DNA of 46,716 nucleotides, from assembly GCA_024508935.1 (NCBI GenBank), contig JANINW010000007.1, forward strand, positions 1 to 46,716, in the 5' to 3' direction. Position 1 is the first letter of the stretch. Each line of letters starts with the position of its first letter. A program made the position numbers and the translations under genes. The notes beneath the pieces are model-generated. The model ran no database searches and was not told where the DNA came from. It saw only the letters and a list, made by a program, of their open reading frames with translations. This DNA comes from Flavipsychrobacter sp. (lineage in GTDB: Bacteria; Bacteroidota; Bacteroidia; Chitinophagales; Chitinophagaceae). Positions 1-46,716 of this stretch are shown piece after piece.

Positions 1-195
1 GCAGGCTCGTTAGGTGAAATGCTGATACCCACAATTGCATACAGCTTTTAAAATGAGAATTAGTACGCTTTATCTCACGAAGAGTTAGAAATTTTATCGC
101 AGCAATGCGCACCTCCGAAAAGAAAAACCGCTTACAGTAAAATATCTATAAGTTTATATTCAAAATTTAACCTTAACCAAAGTAAATCTATATAC
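1..195. other. Left-edge stretch with no recognised gene
   Basis: I see no convincing coding region here on either strand. The DNA is AT-rich and runs up to the start of the first VOC gene; it probably holds that gene's promoter and the end of whatever lies to the left. No hairpin or repeat stands out. Confidence 0.4.
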
Positions 196-555
196 ATGCT
201 CACTGTCATCAACCCTAAATTACCAATGCGTAATAAATCCGCAACAAGGGAGTTTTACATCAGCAAATTAGAATTCCGGGAAGCGGGAACTCAAGATTTT
301 GAAGGTTACCTGATGCTTCAAAAAGATGCCGTAGAGATACACTTTTTTGAATTTAAAGATCTTAACCCGAAAGAAAATTATGGGCAAGTTTACATCAGGA
401 CAAATGACATAGATGGTCTTTATCAATTGTTGCTTGCTAACAAGACTGCTATTCATCCTAATGGATCTTTAAAAATACAACCTTGGGGGCAAAAAGAATT
501 TTCCTTACTTGACCCTGACAATAATTTATTGACATTTGGACAAACTTTATCTTAG
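196..555 (+). CDS. VOC-family protein (glyoxalase/bleomycin-resistance fold)
   Basis: A 119-residue single-module protein of the vicinal oxygen chelate (VOC) superfamily. Seen: the N-terminal half has the 'RNKSATREFYISKLEF' pattern of the first beta-alpha-beta unit, where an RSxxxSxxFYxxLGF-like stretch is usual. The C-terminal half has 'FSLLDPDNNLLTFGQ', matching the closing D-P-D/E-x-N-x-L/I strand of bleomycin-resistance-like proteins. The length fits one VOC protomer, which normally dimerises. Family members bind metal or sequester antibiotics; the substrate cannot be read from sequence. The ATG at 196 follows an A-rich leader without a clear Shine-Dalgarno, as is usual in Bacteroidota. 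It is monocistronic, ending at a strong hairpin at 574-609. Resistance to bleomycin is not implied. Confidence 0.85.
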   Translation: MLTVINPKLPMRNKSATREFYISKLEFREAGTQDFEGYLMLQKDAVEIHFFEFKDLNPKENYGQVYIRTNDIDGLYQLLLANKTAIHPNGSLKIQPWGQKEFSLLDPDNNLLTFGQTLS

Positions 556-573
556 ATCAAATTGCCTGGAAAC

Positions 574-609
574 TTAAATGAGGCTTGCAATTCTGCAAGC
601 CTCATTTAA
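574..609 (+). terminator. Strong hairpin terminator after the first VOC gene
   Basis: A perfect 16-bp inverted repeat (574-589 with 594-609) around a 4-base loop ATTC. The stem core is GAGGCTTGCA and its outer base pairs are A/T-rich, so it would act in both directions. It begins 18 bases after the stop codon of the VOC gene. Confidence 0.85.
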
Positions 610-654
610 TTAATACGATAGCAATTCTTAAATCGCATTAAGGTTTGATTATAT

Positions 655-662
655 TAACTTTG
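655..662 (+). promoter_or_regulatory. Candidate Bacteroidota -7 promoter element (TAACTTTG)
   Basis: TAACTTTG matches the Bacteroidota TAnnTTTG -7 consensus and ends only four bases before the ATG of the AraC gene at 667. If used, transcription would start at or almost at the start codon, giving a leaderless or near-leaderless mRNA. No good -33 TTTG is placed at the usual distance. Confidence 0.4.
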
Positions 663-666
663 CGGC

Positions 667-1530
667 ATGGCATTTGAAGAAACTGCGGTCATTCCCGGCG
701 TAAATATGCAGGACCTGCGGCTGAAAGGTTTTAAAGTTCATGAGCTGTCTCTGTCAGCAGAAACCCCGGTCAGGCAGGGGCGGCGCGACTTCTATAAAAT
801 GGGGCTCGTGAATGGTAATATGACTATCAATTATGGTGGCCGGATCGTAGAAATAAAAGGAACTGCACTTTTCTTTGTTAACCCCCGGGTGCCGCATTCT
901 GTGGTTAGTCGCATTAAGCGCACGGGTGGCTATGCCTGCATTTTTACCAATTCCTTCGTTTCCAGCCGGGAATTACAAGACTCTCCATTGTTCAGCATAG
1001 GTGATAATCCCGTCATTGCGCTAAATGCAGAACAAGCTGCATTTATGACCGGCATATTTCAGAAGATGCTTGCCGTACATAATTCAGATTATCCTTATAA
1101 AGCTGACCTGATACGGAACTGCATCTCGCTCATTATCCATGAAGCACTAAGGATACAACCGTCCCAAACAGCAGCACCCTTGAAAAATGGTGCAACCCGT
1201 ATCACGCATTTATTTACAGACCTTCTTGAAAGGCAATTTCCTATAGAACGCAGCAATGAACCGCTGCAATTGCGCACCGCCCAAGACTATGCAGCACATC
1301 TTGCCGTTCATGTAAACTATCTGAACCGTACGGTAAAAGAGATAACCGGCAAGACCACCTCGGACCATATTGCCGAACGTATTATTGCCGAGGCTAAAGC
1401 CCTGCTGCAGCATACTGAATGGAGCGTAGCCGATATTGCATACGCGCTTGGCTTTGAATACCCGGCTTACTTCAACAACTATTTCAAACGCCGTACGGGT
1501 ACCACACCCAATAGTTTTCGGAAAGTTTGA
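667..1530 (+). CDS. AraC-family transcriptional regulator
   Basis: A 287-residue DNA-binding regulator. Seen: residues about 20-120 look like a cupin sensor domain ('GNMTINYGGRIVEIKGTALFFVNPRVPH' region), and residues about 195-287 form the double helix-turn-helix. The second helix-turn-helix has the signature 'SVADIAYALGFEYPAYFNNYFKRRTGTTPNSFR', quoted here in part and very close to the AraC consensus. Known: such proteins bind tandem half-sites and usually activate neighbouring genes. The next gene downstream, 85 bases on and in the same direction, is an NAD-dependent epimerase that could be its target or only a neighbour. The ligand is unknown. The start at 667 gives a full-length family member. 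Confidence 0.93.
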   Translation: MAFEETAVIPGVNMQDLRLKGFKVHELSLSAETPVRQGRRDFYKMGLVNGNMTINYGGRIVEIKGTALFFVNPRVPHSVVSRIKRTGGYACIFTNSFVSSRELQDSPLFSIGDNPVIALNAEQAAFMTGIFQKMLAVHNSDYPYKADLIRNCISLIIHEALRIQPSQTAAPLKNGATRITHLFTDLLERQFPIERSNEPLQLRTAQDYAAHLAVHVNYLNRTVKEITGKTTSDHIAERIIAEAKALLQHTEWSVADIAYALGFEYPAYFNNYFKRRTGTTPNSFRKV

Positions 1531-1615
1531 AAATCATAATTATTGGTTTGATTGTTATTCGCGTGCACCATACGTTCAATAGAACTTTGCGCTCTAATAT
1601 TCAATCAATAATCTT

Positions 1616-2476
1616 ATGAAAATTTTAGTGACAGGGGCTACAGGGAAAGTGGGCAGCCGGTTTGTGCCACGATTGTTAGCCAGGGGATATGATGTATCTG
1701 TTTTTGTACGTGATGCCACTAAAGCATCTGAACTGGCCCGGCTCGGCGCCAAAGTTATTACCGGGGACTTGCATGACCCGGGTACTATACCAGCCGCAGT
1801 GGCGGGTATGGATGCCGTGATACACCTCGCCGCACTGTTTCGCACCTTTACAGACAATGAAGGCATCGTCAAAACCAATCGTGAGGGTACCATTGAACTG
1901 GCAAACGCAGCTATGGTGGCAGGCGTCAAGCGGTTTATTTTTGCAAGCACCAGCAACGTTTACGGATCAGGCTATGGCAGGCCGGCCAGGGAAGACGAAC
2001 AGGTGGATATCAATGATCCGCGTGCTTACTCATCCAGCAAGATCGCTGCTGAACAGGAGCTGATTTCGCTTCAGCGAAACAATGGCTTTGATGTGCGCAT
2101 ATTGCGCCTGGCTTTTGTATATGGCGACAAAGACCCGCATATCGCAGAGATCCTTCCGCTGCTTAAAAAGCTGCAATATCCTTCCGGATCAAGAATGCAT
2201 ATGGTGCATCACCTGGATGTTGCACAGGCCTTACTTCTTTTACTAAACACAGAAGGGCTTGATGGAGAGATATTCAATGTGGGCGATGATGCACCGATCA
2301 CCGTGTATGAACTGGCAGATTCTTTCGGAAAAGCTGCAGAGACGTTCGACGCAGTGGAGCCGCCACTCAGCGATCCATTTAAAGGCGTCCAGGATATTTC
2401 CAAACTAAGAAATAGAACGGGCTTCCGTCCGCTTGTTCCCAGCTATTATGCAGCACGGGACCTTGATATCTTGTAA
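1616..2476 (+). CDS. NAD(P)-dependent epimerase/dehydratase (extended SDR)
   Basis: A 286-residue extended short-chain dehydrogenase. Seen: the nucleotide-binding GxxGxxG motif at residues 7-13 (GATGKVG), the Ser/Thr site near 111-113 (STS), and the catalytic Tyr138-xxx-Lys142 (YSSSK). A C-terminal substrate lid carries '[17 protein letters not shown]' and '[17 protein letters not shown]', typical of nucleotide-sugar epimerases and related NAD-dependent enzymes. At 286 residues it is slightly shorter than GalE (about 340), so a sugar substrate is not certain; related family members act on other ketones and alcohols. It lies 85 bases after the AraC gene in the same direction and is closed by a hairpin at 2502-2530. 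Confidence 0.9.
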
Positions 2477-2783
2477 GATGAAACAGAAATGGCCGAATTT
2501 AAATGCAAGAATAATGCTTGCATTTTTTATTTGGTCTAAGCGAGGGGTAGAAATGAATGAAAAGGACTCGGACCATCTTAGTTCTATCAACTTAATGATA
2601 ATGAAAGAGATAGAAATAAATGACAGGAATACACAGAAAAAATGTACCGGTTTGCGTAAACATTCTTGTTCAGTTTTTATTATATTTATGTAACAGGTCC
2701 GCATGGTTAAGTGATGGGGGCAAAAGCAATTAAGAATAGTAACATACACTTATATACGATTGTTAACCATAAAACCAGGAAAA
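2477..2783. other. Intergenic stretch with a terminator and no supported gene
   Basis: Apart from the hairpin at 2502-2530 I see no coding evidence. The open frames here start inside the epimerase gene or have unlikely composition. The last 60 bases probably hold the promoter of the cytochrome gene. Confidence 0.5.
2502..2530 (+). terminator. Hairpin terminator after the epimerase
   Basis: An 8-bp stem AATGCAAG / CTTGCATT (2502-2509 with 2517-2524) is followed by TTTTATTT. The right arm and tail are nearly identical to those of the terminator at 3288-3317 (see findings). Confidence 0.75.
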
Positions 2784-3263
2784 ATGAACAAAAAAGTCAT
2801 AGTTAGCGTAGCATTCGCCGCATGTTTTTTAATGTACAGTTGTGGTAACAGTGGGGAGGAGAAAACCGTGAAGGATGAAACACCTGATCCGGGCAAAAAT
2901 GAATATGTTGACCCTAATGCAAATACTAAGGGGGTAGGTAAATTTAAAGATGTGGCACTTACTCATCCACTGGATGAGGGTATGATAAAAGCTGGGCAGG
3001 GAGTATACGATGTAAAATGCGGATCGTGCCACAAACTGACAGATGAAAAATTAGTAGGTCCAGGCTGGAAGGGGGTAACCGATCGCAGAACGCCGGAATG
3101 GATAATGAACTTTGTTACAAATACGGATGAAATGCTTAATAAAGACCCCAATGCACAGGCTATGCTTGAAGTGTGTATGGTGCGTATGCCTAACCAAAAT
3201 CTGAATGATGATGATGCCCGGCATGTACTTGAGTTTATGCGTAAGAACGACGGAAAGAATTAA
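2784..3263 (+). CDS. Lipoprotein c-type cytochrome (single heme)
   Basis: A 159-residue exported monoheme cytochrome c. Seen: the N-terminus MNKKVIVSVAFAACFLMYSC carries a hydrophobic stretch ending in a lipobox-like Cys (YSC). An acidic linker follows, then the heme-attachment motif CGSCH near residue 76, with a downstream Met-containing segment ('MVRMPNQNLNDDDARHVLEFM' region) that can supply the axial Met ligand. Start choice: an in-frame ATG lies at 2760, but the ATG at 2784 follows CCAGGAAAA and gives a proper signal peptide. Role inferred: periplasmic or outer-leaflet electron carrier. It has no partner oxidase nearby and ends at a strong terminator. Confidence 0.88.
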   Translation: MNKKVIVSVAFAACFLMYSCGNSGEEKTVKDETPDPGKNEYVDPNANTKGVGKFKDVALTHPLDEGMIKAGQGVYDVKCGSCHKLTDEKLVGPGWKGVTDRRTPEWIMNFVTNTDEMLNKDPNAQAMLEVCMVRMPNQNLNDDDARHVLEFMRKNDGKN

Positions 3264-3287
3264 CCGGACAGTAGTTCCTGATTATAG

Positions 3288-3317
3288 AAATGCAAGCGCG
3301 TCGCTTGCATTTTTTAT
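3288..3317 (+). terminator. Strong hairpin terminator after the cytochrome gene
   Basis: An 11-bp stem AAATGCAAGCG / CGCTTGCATTT (3288-3298 with 3302-3312) with a 3-base loop and a T-run. It sits 25 bases after the stop codon. Confidence 0.88.
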
Positions 3318-3362
3318 TTAGTCCAACCTTGCATTCAGGCAAGGTTATCGCATCTTCACCTG

Positions 3363-3788
3363 TCAGGATGTTTGTTTGATACCGTCTAATATTGCTTCTT
3401 CAAGTATATCCATGTTTATATCTTTCAGGGTTTTGAATTTAATGCAATATCCTGTTATACTGGCCTTGCCTATTTTCTTTCCATAGGTTTCAAGCAGGTA
3501 TTTTTTGTCTTCAATACCCATAATATAAACAGAAATACCGCTTGTATTGGCGCTGATGCCAACCTGGTAAAATTCCCTGATTGTTCCATTTGTGTATTTA
3601 ATGGTTTGAGTTCCATATCCAATATTGGGATTACTAACTACTTTGCCCTTATCATCTTTGCCGTCTAAGAACCACAATTTACATTTTGGCAAAACCTGGA
3701 GTATGTGCTGGTGTAAGGTTTGCATTTCGTTGCCTTTTGACTCAGGCAGGGTAGTTATATACGCTTCAATCTGTTCTTGTATGTTCAT
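3363..3788 (-). CDS. DUF1801 family protein
   Basis: A 141-residue cytoplasmic protein resembling the DUF1801 (YdhG-like) family. Seen: an N-terminal helix 'IQEQIEAYITTLPESK' with a following 'LHQHILQVLPKCK' segment, as in the family's opening helices. A central beta region follows ('NIGYGTQTIKYTNGTIREFYQVGIS'), and it ends in a helical C-terminus. Biochemical function is unknown for the family. It is the last gene of a leftward group (ArsR, AHSA1-VOC, membrane protein, VOC) 66 bases downstream of the VOC gene. Other Bacteroidota often place DUF1801 genes beside ArsR/AHSA1/VOC genes, which supports co-transcription but not a specific reaction. Confidence 0.75.
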   Translation of the reverse strand: MNIQEQIEAYITTLPESKGNEMQTLHQHILQVLPKCKLWFLDGKDDKGKVVSNPNIGYGTQTIKYTNGTIREFYQVGISANTSGISVYIMGIEDKKYLLETYGKKIGKASITGYCIKFKTLKDINMDILEEAILDGIKQTS

Positions 3789-3854
3789 TGCATTAAATTG
3801 ATTAGGTTCACGATAATTTATGGTTTCTATAAAATTGCTGCCGTCAATATTGGA

Positions 3855-4262
3855 TCACCCCTTTTGTTCTGTTGGTAATTTTGAAACATCTACGAACAGG
3901 ATATTCCAGGTGTGGCCATCAAAATCTTCAATGGTCCTTTGTTGCATAAAACCATGATCGCTCATTTCGTTGGGTTCAGTCCCGCCGGCATTTAATCCCT
4001 TGTTCATAATAGCATTCAGCTCATCTATACTGGAAACGTACAAAGTAAAATAACCGGCCATAGCAGACTTTGAATCGGCAACAGGTTTGGTGGCAAATGT
4101 TGTAAACTTCTCTTGTGTTATTAGCATTACAGCAATACTTTCGCTCCAGGCCAAACGGACTATTGTCTCGTCTGAAAACTGTGCTGTAAAACCCAATGCC
4201 TTGTAAAACGCTAACGACCTTTGAAGGTCTCTGACAGGTAAATTTATCAGGATTTGTTTCAT
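3855..4262 (-). CDS. VOC-family protein (second gene of a VOC pair)
   Basis: A 135-residue glyoxalase-fold protein. Seen: it opens 'MKQILINLPVRDLQRSLAFY' and closes 'EDFDGHTWNILFVD', the two ends of a PhnB/lactoylglutathione-lyase-like VOC module. A longer frame extends upstream to 4427, but it overlaps the neighbouring membrane-protein gene and has no domain there, so the ATG at 4262 is preferred. The gap to the upstream stop codon is 5 bases, so the genes are very probably translated from one message. The sequence is clearly paralogous to the C-terminal half of the AHSA1-VOC fusion at 4711-5625, sharing the INLPV+DLQRS and NAGG+EPN+M segments. Substrate unknown. Confidence 0.88.
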   Translation of the reverse strand: MKQILINLPVRDLQRSLAFYKALGFTAQFSDETIVRLAWSESIAVMLITQEKFTTFATKPVADSKSAMAGYFTLYVSSIDELNAIMNKGLNAGGTEPNEMSDHGFMQQRTIEDFDGHTWNILFVDVSKLPTEQKG

Positions 4263-4267
4263 GGCTA

Positions 4268-4687
4268 TCAATTCTTTTTTTGTTGTAGTGCTCCACCAAA
4301 CTTTCCGCCAATAATAGCAATAGGGATATAAAACACAATATCTGCTACCGCAAACCAGACAGGCGGCATTATCAATGAAACAGCATAAATGCCGCCGGCT
4401 AAAAACCATACTCCAACCACCAGGCAAAATACCAGTTTGCGGAATGGGGCAATTCTAGCAGCGGTAAATGCACCAACTAATGTTCCCAATTGGTGGGCCA
4501 GCAGTGTGCCTATGAAATTTGCTGTTGTTAATTTATCGGCATGGGCTTTTACGCTTTCTTCATCCCAAAGTACCATACCTTCCGGGGCTCCGAATATAGC
4601 GTTACAAAGAAAAATAACGGCCGCGTTAATGATGCTGCCAACTATAATGCCGGCAATAACTGCCAGGATGCCTTTAATAATTTTCAT
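4268..4687 (-). CDS. Four-helix membrane protein of unknown function
   Basis: A 139-residue integral membrane protein. Seen: hydrophobic segments at about residues 3-28, 58-80, 84-106 and 109-133, and a polar loop (about 35-55, GAPEGMVLWDEESVKAHADK) between the first and second. The C-terminus is basic (QQKKN). Glycine-rich helices (IAGIIVGSI, IIGGKFGGAL) suggest close helix packing. I do not recognise a functional family. It lies between two VOC-containing genes in the ArsR-controlled group, with 5 and 23 base gaps, so it is probably co-expressed with them under the ArsR-type repressor. Confidence 0.8.
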   Translation of the reverse strand: MKIIKGILAVIAGIIVGSIINAAVIFLCNAIFGAPEGMVLWDEESVKAHADKLTTANFIGTLLAHQLGTLVGAFTAARIAPFRKLVFCLVVGVWFLAGGIYAVSLIMPPVWFAVADIVFYIPIAIIGGKFGGALQQKKN

Positions 4688-4710
4688 AATAATTTTTTGA
4701 GTTTAATGTT

Positions 4711-5625
4711 TTATTGGTTTGTTTGCCCTGCCTGGAGCTCTGCTTTGTTTATGAATAACAGATTCCAACAATGCCCATCCGGGTCTTCAATAGTTCTTTG
4801 TTGCATAAAACCGTAATTGTCCATTTTGTTAGGCTCTCTTCCGCCTGCATTTAGTCCATTAGTCATAATTGTGTTGAGTTCGTCAGCATTTGAAACCGAC
4901 AGGGTGTAAAAACCTCCCATTGTTTGCCTGGTGTCGGCCAGTGATTTAGGTACAAGATCCGCGAATCTTTCGTGCGTCATTAGCAGAACAGCAATGTGTT
5001 CACTCCAAACCATGTACTTTGCAGTCTCGTTTGAAATGTGGGGATAATTTTGAAATCCTAAGGCTGAGTAAAACTCCATTGATCTTTGCAGATCCTTTAC
5101 CGGTAAATTGATTAAGACGGTCCTGTCTTTGGGGATTTTTTTATGCGATAGAAAACTATCTAAATTATCGAGTGCTTTTGTAATACCTTCTCTGAACCCT
5201 TCTGTCAATTTAACCATGCGCTCATAAGATTCATTAAAAATGGTAATACTTACTTCGGTTATTCCATTTTTCTCGTTGAACTTCAAATCCCAATCAGAAC
5301 CGGGCAATTCAGGGTTTTCATCTTTGTCGGCGAAGGCGTTGAAGAATTTGAAATTGGTTTTTGGACTAATGGATGTATATTCCTGGATCAACCATTGCTC
5401 CTGTCCTTCGGGGCTTACCATGGCGAAATATCTTCGGCCACCCACTTTGAAGTCCATATACTTTGTCCTGGTTTGCCATGGCTTTGGTGCCCACCATTGG
5501 TCTAAAATACGGGGATCTGTCCATGCTTGCCAAACCAGTTCGAGGCTAGCATTAAACTTACGTTTTATGTTGATCGTCTGGTTTTCTTTATTGACAGTGA
5601 AGTCAAACAAAAGCGCTGATCTCAT
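4711..5625 (-). CDS. AHSA1 (SRPBCC) - VOC fusion protein
   Basis: A 304-residue two-domain protein. Seen: residues about 15-155 are an AHSA1/SRPBCC ligand-binding domain ('[17 protein letters not shown]', '[10 protein letters not shown]', '[13 protein letters not shown]'). Residues about 168-300 are a VOC module ('[20 protein letters not shown]' to '[12 protein letters not shown]') nearly matching the separate VOC gene at 3855-4262. In most genomes these two families are separate genes in one operon, so this is a fusion. The start codon overlaps the stop codon of the upstream ArsR gene in an ATGA (5622-5625), indicating translational coupling. Role inferred: small-molecule binding or detoxification under ArsR control; ligand unknown. 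Confidence 0.9.
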
Positions 5626-5948
5626 TTTGCCTTGTTTTTCATGGTTGCTAATACTTCATCCAATTGATCAAATCTCGTTTGCCAAATCTTGCGGAATTGA
5701 TTTAGCCATTTATCAATTTCTTTCATTTTGTTTATTTCAAGCTGGTAATAAATTTCCCTGCCTTGTTGCTTTTGCGTTACCAGTTCGCATTCTGTCAGAA
5801 TACGCAAATGCTTTGAAACTGCCTGCCGGGTCGTGTCAAAGTGTTCTGCAATCGCGTTAGGTGTCATTGCCTGTATGGCAATGAGCGTTATTATTGCCCG
5901 CCTTGTAGGGTCGGCTATTGCCTGAAAAATATCTCGCCTGGTATCCAT
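5622..5948 (-). CDS. ArsR-family (winged-helix) repressor
   Basis: A 108-residue regulator starting '[19 protein letters not shown]', the typical opening of ArsR proteins paired with AHSA1 genes. Seen: a winged helix-turn-helix at about residues 25-75, with recognition region '[20 protein letters not shown]' followed by the wing '[12 protein letters not shown]'. The Cys metal-site motif (CxC) of true arsenic sensors is absent, so it is unlikely to sense metal. A longer frame begins seven codons upstream; the ATG at 5948 is chosen because family members start at this Met. It is the first gene of the leftward operon and presumably autoregulates it. Confidence 0.9.
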
Positions 5949-6070
5949 TGTGCAAACATGTGGTTGCAAATATATGTGCAGCTTTGTGGTTTCGCAATTT
6001 TTTTTGCCATTATTAATTTTCTTTTAGTAAAAGGAGGAACATTGCCAGAGGTTGAAACCTCATTAAACGC

Positions 6071-6098
6071 ATAAACCACTGATGTTCAGTGGCTTTAT
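6071..6098 (-). terminator. Weak hairpin, possible terminator for the GNAT gene
   Basis: A stem CCACTGA / TCAGTGG with a 3-base loop and A/T-rich flanks (one bulge). It lies about 30 bases beyond the stop codon of the leftward acetyltransferase gene. Confidence 0.4.
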
Positions 6099-6127
6099 TT
6101 TAGTGCTATAGTTCTTTGCTTGTACTG

Positions 6128-6607
6128 CTACAGGAGCTTATAAATATACTCTTCTATTTCTGCTTGCCGTGCATTAGCAAAACCTTTATTCTTACCAATC
6201 ATTACAAAGCCACATTTTTCAAGAACTCTCTGCGACCAGAAATTATCAAATGCAACACGCCCCTGAATAGGTCTTGCAGTTTCAATGGTCAGTAAGTGTT
6301 TTAGTGCAGTTGTTGCTATTCCTTTGCCCCAATAATTCCTGTCTATCCAATAAGTAATTTCTGCATCTCCTTCGATTTCAAATTTTGCGATACTGCCAAC
6401 AATAACTTCATCTGCTATGATCGTTTGCATATTTATCGTTGGGTCGGCCAGGTGTTTGGTATATTTTTCTAAATACGCTTCTTTATTAGTTGGGTCTTTG
6501 GGTGTAAATGCAGCTAAATAACTAGCTTCTTCATTTAGTTGAAACTGAAAGAACAATTCGAGGTCTGGTATTTGGGTTGGCCTGAGTTCTATTTGTGTAT
6601 TGTACAT
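6128..6607 (-). CDS. GNAT-family N-acetyltransferase (RimJ/RimL-like)
   Basis: A 159-residue acetyltransferase. Seen: an N-terminal 'IELRPTQIPDLELFFQF' start common in RimJ/RimL-type GNATs. The acetyl-CoA-binding motif A is 'YWIDRNYWGKGIATTALKHL' (residues about 100-119, core YWGKGIA matching R/QxxGxG/A). Downstream 'GRVAFDNFWSQRVLEKCGF' is motif B with the usual N-x-x-S-x-x-x-L-E-K-x-G-F. The longer open frame begins at 6664, but its first 19 residues are hydrophobic and unlike the family, so the ATG at 6607 is chosen. The acceptor substrate is unknown; ribosomal protein or small amine are both possible. The gene is transcribed leftward, back to back with the AraC gene at 6705. Confidence 0.9.
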   Translation of the reverse strand: MYNTQIELRPTQIPDLELFFQFQLNEEASYLAAFTPKDPTNKEAYLEKYTKHLADPTINMQTIIADEVIVGSIAKFEIEGDAEITYWIDRNYWGKGIATTALKHLLTIETARPIQGRVAFDNFWSQRVLEKCGFVMIGKNKGFANARQAEIEEYIYKLL

Positions 6608-6704
6608 GGTGAGTAAGTTTTTAAGTTTGTAATGATCGGGAATTATAAATATAAGCCATAACAATGAAGCCTTTGTTTTATATTTTTAATAATAGTACGG
6701 ACAT

Positions 6705-7472
6705 ATGAAACTGCAGATCAACAACGACATAGAATATATACAGGTTATGCCGGAAAGCTCGCTTACCGACTTTGTTGAAAGCTATTGGATGCTGCATAAT
6801 AGGTCTGGAGTGGAAAAGAATGTAGTTGGCTTGCCAGACGGAAGGATAGACTTGTTTTTTGCGAGAACTACAACGGAACCGTTTAGTGTTATGCTAATAG
6901 GGATAGGGACGAAACCCGACCATGGAGCCATACCCGCGGGAGCGCTGATGTTTGCTATAAGTTTCCGGTTGCCTGCTGCTGAATATATTTTGCAAATGTC
7001 TTTGGCACAATTTGTTGACAAGGCAATCAATTTGCCTCATGATTATTGGGGGTTTAACGCAGACATACTTGCAGATTTTGAAATGTTTTGCAAAAAGGCT
7101 TCTGAAAAGATACAATCACTATTACCTGGTGAAATGGATGAGCGTAAACGGAGATTGTTTGAGCTGGTTTATGCCTCGAAAGGGGAGATGGGTGTAAAGG
7201 AATTGTCTGAAAAAGTATTTTGGAGTTCCCGCCAGATCAACCGCTACTTCAATCAGCAATTTGGTATCTCATTAAAAGTCTATTGCAATATTTTACGTTT
7301 CAGGGCGTCATTAGAGCATATAGCACAGGGCAAACTTTTCCCGGAACTTAACTTCGCCGATCAAAACCATTTTATTAAAGAAATAAAGAAGTTCTCAGGA
7401 GCTATTCCCAAAGACCTATTTAAAAACAAGGACGACCGATTTATACTATTATCGGCCATCAGGCAGCAATAA
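6705..7472 (+). CDS. AraC-family regulator with DUF6597-like sensor domain
   Basis: A 255-residue transcription regulator. Seen: the N-terminal 110 residues ('YIQVMPESSLTDFVESYWML', 'VGLPDGRIDLFFART', 'MLIGIGTKPDHGAIPAG') match the sensor domain common in Bacteroidota AraC proteins. The C-terminal 100 residues hold the helix-turn-helix pair ('GVKELSEKVFWSSRQINRYF', then 'DQNHFIKEIKKFSGAIPKDL'). The second helix-turn-helix is the family's usual 'F..Q.HF...F+...G..P' version. It reads into a TetX-like monooxygenase gene 26 bases downstream and a DoxX gene after that, so it most likely shares their transcript and may control it. Inducer unknown. Confidence 0.9.
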   Translation: MKLQINNDIEYIQVMPESSLTDFVESYWMLHNRSGVEKNVVGLPDGRIDLFFARTTTEPFSVMLIGIGTKPDHGAIPAGALMFAISFRLPAAEYILQMSLAQFVDKAINLPHDYWGFNADILADFEMFCKKASEKIQSLLPGEMDERKRRLFELVYASKGEMGVKELSEKVFWSSRQINRYFNQQFGISLKVYCNILRFRASLEHIAQGKLFPELNFADQNHFIKEIKKFSGAIPKDLFKNKDDRFILLSAIRQQ

Positions 7473-7498
7473 TTTTGCACTATCAAAAAGATGATGGT

Positions 7499-8671
7499 AT
7501 GAAATTACAAGGCAAGAAAATAGCTGTTATAGGCGGAGGCCCTGGCGGGCTTACGCTAGCAAGGCTTTTACAGATTAAAGGTGCAGATGTAACGGTATAT
7601 GAAAGAGACCTAGATAAAAATGCCCGTGTACAAGGGTCGCCGCTGGATTTGCACGATGAATCAGGGCTTGCAGCTATTACTAAGGCCGGTCTGTTGAATG
7701 ACTTCAAAGACAATTTCATGGTTGGAGCCGACCGTATGAAAATAGTTGATCCAGTTACAGCAGTTTTGTATAGTGACCATGATACCAAGCCCGGAGAAAA
7801 CTTTGGACATGAGCATTTCCGGCCTGAAATAGACCGTGGAGTACTCAGGAAAATATTGCTGGATTCGTTACAGCCAGGGACGGTGGTTTGGAACAGCCAT
7901 TTCATTTCAATGGATAAACAAACTGATGGATGGCAGTTACATTTCAAAGACGGGACTATCGCTTTTGCAGATATTGTAATTGGTGCAGATGGTGCTAATT
8001 CGAAGATCCGGCCTTATATCACTGGTATCAAACCGTTCTATTCCGGTATTACTATGTTGGAAGGCAATGTATATGATGCAAAAAATGCAGTTCCAAATAT
8101 AGCAGCATTGCTCAACGGCGGAAAAATAATGGCGTTTGGCATTGAGAAAGACATACTAATGGGGCAAAAGGCAAACGGTGAAATTGGTTTTTATGCCAGC
8201 TTCAGGGCAGATGAGCATTGGGCGGAGAATTGTGGCTTAAACTTTTCTGACAGAAAGCAATTGCTGGAATGGTTTAAAACCGTATATACCGGATGGGGTA
8301 GTGCCTGGTATGAATTGTTTGAAAATGCTGCAATACCGTTTATTCCCCGTCCTATATATTGTATGCCACCAGACCAGGAATGGGCAGCATTGCCTGATCT
8401 TACAATGATAGGAGATGCTGCACATGTAATGCCTCCTTTTGCAGGCGAAGGCGTGAATATGGCTATGCTGGATGCTTTAGAGTTAAGTGAATGTTTAACA
8501 AGTGATCAATATGCTACTGTTCATGAAGCTATTGCAGGCTATGAAATAAACATGCGTAAAAGAGCAGCTATAGCGGCAAAAGAATCACTTGAGAATGGTG
8601 AACGTATGCACAGCGTAAATGCGTTGACGGAAATGGTACAGTTCTTTAGCAGTCATAAAATGCCGGAATGA
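7499..8671 (+). CDS. TetX-like FAD-dependent monooxygenase
   Basis: A 390-residue class A flavoprotein monooxygenase. Seen: the Rossmann FAD motif 'IAVIGGGPGGLTLARLL' at about residues 8-24, followed by a Glu-Arg ('VYERD'). The conserved 'VIGADGANSKIR' (DG motif) is near 165-176, and the FAD-ribityl motif 'GDAAHVMPPFAGEGVNMAML' is near 307-326. The overall layout, including 'GSPLDLHDESG' near residue 50, resembles the TetX/tetracycline-inactivating clade, whose members hydroxylate tetracyclines. The class also includes many unrelated hydroxylases, and substrate residues cannot be assigned by eye. The ATG at 7499 is preferred over 7475 because it starts just before the FAD strand. Its stop overlaps the next start (ATGA, 8668-8671). 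Confidence 0.88.
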   Translation: MKLQGKKIAVIGGGPGGLTLARLLQIKGADVTVYERDLDKNARVQGSPLDLHDESGLAAITKAGLLNDFKDNFMVGADRMKIVDPVTAVLYSDHDTKPGENFGHEHFRPEIDRGVLRKILLDSLQPGTVVWNSHFISMDKQTDGWQLHFKDGTIAFADIVIGADGANSKIRPYITGIKPFYSGITMLEGNVYDAKNAVPNIAALLNGGKIMAFGIEKDILMGQKANGEIGFYASFRADEHWAENCGLNFSDRKQLLEWFKTVYTGWGSAWYELFENAAIPFIPRPIYCMPPDQEWAALPDLTMIGDAAHVMPPFAGEGVNMAMLDALELSECLTSDQYATVHEAIAGYEINMRKRAAIAAKESLENGERMHSVNALTEMVQFFSSHKMPE

Positions 8672-9051
8672 ATATCATAGTTTGGGCCATACAATTGTTG
8701 CTCACAGCAATGTTTGCCATGGCTGGTTATGGCAAGATCAGTAACAGTAAAGAACAACATATAGCAGACAGGCATATAAAACCAAATAATTCTGTTGTTC
8801 CAATCCGTATACTTGGCGTGCTTGAATGGCTTGGCTGTATTGGCATAACAGTGCCATGGCTTACAAACATCAGCCCGGTACTTACACCTGTTTCAGCAGT
8901 TGGTTTTTGTCTTATTATGATTGCCGGGATTGTCAATCATACATTAAGGAAAGAATACAATATGCTGCCATTGCTGGCTGCTATACTTGTGCTTTCTGCA
9001 TTGGTAGCATACGCCAGGTTTACACAATTAAATGGAGGTACCGGTAGATAG
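8668..9051 (+). CDS. DoxX-family membrane protein
   Basis: A 127-residue integral membrane protein with four predicted helices (about residues 3-22, 42-62, 67-88 and 98-118). Seen: 'LLTAMFAMAGYGKI' at the N-terminus and 'GVLEWLGCIGITVPW' in the second helix, both typical of DoxX-like proteins. Known: DoxX proteins are poorly defined, and some take part in thiosulfate-quinone or redox-stress systems. It overlaps the monooxygenase gene by four bases, so the two proteins are probably made together; a quinone or redox link to the flavoenzyme is inference only. It ends 8 bases from the convergent PLP gene, with no hairpin seen between. Confidence 0.85.
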   Translation: MNIIVWAIQLLLTAMFAMAGYGKISNSKEQHIADRHIKPNNSVVPIRILGVLEWLGCIGITVPWLTNISPVLTPVSAVGFCLIMIAGIVNHTLRKEYNMLPLLAAILVLSALVAYARFTQLNGGTGR

Positions 9052-9059
9052 CAAGTTAC

Positions 9060-10232
9060 TTACTGAAGTAATCTCCTTTCCTTCATAATTTCTTCTAATG
9101 CAGCATAGAGTTTATCAAGGTCTTCCTGTGTATTAAATGCATTAACAGAATATCTCAGGAAAACATGTTCATCCTGCCGCATCACCGGAATTTCTATTTT
9201 ATAGTTTTCGAAAAGATAGCGCTGCAGTTGTTCGGGTGTTTGAGTCCTGGCAGGTATACTGCACATCTGCCCTAAAAAATCGTCTGTTACAGGGCATAGC
9301 GGGGTAGCACCCAGGAGATTGCAGAATACCGGGTAATTTCTTTTTACCAACTCGCGGCAATCGGCAGCCACTTGCTGCCAATTATTATCCTGCATAAACT
9401 CAATAGCTTTCGGCACAGTAAGAAAAGCTGAGAAATCACGGGTGCCCTGCATTTGGTGATAGTCGAGGAATTGAGAATGGGATGGGGCAGCACTGTCATA
9501 ACCCCAGCTTATCACCAACGGGTCAAATAAATGCTGATATTCTTTTTTTACGTACAAAAACGAACAGCCTTTAGGCGTCATCATCCATTTATGGCAGGCA
9601 CCTGTATAGATGTCTGCTTTCAGTGTGCTAAGGTCCAGTGATATATGGCCGGGTACATGGGCACCATCTACTATGGTTAGCAAACCTTTCTCTTTTGCCA
9701 TCTCGCATATTTCTTCTACCGGCAAGCGCAAGGCAGTGCTACTGGTAATATGCGAAATGAATATGGCTTTTGTTTTTTTAGTATACCCTTTCCAGAATTG
9801 TTCTATAATGGCTTCTTTGGATGTAACAGGCAGCGTGATGGGCTGACGGATATATCTGGCATTGCTTTTTTTGCAATAGTAATTCCAGGTACGGTCAAGT
9901 GCGCCATATTCAATGTTCGTACTTAATATTTCATCGCCTTCTTCCAATGCCAGGCTTTTAGCCACAATATTGATAGCGTATGATGGGTTGGTAACATATA
10001 CCAGGTCATCTGCATTACAATTGACATAAGATGCCAATGCCTCTCTCGATGTTTTTAGATTAGCAATATTATTTACTGCTATAAATTGAACCGGTTCTTT
10101 TTCAAGCAATAACTGCCAGTTTTGGTAGTCGGTAAATACCGGTTTAGGGCAGGCACCAAACGAACCGAAATTCAAATAGGTAATACTGGGGTCAAGCAGG
10201 AACTGTGATCTGAGATCTTTGTGCGGTGTCAT
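9060..10232 (-). CDS. PLP-dependent class V aminotransferase-like enzyme (CefD/isopenicillin-N-epimerase-like)
   Basis: A 390-residue fold-type I PLP enzyme. Seen: 'YLNFGSFGACPKPVF' at the N-terminus, the PLP-phosphate region 'TNPSYAINIVAKSLALEEGD', and the Asp that pairs with the pyridine nitrogen in 'TIVDGAHVPGHISLDL'. The Schiff-base Lys lies in 'YTGACHKWMMTPKGCSFLYV'. These motifs are those of the isopenicillin-N-epimerase/cysteine-desulfurase group. Members racemise, desulfurate or cleave amino acids, and the reaction here is not fixed. The start ATG overlaps the stop of the upstream amino-acid permease in an ATGA (10229-10232), which suggests that the imported amino acid is its substrate. 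Confidence 0.88.
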   Translation of the reverse strand: MTPHKDLRSQFLLDPSITYLNFGSFGACPKPVFTDYQNWQLLLEKEPVQFIAVNNIANLKTSREALASYVNCNADDLVYVTNPSYAINIVAKSLALEEGDEILSTNIEYGALDRTWNYYCKKSNARYIRQPITLPVTSKEAIIEQFWKGYTKKTKAIFISHITSSTALRLPVEEICEMAKEKGLLTIVDGAHVPGHISLDLSTLKADIYTGACHKWMMTPKGCSFLYVKKEYQHLFDPLVISWGYDSAAPSHSQFLDYHQMQGTRDFSAFLTVPKAIEFMQDNNWQQVAADCRELVKRNYPVFCNLLGATPLCPVTDDFLGQMCSIPARTQTPEQLQRYLFENYKIEIPVMRQDEHVFLRYSVNAFNTQEDLDKLYAALEEIMKERRLLQ

Positions 10233-11599
10233 ATACTTTCGGGTGCAACGTTTTTCTTATCTAAAACAAATTTAATTAAATAATAGAGCGGCATACCTGC
10301 GATAAACAAAACGAAGCCGGATATGGCAGCTGTAGGATTGGCATAAAAAACGCTGATGTTCACCGCAAAATATACCAGGATGAATAATGCCGGCAGCAAT
10401 GGGTACCCTTTAATTTTATAGATATCATTGGGACTTCCTTCTTTAGATGCTCTATAGCGCAGTATAAAGATAGAGGCAGCAGCGGCCATAAAACCAATGC
10501 TATCGAAAAACATTACATGCTCCAATATCTTTTGAAATGATGATATAAAGAATAGTGTTAACAAGATAAACGTGCAAAAAACAGTCAATGCAAATTCCTG
10601 TACCTGTGTTTTGCGGTTGATGCGTTTAAATACAGATGGCAATACTTTGTCTTCGGCCATTGCAAAATATACCCTGGGATTGCTCATGAGCCCAACATTA
10701 ACATAAGCCATTACAGACAGGAACATGATCACTGCCACAAGTTTGTACGCTATTTGACCCAACACAACCCTCGATACATCTGATGCTATGGTAGTAGATT
10801 GTGCTAACCCTGAAAAACCGAGCACTTTGTAAAATGAATAATTAACTGCCAGGTATACTGTAAGAATAATGACGATGCCATAAAATATAGCACGAGGCAT
10901 AGTAGTGCGTGCATTCGCTATGTCCTTGCCAAAGTTCATCGTTTGCTGGTAGCCGCCGTAGGTAAAGAATACAGGTATGAAACAGAGCAAGAATGCTTTG
11001 AACATATTACCTGCCAGCTGGGTCTGCAAAGTAGCTACGGGTGGTGCAGTATTATTTCCATCTGTAAAAAATATAGCTGCAATAAGTAATAGCAGCATCC
11101 CCAGTTTTATTACCATCAACCCATTCAGAAGTTTAGCGCTGGTCCTTATACCTATCATGTTTATAAAATACAGTATAATAATGGATGATACCGTGATGAT
11201 GGGTATAGCTGTATTATGCGCAACAGATGGTAATAATACAGGTGCTATGTATTCTGCACCCATAATAGCTACTGCCGCTGTAGCGCCAGCATTGCTCAGT
11301 ATCACTACCCAATTGACCATGAAAGCAAAACATGGATGATAGCAGTGGGAGAGTATTTTGTAAAAACCGCCGGCTACCGGGTATCTTGACCCTATTTCGG
11401 CAAAAGTCAATGCACCAATAAAACTGACAACGGCACCTGTTATCCATGCAAGAAAAAATATGGATGGGGTGCCTGCTTTCTGGGCTACTTCTGCCGGTGC
11501 CCTGAATATGCCCATGCCTATTACCAATCCTGCAACTATAAGGGTGAGGTCTAAAGTTTTTAGTTGCGGTTTTATTTTGGATTGTTCGTCGACCTGCAT
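10229..11599 (-). CDS. APC-superfamily amino-acid permease
   Basis: A 456-residue transporter with about twelve hydrophobic segments. Seen: the first helix carries 'LIVAGLVIGMGIFRAPAEVA', the broken-helix GxGIF motif of APC/LAT transporters. Further on are 'PVAGGFYKILSHCYHPCFAF' and 'GAVVSFIGALTFAEIGSRYP', also typical. Known: these proteins symport or exchange amino acids across the inner membrane. The gene is first in a two-gene leftward unit, coupled by a four-base overlap to a PLP enzyme. Specificity is unknown. Confidence 0.92.
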   Translation of the reverse strand: MQVDEQSKIKPQLKTLDLTLIVAGLVIGMGIFRAPAEVAQKAGTPSIFFLAWITGAVVSFIGALTFAEIGSRYPVAGGFYKILSHCYHPCFAFMVNWVVILSNAGATAAVAIMGAEYIAPVLLPSVAHNTAIPIITVSSIIILYFINMIGIRTSAKLLNGLMVIKLGMLLLLIAAIFFTDGNNTAPPVATLQTQLAGNMFKAFLLCFIPVFFTYGGYQQTMNFGKDIANARTTMPRAIFYGIVIILTVYLAVNYSFYKVLGFSGLAQSTTIASDVSRVVLGQIAYKLVAVIMFLSVMAYVNVGLMSNPRVYFAMAEDKVLPSVFKRINRKTQVQEFALTVFCTFILLTLFFISSFQKILEHVMFFDSIGFMAAAASIFILRYRASKEGSPNDIYKIKGYPLLPALFILVYFAVNISVFYANPTAAISGFVLFIAGMPLYYLIKFVLDKKNVAPESI

Positions 11600-11660
11600 G
11601 TACCCGGTGGTATTTTAATAGCCTTTTCAAAATAGGCTAATTCTTTTGATCTTTCAATAA

Positions 11661-11690
11661 AAAACCGCCCGATAATTATCGGGCGGTTTT
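11661..11690 (-). terminator. Strong bidirectional hairpin terminator after the PhnA gene
   Basis: The palindrome AAAACCGCCCGAT / ATCGGGCGGTTTT has a GC-rich core and flanking A and T runs. It lies about 25 bases past the stop of the leftward PhnA gene, between it and the permease start. Confidence 0.88.
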
Positions 11691-11715
11691 GATGTATAAT
11701 GTTGAAAATTCCGGT

Positions 11716-12306
11716 CTATTCTTTAGGTGCCTGCCTTCTTACATACTTGGTGAGGATAACGATCATTTGTCCTTCTATACGGCCTTCTATCTGTTCGGTA
11801 TTATCTTTTACCAGGTGTATGTTTCTTACCACTGTACCCATTTTAGCATTCAGCGTAGTGCCTTTTACATCCAGCGATTTGGTAAGCACTACTGTATCAC
11901 CGTTATGCAGCAATGCACCATTTACATCTTTATGCAGGTCTACACTGGCATCATTCTCGTGGTCGCCGGTGGCTTTTGCCCATGCCAGTCGCTCATCGTC
12001 CAGGTACATCATATCCAGGCTTTCTGCCGCCCATGTTTCATTCTTCAGCCTGTTCAGCATACGCCAGCTTACTACCTGTACACCGGGTATCTCACTCCAC
12101 ATACTGGTGGTCAGCACATTCCAGTGCTTATGGTCCAGTTCTTCTTTTTTGTCTATTTGTGCCAGGCATTTATCGCAAATAAGAATCGTATTCTCTTCGT
12201 ATCCTCCTTCCTGCGGTGGCACCTCGTATACATTCAGTTTCCCCGCAGCCTGGCATAGTTCACATTTATTTTCGCTGCGGGCCATTAATCGTTCTTCTAG
12301 TTTCAT
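11716..12306 (-). CDS. PhnA-domain protein
   Basis: A 196-residue cytoplasmic protein. Seen: the N-terminus has a zinc-ribbon pattern C-x2-C ... C-x2-C ('CELCQAAGK' and 'LICDKCLAQ', residues about 17-50). The C-terminus has the PhnA beta-barrel 'NGALLHNGDTVVLTKSLDVK' and 'GTVVRNIHLV..NTEQIEGRIEGQMIVILTKYV', quoted in part. The length is nearly twice that of E. coli PhnA-like (111 residues), because a middle segment of about 80 residues is present, as in many Bacteroidota homologues. Known: despite its name the family has not been shown to act in phosphonate breakdown, and no phn genes are nearby. It is a single-gene unit with its own terminator. Confidence 0.88.
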   Translation of the reverse strand: MKLEERLMARSENKCELCQAAGKLNVYEVPPQEGGYEENTILICDKCLAQIDKKEELDHKHWNVLTTSMWSEIPGVQVVSWRMLNRLKNETWAAESLDMMYLDDERLAWAKATGDHENDASVDLHKDVNGALLHNGDTVVLTKSLDVKGTTLNAKMGTVVRNIHLVKDNTEQIEGRIEGQMIVILTKYVRRQAPKE

Positions 12307-12458
12307 AAGCCTGGTTTCAATAAGGCGCGAAGGTAACGAAAACCTTAACCAGTGGAAATCTTGACTTTATGGCAATTTATTTTATTGCATAAGTGTACCC
12401 AATCCATAGTTTGCTTCTTATAATAAAGACTAACTTTATTAGTTATGCACTCGCCGGT

Positions 12459-13631
12459 ATGAGAATCATTACAAGAACTATATGGGTATTATCATTTATC
12501 AGCTTGTTTACCGATGTAGCAAGCGAAATGCTATACCCGGTCATGCCCATATACCTGAAGAGTATCGGTTTCTCCATTGTGATCATTGGTGTGCTGGAAG
12601 GTTTTGCAGAGGCCATAGCAGGCCTTAGCAAAGGGTATTTCGGTAAGCTGTCCGATAATTCAGGGAAACGCCTGCCGTTTGTAAGATGGGGTTATTTGCT
12701 AAGTGCTGTATCCAAGCCTATGATGGCCATATTTACTTTTCCTGCCTGGATATTTTCTGCACGCACCATAGACCGCCTGGGCAAGGGTATACGAACGGGT
12801 GCCAGGGATGCAATGCTTTCTGATGAAGCCACACCACAAACCAAAGGAACTGTATTTGGCTTTCATCGTTCTATGGATACGTTGGGCGCTGTATTAGGGC
12901 CTGCTACCGCGTTACTGTTTCTATATTTCAATCCCGGGCAGTATAAAGCCCTTTTTTATATTGCATTTATACCGGGTGTTATAGCGATTAGTTTTACCTT
13001 TTTCCTGAAAGATAAAAACCCTGTAGCTAAGCATAGTTTAACCAAAACAAAGTTTCTTGATTTTATTAAGTATTGGAAACAAAGTCCGGCTGCTTACCGC
13101 AAATTATTAGTAGGGCTGCTCGCATTTACATTAGTTAACAGCTCAGATGTTTTCCTGCTATTACGTATAAAGGATGCCGGCTTCGATGATACGGTATCTA
13201 TAGGAGTTTACATTTTTTACAATATTGTTTATGCTGTTTTCGCATATCCTATTGGTATACTGGCAGACAGGATGGGGCTGAAGAATATCTTTATATCGGG
13301 CCTGGTATTGTTTGCTATAGTGTATGCGGGAATGGCATTCAACACAAACCTGTATTTGTTTTTTGTTCTGTTCCTGGTGTACGGCATATATGCTGCCGCT
13401 ACAGAAGGTATTGCCAAAGCATGGATCACAAATATTACCGATAAGAAAGATACAGCTACAGCCATTGGTACGTTTACCAGTTTCCAAAGTATCTGTACCA
13501 TGCTGGCCAGCAGTACTGCCGGTTATATATGGTTCAGGTTTGGAATGCCGGCAGCTTTTATCACATCTGCTGTATTGACCGTAATTGTTATTTTATACCT
13601 CCTGACGGTTTCGAAACCGGATTTTAAATAA
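12459..13631 (+). CDS. MFS transporter
   Basis: A 390-residue twelve-helix major facilitator. Seen: N-terminal 'WVLSFISLFTDVASEMLYPV', the loop 2-3 motif region 'SKGYFGKLSDNSGKRLPFV', and a central 'DRLGKGIRTGARDAMLSDEA' loop typical of one bacterial MFS subgroup. After a hydrophilic central loop ('KDKNPVAKHSLTKTKFLDF') come six more helices with 'ILADRMGLKNIFISGLVLF', the repeat of the loop 2-3 motif. The frame opens at 12393, but the ATG at 12459 is placed directly before the first helix and is preferred. Substrate unknown. It stands between a divergent PhnA gene and a DinB gene in the same direction. Confidence 0.9.
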   Translation: MRIITRTIWVLSFISLFTDVASEMLYPVMPIYLKSIGFSIVIIGVLEGFAEAIAGLSKGYFGKLSDNSGKRLPFVRWGYLLSAVSKPMMAIFTFPAWIFSARTIDRLGKGIRTGARDAMLSDEATPQTKGTVFGFHRSMDTLGAVLGPATALLFLYFNPGQYKALFYIAFIPGVIAISFTFFLKDKNPVAKHSLTKTKFLDFIKYWKQSPAAYRKLLVGLLAFTLVNSSDVFLLLRIKDAGFDDTVSIGVYIFYNIVYAVFAYPIGILADRMGLKNIFISGLVLFAIVYAGMAFNTNLYLFFVLFLVYGIYAAATEGIAKAWITNITDKKDTATAIGTFTSFQSICTMLASSTAGYIWFRFGMPAAFITSAVLTVIVILYLLTVSKPDFK

Positions 13632-13659
13632 CTTAGTTCTTATATCTTAACAGTTATAT

Positions 13660-14130
13660 ATGCAGTCACCCGAACTATTAGCTAAACACATAAGGGACGT
13701 ACACTTTGGTGGTAACTGGACCACATCAAATCTTAAAGATAACCTGGCAGGCGTAAGCTGGCAGCAAGCCACCAGGCAGGTCTATGAGCTGAACACTATT
13801 GCCACACTGGTATTCCATATCAACTATTACATAAGCGCGGTGCTGAAAGTATTGCAGGGAGAGCCCCTACAGGCGCATGATAAATACAGTTTCGACCTTC
13901 CGCCTATTCAGTCGCAGGAAGATTGGGAAAAACTATTGAATAAGACCTGGGCAGATGCTGAGCATTTTGCAGCACTGGTAGAGCAACTGCCGGAAGCTAC
14001 ATTATGGGAACCGTTTACAGATGAAAAATACGGAACTTACTACCGGAACCTGTTAGGTATAATTGAGCACGCACACTATCACCTGGGGCAGATAGCTGTA
14101 ATAAAAAAAGTACTCTCGCAGATAGACTAA
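13660..14130 (+). CDS. DinB-superfamily four-helix protein
   Basis: A 156-residue all-helical protein. Seen: His residues at the positions expected for the metal site of DinB-like proteins, one in 'ATLVFHINYYI' and others in 'IIEHAHYHLGQIAVI', the family's C-terminal HxxxH. Known: DinB/YfiT-like proteins are four-helix bundles that bind metal and often act as thiol transferases (bacillithiol- or mycothiol-dependent); the substrate here is unknown. It starts 28 bases after the MFS gene and may share its transcript. It converges with a DUF975 gene 8 bases away with no visible terminator. Confidence 0.82.
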   Translation: MQSPELLAKHIRDVHFGGNWTTSNLKDNLAGVSWQQATRQVYELNTIATLVFHINYYISAVLKVLQGEPLQAHDKYSFDLPPIQSQEDWEKLLNKTWADAEHFAALVEQLPEATLWEPFTDEKYGTYYRNLLGIIEHAHYHLGQIAVIKKVLSQID

Positions 14131-14138
14131 GTCCGTTA

Positions 14139-14726
14139 TCAGATAAGCATTGGCTGATTTTTTACATCCTCATAAAATTTTGCCATCGTTACGTTTGCAT
14201 AAGGTATCAGCCATAGAAAGCCTATGCCCAGCGTAAGCACACAAAGCAGTGCCAGTAACAGGAACCACATGCACAGCCCAAACAGTTTCCATTTATAACC
14301 GTACATCATCTTCTTACTTTGCTCCAGTACCTCTTGTGGTCTTAGAGACGGATCGTCTGCAAGAATATAAAAAGACAGAGAGTAGGAGAGCCCTGCTATA
14401 ATGCCGGGTATAATAAGCAGCAGCGCCCATAAGATGATATACAGAACTATGAGCAGGTGAGTGACCAATGCTTTGCTGAAGAGTTTAAACCCGTCGAATA
14501 TCTGCTCCAGTTGTACATCTTTTCCTCTTGACAGGTTTAAAGAAAATATAGCGGCACCCAGCGCCATCGGGCCGGCAATAATAAGAGACAAAACACCTGC
14601 TTTTTGCAAAGCACCGAATGAGCCCATTATTATAGTATATATAAGAAAGGTGCCAATAGCTAATGGCCATTTGCCTTTGAGCGATGCCCTGGCCATATCC
14701 ATGAGTGTACTGTTTTCTGTAGACAT
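14139..14726 (-). CDS. DUF975-like membrane protein
   Basis: A 195-residue integral membrane protein. Seen: the N-terminus 'LMDMARASLKGKWPLAIGTF' matches the start of DUF975 proteins (ARxxLkGnW). It is followed by four or five hydrophobic segments at about residues 20-45, 45-65, 85-115, 115-130 and 150-180. A soluble cytoplasmic-type segment 'LADDPSLRPQEVLEQSKKMM' lies before the last helices, with 'SKKMMxGYKWKLF' as in the family. The function of DUF975 is not established. It is transcribed leftward and divergent from the peroxiredoxin gene. Confidence 0.8.
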   Translation of the reverse strand: MSTENSTLMDMARASLKGKWPLAIGTFLIYTIIMGSFGALQKAGVLSLIIAGPMALGAAIFSLNLSRGKDVQLEQIFDGFKLFSKALVTHLLIVLYIILWALLLIIPGIIAGLSYSLSFYILADDPSLRPQEVLEQSKKMMYGYKWKLFGLCMWFLLLALLCVLTLGIGFLWLIPYANVTMAKFYEDVKNQPMLI

Positions 14727-14915
14727 AAAATTTTTTATTTAAACCTACCGGATATATGTACCACGGGAAATGACAAGCCTCATTCGTATATATGATTTGC
14801 ATCATGTATGGGTGGCCTGATTACAGTCACTGTACCTGCTGCGTAGCATCATCGTTATCAGCTGCCTGTATAGCCATCTTTGCAACAGGTAATCATCTTA
14901 AAAACAAGCATACCG

Positions 14916-15602
14916 ATGGAACAGAATGATATAATACCAATGCCGCGCATAGGCGATAGGGCGCCCGAATTCAGGGCTATAACAACGCAGGGCGAGATCA
15001 ACTTTCCTGTTGACTACAAAGGCCAATGGGTAATACTGTTTAGCCACCCCGCAGATTTTACGCCCGTATGTACTTCCGAGTTTATGACCTTCGCAAAAAT
15101 GGAACCGGAGTTCAAAGCACTGAATTGCCGGCTGGTGGGTTTGTCGGTTGATGGACTCTATAGCCATATAGCCTGGCTACGAACCATCAAAGAAAAAATA
15201 GAATACAAAGGCATGAAGAATATAGAGGTAACCTTTCCTTTGATAGAAGATATAACCATGCAGGTAGCCCGCGCTTATGGTATGATACAGCCGGGGGAGA
15301 GCTCTACCAAAGCAGTAAGGGCTGTGTTCTTTATAGACCCTAAAGGTATTATCAGGGCCATCATATATTACCCGCTATCTATGGGCCGCAATTTTGACGA
15401 GTTGAAACGAGCACTGATAGCCATGCAGGCTGCGGATACGTATAGTATAGCCACACCTGCAGACTGGCGCCCCGGCGATGATGTGATCGTTCCTACCGCA
15501 GGTTCCTGCGGTGTTGCAAAAGAACGCATGGAAGACAAAACGGGCGAGATGACCTGTTATGACTGGTTTTTCTGTACCAAGCCTTTGCCGCTCGAAAATT
15601 GA
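14916..15602 (+). CDS. Prx6-type peroxiredoxin
   Basis: A 228-residue thiol peroxidase that reduces H2O2 and alkyl or lipid hydroperoxides in the cytoplasm. Seen: the active-site motif 'SHPADFTPVCTSEF' with peroxidatic Cys at residue 52, Pro45 and Thr49 in the expected places. The Prx6-type C-terminal extension ends 'CYDWFFCTKPL', with two more cysteines at about 214 and 220, as in archaeal-type members. Those two can form disulfides with the peroxidatic Cys. The frame opens at 14880, but ATG 14916 fits the family's start. It ends 14 bases before a strong hairpin at 15616-15650. Confidence 0.93.
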   Translation: MEQNDIIPMPRIGDRAPEFRAITTQGEINFPVDYKGQWVILFSHPADFTPVCTSEFMTFAKMEPEFKALNCRLVGLSVDGLYSHIAWLRTIKEKIEYKGMKNIEVTFPLIEDITMQVARAYGMIQPGESSTKAVRAVFFIDPKGIIRAIIYYPLSMGRNFDELKRALIAMQAADTYSIATPADWRPGDDVIVPTAGSCGVAKERMEDKTGEMTCYDWFFCTKPLPLEN

Positions 15603-15615
15603 TTTTAGTAAATAC

Positions 15616-15650
15616 AATAGTAACGCCGCTCATTGAGCGGCGTTACTATT
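15616..15650 (+). terminator. Long hairpin terminator after the peroxiredoxin
   Basis: A near-perfect inverted repeat (15616-15632 with 15634-15650), core GTAACGCCGCTCA with a very short loop. It starts 14 bases after the stop codon, but no long T-run follows, so attenuation is possible rather than full stop. Confidence 0.75.
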
Positions 15651-15700
15651 TACGACCCGGCAACTGCCGATATTTGCAGGTTTTACGTTATTTTGGCAGC

Positions 15701-16858
15701 ATGAAAATTGCTATCGTAGCCGGGGGAGTACCTACTACCACTTTTATTGATGCCCAGGTAAATGCCATGGCTGAAGCGGGAGTGGATATGATAGTGATCG
15801 GTAAAAAAAGCGGCACACCACATTACCATCAAAATGTAAGCACGCTTATCATACCTAAGGCTATGCCTGCACAACTGGTGTTTTGTGCAAAGCAGTTGAT
15901 ACAGTGCCGGTTTAAATATGTACCGGCCATATACCGGCATACCAAAAGTTTCAAACATTTCTTTTACGACCTGTTGTTTTATTTGCCTATCCTCAATGCA
16001 AAGGCAGATAAAGTACATATCCAGTGGGCTACATTTTTGCATAATAAAGAACTGCTGCTTGACCTGTTAGGCGATAAAATTGTACTGAGCCTCCGTGGTT
16101 CGCATATCAATTCCACACCTTTGGTCAATACTGCTGTAAGGGATACTTATGTTAAATTGTTTCCGCGGATAAAATATTTCCATGCAGTATCTGATGCTAT
16201 AGCTGCAGAAGCCATGAAATATGGGGCCAATGCCACGGCTATTGAAACCATCTATTCATTTGTAAATGACGAACTGCAGCAAAAGGAAATAAAGCCTAAG
16301 AGCGGGCAGCGCATATTGAATATCATTTCCATAGGACGCTTTTACTGGATGAAGGGCTACGAGTATGCGCTGGATGCTATGGCTATGCTTAAAGCTAAAG
16401 GTGTGCCTTTTCATTACACGCTGGTAGCCCAGGGAGATGTGCCGGACCATATCCGGTTCCAGGTAAAGGACCTGGGCCTTGATGAGCACCTGACCATTAT
16501 CAATGGTGCCGGCCATAATGAAGTTTTCCGGCTGGTAGCAGAAAATGATCTGCTTTTATTGCCCAGCATGCAGGAAGGATTGCCCAATGTGGTGCTGGAA
16601 TCAATGGCCGTGGGTACGCCGGTAATAGCTACTGACTGCAGCGGCATATCAGAGGTTATCACCGATAAAATTTCCGGGTTCATAGTAAACCGTCGTGATG
16701 CTATGGCTATGGCTGAAGCTATAAGCCAGTTCAGCCGTCTTACCAACGAGGAACGGTTCAACATGGCCTTAGCTGCTAAAGAGCGTATCAAAGCATATCA
16801 CCGTAAGGATATCTTCGTACAGAAGATGATGCAACTATATAATAAGGATAGCAAATGA
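15701..16858 (+). CDS. GT4-family glycosyltransferase
   Basis: A 385-residue retaining glycosyltransferase with the GT-B fold. Seen: the N-terminus 'MKIAIVAGGVPTTTF' opens the acceptor domain. In the C-terminal half the hallmarks are 'IGRFYWMKGYEYALDAMAML' and 'LLLPSMQEGLPNVVLESMA', whose EGLPNVVLE carries the EX7E catalytic motif. 'GTPVIATDCSGISEVITD' closes the donor site. Known: GT4 enzymes move sugars from nucleotide donors to polysaccharide or lipid acceptors. A cytoplasmic, membrane-associated role in envelope sugars is likely; donor and acceptor are unknown. The open frame extends to 15599, but ATG 15701 is at the start of the fold. The gene lies alone after a terminator. Confidence 0.92.
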   Translation: MKIAIVAGGVPTTTFIDAQVNAMAEAGVDMIVIGKKSGTPHYHQNVSTLIIPKAMPAQLVFCAKQLIQCRFKYVPAIYRHTKSFKHFFYDLLFYLPILNAKADKVHIQWATFLHNKELLLDLLGDKIVLSLRGSHINSTPLVNTAVRDTYVKLFPRIKYFHAVSDAIAAEAMKYGANATAIETIYSFVNDELQQKEIKPKSGQRILNIISIGRFYWMKGYEYALDAMAMLKAKGVPFHYTLVAQGDVPDHIRFQVKDLGLDEHLTIINGAGHNEVFRLVAENDLLLLPSMQEGLPNVVLESMAVGTPVIATDCSGISEVITDKISGFIVNRRDAMAMAEAISQFSRLTNEERFNMALAAKERIKAYHRKDIFVQKMMQLYNKDSK

Positions 16859-16968
16859 TAGCAAACGCTCAATTGCAGCTATTTTAAAGGTACATGTTTG
16901 TTCTATAATTTATATTATGTTAAATAGATAAACAAGAGGTTTAAACGGTTAAATAGATTTTGCAGCCA

Positions 16969-17157
16969 TTAGTTCTGATTCGCATTAGCCGGACCCTGTA
17001 TCGCTTCTTCCAATGCCTGCACCCTGCCGGCTAATTCAGCCATAGCCTGTGCCATCTTCTCCAGCACGTCTTTAAATTGTGTATTGTAAACAGACTGGTT
17101 CTGGTTGATCTCCGATTGCTGGTTTAAGATGGATATGATTTGCTGCAGGTCTTCCAT
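16969..17157 (-). CDS. Small coiled-coil protein of unknown function
   Basis: A 62-residue acidic, Gln/Glu/Leu-rich peptide. Seen: heptad-like spacing in 'FKDVLEKMAQAMAELAGRVQ' and 'LQQIISILNQQSEINQ' suggests a coiled coil or helical hairpin. There is no signal peptide, no cysteine and no transmembrane stretch. The A-rich leader before the ATG (AAATAAAAATACT) is like other starts in this window. I know no family for it, and a 62-codon frame could arise by chance, but its amphipathic pattern argues that it is real. Confidence 0.55.
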   Translation of the reverse strand: MEDLQQIISILNQQSEINQNQSVYNTQFKDVLEKMAQAMAELAGRVQALEEAIQGPANANQN

Positions 17158-17221
17158 AGTATTTTTATTTGCCTGGTTAAATTACAGCAGCTAAGCGGTT
17201 ATTTACATAGTTCTCTAAAAT

Positions 17222-17250
17222 AAAGCAGCCCTCATTTCGAGGGCTGCTTT
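17222..17250 (-). terminator. Strong hairpin terminator for the 785-residue T9SS protein gene
   Basis: Stem AAAGCAGCCCTC / GAGGGCTGCTTT around a short loop, about 25 bases past the leftward gene's stop codon at 17277. The arms are GC-rich with A/T flanks on both sides. Confidence 0.88.
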
Positions 17251-17276
17251 ACAAAACAACTTGAAGAATTAAGAGA

Positions 17277-19634
17277 CTATCGTAGCAGGGTTAAATTGCC
17301 CTGGTATTTCTCGTAAGTATTGTTCAGGAAGGTAGCTTCTATCATATAGACATAAACACCTGTAGGCTGGTCTTTGCCATTGAGCTTACCATCCCATCCG
17401 CGGCCATTGATGCTTGAGGTCTCGAATACTTTAACACCCCAGCGGTCAAATATGGTCATTTTGAACTTGGTCACATCCTTAGACAGGAATTGTCTTGGCA
17501 GGAAGTAATCATTAGAACCATCACCGTTTGGTGTAAATACATTCGGTATATCAATATAGCAATTCTTGAATATCTCTATGCTGTCCTGTGCAGAGCAACC
17601 GTCCAGTGTAGCTGTTACAGAGTAAATACCCGGATGACGAACGATGATGCTCGAACCTGAATCTTTTGTATCTGTATTCCACCTGTAGGTAACACCTGGT
17701 GTGCCGCCTGTCAGCAGTTCTTTCAGCACTATTGGCTGCCCGTTAGGACAGATGCTGGTATCCTTGCCAAGGTCCACATGTGGTATTGGTTTAACTATTA
17801 CAGAACGTGTGAACGTAGTATCAGGACATATACGGTAAGTAGCTTTGAAGGTAACATCGTATTTGTCAGGTTTATCATAAGCATGTACCACTTTCGGCGC
17901 CTCTGTTATGGTCGATCCATCTCCCAGGTTCCAGATAGCATTGGTAGCCCCTACCGGTGAATAATTACCGGTGAACGTAATGGCCTGCCCGACGCACACA
18001 CTTGTATCTGATACATCGAATGTAATGGCACCTGTAGAATCTACTACTATCGTATGATATGCCGTGTCCTTACAACCCAGGTAGTCCGTTATTACCATCA
18101 TCATGGTATCGTTGCCTATCAGGTCGTAAGTACCTACTTTATGGTACCTGTGCCCTACATCTACCTGGTCTGATGTATCACCGTCGCCAAATCTCCAGTA
18201 ATAGCTTGGTACAGTAGCGTCTTCAAACAAAGATGTATTGAAAAATGTGATACTGTCGTGCGCACATATGCTGTCATCATCAACCAGGAAACGTGCAAAC
18301 AGCGGATGCAGTACATCTATGCGTTGTGTATCGGTATCGCTACACACGCCATTGTTCACTATCAATACAACAGTGTATGTTTTAACCAGCGTATCTATTT
18401 TCGGTAGCGTAGGATATACAAACATCGTATCCCGCAGGGTAAAGTATGTAGCTGTTGTTTTTGCAGCGTCATCAAAATACCAGAAGAAAGTATTGTTAGG
18501 ATTGTTAGGATCTACAACAGATTGGTTGGTGAAGCGGATCGTATCTCCGCGACATCCGTCAAAATCATGTGTATAGTTGTACTTAGCCGTTACCGCTGTA
18601 TTTACAAATACATCCAGCAATGTAGTATCGGTTTTACAACCGTAGGTTGACACAGCGTATACATAATACTTGCCGGCCTGTGATGGCTGGATATTGCTCA
18701 GTATCACCTGTTGGGTATCTGCCTTGAAGCTGCCAGGGCCATACCAGTGGTATGTACCACCTGCACCCAGTGTTGACTGAGCGATTAATGTATCTTCCTG
18801 GCCGGGGCATTTCGGACCTGCCTGTGAAGCCAGCGGTTTAGATGGTGTGATATCGATAAACAGATTTTGAATAGTATCTGTAAATATGCAACCACCGCGT
18901 ATAGCCGTTACCCAGTATTTACCTGCCTGTGCAGCCGGCGACGGGCCTATAACCAGGTTTGGATCAGAACCGGTACCGTTATAGCCGGCAGGGCCGCCCC
19001 ATGTATAAGTTGTATTAGGGAACTGGGTAGCATGCAGTTTAATAGTACGGTTGGTACATGCCGGGCTGTCTGCAGTAGCGTTAAACTCGAGACGGCAGGT
19101 ATCATTTTGAAAATAAGCGCTGTAAATAACACCGCCACCACTAAGAGGGGCATTGTACAAATGGTAAACATCTACGAACGTCATACCCCCTACACTCTGG
19201 AAATCAACTGTTGCAGATGATCCTGTATTGCCCGGAGTTATAGCAGAAGTTAACAGGCCATTGGCAGCTTGTGCCAGCGATGCTTGCGGACAACTGGCAC
19301 CAAATGCCGTTACTTCTGACGGAATAAGCGCATGAGGTGTTCCGTTTATTGAAAAACGCACTGAATCCTGTTCATGAATCTGCACGCCTTCAATTCTGAA
19401 GTGTGTAACAGGGGTTGAAAAGGTATACCTGTAGCCGCTTGGGCCCAGGCCGCCAATAAAGTAAGGTCCGGCTCCGCAGGCACTGCCTGATAGAGGGCTG
19501 CCAAGAGGAGATACTGTTACAGTAACACCACCCAGCACCTGTATACCACCTGTACTGGTGATCTGGTAATAAATGGCTTTTGCGTTGAAGGACAATAGGC
19601 CAAGCAGGACAAATAAATATAATACTTTACGCAT
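17277..19634 (-). CDS. Secreted PKD-repeat protein with T9SS type B sorting domain
   Basis: A 785-residue exported protein. Seen: a signal peptide (residues 1-20, 'MRKVLYLFVLLGLLSFNAKA'). Immunoglobulin-like repeats follow ('TWGGPAGYNGTG', 'HWYGPGSFKADTQQ'), then at least three PKD domains with the 'FGDG/LGDG' core ('YYWRFGDGDTSDQVDVGHRY', 'AIWNLGDGSTITEAPKVVHA'). The last 95 residues are a gliding-motility-type CHU_C domain with 'IPNVFTPNGDGSNDYFLP' and 'FDRWGVKVFETS', ending 'YEKYQGNLTLLR'. That domain directs export through the type IX secretion system (type B signal). The role is surface or matrix adhesion by family analogy. It closely resembles the protein at 20407-22296. Confidence 0.93.
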   Translation of the reverse strand: MRKVLYLFVLLGLLSFNAKAIYYQITSTGGIQVLGGVTVTVSPLGSPLSGSACGAGPYFIGGLGPSGYRYTFSTPVTHFRIEGVQIHEQDSVRFSINGTPHALIPSEVTAFGASCPQASLAQAANGLLTSAITPGNTGSSATVDFQSVGGMTFVDVYHLYNAPLSGGGVIYSAYFQNDTCRLEFNATADSPACTNRTIKLHATQFPNTTYTWGGPAGYNGTGSDPNLVIGPSPAAQAGKYWVTAIRGGCIFTDTIQNLFIDITPSKPLASQAGPKCPGQEDTLIAQSTLGAGGTYHWYGPGSFKADTQQVILSNIQPSQAGKYYVYAVSTYGCKTDTTLLDVFVNTAVTAKYNYTHDFDGCRGDTIRFTNQSVVDPNNPNNTFFWYFDDAAKTTATYFTLRDTMFVYPTLPKIDTLVKTYTVVLIVNNGVCSDTDTQRIDVLHPLFARFLVDDDSICAHDSITFFNTSLFEDATVPSYYWRFGDGDTSDQVDVGHRYHKVGTYDLIGNDTMMMVITDYLGCKDTAYHTIVVDSTGAITFDVSDTSVCVGQAITFTGNYSPVGATNAIWNLGDGSTITEAPKVVHAYDKPDKYDVTFKATYRICPDTTFTRSVIVKPIPHVDLGKDTSICPNGQPIVLKELLTGGTPGVTYRWNTDTKDSGSSIIVRHPGIYSVTATLDGCSAQDSIEIFKNCYIDIPNVFTPNGDGSNDYFLPRQFLSKDVTKFKMTIFDRWGVKVFETSSINGRGWDGKLNGKDQPTGVYVYMIEATFLNNTYEKYQGNLTLLR

Positions 19635-19790
19635 TTAAAGGGTATTTATTAAATAAGTTGTTGCAATATGCAAAACAGCACGGTACACTACTTCGCTACT
19701 AATATAGGACGAAATTTTAACTTTTTTAGTTGGGTTTTATACATAATTATTTTATTAACAGATGTGCATTCCCATTGTTAATTCATTCTT

Positions 19791-19798
19791 TATCTTCG
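19791..19798 (+). promoter_or_regulatory. Candidate near-consensus -7 element (TATCTTCG) before pth
   Basis: TATCTTCG differs from TAnnTTTG by one base and ends five bases before the pth ATG at 19804. Together with the AraC gene at 667 it gives the same near-leaderless geometry, including a shared GCGGC between element and start. Confidence 0.3.
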
Positions 19799-19803
19799 CG
19801 GCA

Positions 19804-20364
19804 ATGAAGTACCTGATCGTAGGCCTTGGCAATATAGGCCTGGAGTATGATGCCACCCGCCATAATATAGGATTTGATGTAGCTGATGCTTTTGTCATAA
19901 AACACGGTGGCAGCTTTACGCTCGACCGGCATGCATATGTGGCCAATGTAAAATGGAAAGGCAAATCCTTCGTAGTAATAAAGCCTACCACTTATATGAA
20001 TTTAAGCGGCAAAGCGCTAAAATACTGGATGGATAAAGAAAATATACCATTGGAAAGGGTTTTGGTGATAGTAGATGAGCTGGCCCTGCCCCTTGGTACC
20101 CTGCGCTTACGGGCTGCCGGTAGTGCCGGAGGTCACAACGGATTGAAAAACATAGAGTTATTGCTCCAAACCAACCAATACCCGCGCCTGCGGTTTGGCA
20201 TAGGCAATGATTTTCCTAAGGGTAAGCAGGTAGATTTTGTGCTGGGCAGGTGGACAAAAGACGAGCTACCCTATGTAAAAGACCAGATACTGAAAAGTGT
20301 AGAGGCCATAGAAACTTTTGCTGCTACCGGCATATCCAATGCCATGACTCATTATAATAAATAA
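19804..20364 (+). CDS. pth: Peptidyl-tRNA hydrolase
   Basis: A 186-residue cytosolic esterase that frees tRNA from stalled peptidyl-tRNA. Seen: the motif block 'VGLGNIGLEYDATRHNIGF' with Asn10 and the catalytic His20. Also 'KPTTYMNLSGKAL' (Asn66), 'VDELALPLGTLRLR' (Asp91) and 'GSAGGHNGLKNIE' (Asn112). All are the conserved active-site positions of bacterial Pth. The frame opens at 19762, but ATG 19804 matches the family's N-terminus and sits five bases after a candidate -7 element. It lies alone between two leftward T9SS protein genes, divergent from one, and shares a hairpin with the other at 20360-20390. Confidence 0.97.
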   Translation: MKYLIVGLGNIGLEYDATRHNIGFDVADAFVIKHGGSFTLDRHAYVANVKWKGKSFVVIKPTTYMNLSGKALKYWMDKENIPLERVLVIVDELALPLGTLRLRAAGSAGGHNGLKNIELLLQTNQYPRLRFGIGNDFPKGKQVDFVLGRWTKDELPYVKDQILKSVEAIETFAATGISNAMTHYNK

Positions 20365-20390
20365 GGGGGCTATATGAGCCCCCTTATTAT
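20360..20390. terminator. Bidirectional hairpin between pth and the 629-residue T9SS protein gene
   Basis: Stem AATAAGGGGGCT / AGCCCCCTTATT with A/T-rich ends, overlapping the pth stop codon. It serves the two convergent genes. Confidence 0.85.
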
Positions 20391-20406
20391 AGTATACATA
20401 TGGTGG

Positions 20407-22296
20407 TTATCTTAATAGTGTAATATTACCCTGGTACCGTTCTGTGCTACCATTCAGGAAAGCGGCCTCGATGAGGTAAATATAAGTACCCATGGGCTGC
20501 GCTGCACCGTTCAGGCTGCCATCCCATCCCCTACCGGTTGTGCTGTTTGTTTCAAACACAACACCACCCCAGCGGTTAAATATCTTCATGCTGAATTTGG
20601 TAAGCCCACGTGCCAGTAATTCCCGCGGCAGGAAATAGTCATCCGTACCGTCGCCATTGGGTGTAAAGGCATTAGGTATATTGATATTGCAGTTTTTGGT
20701 CACCGTTACACTGTCTGTAGCAGCACAACCATCTATATCAACCGTAGCAGAATATATGCCCGGGTATTTTACCACAATAGACGAGCCTTTATCTTTTATC
20801 TCTGTATTCCATATCCATTTAGCATTAGGGTTACCGGCATTGATACGGTCGGCAAGAGAAAGCGGGTTGCCGTTCGGGCAAATAGTTTGATCGGGGCCCA
20901 GGTCTATAAGCGGGAATGGTTTTACGCGAACCGTATTGGTAAAGGTAGTATCGGGGCATATCCTGTATTTGGCCTTAAAGGTTACAGTGTATACACCCGG
21001 TTTATCATAAGCATGTACTACTGTGCCTGCATTTGTTTTAATGGTGCCGTCTCCAAAATTCCAGATGGCATTGGTATTGCCTATAGGTGAGTAATCACCG
21101 GTAAACGTAATAAAACCTCCGGCACATATCGCATCTTCAGACATACGGAAGCTTACCGCCCCCGATGAGTCTACCACTATTTCATGCTCGGCACTATCCA
21201 GGCAGCCCAGGTAGTCTTTCAATCGCATTTTCAGTTTGTAAATACCTGCCAGGTCGTATTTATGGGTGGCGAGTGTAGCCCCGCTAATGCTGTCTACAAC
21301 ACCGGTAGTATCGCCAAATGTCCAGTAGTATGTACCTGAAGTAGTTACTTTTATTCTTGAATTATCAAAAATATTTATCACTGTACCCTGGCAAATGCTG
21401 TCATCATTTACCGTGAAATCTGCTTTTATAGGATGCCCCAGGGTCACTTGTTTTTTCAGGGAGTCTTTACAGAAACCATTGTCGGCCACAAAGAATATTT
21501 CGAAAGTCGTATCGTTGTTTACTATCGGGTTGTTAGGGTAATAGTGGTCTACATCTTTATTGGTTTGTGTAATGGGCACAAACAGTATGCCGGTCTTATC
21601 TCCAAAATCCCACCTGCCGCTGTGCTGGTTATTATCTGATGTAGAATTGTCCTTGATCTTTATAGAATCATATTTACCGCAGTATTCAAAAACACTGAAA
21701 CTAAAGTCTGCTGTTACATCCGGGTTCACATCTATTTGTTTGTTCACCGTATCGGTTACGCAACCTTCGGTGCTGATAGCATATAAATGGTATACCCCTT
21801 TGTCAGCCTGCTTTACATTATTCAGGTAAGCTTCGTTATTAGTACTGTTGTAGGTAAAACCGTTAGGGCCGTACCAATAGTAGGTAAGTCCTACTCCACC
21901 CTGTGCACTGCCTACCAGTGTATCGTTTTCGCCGGGGCATTTAGGGCCTTTGTAGGTAATAGGCTGAATGGAAGGTGTCAGCTTTACATCAAGCTTCACG
22001 GTAGCAGTATAAACGCAGCTGCCAAATGTGGCCGTAACCGTATAGTTGCCATTGGCAGAAAATGGTACAGATGCAATAGTAGGATTAGGAACAGTTACCG
22101 GCCCTGTAAAACCGGGACCCGTCCAGCTATACGTGGCACCGGGTATAAAGGTGCTGCTGAACTGTACATTGCGCCCTGTACATGTGGGCAACGGGCTGGT
22201 TACAGAGGCGCTGAAAGGTAGTGTACATGGCTGCGCCCATACCGTACCGGTAAGCACGCAAAAGACTGTAATAAGGTAGAAGAGACGTAATGACAT
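20407..22296 (-). CDS. Secreted PKD-repeat protein with T9SS type B sorting domain (paralogue)
   Basis: A 629-residue exported protein. Seen: a signal peptide at residues 1-21 ('[21 protein letters not shown]') and Ig-like repeats ('[18 protein letters not shown]', '[18 protein letters not shown]'). PKD domains with 'WDFGDKTG', 'YWTFGDTTG' and 'WNFGDGTIK' follow. The C-terminal CHU_C domain has '[20 protein letters not shown]' and ends '[10 protein letters not shown]'. The second half is collinear with the 785-residue protein, and both carry '[14 protein letters not shown]'-type segments ('[16 protein letters not shown]' here). Known: type B signals retain or release proteins at the surface via the type IX system. 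The last residues before the signal include '[15 protein letters not shown]', probably a disulfide pair. Function beyond adhesion is not readable. Confidence 0.93.
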
Positions 22297-22449
22297 AATA
22301 CGGGCTTTTGCATATAGACGGTATTTGCCCGTAGAAGGAAAGTGACAATGTCATTTTTTTTTAAAACAATTTCATTTAGAATAGACATTATTAATTGTTG
22401 ATTAATAATGAATTAGAGGACTGATGATAACCATCTCACCACAAATAAA

Positions 22450-22479
22450 AAAAGGTAGCACGTTTCCGTACTACCTTTT
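22450..22479 (-). terminator. Terminator of fusA (hairpin with GAAA tetraloop on the transcript)
   Basis: Reading leftward, stem AAAAGGTAGTACG and CGTGCTACCTTTT closes on GAAA, with one G-T pair, followed by TTTTATTT. It starts 21 bases past the fusA stop codon. Confidence 0.83.
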
Positions 22480-22499
22480 CATTTCAATATGCTCAGCAA

Positions 22500-24644
22500 T
22501 TAAGCGCTTACTTTATTGCCTTTTGTTTTTGCTATTACTTCTTCTTCAATATTGCGCGGTGCTGGTGAGTAGTGGCTGAATTCCATTACTGAAGTAGCAC
22601 GGCCTGAAGACAGTGAACGCAGTTGGGTTACATAACCGAACATTTCGCTCAGTGGCACTTTAGCTTTGATAACCTGCAGGTTGTTACGGCTGTCCATACC
22701 TTCCAGCATTGCACGACGACGGTTAAGGTCACCTGTTACATCACCCATGTATTGGTCAGGAGTTACAACTTCTACTTTCATGATCGGTTCCAGGATGATC
22801 GGCTTAGCCTTACGTCCTGCTTCACGGTAGCCAGACTTAGCGCAAAGCTCGAAAGACATTGCATCAGAGTCAACCTGGTGGAAAGAACCGTCGAATACGC
22901 GAACCCTCATGCTCTCAACAGGGAAACCTGCCAGTACACCGTTAGTCATAGACGCTTCAAAACCTTTCTGTATAGCCGGTACGAATTCACGAGGGATAGA
23001 TCCGCCGAAGATATCGTTCACGAACTGGAACTGGCCTTTACCTTCTTTCAGGAATTCTTCGTCAGCAGGTCCTATTTCAAACTGGATGTCGGCGAATTTA
23101 CCACGACCACCGGTTTGTTTCTTGAACACTTCACGGTGTTCAATTTTCATAGTGAATGCTTCTTTATAAGCAACCTGAGGAGCACCCTGGTTGATCTCTA
23201 CTTTAAACTCGCGACGCATACGGTCTACGATGATCTCCAGGTGCAATTCACCCATACCGCTCAGGATAGTCTGGCCGGTATCTTCGTCGGTTTTTACACG
23301 CAGTGTAGGATCTTCTTCTACCAGCTTGGCGATAGCCATACCCATTTTATCAACGTCGGCCTGTGTTTTAGGCTCAACAGCGATAGAGATTACCGGTTCC
23401 GGTATGAACATGTTCTCCAGAACGATCGGGTGTTTCTCATCACAAAGGGTATCACCTGTTTTGATATCTTTAAAACCAACAGCAGCACCGATATCACCAG
23501 CTTCGATGAAATCTATCGGGTTTTGCTTGTTAGCGTGCATCTGCATGATACGGCTGATACGTTCGTTTTTACCGCTACGTACGTTCAGTACATAAGAACC
23601 TGCATCCAGGTGGCCTGAGTAAGCACGGAAGAACGCCAGGCGGCCTACGAAAGGATCGGTCATGATCTTGAACGCCAGGGCAGCAAATGGTTCTTTTGCA
23701 TCCGGTTTACGTGTCAGCTCTTCACCGCTGTCCGGGTCAGTACCTTTGATAGCTTCGATATCTACCGGGCTAGGCAGGTAACGGATCACCGCATCCAGTG
23801 CAGTTTGTACACCTTTATTTTTGTAAGCGCTACCACACAGCATCGGGATGATGCTCAGGTCGATAGTTGCTTTACGGATAGCTTCGTGAATTTCGCTTTC
23901 AGATATGCTGTTCGGATCTTCGAAGAATTTCTCCATCAGGTGCTCATCGTATTCAGCTACTGCTTCTACAAGCTGTGCACGCCAGTGGTTTGCATCATCA
24001 ACCATATCAGCAGGTATATCACCTTCTGTATAGGTCATACCTTGTGTAGCATCATCCCATATTACTGATTTCATACGGATCAGGTCTACCACACCTTTGA
24101 AATTATCTTCTGCACCGATAGGCAATTGCAGCGGTACTGATTTAGCACCCAGCATGTCGCGTACCTGCTGTACCACCATCAGGAAGTCAGCACCGATACG
24201 GTCCATTTTGTTTACGAAACCGATACGTGGTACACGGTAACGGTTTGCCTGGCGCCATACTGTTTCAGATTGAGGTTCTACACCGTCAACCGCAGAGAAC
24301 AAGGCAACAAGGCCATCCAGTACACGCATAGAACGCTCTACCTCTACGGTAAAGTCAACGTGGCCCGGAGTATCGATGATGTTGAATTTGTATTTTTTAG
24401 AATCCGGCGTAGGCTTACCTTGTACGGTAGGAAATTGCCAGAAGCAGGTTGTAGCGGCAGAGGTAATGGTGATACCACGCTCTTGCTCCTGTGCCATCCA
24501 GTCCATAGTAGCAGCACCTTCGTGCACCTCACCTATCTTGTGGTTTACACCTGTGTAATAAAGGATACGTTCTGTAGTCGTGGTTTTACCGGCATCGATG
24601 TGCGCTGCAATACCAAAGTTGCGCTGTAAGCGTAAGTCTGCCAT
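22500..24644 (-). CDS. fusA: Translation elongation factor G
   Basis: A 714-residue GTPase that moves tRNAs and mRNA through the ribosome. Seen: G1 'AHIDAGKT' (residues 14-21), switch region '[14 protein letters not shown]', G3 'DTPGHVDF' and G4 'NKMD'. Domain II-V motifs include '[20 protein letters not shown]' and C-terminal '[20 protein letters not shown]'. The length is standard for EF-G. The gene is isolated: no rpsL, rpsG or tuf neighbours are in view, so this is not the str operon. That may mean a second fusA elsewhere, which is common in Bacteroidota. The gene is divergent from the HtrA-type protease gene and closed by its own hairpin. Confidence 0.97.
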
Positions 24645-24852
24645 TGTTAATGAATTATTGAATTAAGATTATACGTTTTCAAAATTGAGGTGCAAAGGTA
24701 AGGAAATTTCTCAATAGGAAATTGTCATGCGAGCCTTTTATTTTATAGATAATACAACGGCTCAACTCCCCCTTTCCCGGGCATGAAGTTAGCAGCTTGT
24801 TAAGCCTCTGTGCAAACATTAGTTTTAACAGTACTATAATATTTACAGGTAA

Positions 24853-24860
24853 TAAATTTG
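24853..24860 (+). promoter_or_regulatory. Candidate -7 promoter element (TAAATTTG) of the protease gene
   Basis: TAAATTTG fits TAnnTTTG, about 40 bases before the ATG at 24900. A T-rich stretch (AGTTTTAA, 24821-24828) lies about 25 bases upstream where a -33 element could sit. Confidence 0.5.
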
Positions 24861-24899
24861 CGATACACAACACATTAAAAAGCACAAAGGAAACAGATT

Positions 24900-26357
24900 A
24901 TGAGATCAAAGTTCATTCCCGTAGTTCTTACGGCCGCCCTTACCTCTGTAGCTACCTTATATATAGCAGGCCGTATGCAGGAGCGCATACCCTATTTTGC
25001 CGAAGCGCCTTCCTCAAAACAGTTGCCGGTAAACTATGCCCGTTTTACAGATGGAACGGTGCCTAAGTCTACCCCGGCGGTAGATTTCCAGAACGCTGCC
25101 GAGGCCTCTACCAAGGCCGTAGTACATGTAAAAACACAGATAAAAGCCCGTACCGTAGCTGCCGATGATGTTTTCGGGCGCATGTTCGGGCAGCAATATT
25201 ATATGCCGCCACAGGTAGGCTCGGGTTCGGGGGTGGTTATATCGCCCGATGGCTATATAGTTACCAACAACCACGTGGTAGCCGGTGCCGATGCCGTTAC
25301 CGTCACTTTTAATGACAGGCTGACAGCCGAAGCCAAAGTGATTTCAACCGATGCTTCAACTGATATAGCGGTACTGAAAGTAAATGAAAAGAACCTGCCA
25401 TATATGGAGTTTGGCAACAGCGATGATGTAAGGCTGGGACAATGGGTACTGGCGGTTGGTTATCCCCTCACCCTCGATGCCACCGTTACTGCCGGTATCG
25501 TTAGTGCCAAGGGCCGTTCCATAGGTATCAACCGTACCCAATCGGCTTCTGCCATCGAGTCGTTTATACAAACCGATGCTGCCGTAAACCCGGGTAACAG
25601 TGGTGGTGCCCTGGTGAATACCGATGGGCAACTCATAGGTATCAACTCAGCTATCGCCTCCCCTACAGGTTCGTATGCAGGTTATTCTTATGCCATACCT
25701 TCTAATATAGTACGCAAGGTGGTAAATGACCTGGTACAGTTCGGATCGGTACAGCGCGGTTACCTGGGTATTGAATACCTCGACCGTAAAACCGTTTCTC
25801 CGCAAAAACAGAAAGAACTAGGTATAGACCGTACCGAGGGTATATATATAGCAGGCGTACTACCCGATGGTGGTGCTGCCAAATCGGGACTGCAAAAAGG
25901 TGACTTTATTACGGCCATCAACGGCCAGCCGGTAAATACCGAGCCTGAACTGATGGAGCAGGTAGCCAGGTATAAACCCGGTGATAACCTGAGTGTTACT
26001 TATTTGAGGAATGGTAATACCAAGACCACTACCGTGGCCTTGAAGAAGCAGACCAACGAGGCTATAATGCTGGGTGCCAGCTTCAAATCGCTGACGGCCG
26101 AGGAGAAAAAGAAGTACGGCATTAATGGTGGCATAGTGGTAAGTGATGTGGGTAAAGGTGCCCTGGCCAAACAAACCCAGATGAAGAACGGCTTTGTAAT
26201 ACTGAGCGTGAACGACCAGCCGGTAGGTTCTGTGGCAGAGTTGCAGGGCATACTGGCCAGCCAGGCAGGTAATATACAGCTGGGCGGCTTCTACCCCGGT
26301 GCACGCGGTATGTATTATTATGGTATCAGCAATGTGGTATCAGGCAACGAGCAATAG
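24900..26357 (+). CDS. DegP/DegQ-type periplasmic serine protease (HtrA family)
   Basis: A 485-residue exported chaperone-protease. Seen: an N-terminal hydrophobic signal or anchor (residues 1-24). The trypsin-like domain has catalytic His125 in 'TNNHVV', Asp155 in 'STDIAVL' and Ser234 in 'NPGNSGGALV'. Two PDZ domains follow ('RGYLGIEYLDRKTVSPQKQK' onward; 'GGIVVSDVGKGALAKQTQMK' onward). Known: DegP-type enzymes degrade or refold misfolded envelope proteins and are needed under heat or oxidative stress. It is a single-gene unit with its own promoter and a strong terminator at 26381-26416. All catalytic residues are present. Confidence 0.95.
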   Translation: MRSKFIPVVLTAALTSVATLYIAGRMQERIPYFAEAPSSKQLPVNYARFTDGTVPKSTPAVDFQNAAEASTKAVVHVKTQIKARTVAADDVFGRMFGQQYYMPPQVGSGSGVVISPDGYIVTNNHVVAGADAVTVTFNDRLTAEAKVISTDASTDIAVLKVNEKNLPYMEFGNSDDVRLGQWVLAVGYPLTLDATVTAGIVSAKGRSIGINRTQSASAIESFIQTDAAVNPGNSGGALVNTDGQLIGINSAIASPTGSYAGYSYAIPSNIVRKVVNDLVQFGSVQRGYLGIEYLDRKTVSPQKQKELGIDRTEGIYIAGVLPDGGAAKSGLQKGDFITAINGQPVNTEPELMEQVARYKPGDNLSVTYLRNGNTKTTTVALKKQTNEAIMLGASFKSLTAEEKKKYGINGGIVVSDVGKGALAKQTQMKNGFVILSVNDQPVGSVAELQGILASQAGNIQLGGFYPGARGMYYYGISNVVSGNEQ

Positions 26358-26380
26358 GGATTTATATATTAAAATAAAAC

Positions 26381-26416
26381 GATAGCCTTTCCCGAAAAGA
26401 AAGGCTATCATTTTTC
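26381..26416 (+). terminator. Terminator after the HtrA-type protease
   Basis: Perfect 10-bp stem GATAGCCTTT / AAAGGCTATC (26381-26390 with 26400-26409) followed by ATTTTTC, 24 bases past the stop codon. Confidence 0.9.
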
Positions 26417-26518
26417 AACAAATAGCTACTGTAAAACGTTGCAGGGTTTGTACGTATTTTATTAACTTCAAACTGATAACATTTTCCGTTCGTAATTAGT
26501 AAAGCAGCGTAGAATAAT

Positions 26519-26526
26519 TATTTTTG
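26519..26526 (+). promoter_or_regulatory. Candidate -7 promoter element (TATTTTTG) of the dar pair
   Basis: TATTTTTG fits TAnnTTTG and lies 26 bases before the GTG start at 26553. The -33 region is not convincing. Confidence 0.45.
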
Positions 26527-26552
26527 CAAGCCAAATTGAATAAATTAAGATA

Positions 26553-27689
26553 GTGAGACCCGTTTATATTACACGTCTTTCAAAATATTTACCCAACGCC
26601 CCTGTTGGAAATGATGAGATGGAAGAAGTGCTGGGCATGGTTGGCAACAAACCATCGAAAGCACGCTCGATAGTGCTGCGCAACAATGGCATCAAAACCC
26701 GCTACTACGCATTGCGTGATGGTAAAAGCACGCATACCAATGTAGAAATGGCGGCAAACGCGGTGAAAGCCTTGTTTGACGATAAAACGCCTATATCTAA
26801 AATGGAGATACTGGCCGTGGGTACCAGCTCGCCCGAGCAGGTATTCCCCTCACAGGCTTCTATGATACATGGCGCACTGGGTATTCCGCAAAGAGTAGAA
26901 CTGATATCGGCTGCGGGCACCTGCTGCAGCAGTATACAGGCACTGAAATATGCCTTTATGGCCATAGGCAGCGGCATGGCCGAAACTGCTGTAGGCGTAG
27001 GCTCTGAAAAAATGAGCACCTGGATGCATGCTTCGCGCTTTGAGCACGAGGCAGAGAACCTCTCGCACCTGCAGGAGAACCCTTATATAGCTTTTGAAAA
27101 AGACTTCCTGCGCTGGATGCTGAGCGATGGCGCAGCGGCAGCATTGCTGCAGTCTGAACCGAATAAAGACGGACTGTCTATACGTATAGAATGGCTGGAG
27201 ACCACTTCTTTTGCCAACGAACTGGAGACCTGCATGTATGCCGGTGCTGTAAAGCAGCCCGATGGCAGCCTGAAGGGATGGAACGACCTGGACGTAGACG
27301 ACTGGACGAATGAAAGCGTTTTCTCTGTAAAGCAGGATACCCGTATACTGGGCGAGAACATTGTACCGAAAGGCGGTATATACCTGGCAGAGCTGATGCA
27401 AAAGCACAACCTGACGGTGGATATGGTAGATTACTACCTGCCCCACATGTCCAGCGAGTTCTTTAAAAAACAGATATACGAACACCATAAGAACATAGGT
27501 ATGGATATACCTTATGAAAAATGGTTCTATAACCTGCCTAAAGTAGGCAACGTGGGCAGTGCATCGGCCTACCTGATGCTGGAAGAAATGATGAACACAG
27601 GCATGCTGAAAAAAGGCGACCGCCTGCTGGTAATGGTACCTGAAAGCGCGCGTTTTGCGTATGCTTATATGTACCTTACCGTTGTATAA
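26553..27689 (+). CDS. darB: DarB-like ketosynthase III (dialkylresorcinol/cyclohexanedione synthase)
   Basis: A 378-residue thiolase-fold condensing enzyme of the KAS III family. Seen: nucleophile region 'ISAAGTCCSSIQAL' (Cys124 or Cys125), His298 in 'YYLPHMSS' and Asn333 in 'KVGNVGSASAYLML', the Cys-His-Asn triad. The gene begins with GTG: in-frame ATGs come only after 'RPVYITRLSKYLP', which is the conserved N-terminus. Known: in dialkylresorcinol and flexirubin pathways DarB joins two beta-ketoacyl units and cyclises them. The partner DarA lies 9 bases downstream. Ordinary FabH is less likely, because the C-terminal half differs and the pairing is diagnostic. The substrates would come from fatty acid synthesis. 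Confidence 0.82.
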   Translation: MRPVYITRLSKYLPNAPVGNDEMEEVLGMVGNKPSKARSIVLRNNGIKTRYYALRDGKSTHTNVEMAANAVKALFDDKTPISKMEILAVGTSSPEQVFPSQASMIHGALGIPQRVELISAAGTCCSSIQALKYAFMAIGSGMAETAVGVGSEKMSTWMHASRFEHEAENLSHLQENPYIAFEKDFLRWMLSDGAAAALLQSEPNKDGLSIRIEWLETTSFANELETCMYAGAVKQPDGSLKGWNDLDVDDWTNESVFSVKQDTRILGENIVPKGGIYLAELMQKHNLTVDMVDYYLPHMSSEFFKKQIYEHHKNIGMDIPYEKWFYNLPKVGNVGSASAYLMLEEMMNTGMLKKGDRLLVMVPESARFAYAYMYLTVV

Positions 27690-27698
27690 ACGGCTTAC

Positions 27699-28625
27699 AT
27701 GAAAAAGAGGATACTTGTACTGTACTATTCACAGAGCGGACAATTAAGGGACATACTGGATAGTATCACTTCTGATATTAAGGACAAAGCCGAGATAGAC
27801 TATGCTACCATAGAGCCGGTAATACCTTATGCCCTGCCCTGGAAGGCATCAACGTTTTTCGATACGATGCCCGAAACGGTACAGCACATACCCATAGCCA
27901 TGAAGCCCCTGCCCGAGGTGATAAAGAACAAGGATTATGATCTTGTCATCTTCGGTTACCAGTCATGGTTCCTCAATCCTTCTTTACCCATCAGTTCGTT
28001 TTTGCAAAGTGAGGATGCACAGTTTTTGAAAGGGAAAAATGTACTGACCGTAATAGGCTGCCGCAATATGTGGCTGCACGGGCAGGAAAAAGTAAAAGAA
28101 TATTTTCAGCAGATAGGTGCTAAGCTGGTAGGCAATATTGTACTTACCGATACCAATCCCAATCTTATTTCCGTACTTACCATTATACGCTGGTCTTTCC
28201 AGGGACAGAAAGAAGCATCGCGCTTCCTGCCTGCTGCCGGTGTACAGGATAATGATATACGCCGTGCATCGCGCTATGGTATGCCTATACTCAAACACCT
28301 GGAAGCGGACAAACTCGACGACCTGCAGAATGAATTGCTGATGATAGGCGCTATACAGCTAAAGCCCGGGCTTATCATTTTGGAAAGGCGTGGTGTTACC
28401 AATTTCCGTAAGTGGTCGAAGTTCATACGCGATAAAGGTGGCCCCGGTGCACCCGAAAGACAAGGACGCGTTACCATGTTCAAGCGACTGCTGATAGTGG
28501 CCATCTTCATACTCTCGCCTATTTCTTCGTTCACAGCATGGATACAACTGCAACTGCAAAAAAGCAGCCTGCTCCGCGATGTGGAGTACTTTAAAAAACT
28601 GGAACTGGTACCGGGAAAGTTTTAG
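27699..28625 (+). CDS. darA: DarA-like flavodoxin-fold aromatising enzyme
   Basis: A 308-residue protein with a flavodoxin-like N-terminal domain. Seen: 'ILVLYYSQSGQLRDIL' (residues 5-20) is an FMN-phosphate loop (T/S-x-S-G-x), and 'DLVIFGYQSWFLNPSLPISS' is the isoalloxazine-side loop. After residue about 200 the chain becomes basic ('FRKWSKFIRDKGG') and one hydrophobic segment near 262-284 (FKRLLIVAIFILSPISSFTA) may anchor it to the inner membrane. Known: DarA is described as the aromatase or condensing partner that turns the DarB product into a dialkylresorcinol. It directly follows darB (9-base gap). No acyl-carrier or aryl-polyene genes are near, so the pair stands alone. There is no terminator hairpin, and the palindromic repeat field starts 38 bases downstream. 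Confidence 0.82.
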   Translation: MKKRILVLYYSQSGQLRDILDSITSDIKDKAEIDYATIEPVIPYALPWKASTFFDTMPETVQHIPIAMKPLPEVIKNKDYDLVIFGYQSWFLNPSLPISSFLQSEDAQFLKGKNVLTVIGCRNMWLHGQEKVKEYFQQIGAKLVGNIVLTDTNPNLISVLTIIRWSFQGQKEASRFLPAAGVQDNDIRRASRYGMPILKHLEADKLDDLQNELLMIGAIQLKPGLIILERRGVTNFRKWSKFIRDKGGPGAPERQGRVTMFKRLLIVAIFILSPISSFTAWIQLQLQKSSLLRDVEYFKKLELVPGKF

Positions 28626-28663
28626 GGTATTTAGGATAGCACATCTACTTGCTCCTTTCTTCC

Positions 28664-28808
28664 CGTCATTGCGAGGAGGTAAGCCTATCCTTGTGCGTTT
28701 GCACCGACAAAGCAACTTCTCTCCGTGGAGTTAATCTCGCGAAATGAGTATCCACATTATGCAAGCCCGTATTAGCGCGAGATTGCTTCGCTATCGCTCG
28801 CAATGACG
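28664..28808. repeat. Palindromic repeat family A, full copy 1
   Basis: Begins CGTCATTGCGAGGAGG and ends CTCGCAATGACG, giving complementary outer arms. The inner arms are AATCTCGCG and CGCGAGATT with a 30-base loop. Compared with the other copies the left side is longer, because it has a second, inverted piece (TTTGCACCGACAAAGC). It follows the darA gene. Confidence 0.85.
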
Positions 28809-28858
28809 TGTGTTGTTGTATGTCATCCTCGCCTGCTTCCATTACTTACCCTTCTCCC

Positions 28859-28984
28859 CGTCATTGCGAGGAACGAAGCAATCTAGTCACGCGATGCTTG
28901 CACTCATATAGTATCCTGCGTTTGGATTAGATTGCTTTGTCAGCCGCCACTGCACAATGCCCGCCGGGCTTCCTCGCAATGACG
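28859..28984. repeat. Palindromic repeat family A, full copy 2
   Basis: Starts CGTCATTGCGAGGAACGAAGC and ends CCTCGCAATGACG. It is separated from copy 1 by about 50 bases (TGTTGTTGTATGTCATCCTC and on) that recur after this copy at 28987, giving a tandem period of 176 bases. Confidence 0.85.
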
Positions 28985-29034
28985 TGTGTTGTTGTATGTC
29001 ATCCTCGCTTGCTTCAATTACTTACCCTCCCTCC

Positions 29035-29090
29035 CGTCATTGCGAGGAGGAATCGACGAAGCAATCTCGCGAAATGAGTATCCAGGTTAT
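29035..29090. repeat. Family A left arm before the GIY-YIG gene
   Basis: CGTCATTGCGAGGAGG...GAAGCAATCTCGCG followed by AAATGAGTATCC, the normal left half of the repeat. The matching right half occurs only after the GIY-YIG gene, at 29442-29494. Confidence 0.85.
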
Positions 29091-29126
29091 TGAGAGAATC
29101 ATTCCCCCTTCCTTATCTTTAAAACC

Positions 29127-29429
29127 ATGTCTAAAGGAGGTGCCGTATATATAATGTCCTGCCCGGATAAAACAACATTATATGTTGGCGTGACTGCAGA
29201 CCTCTTTAATAGAGTTATCCAGCATAAAGAAAAATTTCATCCTGCAAGTTTTACCGCAAAATACAACTGCTCGCTGCTGGTATACTACAAATGGTTTGAG
29301 GGCATTGAGGAAGCTATTGCCGAAGAAAAACGTATAAAAGGTGGCAGTCGTAAAAAGAAAGTTCAGTTAATAGAAGCATCAAATGCAGGTTGGAAAGATC
29401 TGTTTGATTCAATAGACCCTTTATATTAA
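29127..29429 (+). CDS. GIY-YIG nuclease-family protein nested inside a family A repeat
   Basis: A 100-residue single-domain protein. Seen: the GIY-YIG signature as 'VYIM' (residues 7-10) and 'LYVGVT' (18-23), with catalytic-type Arg29 in 'DLFNRVIQHK', His33, the metal-ligand Glu67 in 'IAEEKRIKGG' and Asn86 near the end. This is the UvrC-N/Slx1-like minimal fold found as a stand-alone gene across Bacteroidota. Known: GIY-YIG domains cut DNA one strand at a time in homing enzymes, repair and transposition. The gene occupies the loop position of a palindromic repeat, with the left arm at 29035-29090 and the right arm at 29442-29494. This suggests, without proving it, a link between the nuclease and the repeat. 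Alternative: an ordinary gene that a repeat broke around. Confidence 0.88.
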   Translation: MSKGGAVYIMSCPDKTTLYVGVTADLFNRVIQHKEKFHPASFTAKYNCSLLVYYKWFEGIEEAIAEEKRIKGGSRKKKVQLIEASNAGWKDLFDSIDPLY

Positions 29430-29441
29430 TCAGCACTCATT

Positions 29442-29494
29442 ACGCGAGATTAGCTCCGCTGAGAGAAGTTGCTTCGCTGTCGCTCGCAATGACG
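29442..29494. repeat. Family A right arm after the GIY-YIG gene
   Basis: Starts CGCGAGATTAGCTCC and ends CGCTCGCAATGACG, the inverted partner of the arm at 29035-29090. It begins 12 bases after the gene's stop codon. Confidence 0.85.
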
Positions 29495-29503
29495 TGAGGG
29501 GTA

Positions 29504-29854
29504 CTACTGCTTCTTCATTACAAACTTCGCTACATCGGTGTAGCGCTCTGCCGACTGGGCGTAGATGATGTACAGGCCGTTCTGTTCCTTGTTCAGGTCT
29601 ATGCTTACCTGCTTTTTATCTACAGGCATAGATACTACGGTCTGACCTATGGCGTTATATATCTTTACGTAAGTGTAGGTGTGGTTATCGTCGAAGCGGA
29701 TGTTGAGCACACCGGTGCACGGATTGGGGTACAGCATGGTCTTATCTATATGCTGGTACACAGGCGCTACATCGCCCTTGCCCGATTGTGCAAATGCATT
29801 TACCGAACCCATTATGGCTATTGCTAACGCTGCAGTGCTGTATATCTTCCTCAT
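29504..29854 (-). CDS. Short T9SS type A sorting-domain protein with almost no cargo
   Basis: A 116-residue exported protein. Seen: signal peptide at about residues 1-22 ('MRKIYSTAALAIAIMGSVNA', then FA). About 15 residues later comes the type IX secretion signal: 'YPNPCTGVLNIRF', 'YTYVKIYNAIGQTVVSM' and 'GLYIIYAQSAERYTDVAKFV' ending MKKQ. These are the conserved A, B and C boxes of Por/T9SS type A domains. Such domains are normally the tail of large exported enzymes or adhesins, yet here nothing else is present. Possible explanations are a decayed gene, a surface-exposed mini-protein or a competitor of the sorting machinery. The frame is intact. It lies 10 bases from the right arm of the GIY-YIG repeat. 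Confidence 0.85.
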   Translation of the reverse strand: MRKIYSTAALAIAIMGSVNAFAQSGKGDVAPVYQHIDKTMLYPNPCTGVLNIRFDDNHTYTYVKIYNAIGQTVVSMPVDKKQVSIDLNKEQNGLYIIYAQSAERYTDVAKFVMKKQ

Positions 29855-29936
29855 AGGGTAATGCTTTCGTAGTACAAGATAGCTAAATATTTAATAAATC
29901 ATGCCATAAAGGCGCTGAAACGGTATTAAACCTTTA

Positions 29937-30464
29937 TTAACCCGGCAAATTCACCCTTTCCAGCAGCTCCAGTACCCCATGTTCGAAGCTGATAATGTCT
30001 ATAGCCGCTACCCTGCCTTTTATGGAAAAGTCCTGCGCATTCCATTCGTCCACCATGCGTTTTATCTCCTGCTTATCGGTGCCGTTGGCTATTTCTATAT
30101 GCGGTATATAGTCTATATCCAGGCGGTGATGGTGGGCCAGCCTGCCGCTGTATAGCTTGTCGTGCAGCCTTACCAGTTTGCTATAACCCTCGTCGGGCAC
30201 CAGGAAGGCAAAATAGTTTTCGCTGAAACTATCTTTATTGATGGTACAACATTGTAGCGCGAACGAAAATGCCTTTGTGCCCTGCAACTGTTGTTTTATT
30301 TCCGCAACAAAATCTTCGCGGCTATGGTCATCCACCATAAACACCAGCGTAAAATGCGGGTCTATCATGCTATACAGGCGGTCGTGCTGCCTGCGCCATG
30401 CCTGTATGCGCTCATAGTCTGCTGCATTGTCCAGCTGCGGGTAGGCTACTACGTATAGTCTCAT
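29937..30464 (-). CDS. 2H phosphoesterase / 2'-5' RNA ligase-like protein
   Basis: A 175-residue cytosolic protein of the 2H phosphoesterase superfamily. Seen: the first HxT motif is 'DPHFTLVF' (His37, Thr39). The second is 'IPHIEIA' (His122), where Thr/Ser of the consensus is Glu124. Known: two HxT/S motifs face each other and hydrolyse or form 2'-5' bonds or cyclic phosphates in RNA or nucleotides. The Glu at the second motif may weaken or change activity; several annotated homologues also depart there, so loss of function is not certain. It stands alone and leftward between the T9SS mini-protein and a divergent lipoprotein gene. Confidence 0.78.
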   Translation of the reverse strand: MRLYVVAYPQLDNAADYERIQAWRRQHDRLYSMIDPHFTLVFMVDDHSREDFVAEIKQQLQGTKAFSFALQCCTINKDSFSENYFAFLVPDEGYSKLVRLHDKLYSGRLAHHHRLDIDYIPHIEIANGTDKQEIKRMVDEWNAQDFSIKGRVAAIDIISFEHGVLELLERVNLPG

Positions 30465-30553
30465 ACCGCTAATGTAAGTATGTTTTTATATGACAATAAA
30501 ATAAATCACGCACCTGTTGCGTATATTTAATATACAAAAATCCCTACGGCTCT

Positions 30554-31384
30554 ATGTCCAGGCATACTATTATCCTTTCATTGTTCATTGTACTGCTGGC
30601 AGCCTGCAGTAAAAAAGACAAACCACAACCCGGTACTACTTACAACTATACCAGCACCATCAAGGTACGCAACCATATGGACGATGCCATCAACCTGGCG
30701 TTTTATAAAACCCGCAATGATTATATACACAACATAAACCCCATAGCTACTGCACATATAGCGGTGGGAGATGTGTACAGTGCTACTTTTACCAATGCTG
30801 CCGATTCGGTACTGTACTACGACTGGTATACCGACGACCATTTATACAGCAACTGGGGGCAAAATCATTATTTCAATGCCATAATACTACTCAAGGGCAC
30901 CGCCGGTGACACCGATGTAACGGTCCGTTACGGTTATGATTACTGGACGGCACTTGCCAACAAAGCGGGAGACTCGCTGGTGATAGAGCCATACTATAAC
31001 TACGACTATGGCATGCGCGATTATCTTATCCACTTCAACAAGGTAGAGACCAAATGGCGTTGCGTGTATTGCTATTTCTACAACGGTACACTCGACTGGA
31101 AGACAGCGCCGGACTGGCAGAAGGATATGCGCATGACCATAAGGAAAGATCAGCAATACTTCTTCACCGGTTTCGATGCCTACGCAACACCCCTGGATAT
31201 TGAGGGTGGCATTACAAGGTTCCAGCCGGTTACAGACCAGTTTACGCCCGGCACCTGGTATATACAAAACTGGAACAACAATAAAAGTAATGCAAGCTAT
31301 ATACGCGTACGCCACCACCCTGCCGGCACCGATACGCTGGAGGTACAGTACAGTAACGGCTACTATTATTTTACCGAAGAATAG
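30554..31384 (+). CDS. Lipoprotein of unknown function
   Basis: A 276-residue secreted protein. Seen: signal peptide with lipobox 'LLAAC' and lipidated Cys18, then a charged Lys/Asp linker (SKKDKPQPG). The mature part is rich in Tyr, Trp and Asp ('YDWYTDDHLYSNWGQNHYF', 'WYIQNWNNNKSNASYIRVRH') and probably all-beta. I do not recognise a domain. The low charge after the Cys (+3 Lys) does not match the acidic signal that sends lipoproteins to the surface in some Bacteroidota. The gene's stop is overlapped for 19 bases by the convergent DUF6371 gene. Confidence 0.75.
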   Translation: MSRHTIILSLFIVLLAACSKKDKPQPGTTYNYTSTIKVRNHMDDAINLAFYKTRNDYIHNINPIATAHIAVGDVYSATFTNAADSVLYYDWYTDDHLYSNWGQNHYFNAIILLKGTAGDTDVTVRYGYDYWTALANKAGDSLVIEPYYNYDYGMRDYLIHFNKVETKWRCVYCYFYNGTLDWKTAPDWQKDMRMTIRKDQQYFFTGFDAYATPLDIEGGITRFQPVTDQFTPGTWYIQNWNNNKSNASYIRVRHHPAGTDTLEVQYSNGYYYFTEE

Positions 31385-32253
31385 ATCTCGTTTTCCAGCA
31401 GCCAGTCGGCTATATCGTAGCCGGTGCTGAAGGTGCCTGTTTCTAATAGCCTGCTCACCCTGCAGCCGGGTATGCCTGCCGCTACAGCTGCCCAGCGATC
31501 GTACACACCGGCATCGGGGTACAGTATTACCTTGTGGCCATGCAGTACTTTGCAGCGTGCAGTGCTAAGGTTGCCCACACTGCCGCTGGCCAGCCACAGG
31601 TACTGCGGCATAAGCGCTGCTGCCACCAATGCGGTCTTTTCACTTTCTACTATGGCTACGGGCAGCGTATTACCCTTCAGCAGGTGCTCGCCAAACAAAC
31701 ATTGTACCAGCGTATAATTGTCTTGCTGCATAATGCGGTGTACCCAGCTTATATGGTTGTAAGGCTGCTTTACCCGCCTGCCGCTATGCGCATCATACAG
31801 CATTACCTTACCGCCGCGTATGCGCCCGCCTATATCGCGCTGCCAGAAAACGGTGCTGCCCGGCCAGTACTTGTGCGTGCCCACACCATAGCGCTGTACC
31901 AGTGCAGCTACTACTGCCGCACCCAGCTTGCCCGCCAGGAACTGCACCAGGTGATTGTGCTCATAGCCCGCCATGGTGCTGCTATATACTTCGGTAGCCG
32001 TGACCGATGCCACCAGTGCAGGCGGTGTATACACCGGTGCATTAAAGACTTTTTCTTTTTCATTTTTTCTTCCTGCTTTTTTATGGTAGCCGCATTCCAC
32101 CTCGCGGTTGCAGCGGCCTATATCATCGCCCAGGTGTTGGTTAGTGTAGGTATCTATATAGCGTACAAACACACGCTGCTTCCCGCACTGCGGACAAGTA
32201 TAACGGCTGCCCACGCCCTTATAAGGCTCCAGCCGGTAACGATAGGTTTTCAT
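31366..32253 (-). CDS. DUF6371 / Toprim-like mobile-element primase
   Basis: A 295-residue protein. Seen: an N-terminal zinc finger with C-x2-C 'YTCPQCGKQRVF' and later 'GRCNREVECGYHKK', then a linker, then a C-terminal Toprim-like core. The core has 'VAIVESEKTALVAAAL' (acidic Glu) and 'KVILYPDAGVYDRWAAVA' (Asp), as in DnaG-type primases. This arrangement is usual in DUF6371 proteins of Bacteroidota phages, plasmids and integrative elements. The open frame extends to 32373, but the extension reads through palindromic repeat sequence, so ATG 32253 (MKTYRYRLEPYKG) is used. Inferred role: initiating element DNA replication with the RepA-like ATPase at 34455-35501. No integrase is present, so the element looks partial. 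Confidence 0.8.
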   Translation of the reverse strand: MKTYRYRLEPYKGVGSRYTCPQCGKQRVFVRYIDTYTNQHLGDDIGRCNREVECGYHKKAGRKNEKEKVFNAPVYTPPALVASVTATEVYSSTMAGYEHNHLVQFLAGKLGAAVVAALVQRYGVGTHKYWPGSTVFWQRDIGGRIRGGKVMLYDAHSGRRVKQPYNHISWVHRIMQQDNYTLVQCLFGEHLLKGNTLPVAIVESEKTALVAAALMPQYLWLASGSVGNLSTARCKVLHGHKVILYPDAGVYDRWAAVAAGIPGCRVSRLLETGTFSTGYDIADWLLENEIYSSVK

Positions 32254-32318
32254 AGGTTGATAGGTTTTGATGATGATGTGGTGATGTATGGCTCTTACTC
32301 CTGTCATTCCCCCTCTCC

Positions 32319-32355
32319 CGTCATTGCGAGCGACAGCCCAACCAGGGCCGTCATT
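32319..32355. repeat. Family A partial copy (extension of copy 3)
   Basis: CGTCATTGCGAGCGACAGCC then ACCAGGGCCGTCATTCC. The same extension, with near-identical sequence, precedes the copy at 32811 (see 32761-32798). This shows that the unit was duplicated as a block. Confidence 0.7.
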
Positions 32356-32367
32356 CCTTCTTACTCC

Positions 32368-32494
32368 CGTCATTGCGAGCGACGGCGAAGCAATCTCGCG
32401 GAATGAGTATCAACGTTATGCAAGCCCATATTAGCGCAAGATTGCTTTGTCGGTGCCGGCGCACAGGGGCTATGCTTTACCTCCTCGCAATGAC
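32368..32494. repeat. Palindromic repeat family A, full copy 3
   Basis: Outer arms CGTCATTGCGAGCGACGGCG and CTCCTCGCAATGACG, inner arms AATCTCGCG and the variant GCGCAAGATT, and loop ATGCAAGCCC. About 127 bases long. Confidence 0.85.
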
Positions 32495-32533
32495 GTGGTG
32501 TGGTGTTCATTGTTTCCGTCATTCCTCCTCTCC

Positions 32534-32664
32534 CGTCATTGCGAGCGATAGCGAAGCAATCTCGCGGAATGAGGGTTACTCACGTCTAGCAGGTACATGT
32601 TTACTCGAGATTGCTTTGTCGGTGCCGGCACACAGGGGGCTATGCTTACCTCCGCGCAATGACG
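32534..32664. repeat. Palindromic repeat family A, full copy 4
   Basis: Outer arms CGTCATTGCGAGCGATAGCG and CCGCGCAATGACG. Its loop (ACGTCTAGCAGGTACATG) differs from the ATGCAAGCCC loop of copies 1, 3 and 5, so loop sequences vary while arms are kept. Confidence 0.85.
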
Positions 32665-32674
32665 TGGTGTGTGG

Positions 32675-32724
32675 TTTTCACGATTTTCACACTTTCACGA
32701 CACGAGACCGTGAAAACGTGAAAA
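32675..32724. repeat. Iterated TTTCACG / CGTGAAA inverted repeats
   Basis: Left side TTTTCACGATTTTCACACTT plus TCACG (32675-32699), right side CGTGAAAACGTGAAAA (32709-32724), with a 9-base spacer. It sits between copies 4 and 5 of family A and resembles small iteron clusters or a stable hairpin. Confidence 0.6.
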
Positions 32725-32760
32725 TGAATAGTCTTCACTCCTGTAATTATTCCTACTCGC

Positions 32761-32798
32761 CGTCATTGCGAGCGATTAGCCCAACCAGGGCCGTCATT
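32761..32798. repeat. Family A partial copy (extension of copy 5)
   Basis: CGTCATTGCGAGCGATTAGC then CCAACCAGGGCCGTCATTCC, homologous to 32319-32355. Confidence 0.7.
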
Positions 32799-32810
32799 CC
32801 TTCTTACTCC

Positions 32811-32938
32811 CGTCATTGCGAGCGATAGCGAAGCAATCTCGCGGAATGAGTATCTACGCTATGCAAGCCCGTATTAGCGCGAGATTGCTTTGTCGGTGCA
32901 GGCGCACAGGGGGCTATGCTTACCTCCGCGCAATGACG
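32811..32938. repeat. Palindromic repeat family A, full copy 5
   Basis: Outer arms CGTCATTGCGAGCGATAGCG and CCGCGCAATGACG, inner arms AATCTCGCG and CGCGAGATT, and loop CTATGCAAGCCCGTATTAG. The stretch 32254-33170 holds no gene, only these repeats. Confidence 0.85.
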
Positions 32939-32947
32939 TGGTGTGGT

Positions 32948-33004
32948 GTTCATGTTGTTCAGTGTGTTTAAGGATTGAACAAATGAACAGGTGAACATGA
33001 ACAG
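32948..33004. repeat. TGTTCA/TGAACA-rich inverted-repeat cluster
   Basis: GTTCATGTTGTTCAGTGTG followed by GAACAAATGAACAGGTGAAC and ATGAACA. The same hexamers and layout occur at 34395-34453 on the other side of the SIR2-like gene. Confidence 0.6.
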
Positions 33005-33038
33005 GTATTGCTTACGAATGCCGCAGCGCAACCAGCGC

Positions 33039-33146
33039 CGTCATTTCGAACGATAGTGAGAAATCTCCTGAACACTTGCAAGCTGCTTCATAGAACGACT
33101 GCACCGCGTAACCCCAGGAGATATCTCGCATGCGCTCGATATGACG
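33039..33146. repeat. Palindromic repeat family B, full copy
   Basis: Begins CGTCATTTCGAACGATAGTG and ends CGCTCGATATGACG. The arms AAATCTCCTG and CCAGGAGATATCTCG lie further in. It is a related but distinct family from A; a right half occurs at 36392-36453. Confidence 0.8.
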
Positions 33147-33170
33147 GTACTATGGGCTGGTATAAGAAAA

Positions 33171-34190
33171 TTATGATAATTCGTCAGGTAAAAAGAATTG
33201 TTTAGTGTCATGAATTAATACCAAATTATCAGAAGATAGCCCAGGTCTAATAGCAAGGAACCGGTCTCTGATATTTTCCGCTTCAGGCGATTGAAAGTAC
33301 ACACGTTTTAGATTACTCATTGCCTGTACTATTTCTCTATCTATCTCTCTATTAAAATACGGGAATGAATACCCAATGACAACTAAAATATCTGTCTTGT
33401 TTGTACCTCTAATAGATCGGGAGACTATATTCTTTTCAGAATGTTGCCTTTCCCATGCAAAAGATAAACCTGAAAATAATCCCCCTTGTGGAAACCTTAA
33501 GGCAGCATGGCTCCTAATTATTGCATCTAAAAACTCTACATCAATCATACTAAAAACAGATGGACAAAAGTCATACGTTCTAAACCCATTATCACCAACA
33601 ATATTAGCTGTACCATTCAATTTATAAATTACAAATCTGTCGTTATTTATATGCGTATTGTCTGAAAATTTATTGACTACATTTAGCATAGATTGATTGC
33701 GTTCAATTTGCTTTTGATCGCTGTATTCTGTATAAGTGATTTCAAATTGATAATCATAATTCCAGTTTAGTATTCTTATATTTTCTGGGAAAGAATAATA
33801 TGACTCGTTTAATATAGAGGCGAAAAAAGTATCATAACGTTTGTCATAGCTATTTAACGTTTGTTCGAAAATTAAGAACACAGAAAAAGCTGCTTTTAAA
33901 CGCTTCAGTTCATTCTCTTGGCGTTTTACATAAAGTTTTTTGGCCAAAGTATCTATACTTGCATGTCTTATGCTTTCAGTGTAAAGCCATTCCAAATCAG
34001 ATACAAGTTCGGTCTGAGCTTTACGTTTATTGATCTTAACATTAAAAATATCGTAGTATTCACTATCCAAAAGTTTACAATTATCGCTGTTCAGTAAATC
34101 TATTACCCCTTTAAGTCGAGTTGGAATTTCTTCAACAATGGGCAGTGCATTTCTACTAGCACCAGCTCCGAATAAATAGGTGATATTCAT
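33171..34190 (-). CDS. SIR2-like protein, candidate stand-alone defence gene
   Basis: A 339-residue protein, AT-rich compared with both neighbours. Seen: 'YLFGAGASRNALPIVEEIPT' (G8-A-G-A-S12) is the NAD-binding GAGxS motif. 'NWNYDYQFE' (residues 142-150) sits where TTNYD occurs in SIR2-like defence proteins, and 'VVIGYSFPYFNREID' (271-285) matches the closing GYSF motif. The segment 'YKLNGTA' (189-195) lies where KLHG with its catalytic His is expected, and here it is Asn192. Known: SIR2-like domains in antiphage proteins (ThsA, DSR and others) break down NAD+ on infection. The missing His questions NADase activity, or marks another family. The gene lies between primase and ATPase genes of an element. 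Confidence 0.72.
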   Translation of the reverse strand: MNITYLFGAGASRNALPIVEEIPTRLKGVIDLLNSDNCKLLDSEYYDIFNVKINKRKAQTELVSDLEWLYTESIRHASIDTLAKKLYVKRQENELKRLKAAFSVFLIFEQTLNSYDKRYDTFFASILNESYYSFPENIRILNWNYDYQFEITYTEYSDQKQIERNQSMLNVVNKFSDNTHINNDRFVIYKLNGTANIVGDNGFRTYDFCPSVFSMIDVEFLDAIIRSHAALRFPQGGLFSGLSFAWERQHSEKNIVSRSIRGTNKTDILVVIGYSFPYFNREIDREIVQAMSNLKRVYFQSPEAENIRDRFLAIRPGLSSDNLVLIHDTKQFFLPDELS

Positions 34191-34206
34191 ATTGTTTTCT
34201 TTAATT

Positions 34207-34214
34207 CAAAAATA
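34207..34214 (-). promoter_or_regulatory. Candidate -7 element (TATTTTTG) of the SIR2-like gene
   Basis: Read leftward, TATTTTTG fits TAnnTTTG and ends 16 bases before the start codon. It suggests that the SIR2-like gene has its own promoter rather than relying on the RepA gene upstream. Confidence 0.4.
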
Positions 34215-34273
34215 CAATTGTGAGTGTTTTGATAATTATAGGTTGTGGAAATGTGTATAATTTCCTTTTATTC

Positions 34274-34306
34274 CTCGAGATTGCTTCGCTGTCGCTCGCA
34301 ATGACG
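34274..34306. repeat. Family A right-half copy
   Basis: CGAGATTGCTTCGCTGTCGC followed by TCGCAATGACG, a half repeat between the SIR2-like gene and the RepA-like gene. Confidence 0.75.
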
Positions 34307-34394
34307 TGTGTGGTGATGCCCAGTAGCCATCCTGCGGTACAAGTGAGTGACACAACGATGCTGAATAGTAGAAATGAAGCTGTGTAAAGAAATA

Positions 34395-34453
34395 TGTTCA
34401 ATGTTCAACGTGTTCAAGGCACCGGTACTATGAACACGTTGAACAAATTGAAC
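34395..34453. repeat. Long inverted repeat TGTTCA...TGAACA beside the RepA-like gene
   Basis: Arms TGTTCAATGTTCAACGTGTT and AACACGTTGAACAAATTGAA, imperfect by a two-base bulge, with a 14-base loop around CACCGGTACTA. It begins directly after the stop codon of the RepA-like gene, so it may stop transcription, protect the mRNA end or be a protein-binding site. The same TGTTCA word recurs at 32948-33004. Confidence 0.65.
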
Positions 34454-34454
34454 A

Positions 34455-35501
34455 TCATTTTTTAAGATAAATATTCACGGTACCTACACTTATCCCAAAT
34501 TCTTCCGCTATCTCGCGTTGCGTCTTCCCTTCCCCACTCAGGCGTTTTACTTCGCTTATTAAAAAATCACGGTCGCGCTGGTTGGTATCGGTGATGGGTT
34601 CGCGCAGGTGGTCGCGTTCGAAGGAGATGCCGTGCCAGGCAAAGCGCAGGAAGTTGTGGGGCTTCTCTACTATGCAGGTGAGTACTTCGGGGCCTTCGTA
34701 GTGTTTCTCGGCGGCGCGTGCTTTTATCTGCTTCAGGTAGCGCATGCGCTTGTCGGTATGGCACTGCCCTATGCAAAAGCTGCTGTCGCAATGGTTCATC
34801 AGCGAGCTGCTGCCTTTCAGGTCGTTGGTGGTCATGGGGCGGCTGGCATCGCGCTTGGGTGTGTGTGCCAGCACCAGTATGCTGAGGTAGTATTTTTTCT
34901 TCAGCATATTCAGTTGTTTCATCAGCGGCCCTGCATCGCGGCTTCGCTCGGTCTCGGTGCGCAGGTAGCTTATATTGTCTACTATCAGCACTTTGGCGCC
35001 GCTGTTTATCACCACCTGCTCTATGCAGTAGGTAAGGTAGTCGTCAAAATCGGCAAAGCTCTCGGGTATGTCTACACCGGTGTTTATCTCTGCACGAAAG
35101 AAATTGGGATGAAAGGAATAGTGGTCTTTGTAATTGGCGCTGTAGCGTGCTTCAAACTGTTTGTCAGACAGCTCAAAATCGAAATAGATAACGGGCTGTG
35201 CTGCAGCGCCGAGCTTAAAGCCCGGTGCGGGTACACCACGGCTGATGGCATCGGCTATCTGCACGGCCAGTATGCTTTTGCCGGTGTTGGTGCCTGCAAA
35301 GAGTATGCACAGCTCCTGCTCAAACCAAAAGTCGTCGAACAGCGCTTGTGATTCGGGCTTTTCGCTGGCCTGCTGCAGCCAGTCGTTGCCGTGCATGATG
35401 GTAAACATACCGTTTTTGCAGAAGCTGCCGGGGTTGCCGGTGTTGTCGTCGTCGTTGTGGAGGTCGTCTGCCTCCTGGTTGATAAGATCGATGGGGTTCA
35501 T
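34455..35501 (-). CDS. RepA-like AAA ATPase with C-terminal helix-turn-helix
   Basis: A 348-residue P-loop ATPase of the RecA/RepA-like group. Seen: Walker A 'FAGTNTGKS' (residues 68-76), Walker B 'KVLIVDNIS' (170-178), and 'LSILVLAHTPKRDASRPMTT' with the sensor His near 217. A short helix-turn-helix 'KTQREIAEEFGISVGTVNIY' lies at 325-345. Known: these proteins are hexameric replicative helicases or loaders in plasmids and integrative elements. Together with the Toprim-like primase gene at 31366-32253 it forms an element replication module, though an AT-rich SIR2-like gene and repeats lie between. It has a conserved acidic N-terminus (HNDDDNTGN). Confidence 0.85.
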   Translation of the reverse strand: MNPIDLINQEADDLHNDDDNTGNPGSFCKNGMFTIMHGNDWLQQASEKPESQALFDDFWFEQELCILFAGTNTGKSILAVQIADAISRGVPAPGFKLGAAAQPVIYFDFELSDKQFEARYSANYKDHYSFHPNFFRAEINTGVDIPESFADFDDYLTYCIEQVVINSGAKVLIVDNISYLRTETERSRDAGPLMKQLNMLKKKYYLSILVLAHTPKRDASRPMTTNDLKGSSSLMNHCDSSFCIGQCHTDKRMRYLKQIKARAAEKHYEGPEVLTCIVEKPHNFLRFAWHGISFERDHLREPITDTNQRDRDFLISEVKRLSGEGKTQREIAEEFGISVGTVNIYLKK

Positions 35502-35758
35502 TTGTGTAAATGAGGGTTTAAAAGAAATGTGAGAAATGAATAGTCCGTGCGCGCTACGGAAAGGTGGTGAGAAATGATTGTTTTTTTGTACCGCCTTGTG
35601 TATGCAATGTTACAGAAGCCCAGCGGAATTTTACCTAAAAAAATATGCACAGGCCATGTGGATAAATATTAAATAATCACATTTATCGACAAAAAGCAAA
35701 CAAGAAGAAACAAGTGTTTACAAAGCAGGATAATTAATGACTAATCTCATAAAACACG

Positions 35759-35772
35759 GTGACTATAGTCAC
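35759..35772. promoter_or_regulatory. Perfect palindrome GTGACTATAGTCAC (possible CRP/FNR-type operator)
   Basis: GTGA-N6-TCAC is the shape of a CRP/FNR-type half-site pair. It lies about 10 bases before the -7 element and would cover the -33 region, so the binder could repress or replace the -33 contact. A similar site is at 45462-45475. Confidence 0.4.
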
Positions 35773-35781
35773 ACAGGAAAT

Positions 35782-35789
35782 TAATTTTG
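35782..35789 (+). promoter_or_regulatory. Candidate -7 promoter element (TAATTTTG) of the HEAT-like gene
   Basis: TAATTTTG fits TAnnTTTG, 18 bases before the ATG at 35808. Confidence 0.5.
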
Positions 35790-35807
35790 CGGGAGTACTT
35801 TTAATGT

Positions 35808-36314
35808 ATGGAAACGTTCTTACGGCTATTGCAGGGCGGCGACCTGCGCTCACTGGCACGTACCAATGAAGTAGTAGCCCTGGTAAAAGACCAGCGCGAT
35901 GCAGACAAGCTCTTTGGCCTGCTGCACCACCCCGACCGTAAAGTGGTAATGCGTGCTGCCGATGCACTGGAGAAGATAACGGCAATGGACAATACCTACC
36001 TGCTATCGCACGCGGTAGAGATAAAGGGCCTGCTGTTTGAAGCCCGCGATAAGGAGCTGAAATGGCACCTGAGCCTGCTGGTATCGAGGTTGCCGCTTAC
36101 AGATGCGGAAGTAGAAAAGATATGGGCACAGCTATGTGCCTGGCTGGAGGATAAAAAGGAAAGCCGCATAGTACGGGTGAATGCCCTGCAGGCGCTGTAT
36201 AATTTATCGCAGCAGGATACGGCACTGCGCAGCCGCCTGCAAACGATAGCAGCGGCCGCAAAACAAGACCATATACAATCGCTGAACACAAGGATGCGCA
36301 AGCTGGGGTTGTAG
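35808..36314 (+). CDS. HEAT-like helical repeat protein
   Basis: A 168-residue, all-helical, cytosolic protein. Seen: repeated helix pairs such as 'LFGLLHHPDRKVVMRAADAL', 'LLFEARDKELKWHLSLLVSR' and 'SRIVRVNALQALYNLSQQDT' carry the hydrophobic and R/D pattern of HEAT or armadillo repeats; three or four are present. Such proteins usually serve as protein- or nucleic-acid-binding scaffolds, and the partner is unknown. It has its own promoter with a palindromic operator candidate. The stop codon is followed immediately by a half copy of repeat family A. GC content looks like the surrounding chromosome rather than the AT-rich SIR2-like gene. Confidence 0.75.
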   Translation: METFLRLLQGGDLRSLARTNEVVALVKDQRDADKLFGLLHHPDRKVVMRAADALEKITAMDNTYLLSHAVEIKGLLFEARDKELKWHLSLLVSRLPLTDAEVEKIWAQLCAWLEDKKESRIVRVNALQALYNLSQQDTALRSRLQTIAAAAKQDHIQSLNTRMRKLGL

Positions 36315-36378
36315 TATCCACATTATGCAAGCCCGTATTGACGCGAGATTGCTTCGTCGTTACCTCCTCGCAATGACG
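36315..36378. repeat. Family A right-half copy after the HEAT-like gene
   Basis: Starts TATCCACATTATGCAAGCCC and ends CCTCGCAATGACG; the loop and right arm of the family directly follow the stop codon at 36314. Confidence 0.8.
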
Positions 36379-36391
36379 TGGTGTGACGGAG

Positions 36392-36453
36392 CCTCATAAA
36401 ACGACTGCACCGCTTACCCCCCAGGAGATATCTCGCATGCGCTCGATATGACG
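36392..36453. repeat. Family B right-half copy
   Basis: CATAAAACGACTGCACCGCT continuing to CGCATGCGCTCGATATGACG, nearly identical to the right part of the family B copy at 33039-33146. A and B lie next to each other here, as they do at 32811-33146. Confidence 0.8.
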
Positions 36454-36483
36454 GGTACTATGAGGCTGTGTGTTATAACAACA

Positions 36484-36517
36484 AAACAGCCCATCTCGCG
36501 ACAGGCTGCTTTTTAGT
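36484..36517 (-). terminator. Hairpin terminator for the asparaginase gene
   Basis: Stem CAGCC / GGCTG with a loop of about 12 bases, and A/T runs on both sides. It lies about 20 bases past the leftward stop codon at 36538; the stem is short, so the call is tentative. Confidence 0.5.
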
Positions 36518-36537
36518 TTTTCGTTTTAATTTTTTAC

Positions 36538-37488
36538 TTATACACCATAGTACGCTATCACCTCTTCACCTTTACTGTTGCGCATGGCGCGGTACATGCC
36601 GGCAGAGTTGAAGCAGAAATCATAATTGCCGGTAGCATCTACAGCTATCAGCCCGCCTTCACCGCCCATTTTTACCAGCTTATCTTTCACTACTACATTA
36701 CATGCTTCCTGCAAAGAGAGCCCTTTGTATTCCATGAGGCAGCTGATGTCGTGGGCTACTACGGCACGCAAAAAGTATTCGCCATGCCCGGTGCAGGATA
36801 TAGCACAGGTAGCATTGTTGGCATACGTACCGGCACCTACTACGGGGCTATCGCCGATGCGGCCAAAGCGTTTGTTGGTCATACCACCGGTAGAAGTACC
36901 TGCAGCCAGGTTGCCTTCAGCATCGCAGGCTACGGCACCCACGGTACCAAATTTATAATCAGGATTAGGCGCCATACCTTTCAGGTTATCCCCCTCATGG
37001 TCCAGCTGGGTAAAGTCCGAATCGCGGATCTTCACCCATTGGTCGTAGCGCAGTTTATTGAAGAAATAATCGTCGGTAGCAAATTCAAGTCCGCGGCTCA
37101 GTGCAAAATCGGCAGCACCATTACCGCTTAAAAATACGTGGCCGGAATGCAGCATCACTTCTTTAGCCAGTTGTATAGGGTTCTTTATATTGCGCACACC
37201 GGCTACGGCACCTGCAGACAGGTCTTTACCGTTCATCAGTGCAGCATCCATTTCGTGCAGTCCTTTTTTGGTAAATACAGAACCACGCCCTGCATTGAAC
37301 AGCGGGTTGTTCTCCAGCTCAGTTATGGCCGCTACTACGGCATCCATGGCAGCACCGCCGCTGTGCAGTATTTCATAGCCTGCATCCAGGGCCATCTTCA
37401 GCCCCAGGTCGTAAGCCTGTTCATCTTCTTTGGTCATCATAGCAGGCGTAATGTTTCCTGCGCCTCCGTGTATTACGAGTGTTGTCAT
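36538..37488 (-). CDS. Isoaspartyl peptidase / L-asparaginase (Ntn hydrolase)
   Basis: A 316-residue self-processing enzyme. Seen: 'VIHGGAGNI' at the N-terminus, 'NAGRGSVFTKKGLHEMDAAL' near residues 65-84, and the cleavage site Gly181-Thr182 in 'KFGTVGAVACD', which makes Thr182 the nucleophile. The substrate-binding 'GNLAAGTSTGGMTNKRFGR' (192-210) is typical of plant-type asparaginases. Known: these cut isoaspartyl dipeptides and L-asparagine, aiding protein repair and nitrogen recycling. No signal peptide is present, so it is cytosolic. It precedes the hairpin at 36484-36517. Confidence 0.93.
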   Translation of the reverse strand: MTTLVIHGGAGNITPAMMTKEDEQAYDLGLKMALDAGYEILHSGGAAMDAVVAAITELENNPLFNAGRGSVFTKKGLHEMDAALMNGKDLSAGAVAGVRNIKNPIQLAKEVMLHSGHVFLSGNGAADFALSRGLEFATDDYFFNKLRYDQWVKIRDSDFTQLDHEGDNLKGMAPNPDYKFGTVGAVACDAEGNLAAGTSTGGMTNKRFGRIGDSPVVGAGTYANNATCAISCTGHGEYFLRAVVAHDISCLMEYKGLSLQEACNVVVKDKLVKMGGEGGLIAVDATGNYDFCFNSAGMYRAMRNSKGEEVIAYYGV

Positions 37489-37505
37489 ATGCTGCCCTTA
37501 GTGCT

Positions 37506-37538
37506 CCTACCCCCTCCGCCCCCTGAAGGGGGAACTTT
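37506..37538. repeat. GC-rich dispersed hairpin (CCCCCTCCGCCCCCTGAAGG type)
   Basis: CCTACCCCCTCCGCCCCCTG and then AAGGGGGAACTTT. The stem CCCCCT/AGGGGG with a two-base loop is a short dispersed element I associate with many Bacteroidota genomes. It stands alone in this window, in the asparaginase upstream region. Confidence 0.6.
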
Positions 37539-37636
37539 CATAAAAGGTGTAAGAGAAACGGATTTTTACTTTGTTATTTATTAATATTTTTTGTCATCAT
37601 TTTTTTACTAACGACTAACGCCTAATACCTAAGGCC

Positions 37637-38137
37637 TTATTTCAAGTAGGCTGCTGTTATCTCGTCTTTGTCTGTTTCCACTTCTATATGCTCCTGTATG
37701 GTAGTGGCTACGCTGTGTCCTACTATATCGGGAGATACGGGGAAAGATTTATGCTTGCGTTCTACCAGCACGGCAATGAGTATTTTCTTTGTCTCATAGT
37801 CCATAACCGGGCGCAGTGCATATAGCAATGTCTTGCCCGAATTGGCCACGTCATCTACCAGCACTATCGACTTGCCTGTAAGGTCATGTTCTATGCTTAT
37901 CTCTTTACCCAGTGGTTTCTTCTTATTCAGCTTTACAGGTATCACGTCCACTTTCAGCGGGCTTATCTGCTGCAGGCGTGCGGCCAGGTTATTGGCTACG
38001 GCCAGCCCGCTGCCTTCAATACCAATAAGCGTTACTGCATCTTCAGAACTGTTGTGCTCCCATACCTGGTAGGCCATGCGTTGCAGTTTCCACTGTATGC
38101 GTTCCTTGTCCAGTATCAATACACGTTCTTTGGGCAT
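37637..38137 (-). CDS. PyrR-like phosphoribosyltransferase
   Basis: A 166-residue type I phosphoribosyltransferase. Seen: the PRPP loop 'IVLVDDVANSGKTL' (residues 91-104) and the C-terminal block 'LVERKHKSFPVSPDIVGHSV', close to the PyrR/uracil-PRTase consensus. The region 'VTLIGIEGSGLAVANNLAAR' also matches. Known: PyrR proteins bind pyr mRNA and/or make UMP from uracil; RNA binding cannot be read here. There are no pyr genes nearby, so it may be just a salvage enzyme. It ends 5 bases before the start of an upstream permease gene (38143), in the same direction, so the two may be one transcript. Confidence 0.85.
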   Translation of the reverse strand: MPKERVLILDKERIQWKLQRMAYQVWEHNSSEDAVTLIGIEGSGLAVANNLAARLQQISPLKVDVIPVKLNKKKPLGKEISIEHDLTGKSIVLVDDVANSGKTLLYALRPVMDYETKKILIAVLVERKHKSFPVSPDIVGHSVATTIQEHIEVETDKDEITAAYLK

Positions 38138-38142
38138 AAATA

Positions 38143-39399
38143 TTAATTTGAGCGTATGGCTACTACAGGGTCTAAGCGCGATGCAGAGCGTGCAGGGATG
38201 AAGCCTGCCAGTACGCCCACAAAAGCGGATATACCCACACCAACGGAAAAGTTTTTAAAGGATAATGTAATGGGGAAATCGAAACCATAGGTCATGACCA
38301 GGCTCAGCGCCAGCACTACGATGATGCCTATAATGCCACCGGCTATGCACAGCGTTACCGCTTCTATCAGGAACTCCATGAGTATGCTGGCAGGCGGTGC
38401 ACCAATAGCCTTCTTCAGGCCTATATGTTTCGTACGTTCCTTTACAGTTACAAACATGATATTGGCTATACCGAAACCACCCACCACCAATGCAAAGCCA
38501 CCAATGATATAACCGATGAGGTTGATGGTAACGAACACCATCTCTATACGCTCCGATATCTGGCTCAGCTGGTTCAGGGCAAAATCATTGCCTTGCCCGG
38601 GTTTTACTTTACGTACCCTGCGCAGCACACCTTCCACTTCATATTTTACCTCGTCTATATTTATGCCGGGTGCTGCCTTTATTATCAGTATGGGGTCATT
38701 GTTCAGCGAGCGTACATCGGTAAAGGATGCAGCCGCATTGTAGGCAAAGATGATACCGTTATCAAAATCGAAACCGGCCATGTTCTGCCCTACCTTCTTC
38801 ATAATACCCACCACTATAAACTGGCGCCCTTTGAAGGAAACAGTCTTGCCCAGTGCATTGGTGCTGCCGGGGAAAAGCCCTTTGTACACCTCATCGCCCA
38901 GCACTACGGCGTTGGAGCCGCCTTCCAGTTCGGCATTGCTCAGGTAACGTCCCTGTGCTATCTCTATATTCTGTATCTTATCAAAATTGGTGGTAACGGC
39001 ATACCCGGCTATGCCTTCCAGTTCTTCATCCTGGTGCTTTACAGAAAGCGAACGGCTGGTGAAGCAGAGCGTGGCCACGTCCACATCCTTTACATCGTGC
39101 TCTACGGCCCGCAGTTCGGTAAGCGTCATGCTGGGCCTGCGCCAGAACTCCCACCATTTATATTCACCGCCTTCGTCCATCCAGGGCCAGCGGCCTACAT
39201 ACAGTACATCATTGCCCAGGCTGCTCATTTCTTTACGGATATTAGTTTTCATACTATCTAATACCGTCAGCACGGCTATAATGCAAAATATGCCTATGGT
39301 AATGCCCAGCAGCGAAAGGAAGGTGCGCAGCTTATTGGCCCTCAGCTCGTGGAAAGCCTGAACTACACTGGTACTTATTATCTGCCTGGCGTTGGTCAT
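38143..39399 (-). CDS. MacB/FtsX-type ABC transporter permease
   Basis: A 418-residue membrane protein. Seen: the N-terminal 'ALRANKLRTFLSLLGI'-type motif of the family (here 'HELRANKLRTFLSLLGITIG'), then the first helix. A long periplasmic MacB_PCD-like domain (about residues 50-280) contains 'VVLGDEVYKGLFPGSTNALG' and 'FKGRQFIVVGIMKKVGQNMA'. Three C-terminal helices form the FtsX domain with 'GGFGIANIMFVTVKERTKHI' and 'LKKAIGAPPASILMEFLIEA'. Known: such proteins with an ATPase subunit export peptides, drugs or lipoproteins. No ATPase gene is adjacent. The open frame extends to 39480, but the ATG at 39399 matches the family start. It is the upstream gene of the PyrR-like gene. Confidence 0.9.
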   Translation of the reverse strand: MTNARQIISTSVVQAFHELRANKLRTFLSLLGITIGIFCIIAVLTVLDSMKTNIRKEMSSLGNDVLYVGRWPWMDEGGEYKWWEFWRRPSMTLTELRAVEHDVKDVDVATLCFTSRSLSVKHQDEELEGIAGYAVTTNFDKIQNIEIAQGRYLSNAELEGGSNAVVLGDEVYKGLFPGSTNALGKTVSFKGRQFIVVGIMKKVGQNMAGFDFDNGIIFAYNAAASFTDVRSLNNDPILIIKAAPGINIDEVKYEVEGVLRRVRKVKPGQGNDFALNQLSQISERIEMVFVTINLIGYIIGGFALVVGGFGIANIMFVTVKERTKHIGLKKAIGAPPASILMEFLIEAVTLCIAGGIIGIIVVLALSLVMTYGFDFPITLSFKNFSVGVGISAFVGVLAGFIPARSASRLDPVVAIRSN

Positions 39400-39460
39400 C
39401 TGACCAGCAAATTTAACGTTTGCAGGATATTTTGCTGCATATATTATAGGCAGGGAATAA

Positions 39461-39468
39461 TAAATTTG
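39461..39468 (+). promoter_or_regulatory. Candidate -7 element (TAAATTTG) of the MFS gene
   Basis: TAAATTTG fits TAnnTTTG. It lies 21 bases before the TTG at 39490 proposed as the MFS start. A TTTG at 39431-39434 is a possible but rather distant -33 element. Confidence 0.5.
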
Positions 39469-39489
39469 CATGTCTTCCAAACCAATATT

Positions 39490-40752
39490 TTGCGTCCATA
39501 TATATCCTTTTTAGTCAAGAACAAGACACTACGCTACCCTGATTTCAAGAACTACCTGGTGATGCGTTTCGCTATCATCATGGCGCTGAATATGCAGATG
39601 ACCATCATCAGCTATATGGTATACCGGCTTACCAAAGACGAATTGTCGCTGGGTATGCTGGGTTTGTGGGAGGTGATACCCGCCGTGGGGTTTTCCTTAG
39701 TATCGGGTCATTTTGTAGACAAACACGAGAAACGTACATCGCTGCTCATCTGTTTTATCAGCTACCTGGTATTATCACTGTTCTTCATCATGCTTTCTTT
39801 CGGAAGTTTTCAAAAGCAGGCGGGTGTGCAGCTTACGGTATGGCTGGTATATGCCGGGGTATTTATAGGTGGTGCCATCCGGGCTTTTCTTAGTCCCGGT
39901 ACATTTGCCCTGCTGGGACTGATCATACCCAAAAAACATTATGCCAATGCCAGTGTATGGAGCAGTACATCGTGGCACGCAGGCGCAGTAGTAGGCCCGC
40001 TGATAGCCGGTAGTATCATTGCCATCAGCAGTTTCGAGGTGAGCCTGGTAGTGGTACTGGCCATAGAGGTGGTAGCATTGATAGGATTATTGCGCATACC
40101 TAAACAGATAGTGCATGCTACAGGCAAGGAGCCTATACTGAAAAGCCTGGGCGAAGGGTTGAAGTTCGTATTCAATTCGCAGGCAGTACTGGCGGCATTG
40201 TCGCTGGATATGTTTGCGGTATTGTTTGGTGGTGCTGTAGCCTTATTGCCGGTGTATGCCGATGATATACTGAAAGTAGGTGAAGTAGGCTTTGGGTGGT
40301 TGCGTGCAGCACCGGCCATCGGGTCTATCATCATGTCGCTGTTCCTGTTTGTAATACCACTGAAAACCGGTGCAGGTAAAAAGCTGCTATGGGCTATTGC
40401 AGGCTTTGGTGTTACCACTATCATATTCGGTGTATCTACCAATTTCATTATATCTTTTGCGGTGCTGATGGCAGGTGGCATGTTCGACCAAATAAGCGTG
40501 ATAATAAGAGGAACAATACTGCAACTGTACACCCCCGATAATATGCGCGGACGTATAGCGGCTGTAAATACTATGTTCATCAGCTCATCGAACGAACTGG
40601 GTGCACTGGAAAGCGGCCTTACTGCCAAGTGGATGGGTACGGTACCTGCGGTAGTATTTGGTGGGGTAATGACATTGGTGGTGGTGGGTGTTACATATTT
40701 GAAAGCCCCTGTATTGCGGACCTTGAAACTGGACCCTAATAATAAAGAATAG
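39490..40752 (+). CDS. MFS transporter (probable TTG start)
   Basis: A twelve-helix major facilitator, 420 residues from the chosen TTG. Seen: 'NKTLRYPDFKNYLVMRFAII' opens the first helix. 'WEVIPAVGFSLVSGHFVDKH' and 'EKRTSLLICFISYLVLSLFF' form the loop 2-3 motif. 'VIIRGTILQLYTPDNMRGRI' and 'AAVNTMFISSSNELGALESG' give a second-half motif typical of enterobactin-exporter-like MFS proteins. Start: the open frame runs upstream to 39349, but this reads through the permease gene's start region. The promoter at 39461-39468 argues for initiation after it, so the TTG at 39490 or the ATG at 39562 are the options; the family N-terminus favours the TTG. Substrate unknown. Confidence 0.82.
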   Translation: MRPYISFLVKNKTLRYPDFKNYLVMRFAIIMALNMQMTIISYMVYRLTKDELSLGMLGLWEVIPAVGFSLVSGHFVDKHEKRTSLLICFISYLVLSLFFIMLSFGSFQKQAGVQLTVWLVYAGVFIGGAIRAFLSPGTFALLGLIIPKKHYANASVWSSTSWHAGAVVGPLIAGSIIAISSFEVSLVVVLAIEVVALIGLLRIPKQIVHATGKEPILKSLGEGLKFVFNSQAVLAALSLDMFAVLFGGAVALLPVYADDILKVGEVGFGWLRAAPAIGSIIMSLFLFVIPLKTGAGKKLLWAIAGFGVTTIIFGVSTNFIISFAVLMAGGMFDQISVIIRGTILQLYTPDNMRGRIAAVNTMFISSSNELGALESGLTAKWMGTVPAVVFGGVMTLVVVGVTYLKAPVLRTLKLDPNNKE

Positions 40753-40755
40753 CTT

Positions 40756-41430
40756 ATGCGGCAACTGCTTGTTCATATCATTTGTATGATAGCCCCGTTA
40801 TTGGCATGGGGACAAAAACAGGTAGCAGCAACTGCATCTTACAGCAAAATACATACTGAGTGTACTGATGGCGACCGTGCTGAAATTGGTGAAGCTATTA
40901 ACGGCTTACCTGCATCTATACTTCAATATGTACCGAAAGGATACCTGGTGTGGGATACTTGTCATGGCAACCTTAATATGGATGCGTATGATGATATGAT
41001 AGTGGTACTGCAGCTGTATGGTGAAGATTCGCTGGCAAATGCTAACGAGGAAAAGATCTATGCAAGACCGTTGCTCATATTACTCGGCCAAAGCGACCAT
41101 TCTTACAAGCTGGCCAAAAGAAGCGACAGCGCCATGCATACCCACGACCATAGCGGATGGGGCGAGTTTTATAACGGCATCACTATTAAGAACGGATATT
41201 TTTCTATAGAAGGCGGCATACATGGTGGTAAGCATCATGATGAAACGCATACCTTCAAATACAATGAAGCGACAAAGAACTGGTATCTATATAAGGTATG
41301 TACAGAAGATTGGTTCGACGATCCTGATAATCCTAATGAGGCATTGTCTATTCACAAACAATCTTGCCAAACGGTAAAAGATTTCGGCATTGTTCCATTT
41401 GAGCAATTCAATATGAACAAAGCAGATTAG
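40756..41430 (+). CDS. Secreted protein of unknown function
   Basis: A 224-residue exported protein. Seen: signal peptide of about 20 residues ('MRQLLVHIICMIAPLLAWGQ'). The mature part contains 'GNLNMDAYDDMIVVLQLYG', an Asp/Asn-rich loop reminiscent of calcium-binding FG-GAP or EF-hand-like motifs, and a His-rich loop 'HTHDHSGW' plus 'GGKHHDETHTFKY' that may bind metal. I know no family by name. It begins 3 bases after the MFS gene's stop and so is probably co-transcribed with it. It overlaps the convergent DUF486 gene by four bases. Confidence 0.75.
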   Translation: MRQLLVHIICMIAPLLAWGQKQVAATASYSKIHTECTDGDRAEIGEAINGLPASILQYVPKGYLVWDTCHGNLNMDAYDDMIVVLQLYGEDSLANANEEKIYARPLLILLGQSDHSYKLAKRSDSAMHTHDHSGWGEFYNGITIKNGYFSIEGGIHGGKHHDETHTFKYNEATKNWYLYKVCTEDWFDDPDNPNEALSIHKQSCQTVKDFGIVPFEQFNMNKAD

Positions 41431-41771
41431 CGTGAAGGATAGAACATAAAGTAAACTGCACCGAGTATCAGCAGGAATGCCACTGCATAATTCCATTTAA
41501 AGGATTCTCCCAAGAAAAATATAGCGAACACGCAAAACACTACCAGCGATATGACCTCTTGTATAGTCTTCAGCTGGAATGCAGAATATCCTTCCATACG
41601 TCCGAAGCGGTTATTGGCAGGCACCATAAACACATATTCGAAAAAGGCTATAGCCCAGCTCAGGAGTATTAGTTTAAACAAGGGTGTGTCTGCTGTATTC
41701 TTCTTCAAATGCCCGTACCAGGCATAAGTCATAAAACAATTAGAAACAAGCAGGCAGGCAATGGTGCGCAT
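41427..41771 (-). CDS. DUF486 (DMT-like) membrane protein
   Basis: A 114-residue four-helix protein. Seen: 'MTYAWYGHLK' after the first helix, 'FEYVFMVPANNRFGR' in helix 2-loop 3, and 'FQLKTIQEVISLVVFCVFAI' then 'FLGESFKWNYAVAFLLILGA', which are the conserved blocks of DUF486. The family is related to small multidrug resistance/DMT transporters by fold; the substrate is unknown. It is a single gene, convergent with the secreted protein (four-base overlap). Confidence 0.9.
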   Translation of the reverse strand: MRTIACLLVSNCFMTYAWYGHLKKNTADTPLFKLILLSWAIAFFEYVFMVPANNRFGRMEGYSAFQLKTIQEVISLVVFCVFAIFFLGESFKWNYAVAFLLILGAVYFMFYPSR

Positions 41772-41849
41772 ACAATGATATTTATTGCAAAGTAAGTAAG
41801 AACAAATAAAAAGGCGCTATGGTTTAAACCACAACGCCAATGTATTAAA

Positions 41850-41984
41850 CGTCATTGCGAGGAGGTACGACGAAGCAATCTCGCGTGATGAAGGTAGTTA
41901 CTCGCAATATTACCCGTGTTATCGCGAGATTGCTTCGTCAGCCGCCGGTGCACAGTGCTGCCCGATGGCTTCCTCGCAATGACG
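41850..41984. repeat. Palindromic repeat family A, full copy 6 (outside the main cluster)
   Basis: Arms CGTCATTGCGAGGAGGTACG and GGCTTCCTCGCAATGACG, inner AATCTCGCG and CGCGAGATT, around the loop TACTCGCAATATTACCCGTG. It lies between DUF486 and the end of clpB, about 5 kb from the next copy, so the family is dispersed and not confined to the island. Confidence 0.88.
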
Positions 41985-41998
41985 TGCCTGGATAATGG

Positions 41999-44611
<2,613 letters not shown>

Positions 44612-44748
44612 GTTTCTTGGTTTGTTATGCTAAATAATACTCCCTAAAAAATGTTCCAAAACGCATTAAAGGAATAATTGTCAGCCCCCACGCAAGATTC
44701 TGGACAATATGTCTTACTGGTTGAAAATGAACTGTCTAAATGGCTTTT

Positions 44749-45417
44749 CTAATTGTTCTGCATACCGGCATCTACCCATTTCTCCACCTGCCTTACCTCG
44801 CAGGCCGAAAGACGCAGTCCTGTTTGCGGCATACCGATATAACCCGCATCGTAGCGTATGCTGTGTACCAGGTTACGGTTTTGTACGGCTGCTTTTACAG
44901 AAGCATAATCGGTAAGCACCAGGCTACCCGAAGGATTGGAACCACTATGGCAACCGGTACAGTATAGATTCATAAGAGGTTGTATGCCGGCAGCAAAGCT
45001 GGTATTGTTAGAATCACATGCAGCACCGCAGCTATCATTTACGGCACCCGCGGCTATCCAGTCTTTGATGATGTTTAGTTGCTGGCTGCTTAAAGGTGGA
45101 GCATCCTGGGGCATCCGCTCTTCGGTATTGCCAAGCATAGATTCGTATATTTTACTGGCAGCATAATTGCCGGGAACGATGCCTTTTTTCATGATATGCT
45201 CATAGCTATCCAGTACATACCCTTCTTCGCGAGACTGCGCATCGTGGCACCCACTTTTGGCACAATTAGAAATAAAAATAGGCAGCACATCGCGCTGAAA
45301 ACAAGCCGTTGGATCGCTGTGCCTTTCGGAAGCCGGCAACACCCACGCTTTATGCTGGCAGGAACTGAATATTATAAGAATAATGGTTAAGATTGAAACA
45401 CCCCTGGCTGTATGCAT
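44749..45417 (-). CDS. Lipoprotein c-type cytochrome with two heme-type sites
   Basis: A 222-residue exported protein. Seen: signal peptide with lipobox 'IIFSSC' (Cys near residue 20). The first heme-type motif is 'CAKSGCH' (C-x4-C-H, unusual) and a second is 'CTGCH' (C-x2-C-H, canonical). The segments 'GNTEERMPQDAPPLSSQQLN' and 'AGYIGMPQTGLRLSACEVRQ' after each give Met ligands and match the PSCyt1-like c-type domain. The ATG at 45417 is preferred over 45435 since its next residues begin the signal peptide (MHTARGV...). Function: probable periplasmic electron transfer or sensing. It lies in divergent orientation to the OmpA gene, with a palindrome at 45462-45475 between. Confidence 0.82.
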   Translation of the reverse strand: MHTARGVSILTIILIIFSSCQHKAWVLPASERHSDPTACFQRDVLPIFISNCAKSGCHDAQSREEGYVLDSYEHIMKKGIVPGNYAASKIYESMLGNTEERMPQDAPPLSSQQLNIIKDWIAAGAVNDSCGAACDSNNTSFAAGIQPLMNLYCTGCHSGSNPSGSLVLTDYASVKAAVQNRNLVHSIRYDAGYIGMPQTGLRLSACEVRQVEKWVDAGMQNN

Positions 45418-45461
45418 ATCTTTTTTTGCAAACAATGTATATACAGTACTTATTTAACTCA

Positions 45462-45475
45462 GTGATTTTAGTCAC
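45462..45475. promoter_or_regulatory. GTGATTTTAGTCAC, possible second CRP/FNR-type site
   Basis: GTGA-N6-TCAC, the same outline as the site at 35759-35772. It lies 45 bases before the cytochrome start and about 125 before the OmpA-type gene, so it might control either. Confidence 0.35.
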
Positions 45476-45600
45476 CGTAGGCGTTAAATAATATCCAATA
45501 TAAAATACTGTAATACTATGTCTCCCTTCCAAAATCACCCTGTCGCCTGCGTTATTGTAATTGTGGTTTTATTATTTTGTACTCATTATACACCTATGCT

Positions 45601-46440
45601 ATGCGTTTTCTAAAAGTATTACCCTTGCTCTTTATTGTTGTTCCTGCATTTGCAGTGCCTAAAACGGCCGATACCATCAAACTATATTTTGATATAGGTG
45701 TTGCAAAGCTCAGTCCGGCTTCGCAGCACATTATCGACTCGCTGGTATATTATGAAAAACTGGTGCCGGGCAAAAAGCTGGGTATTGTTGGTTATGCCGA
45801 TTTCCTGGGCGATGAAGCATCAAACGTTGGATTGTCTGAGCACCGGGCAAAAAATGTCCAGGCTTATCTTACCGGAATGGGTATAAAAGCTGAAGATATA
45901 CAGACAGTGATAGGTAAAGGCGAAGTGAAAAGAGAAGGCGTGACCGGTGCTGCCGGTTACCCAACTGACAGGCGGGTGGATATTATTCCCGGTGGCTTTA
46001 AGCAGACACCGCCACCACCGCCGGCTCCTGTTGTAAAGCCTTTAATAGACCTGAGCAAAGTAAAAAAGAACGAGACGATAAAGCTGGACAATATGTTTTT
46101 CGAGCCGGGTCGTCATGCTATGAAGCCCAACAGCAGGCCCACTCTTCAGCGGTTGCTTGGCATAATGAAAGAAAATCCTACGCTTAAAATTCAGATTGAA
46201 GGACATATCTGCTGTATACCTGCCACAAATACCGACGGTTATGACGAAGACTCCCAGGATTTCATGCTTTCAGTCAACCGGGCCAAAGAAGTATATGATT
46301 ATTTGGTACAAAACGGGATAAAAACGGATCGTATGAAATACACAGGGTTTGGCAAAAGAAAACCACTGGTGAATCCTGAAGTAACTGAGGAGGACGAGAA
46401 TATGAACCGCCGCGTAGAGATAAGGATATTGGAAAAATAA
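45601..46440 (+). CDS. Double OmpA-domain outer-membrane-associated protein
   Basis: A 279-residue exported protein. Seen: signal peptide 'MRFLKVLPLLFIVVPAFA' (residues 1-18). The first OmpA-like domain runs about 25-140 ('LYFDIGVAKLSPASQHIID', 'GLSEHRAKNVQAYLTGMGI', 'TDRRVDIIPG'), followed by a proline linker 'PPPPPAPVVKP'. The second domain runs about 165-279 ('MFFEPGRHAMKPNSRPTLQR', 'IQIEGHICC', 'NRRVEIRILEK'). The N-terminal beta barrel of true OmpA is missing. Known: OmpA domains hold peptidoglycan (Asp and Arg contacts). The second domain includes adjacent Cys-Cys at about 206, unusual for the family. The ATG at 45601 is preferred over 45577 since it starts the signal peptide. Confidence 0.88.
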   Translation: MRFLKVLPLLFIVVPAFAVPKTADTIKLYFDIGVAKLSPASQHIIDSLVYYEKLVPGKKLGIVGYADFLGDEASNVGLSEHRAKNVQAYLTGMGIKAEDIQTVIGKGEVKREGVTGAAGYPTDRRVDIIPGGFKQTPPPPPAPVVKPLIDLSKVKKNETIKLDNMFFEPGRHAMKPNSRPTLQRLLGIMKENPTLKIQIEGHICCIPATNTDGYDEDSQDFMLSVNRAKEVYDYLVQNGIKTDRMKYTGFGKRKPLVNPEVTEEDENMNRRVEIRILEK

Positions 46441-46442
46441 AA

Positions 46443-46464
46443 AAGGCTCCTGGATAGGAGCCTT
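46443..46464. terminator. Hairpin between the OmpA gene and the next convergent gene
   Basis: Stem AAGGCTCC / GGAGCCTT with a six-base loop, A/T flanks on both sides. It starts 2 bases after the OmpA stop codon and serves both converging genes. Confidence 0.8.
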
Positions 46465-46495
46465 ACTAAAAATATCCATATGAAAAAAGAACACT

Positions 46496-46716
46496 TTATA
46501 ATTGTGTAGCTGTATACACTACATCTACCGAGTAGTTACCTGCAGGGTATGCAAAACCCGGTGTAGCCTGGTATTGTACAGAGAAAGTCTGGTTGCCGCC
46601 ACGTGTACCGTTGGTGATCAGGCTCTGGTTAGTAGCTGTTATATCGCCATAGCTGCTGAATGCTGCTGCTGTAGTACCGCCTGTACCGTTAGCACTCACT
46701 TTCACATCCAGTACAC
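46496..46716 (-). CDS. 3' end of a secreted-type protein gene (partial)
   Basis: The frame is open through the right edge, so only the last 73 or so residues are seen. They are rich in Gly, Thr, Ser and Asn ('VSANGTGGTTAAAFSSYGD', 'TRGGNQTFSVQYQATPGFAY') and end 'GNYSVDVVYTATQL'. This looks like the end of a beta-rich secreted or surface protein. It does not end in a known T9SS sorting domain. The ending YxVDVVYTATQ recurs in exported proteins I associate with Chitinophagaceae, but I do not recognise the family. Confidence 0.6.
   Translation of the reverse strand, partial: VLDVKVSANGTGGTTAAAFSSYGDITATNQSLITNGTRGGNQTFSVQYQATPGFAYPAGNYSVDVVYTATQL

Follow-up and report, generated by a model that had tools for sequence, protein, structure and literature searches.

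A small GIY-YIG nuclease gene between inverted CGTC-tagged repeats as a candidate compact mobile cassette

Introduction

Repeats of the CGTC REP superfamily, which includes dRS3 of Neisseriae (CGTC-1) and RPE-4/RPE-6 of Rickettsia conorii, have been recorded in five phyla, and the question of what mobilises them was left standing by Di Nocera et al. (2013; PMC3733652), in the relevant passages of which no dedicated transposase is named and GIY-YIG proteins are not mentioned. The window analysed here, a stretch of 46,716 nucleotides from Flavipsychrobacter sp., contains a family of repeats bearing such a tag, and between two inverted arms of this family lies a gene for a 100-aa GIY-YIG nuclease. 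Does the nuclease drive the spread of the repeats, or does it ride between them?

Results

The cassette and its repeat family in the window

The unit has three parts, and its outer ends, as read from the window sequence, are CGTCATTGCGAG (29035-29046) and CTCGCAATGACG (29483-29494):

29035..29071, + strand: cassette left arm, CGTC tag facing outward; homology to the cassette on contig C97 begins exactly at the tag
29127..29429, + strand: 100-aa GIY-YIG nuclease gene (PF01541, E 2.3e-11; AlphaFold2; Foldseek)
29442..29494, - strand: cassette right arm, inverted, GACG tag facing outward (window sequence, repeat comparison)

A complete gene of 100 residues between inverted arms had been proposed in an initial annotation of this DNA, and both the open reading frame and the PF01541 match bear this out. 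The left arm had been drawn from 29035 to 29090; its start holds, but the arm proper already stops, with AATCTCGCG, at 29071, and similarity to the gene-less repeats continues to about 29084 (family D1). The right arm is longer than the left by some 15-20 bases. Folded singly, the two arms do no better than shuffles (z 0.4 and 1.1), and they are therefore regarded here as long, mutually inverted arms and not as independent hairpins.

The same family occurs in the window without the gene:

28664..28808, no strand assigned: gene-less copy with two inverted arms (paired tags, repeat comparison)
28859..28984, no strand assigned: gene-less copy, inner arms diverged (paired tags, repeat comparison)
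32368..32495, no strand assigned: gene-less copy (paired tags, repeat comparison)
32534..32664, no strand assigned: gene-less copy (paired tags, repeat comparison)
32811..32938, no strand assigned: gene-less copy (paired tags, repeat comparison)
41850..41984, no strand assigned: gene-less copy (paired tags; folding z -9.2)
34270..34306, - strand: single right arm (paired tags, repeat comparison)
36342..36378, - strand: single right arm, 95% complementary to the cassette left arm (repeat pair I6)

The paired tags confirm the six full gene-less copies that had been noticed before; their loop, previously put at about 30 bases, measures 34-37 bases in the copies with intact inner arms. The one copy tested for folding (41850-41984) folds far better than its shuffles.

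Some neighbouring features deserve a record of their own. A 339-aa gene at 33171-34190 (- strand), for which PADLOC gives a weak match to SIR2 (E 1.3e-5), sits between inverted arms of the same family (32527-32570 and 34270-34313), possibly as a passenger or through chance placement. A gene encoding DUF6371 and zinc-ribbon domains (31366-32370, - strand; PF19898, PF21957) adjoins the repeat cluster, and a second repeat of 36 nt, ending CGATATGACGG, is present in two 100% identical copies at 33112-33147 and 36419-36454 (D16).

Five PF01541 matches were found in the source genome, which amounts to 3.76 Mb in 98 contigs; three are small genes of the cassette subfamily and two lie within ORFs of 449 and 611 codons. 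Each of the three small genes is flanked by arms on both sides, and two of the three lie outside the contig of the window. The copy on contig C97 (L047) encodes a protein 78% identical to that of the window and has GCGAG-type arms on both sides, and the copy on contig C96 encodes a protein 54% identical and is bordered on both sides by another arm subtype, CGTCATTTCGAA. As the 3.76 Mb contain only 14 exact GCGAG-type arms (a looser pattern raises the count to 17), and 7 of the exact ones are clustered in the window, the flanking of three genes out of three exceeds what chance would give.

The nuclease protein

The window nuclease belongs to the Pfam GIY-YIG family (PF01541, 44.3 bits against a cut-off of 22.6), which is the sole Pfam domain matched in it; no classical transposase domain was found there, nor did the nuclease have a match in NCBIfam (four nucleases tested) or in PADLOC. 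Y8, Y19, G21, R29 and E67 are invariant in an alignment of 22 relatives and N86 is present in at least 90% of them; we take these positions to be the catalytic residues of GIY-YIG nucleases. AlphaFold2 returned a confident model of a bare GIY-YIG domain (pLDDT 93.5), for which the best Foldseek match was UPF0213 protein BH0048 (1zg2), followed by the GIY-YIG domains of Slx1 and UvrC. The protein is too small to hold a DNA-binding domain besides the nuclease domain, and recognition would therefore probably combine the shape of the DNA with the tag.

Arms around GIY-YIG genes in the same phylum

The search profile was made from the alignment of 22 relatives, which were picked by protein match and not by their flanks. 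Three close proteins used as contig-search queries gave just four relatives, and the wider sampling was carried out by a genome-wide profile search. In the phylum of the source genome (Bacteroidota, to which the named relatives Taibaiella and Fulvivirga belong), 181 of 296 genomes had a match at E ≤1e-8, with up to 16 matches per genome. The sample comprised 40 loci, one high-scoring gene per genome, chosen non-randomly but with the flanks ignored, with 12-18 kb around each gene.

In the main arm test, which accepts a tag plus a 5-bp stem at most 250 bp from the gene, arms were found on both sides at 24/40 GIY-YIG loci as compared with 4/373 control ORFs from the same loci (p 2e-24); a comparison of this kind with other genes had been asked for in the initial annotation. 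An arm on any side was present at 35/40 loci and at 64/373 control ORFs. With the tag reversed as a control, these values were 10/40 versus 81/373 for any side and 0/40 versus 7/373 for both sides. At 16 of the 40 loci the main test does not find arms on both sides. When a hairpin with an 8-bp stem and one mismatch was required, both sides were flanked at 14/40 loci versus 1/373 control ORFs; this stricter rule misses arms of the GCGAG type and was replaced by the definition given above.

Two further measures point the same way. Within 300 bp to the left or right of the 40 genes there were 112 heptamers resembling the tag, where the far flanks predict 12.3, and the inverted-repeat score across the gene exceeded every in-locus control at 23/40 loci; runs of N inflate the controls of one locus (L101) in this test, and a later count that handles N and uses more controls gave 20/40.

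Could the nuclease be a host repair enzyme of the UvrC/Slx1 kind, a structure-specific nuclease that trims REP cruciforms or branched DNA, with the nearby REPs being regulatory? The nearest solved folds (UPF0213, Slx1 and UvrC GIY-YIG domains) would be in keeping with such a role, and in the relevant part of PMC1839093 three small Caulobacter COG2827 genes, one of them with an SOS box, are discussed as repair genes. The patchy distribution of the gene within the phylum and its many copies in some genomes speak against this explanation, as do gene neighbours that differ among records and a near-identical duplicate pair (see below), both of which are the behaviour of a mobile gene. We consider a repair role very improbable.

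Restriction to one GIY-YIG subfamily

The arms accompany one subfamily of GIY-YIG genes. Small genes of the tRNA type had an arm on any side in 0/8 cases, GIY-YIG domains in long ORFs (at least 400 codons, UvrC-like and others) had arms on both sides in 0/10 cases and on one side in 2, and two further small GIY-YIG genes outside the subfamily had no arms. In a tree of 113 proteins a supported branch (97/85) separates 97 members of the cassette subfamily from 16 tRNA-side proteins; two of 99 proteins were excluded from the trees because of an internal stop. Sorted by match strength, flanking on both sides was seen at 7/12 loci with E<1e-25, at 1/6 with E from 1e-25 to 1e-14 and at 0/6 with weaker matches (three multi-copy genomes, 24 of 30 loci tested).

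The second subfamily has surroundings of its own. It adjoins tRNA genes: ARAGORN detected a tRNA in 10/18 such loci (L041, L043, L045, L046, L133, L185, L188, L193, L196 and L202), compared with 0/17 arm-type loci. At several tRNA-side loci, including L133, the gene is followed by a degenerate tRNA copy in which the anticodon arm is replaced by a short palindrome. L133 and L134 have 340 bp in common at 99.4%.

Five GIY-YIG matches spaced every 315 bp at G331:C1:2945600-2947090 form a tandem array of the gene unit.

Arm-flanked genes in other phyla

In a Patescibacteria-type group, which was reached through a Falkowbacteria genome, 130 of 192 genomes, mostly of about 0.5-1.4 Mb, had matches. 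Among 30 loci from this group (29 from the group search and L126), an arm was present on any side at 29 and on both sides at 24, the density of tags was 22-fold over the far flanks, and the inverted-repeat score beat the controls at 25. The 20 cassettes of this group with outward tags on both sides measure 341-548 bp from tag to tag (median about 374). At L015/L126 (Falkowbacteria) the repeat that borders the GIY-YIG gene is of another, longer kind (GCTTCACCCAAGCATCATGTAGG...) in place of CGTC arms.

A plasmid collection contributed 33 records with a match, of which 15, mostly one per organism, were examined: Azospirillum, Rhizobium (2), Sinorhizobium (2), Neorhizobium, Shinella (2), Sphingobium, Novosphingobium, Neisseria, Aeromonas, Photobacterium, Planktothrix and Spirosoma. 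An arm was found on any side in 15/15 and on both sides in 14/15, the latter value being partly post hoc, as the Novosphingobium and Sinorhizobium arms had been seen before CGTCG and CCTCA were admitted to the tag pattern. The Neisseria gonorrhoeae record contains a cassette with CGTCATTCCCGC-type repeats, which we read as dRS3. The claim of the initial annotation depended on homologues elsewhere having arms near them, and such homologues occur in all three samples (24/40, 24/30 and 14/15 with arms on both sides, the last with the widened motif).

Arms matched to each other and to the nuclease lineage

For the 35 loci with outward tags on both sides, the left and right arms of the same cassette agree at positions 8-13 in 25-32 cases per position, where mispaired arms are expected to agree in 12.6-21.5. 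The first base outside the tag is preferentially a pyrimidine (26 and 27 of 35). Outside the tag, agreement peaks at the first two bases and then falls near to background; its overall value of 4.2 versus 3.4 of 12 owes its excess to a few loci with longer inverted flanks.

Arms and nucleases also vary together. Across 106 cassettes, a set that includes related copies, those with more distant proteins also have more distant arms (r 0.30, p 0.001), and the correlation is retained when only pairs between host groups are used (r 0.29, p 0.001). Three arm classes (NCGA, CC and TCTGA), defined after the arms had been inspected, require 7 changes on the protein tree versus 29 when shuffled, with 17 of 97 cassettes dropped (13 of no or other class, 4 mixed), and the left and right arm belong to the same class in 55/59 cases. 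The label of the host group requires 14 changes versus 31 shuffled, the groups being rough, as 'named records' mixes Pseudomonadota with Planktothrix and Spirosoma (Bacteroidota). Arm class thus follows the nuclease tree better than host group does, which indicates that it is the nuclease lineage, and not the host, with which arms travel. Other repeats of a locus resemble the arms of its cassette only a little more closely (7.61 versus 8.35 mismatches of 16).

These observations bear on the possibility that the gene is a rider, which has no part in the spread of the repeats and gathers between REPs because they are safe or preferred insertion points. Some insertion sequences do target REPs, according to part of PMC1525189, and some cassettes are located within repeat clusters (in the window and in G111). 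Such a gene is hard to reconcile with arms that match each other beyond the mispaired expectation, with an arm class that tracks the nuclease lineage across host groups, and with other GIY-YIG genes that are not so placed, which makes it an improbable explanation. We infer that the nuclease would be the driver of the repeats and not their rider.

Unit ends and empty sites

The ends of the unit were sought in pairs of copies from multi-copy genomes, which gave 13 informative rows (a 14th compared DNA with itself and was excluded). The left end of the shared segment lies within 2 bp of its own tag in both copies in 4/13 rows (G002, G007, G021, and the window versus C97), and so does the right end in 4/13 (G002, G007, G111, G125). 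The remaining ends are not at tags, and some of them lie in repeat arrays. In G002 the shared unit of 393 bp has both ends at tags (tag AGTCA). In G111 two places 6.4 kb apart have 420 bp in common at 99.0%; this duplicate runs 2 bases past the tag on the right, and on the left it begins 19 bases outside the tag, within a repeat array.

Empty sites were found in two genera. In Azospirillum lipoferum 4B the sufB-sufC spacer holds a cassette (L118) whose gene is framed by two repeat pairs, and in A. oryzae, A. ramasamyi and Azospirillum sp. B510, which are 93-94% identical in this region, the spacer is short and has neither tagged repeats nor the gene. A separate cassette occupies this spacer in Shinella sp. 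PSBB067 (L210), and two cassettes at one place suggest a preferred target.

The most informative case comes from Sphingobium, where the spacer between fnrL and a response regulator gene exists in three forms. Strains TomTYG72 and TomTYG65 have no tagged repeat there, and each has another, untagged palindrome. TomTYG64 and TomTYG74 hold one double-tagged palindrome in the same column, and TomTYG46, TomTYG73 and TomMM15 hold a repeat, the gene and a repeat, the gene being frameshifted in TomTYG73. The palindrome of TomTYG64 is composed of the outer part of the left arm and the outer part of the right arm, joined at ACCCCGGG, 8 bases common to both, and it could therefore be either the target of the cassette or the product of a collapse between its arms. 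Repeat and cassette look like interconvertible alleles in these aligned strains. Arms inserted separately from the gene and later than it, which the initial annotation had named as the case against its claim, do not appear among these alleles, and in Azospirillum the repeats and the gene are missing together from all three close relatives.

At the locus of the window itself, the left neighbour gene was found in 9/14 genus relatives, and the 420 bases inspected behind its orthologues contain no arm-flanked GIY-YIG gene. G010 does have another arm-flanked GIY-YIG cassette farther on (G010:C75:5098-7116; L025, L138), at 0.8 kb from the orthologue and beyond one further gene. The right-hand neighbours differ among the relatives, so this comparison says nothing about boundaries. 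A colinear empty site was looked for between G002 and G005 and was not found.

Direct transposition would offer another route, in which the unit is excised or copied from tag to tag and inserted in the manner of an insertion sequence, without homology to the target and perhaps with host factors. It would suit the copy pairs that end at tags, as well as the sites in Azospirillum and in Sphingobium TomTYG72 and TomTYG65, where cassette and arms are missing and no tagged repeat is present. The expected footprint is absent, as a target-site duplication of 2 bp was seen at 1/35 loci (shuffled mean 1.8) and one of at least 3 bp at 0/35, and the bare-repeat alleles of Sphingobium fit an exchange of repeat for cassette better. 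Moreover, GIY-YIG enzymes are hydrolytic nucleases for which we know of no strand-transfer step. We regard direct transposition as unlikely.

The outer tag of the right arm lies close to the end of the matched gene, at a median distance of 44.5 bp in the 20 Patescibacteria-type cassettes and of 79 bp in 13 of the 40 loci of the first sample. This proximity might suggest that the arms persist because they silence the nuclease gene, by ending its transcription or blocking its translation, and that they play no part in movement, and a damping of RAYT expression by REP hairpins is indeed discussed in a passage of PMC3733652. Control of expression leaves unexplained the ends at tags, the matched inverted arms, the covariation of arms and nuclease and the existence of gene-less copies, and there is very little chance that it is the whole explanation.

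Discussion

Proposed mechanism

Taking the comparisons together, we conclude that the unit is a compact mobile cassette, probably driven by its nuclease and spread by cutting and repair. It consists of one GIY-YIG gene of 90-100 codons and matched, inverted, CGTC-tagged arms of the REP type, with the tags facing outward. The nuclease would recognise its cognate REP palindrome, folded or extruded as a cruciform, and cut at or near it; the break would then be repaired from another copy in a homing-like manner, by which cassettes would enter repeats and new sites, and gene-less repeats would spread or persist as non-autonomous derivatives. Cleavage of the repeats, copying by repair and the dependence of the gene-less repeats on the nuclease are the steps that we infer. 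Judged from its sequence and genomic setting, the 100-aa nuclease is a strong candidate for the agent that spreads the CGTC-tagged repeats.

Several genomes do not conform to the simplest version of this mechanism. G040, assembled in one contig, lacks a small GIY-YIG gene despite its 419 GCGAG-type repeats, and its PF01541 matches lie solely in long ORFs (609 and 460 codons); it has either lost the driver or uses a different mobiliser. G170, with 10 GCGAG-type repeats, likewise lacks such a gene, and in G073 (23 arms) and G239 (11 arms) the small GIY-YIG genes belong to other kinds and have no arms beside them. The gene is present in 76/88 repeat-bearing genomes as compared with 105/208 others, a co-occurrence that is significant yet confounded by family, and in family f32 it is present in only 3/11 repeat-bearing genomes. 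The repeat-rich genomes without the gene, the confounded co-occurrence and the weak hairpins fit a loss of the driver or another mobiliser, or else a weaker role of the nuclease.

A broader reading, which we advance tentatively and with some doubt, is that these cassettes form a class of minimal self-spreading elements in several phyla. Each would measure about 340-600 bp from tag to tag, carry a bare GIY-YIG gene between CGTC-tagged palindromic ends, mobilise CGTC REPs by homing into its own repeat family and leave gene-less offspring. The CGTC REPs so mobilised would include dRS3 and perhaps RPE-4/RPE-6.

If this self-spreading reading were true, few known autonomous mobile elements would be as small as the cassettes. 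A dedicated small nuclease, if confirmed as such, would explain the spread of a whole superfamily of bacterial repeats, and genes now annotated as 'GIY-YIG nuclease family protein' or 'excinuclease ABC subunit C' would have to be re-labelled as genes of mobile elements. It would also follow that elements made of REPs and a nuclease arose at least twice, from unrelated enzymes. The cassette nucleases would also provide biochemistry with very small enzymes that have palindromic partners in nature.

Comparison with known systems

Among the matches listed, the open-access literature contained no paper that links GIY-YIG genes to REPs, though earlier notice elsewhere is possible. GIY-YIG is not mentioned at the relevant passages of PMC12306157 and PMC8266576; a table in PMC9465073 lists a RAYT and a GIY-YIG gene separately, and a passage of PMC12455944 names GIY-YIG among transferred repair genes, in both cases with no link to REPs.

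Proteins of the UPF0213/YhbQ type (1zg2, 1ywl) resemble the cassette nuclease in size and fold. Their structures are labelled as hypothetical proteins, and to our knowledge they have not been linked with repeats. With insertion sequences and MITEs the cassette shares short inverted ends around one gene and gene-less derivatives; it has terminal inverted repeats but no target-site duplication.

The cassette gene is also a stand-alone GIY-YIG gene between other genes, as free-standing homing endonuclease genes are. The segA-G genes of phage T4 are of this kind and spread by cutting and repair, as described in part of PMC2988022; they are inherited at cognate loci, and no palindromic arms are described for them in that part, whereas the cassette occupies many sites and has matched arms.

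The arms themselves resemble CGTC REPs, which have CGTC, TGTC or CCTC unpaired at one end, in their outer CGTC or TGTC tag, in the A-T pair that comes first in the stem and in the head-to-head pairs. The CC-type arms of L234 (z -4.1 and -3.8), with an 8-bp stem, a 4-base loop and a CCAG tail, agree with the stem of 8-9 bp, loop of 4-5 bases and CCA tail given for CGTC REPs in the passages concerned (PMC3733652). The GCGAG-type arms of the window differ from them in having no strong local hairpin and no CCA tail.

The closest parallel is the REPtron, in which a RAYT/TnpAREP gene is associated with GTAG-tagged REPs (relevant parts of PMC2817692, PMC8266576 and PMC3733652). In both systems one small nuclease gene stands between inverted palindromes with tags, further palindromes and pairs occur without a gene elsewhere in the genome, and the type of palindrome is paired with the enzyme. 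A GIY-YIG-based counterpart to REPtrons, as the initial annotation had envisaged, gains support from the flanking across phyla, the matched arms and the alleles of Sphingobium and Azospirillum. The tnpAREP gene is mostly single-copy, with no evidence of mobility of its own in the passages at hand (PMC8266576), whereas the cassette gene is multi-copy in many genomes and has a near-identical duplicate in one. The enzyme of REPtrons is an HUH tyrosine transposase of the IS200/IS605 group and their tag is GTAG, in contrast to the GIY-YIG enzyme and the CGTC or TGTC tag of the cassette. The cassette is therefore not a REPtron; it works like one, with an unrelated enzyme and an unrelated tag.
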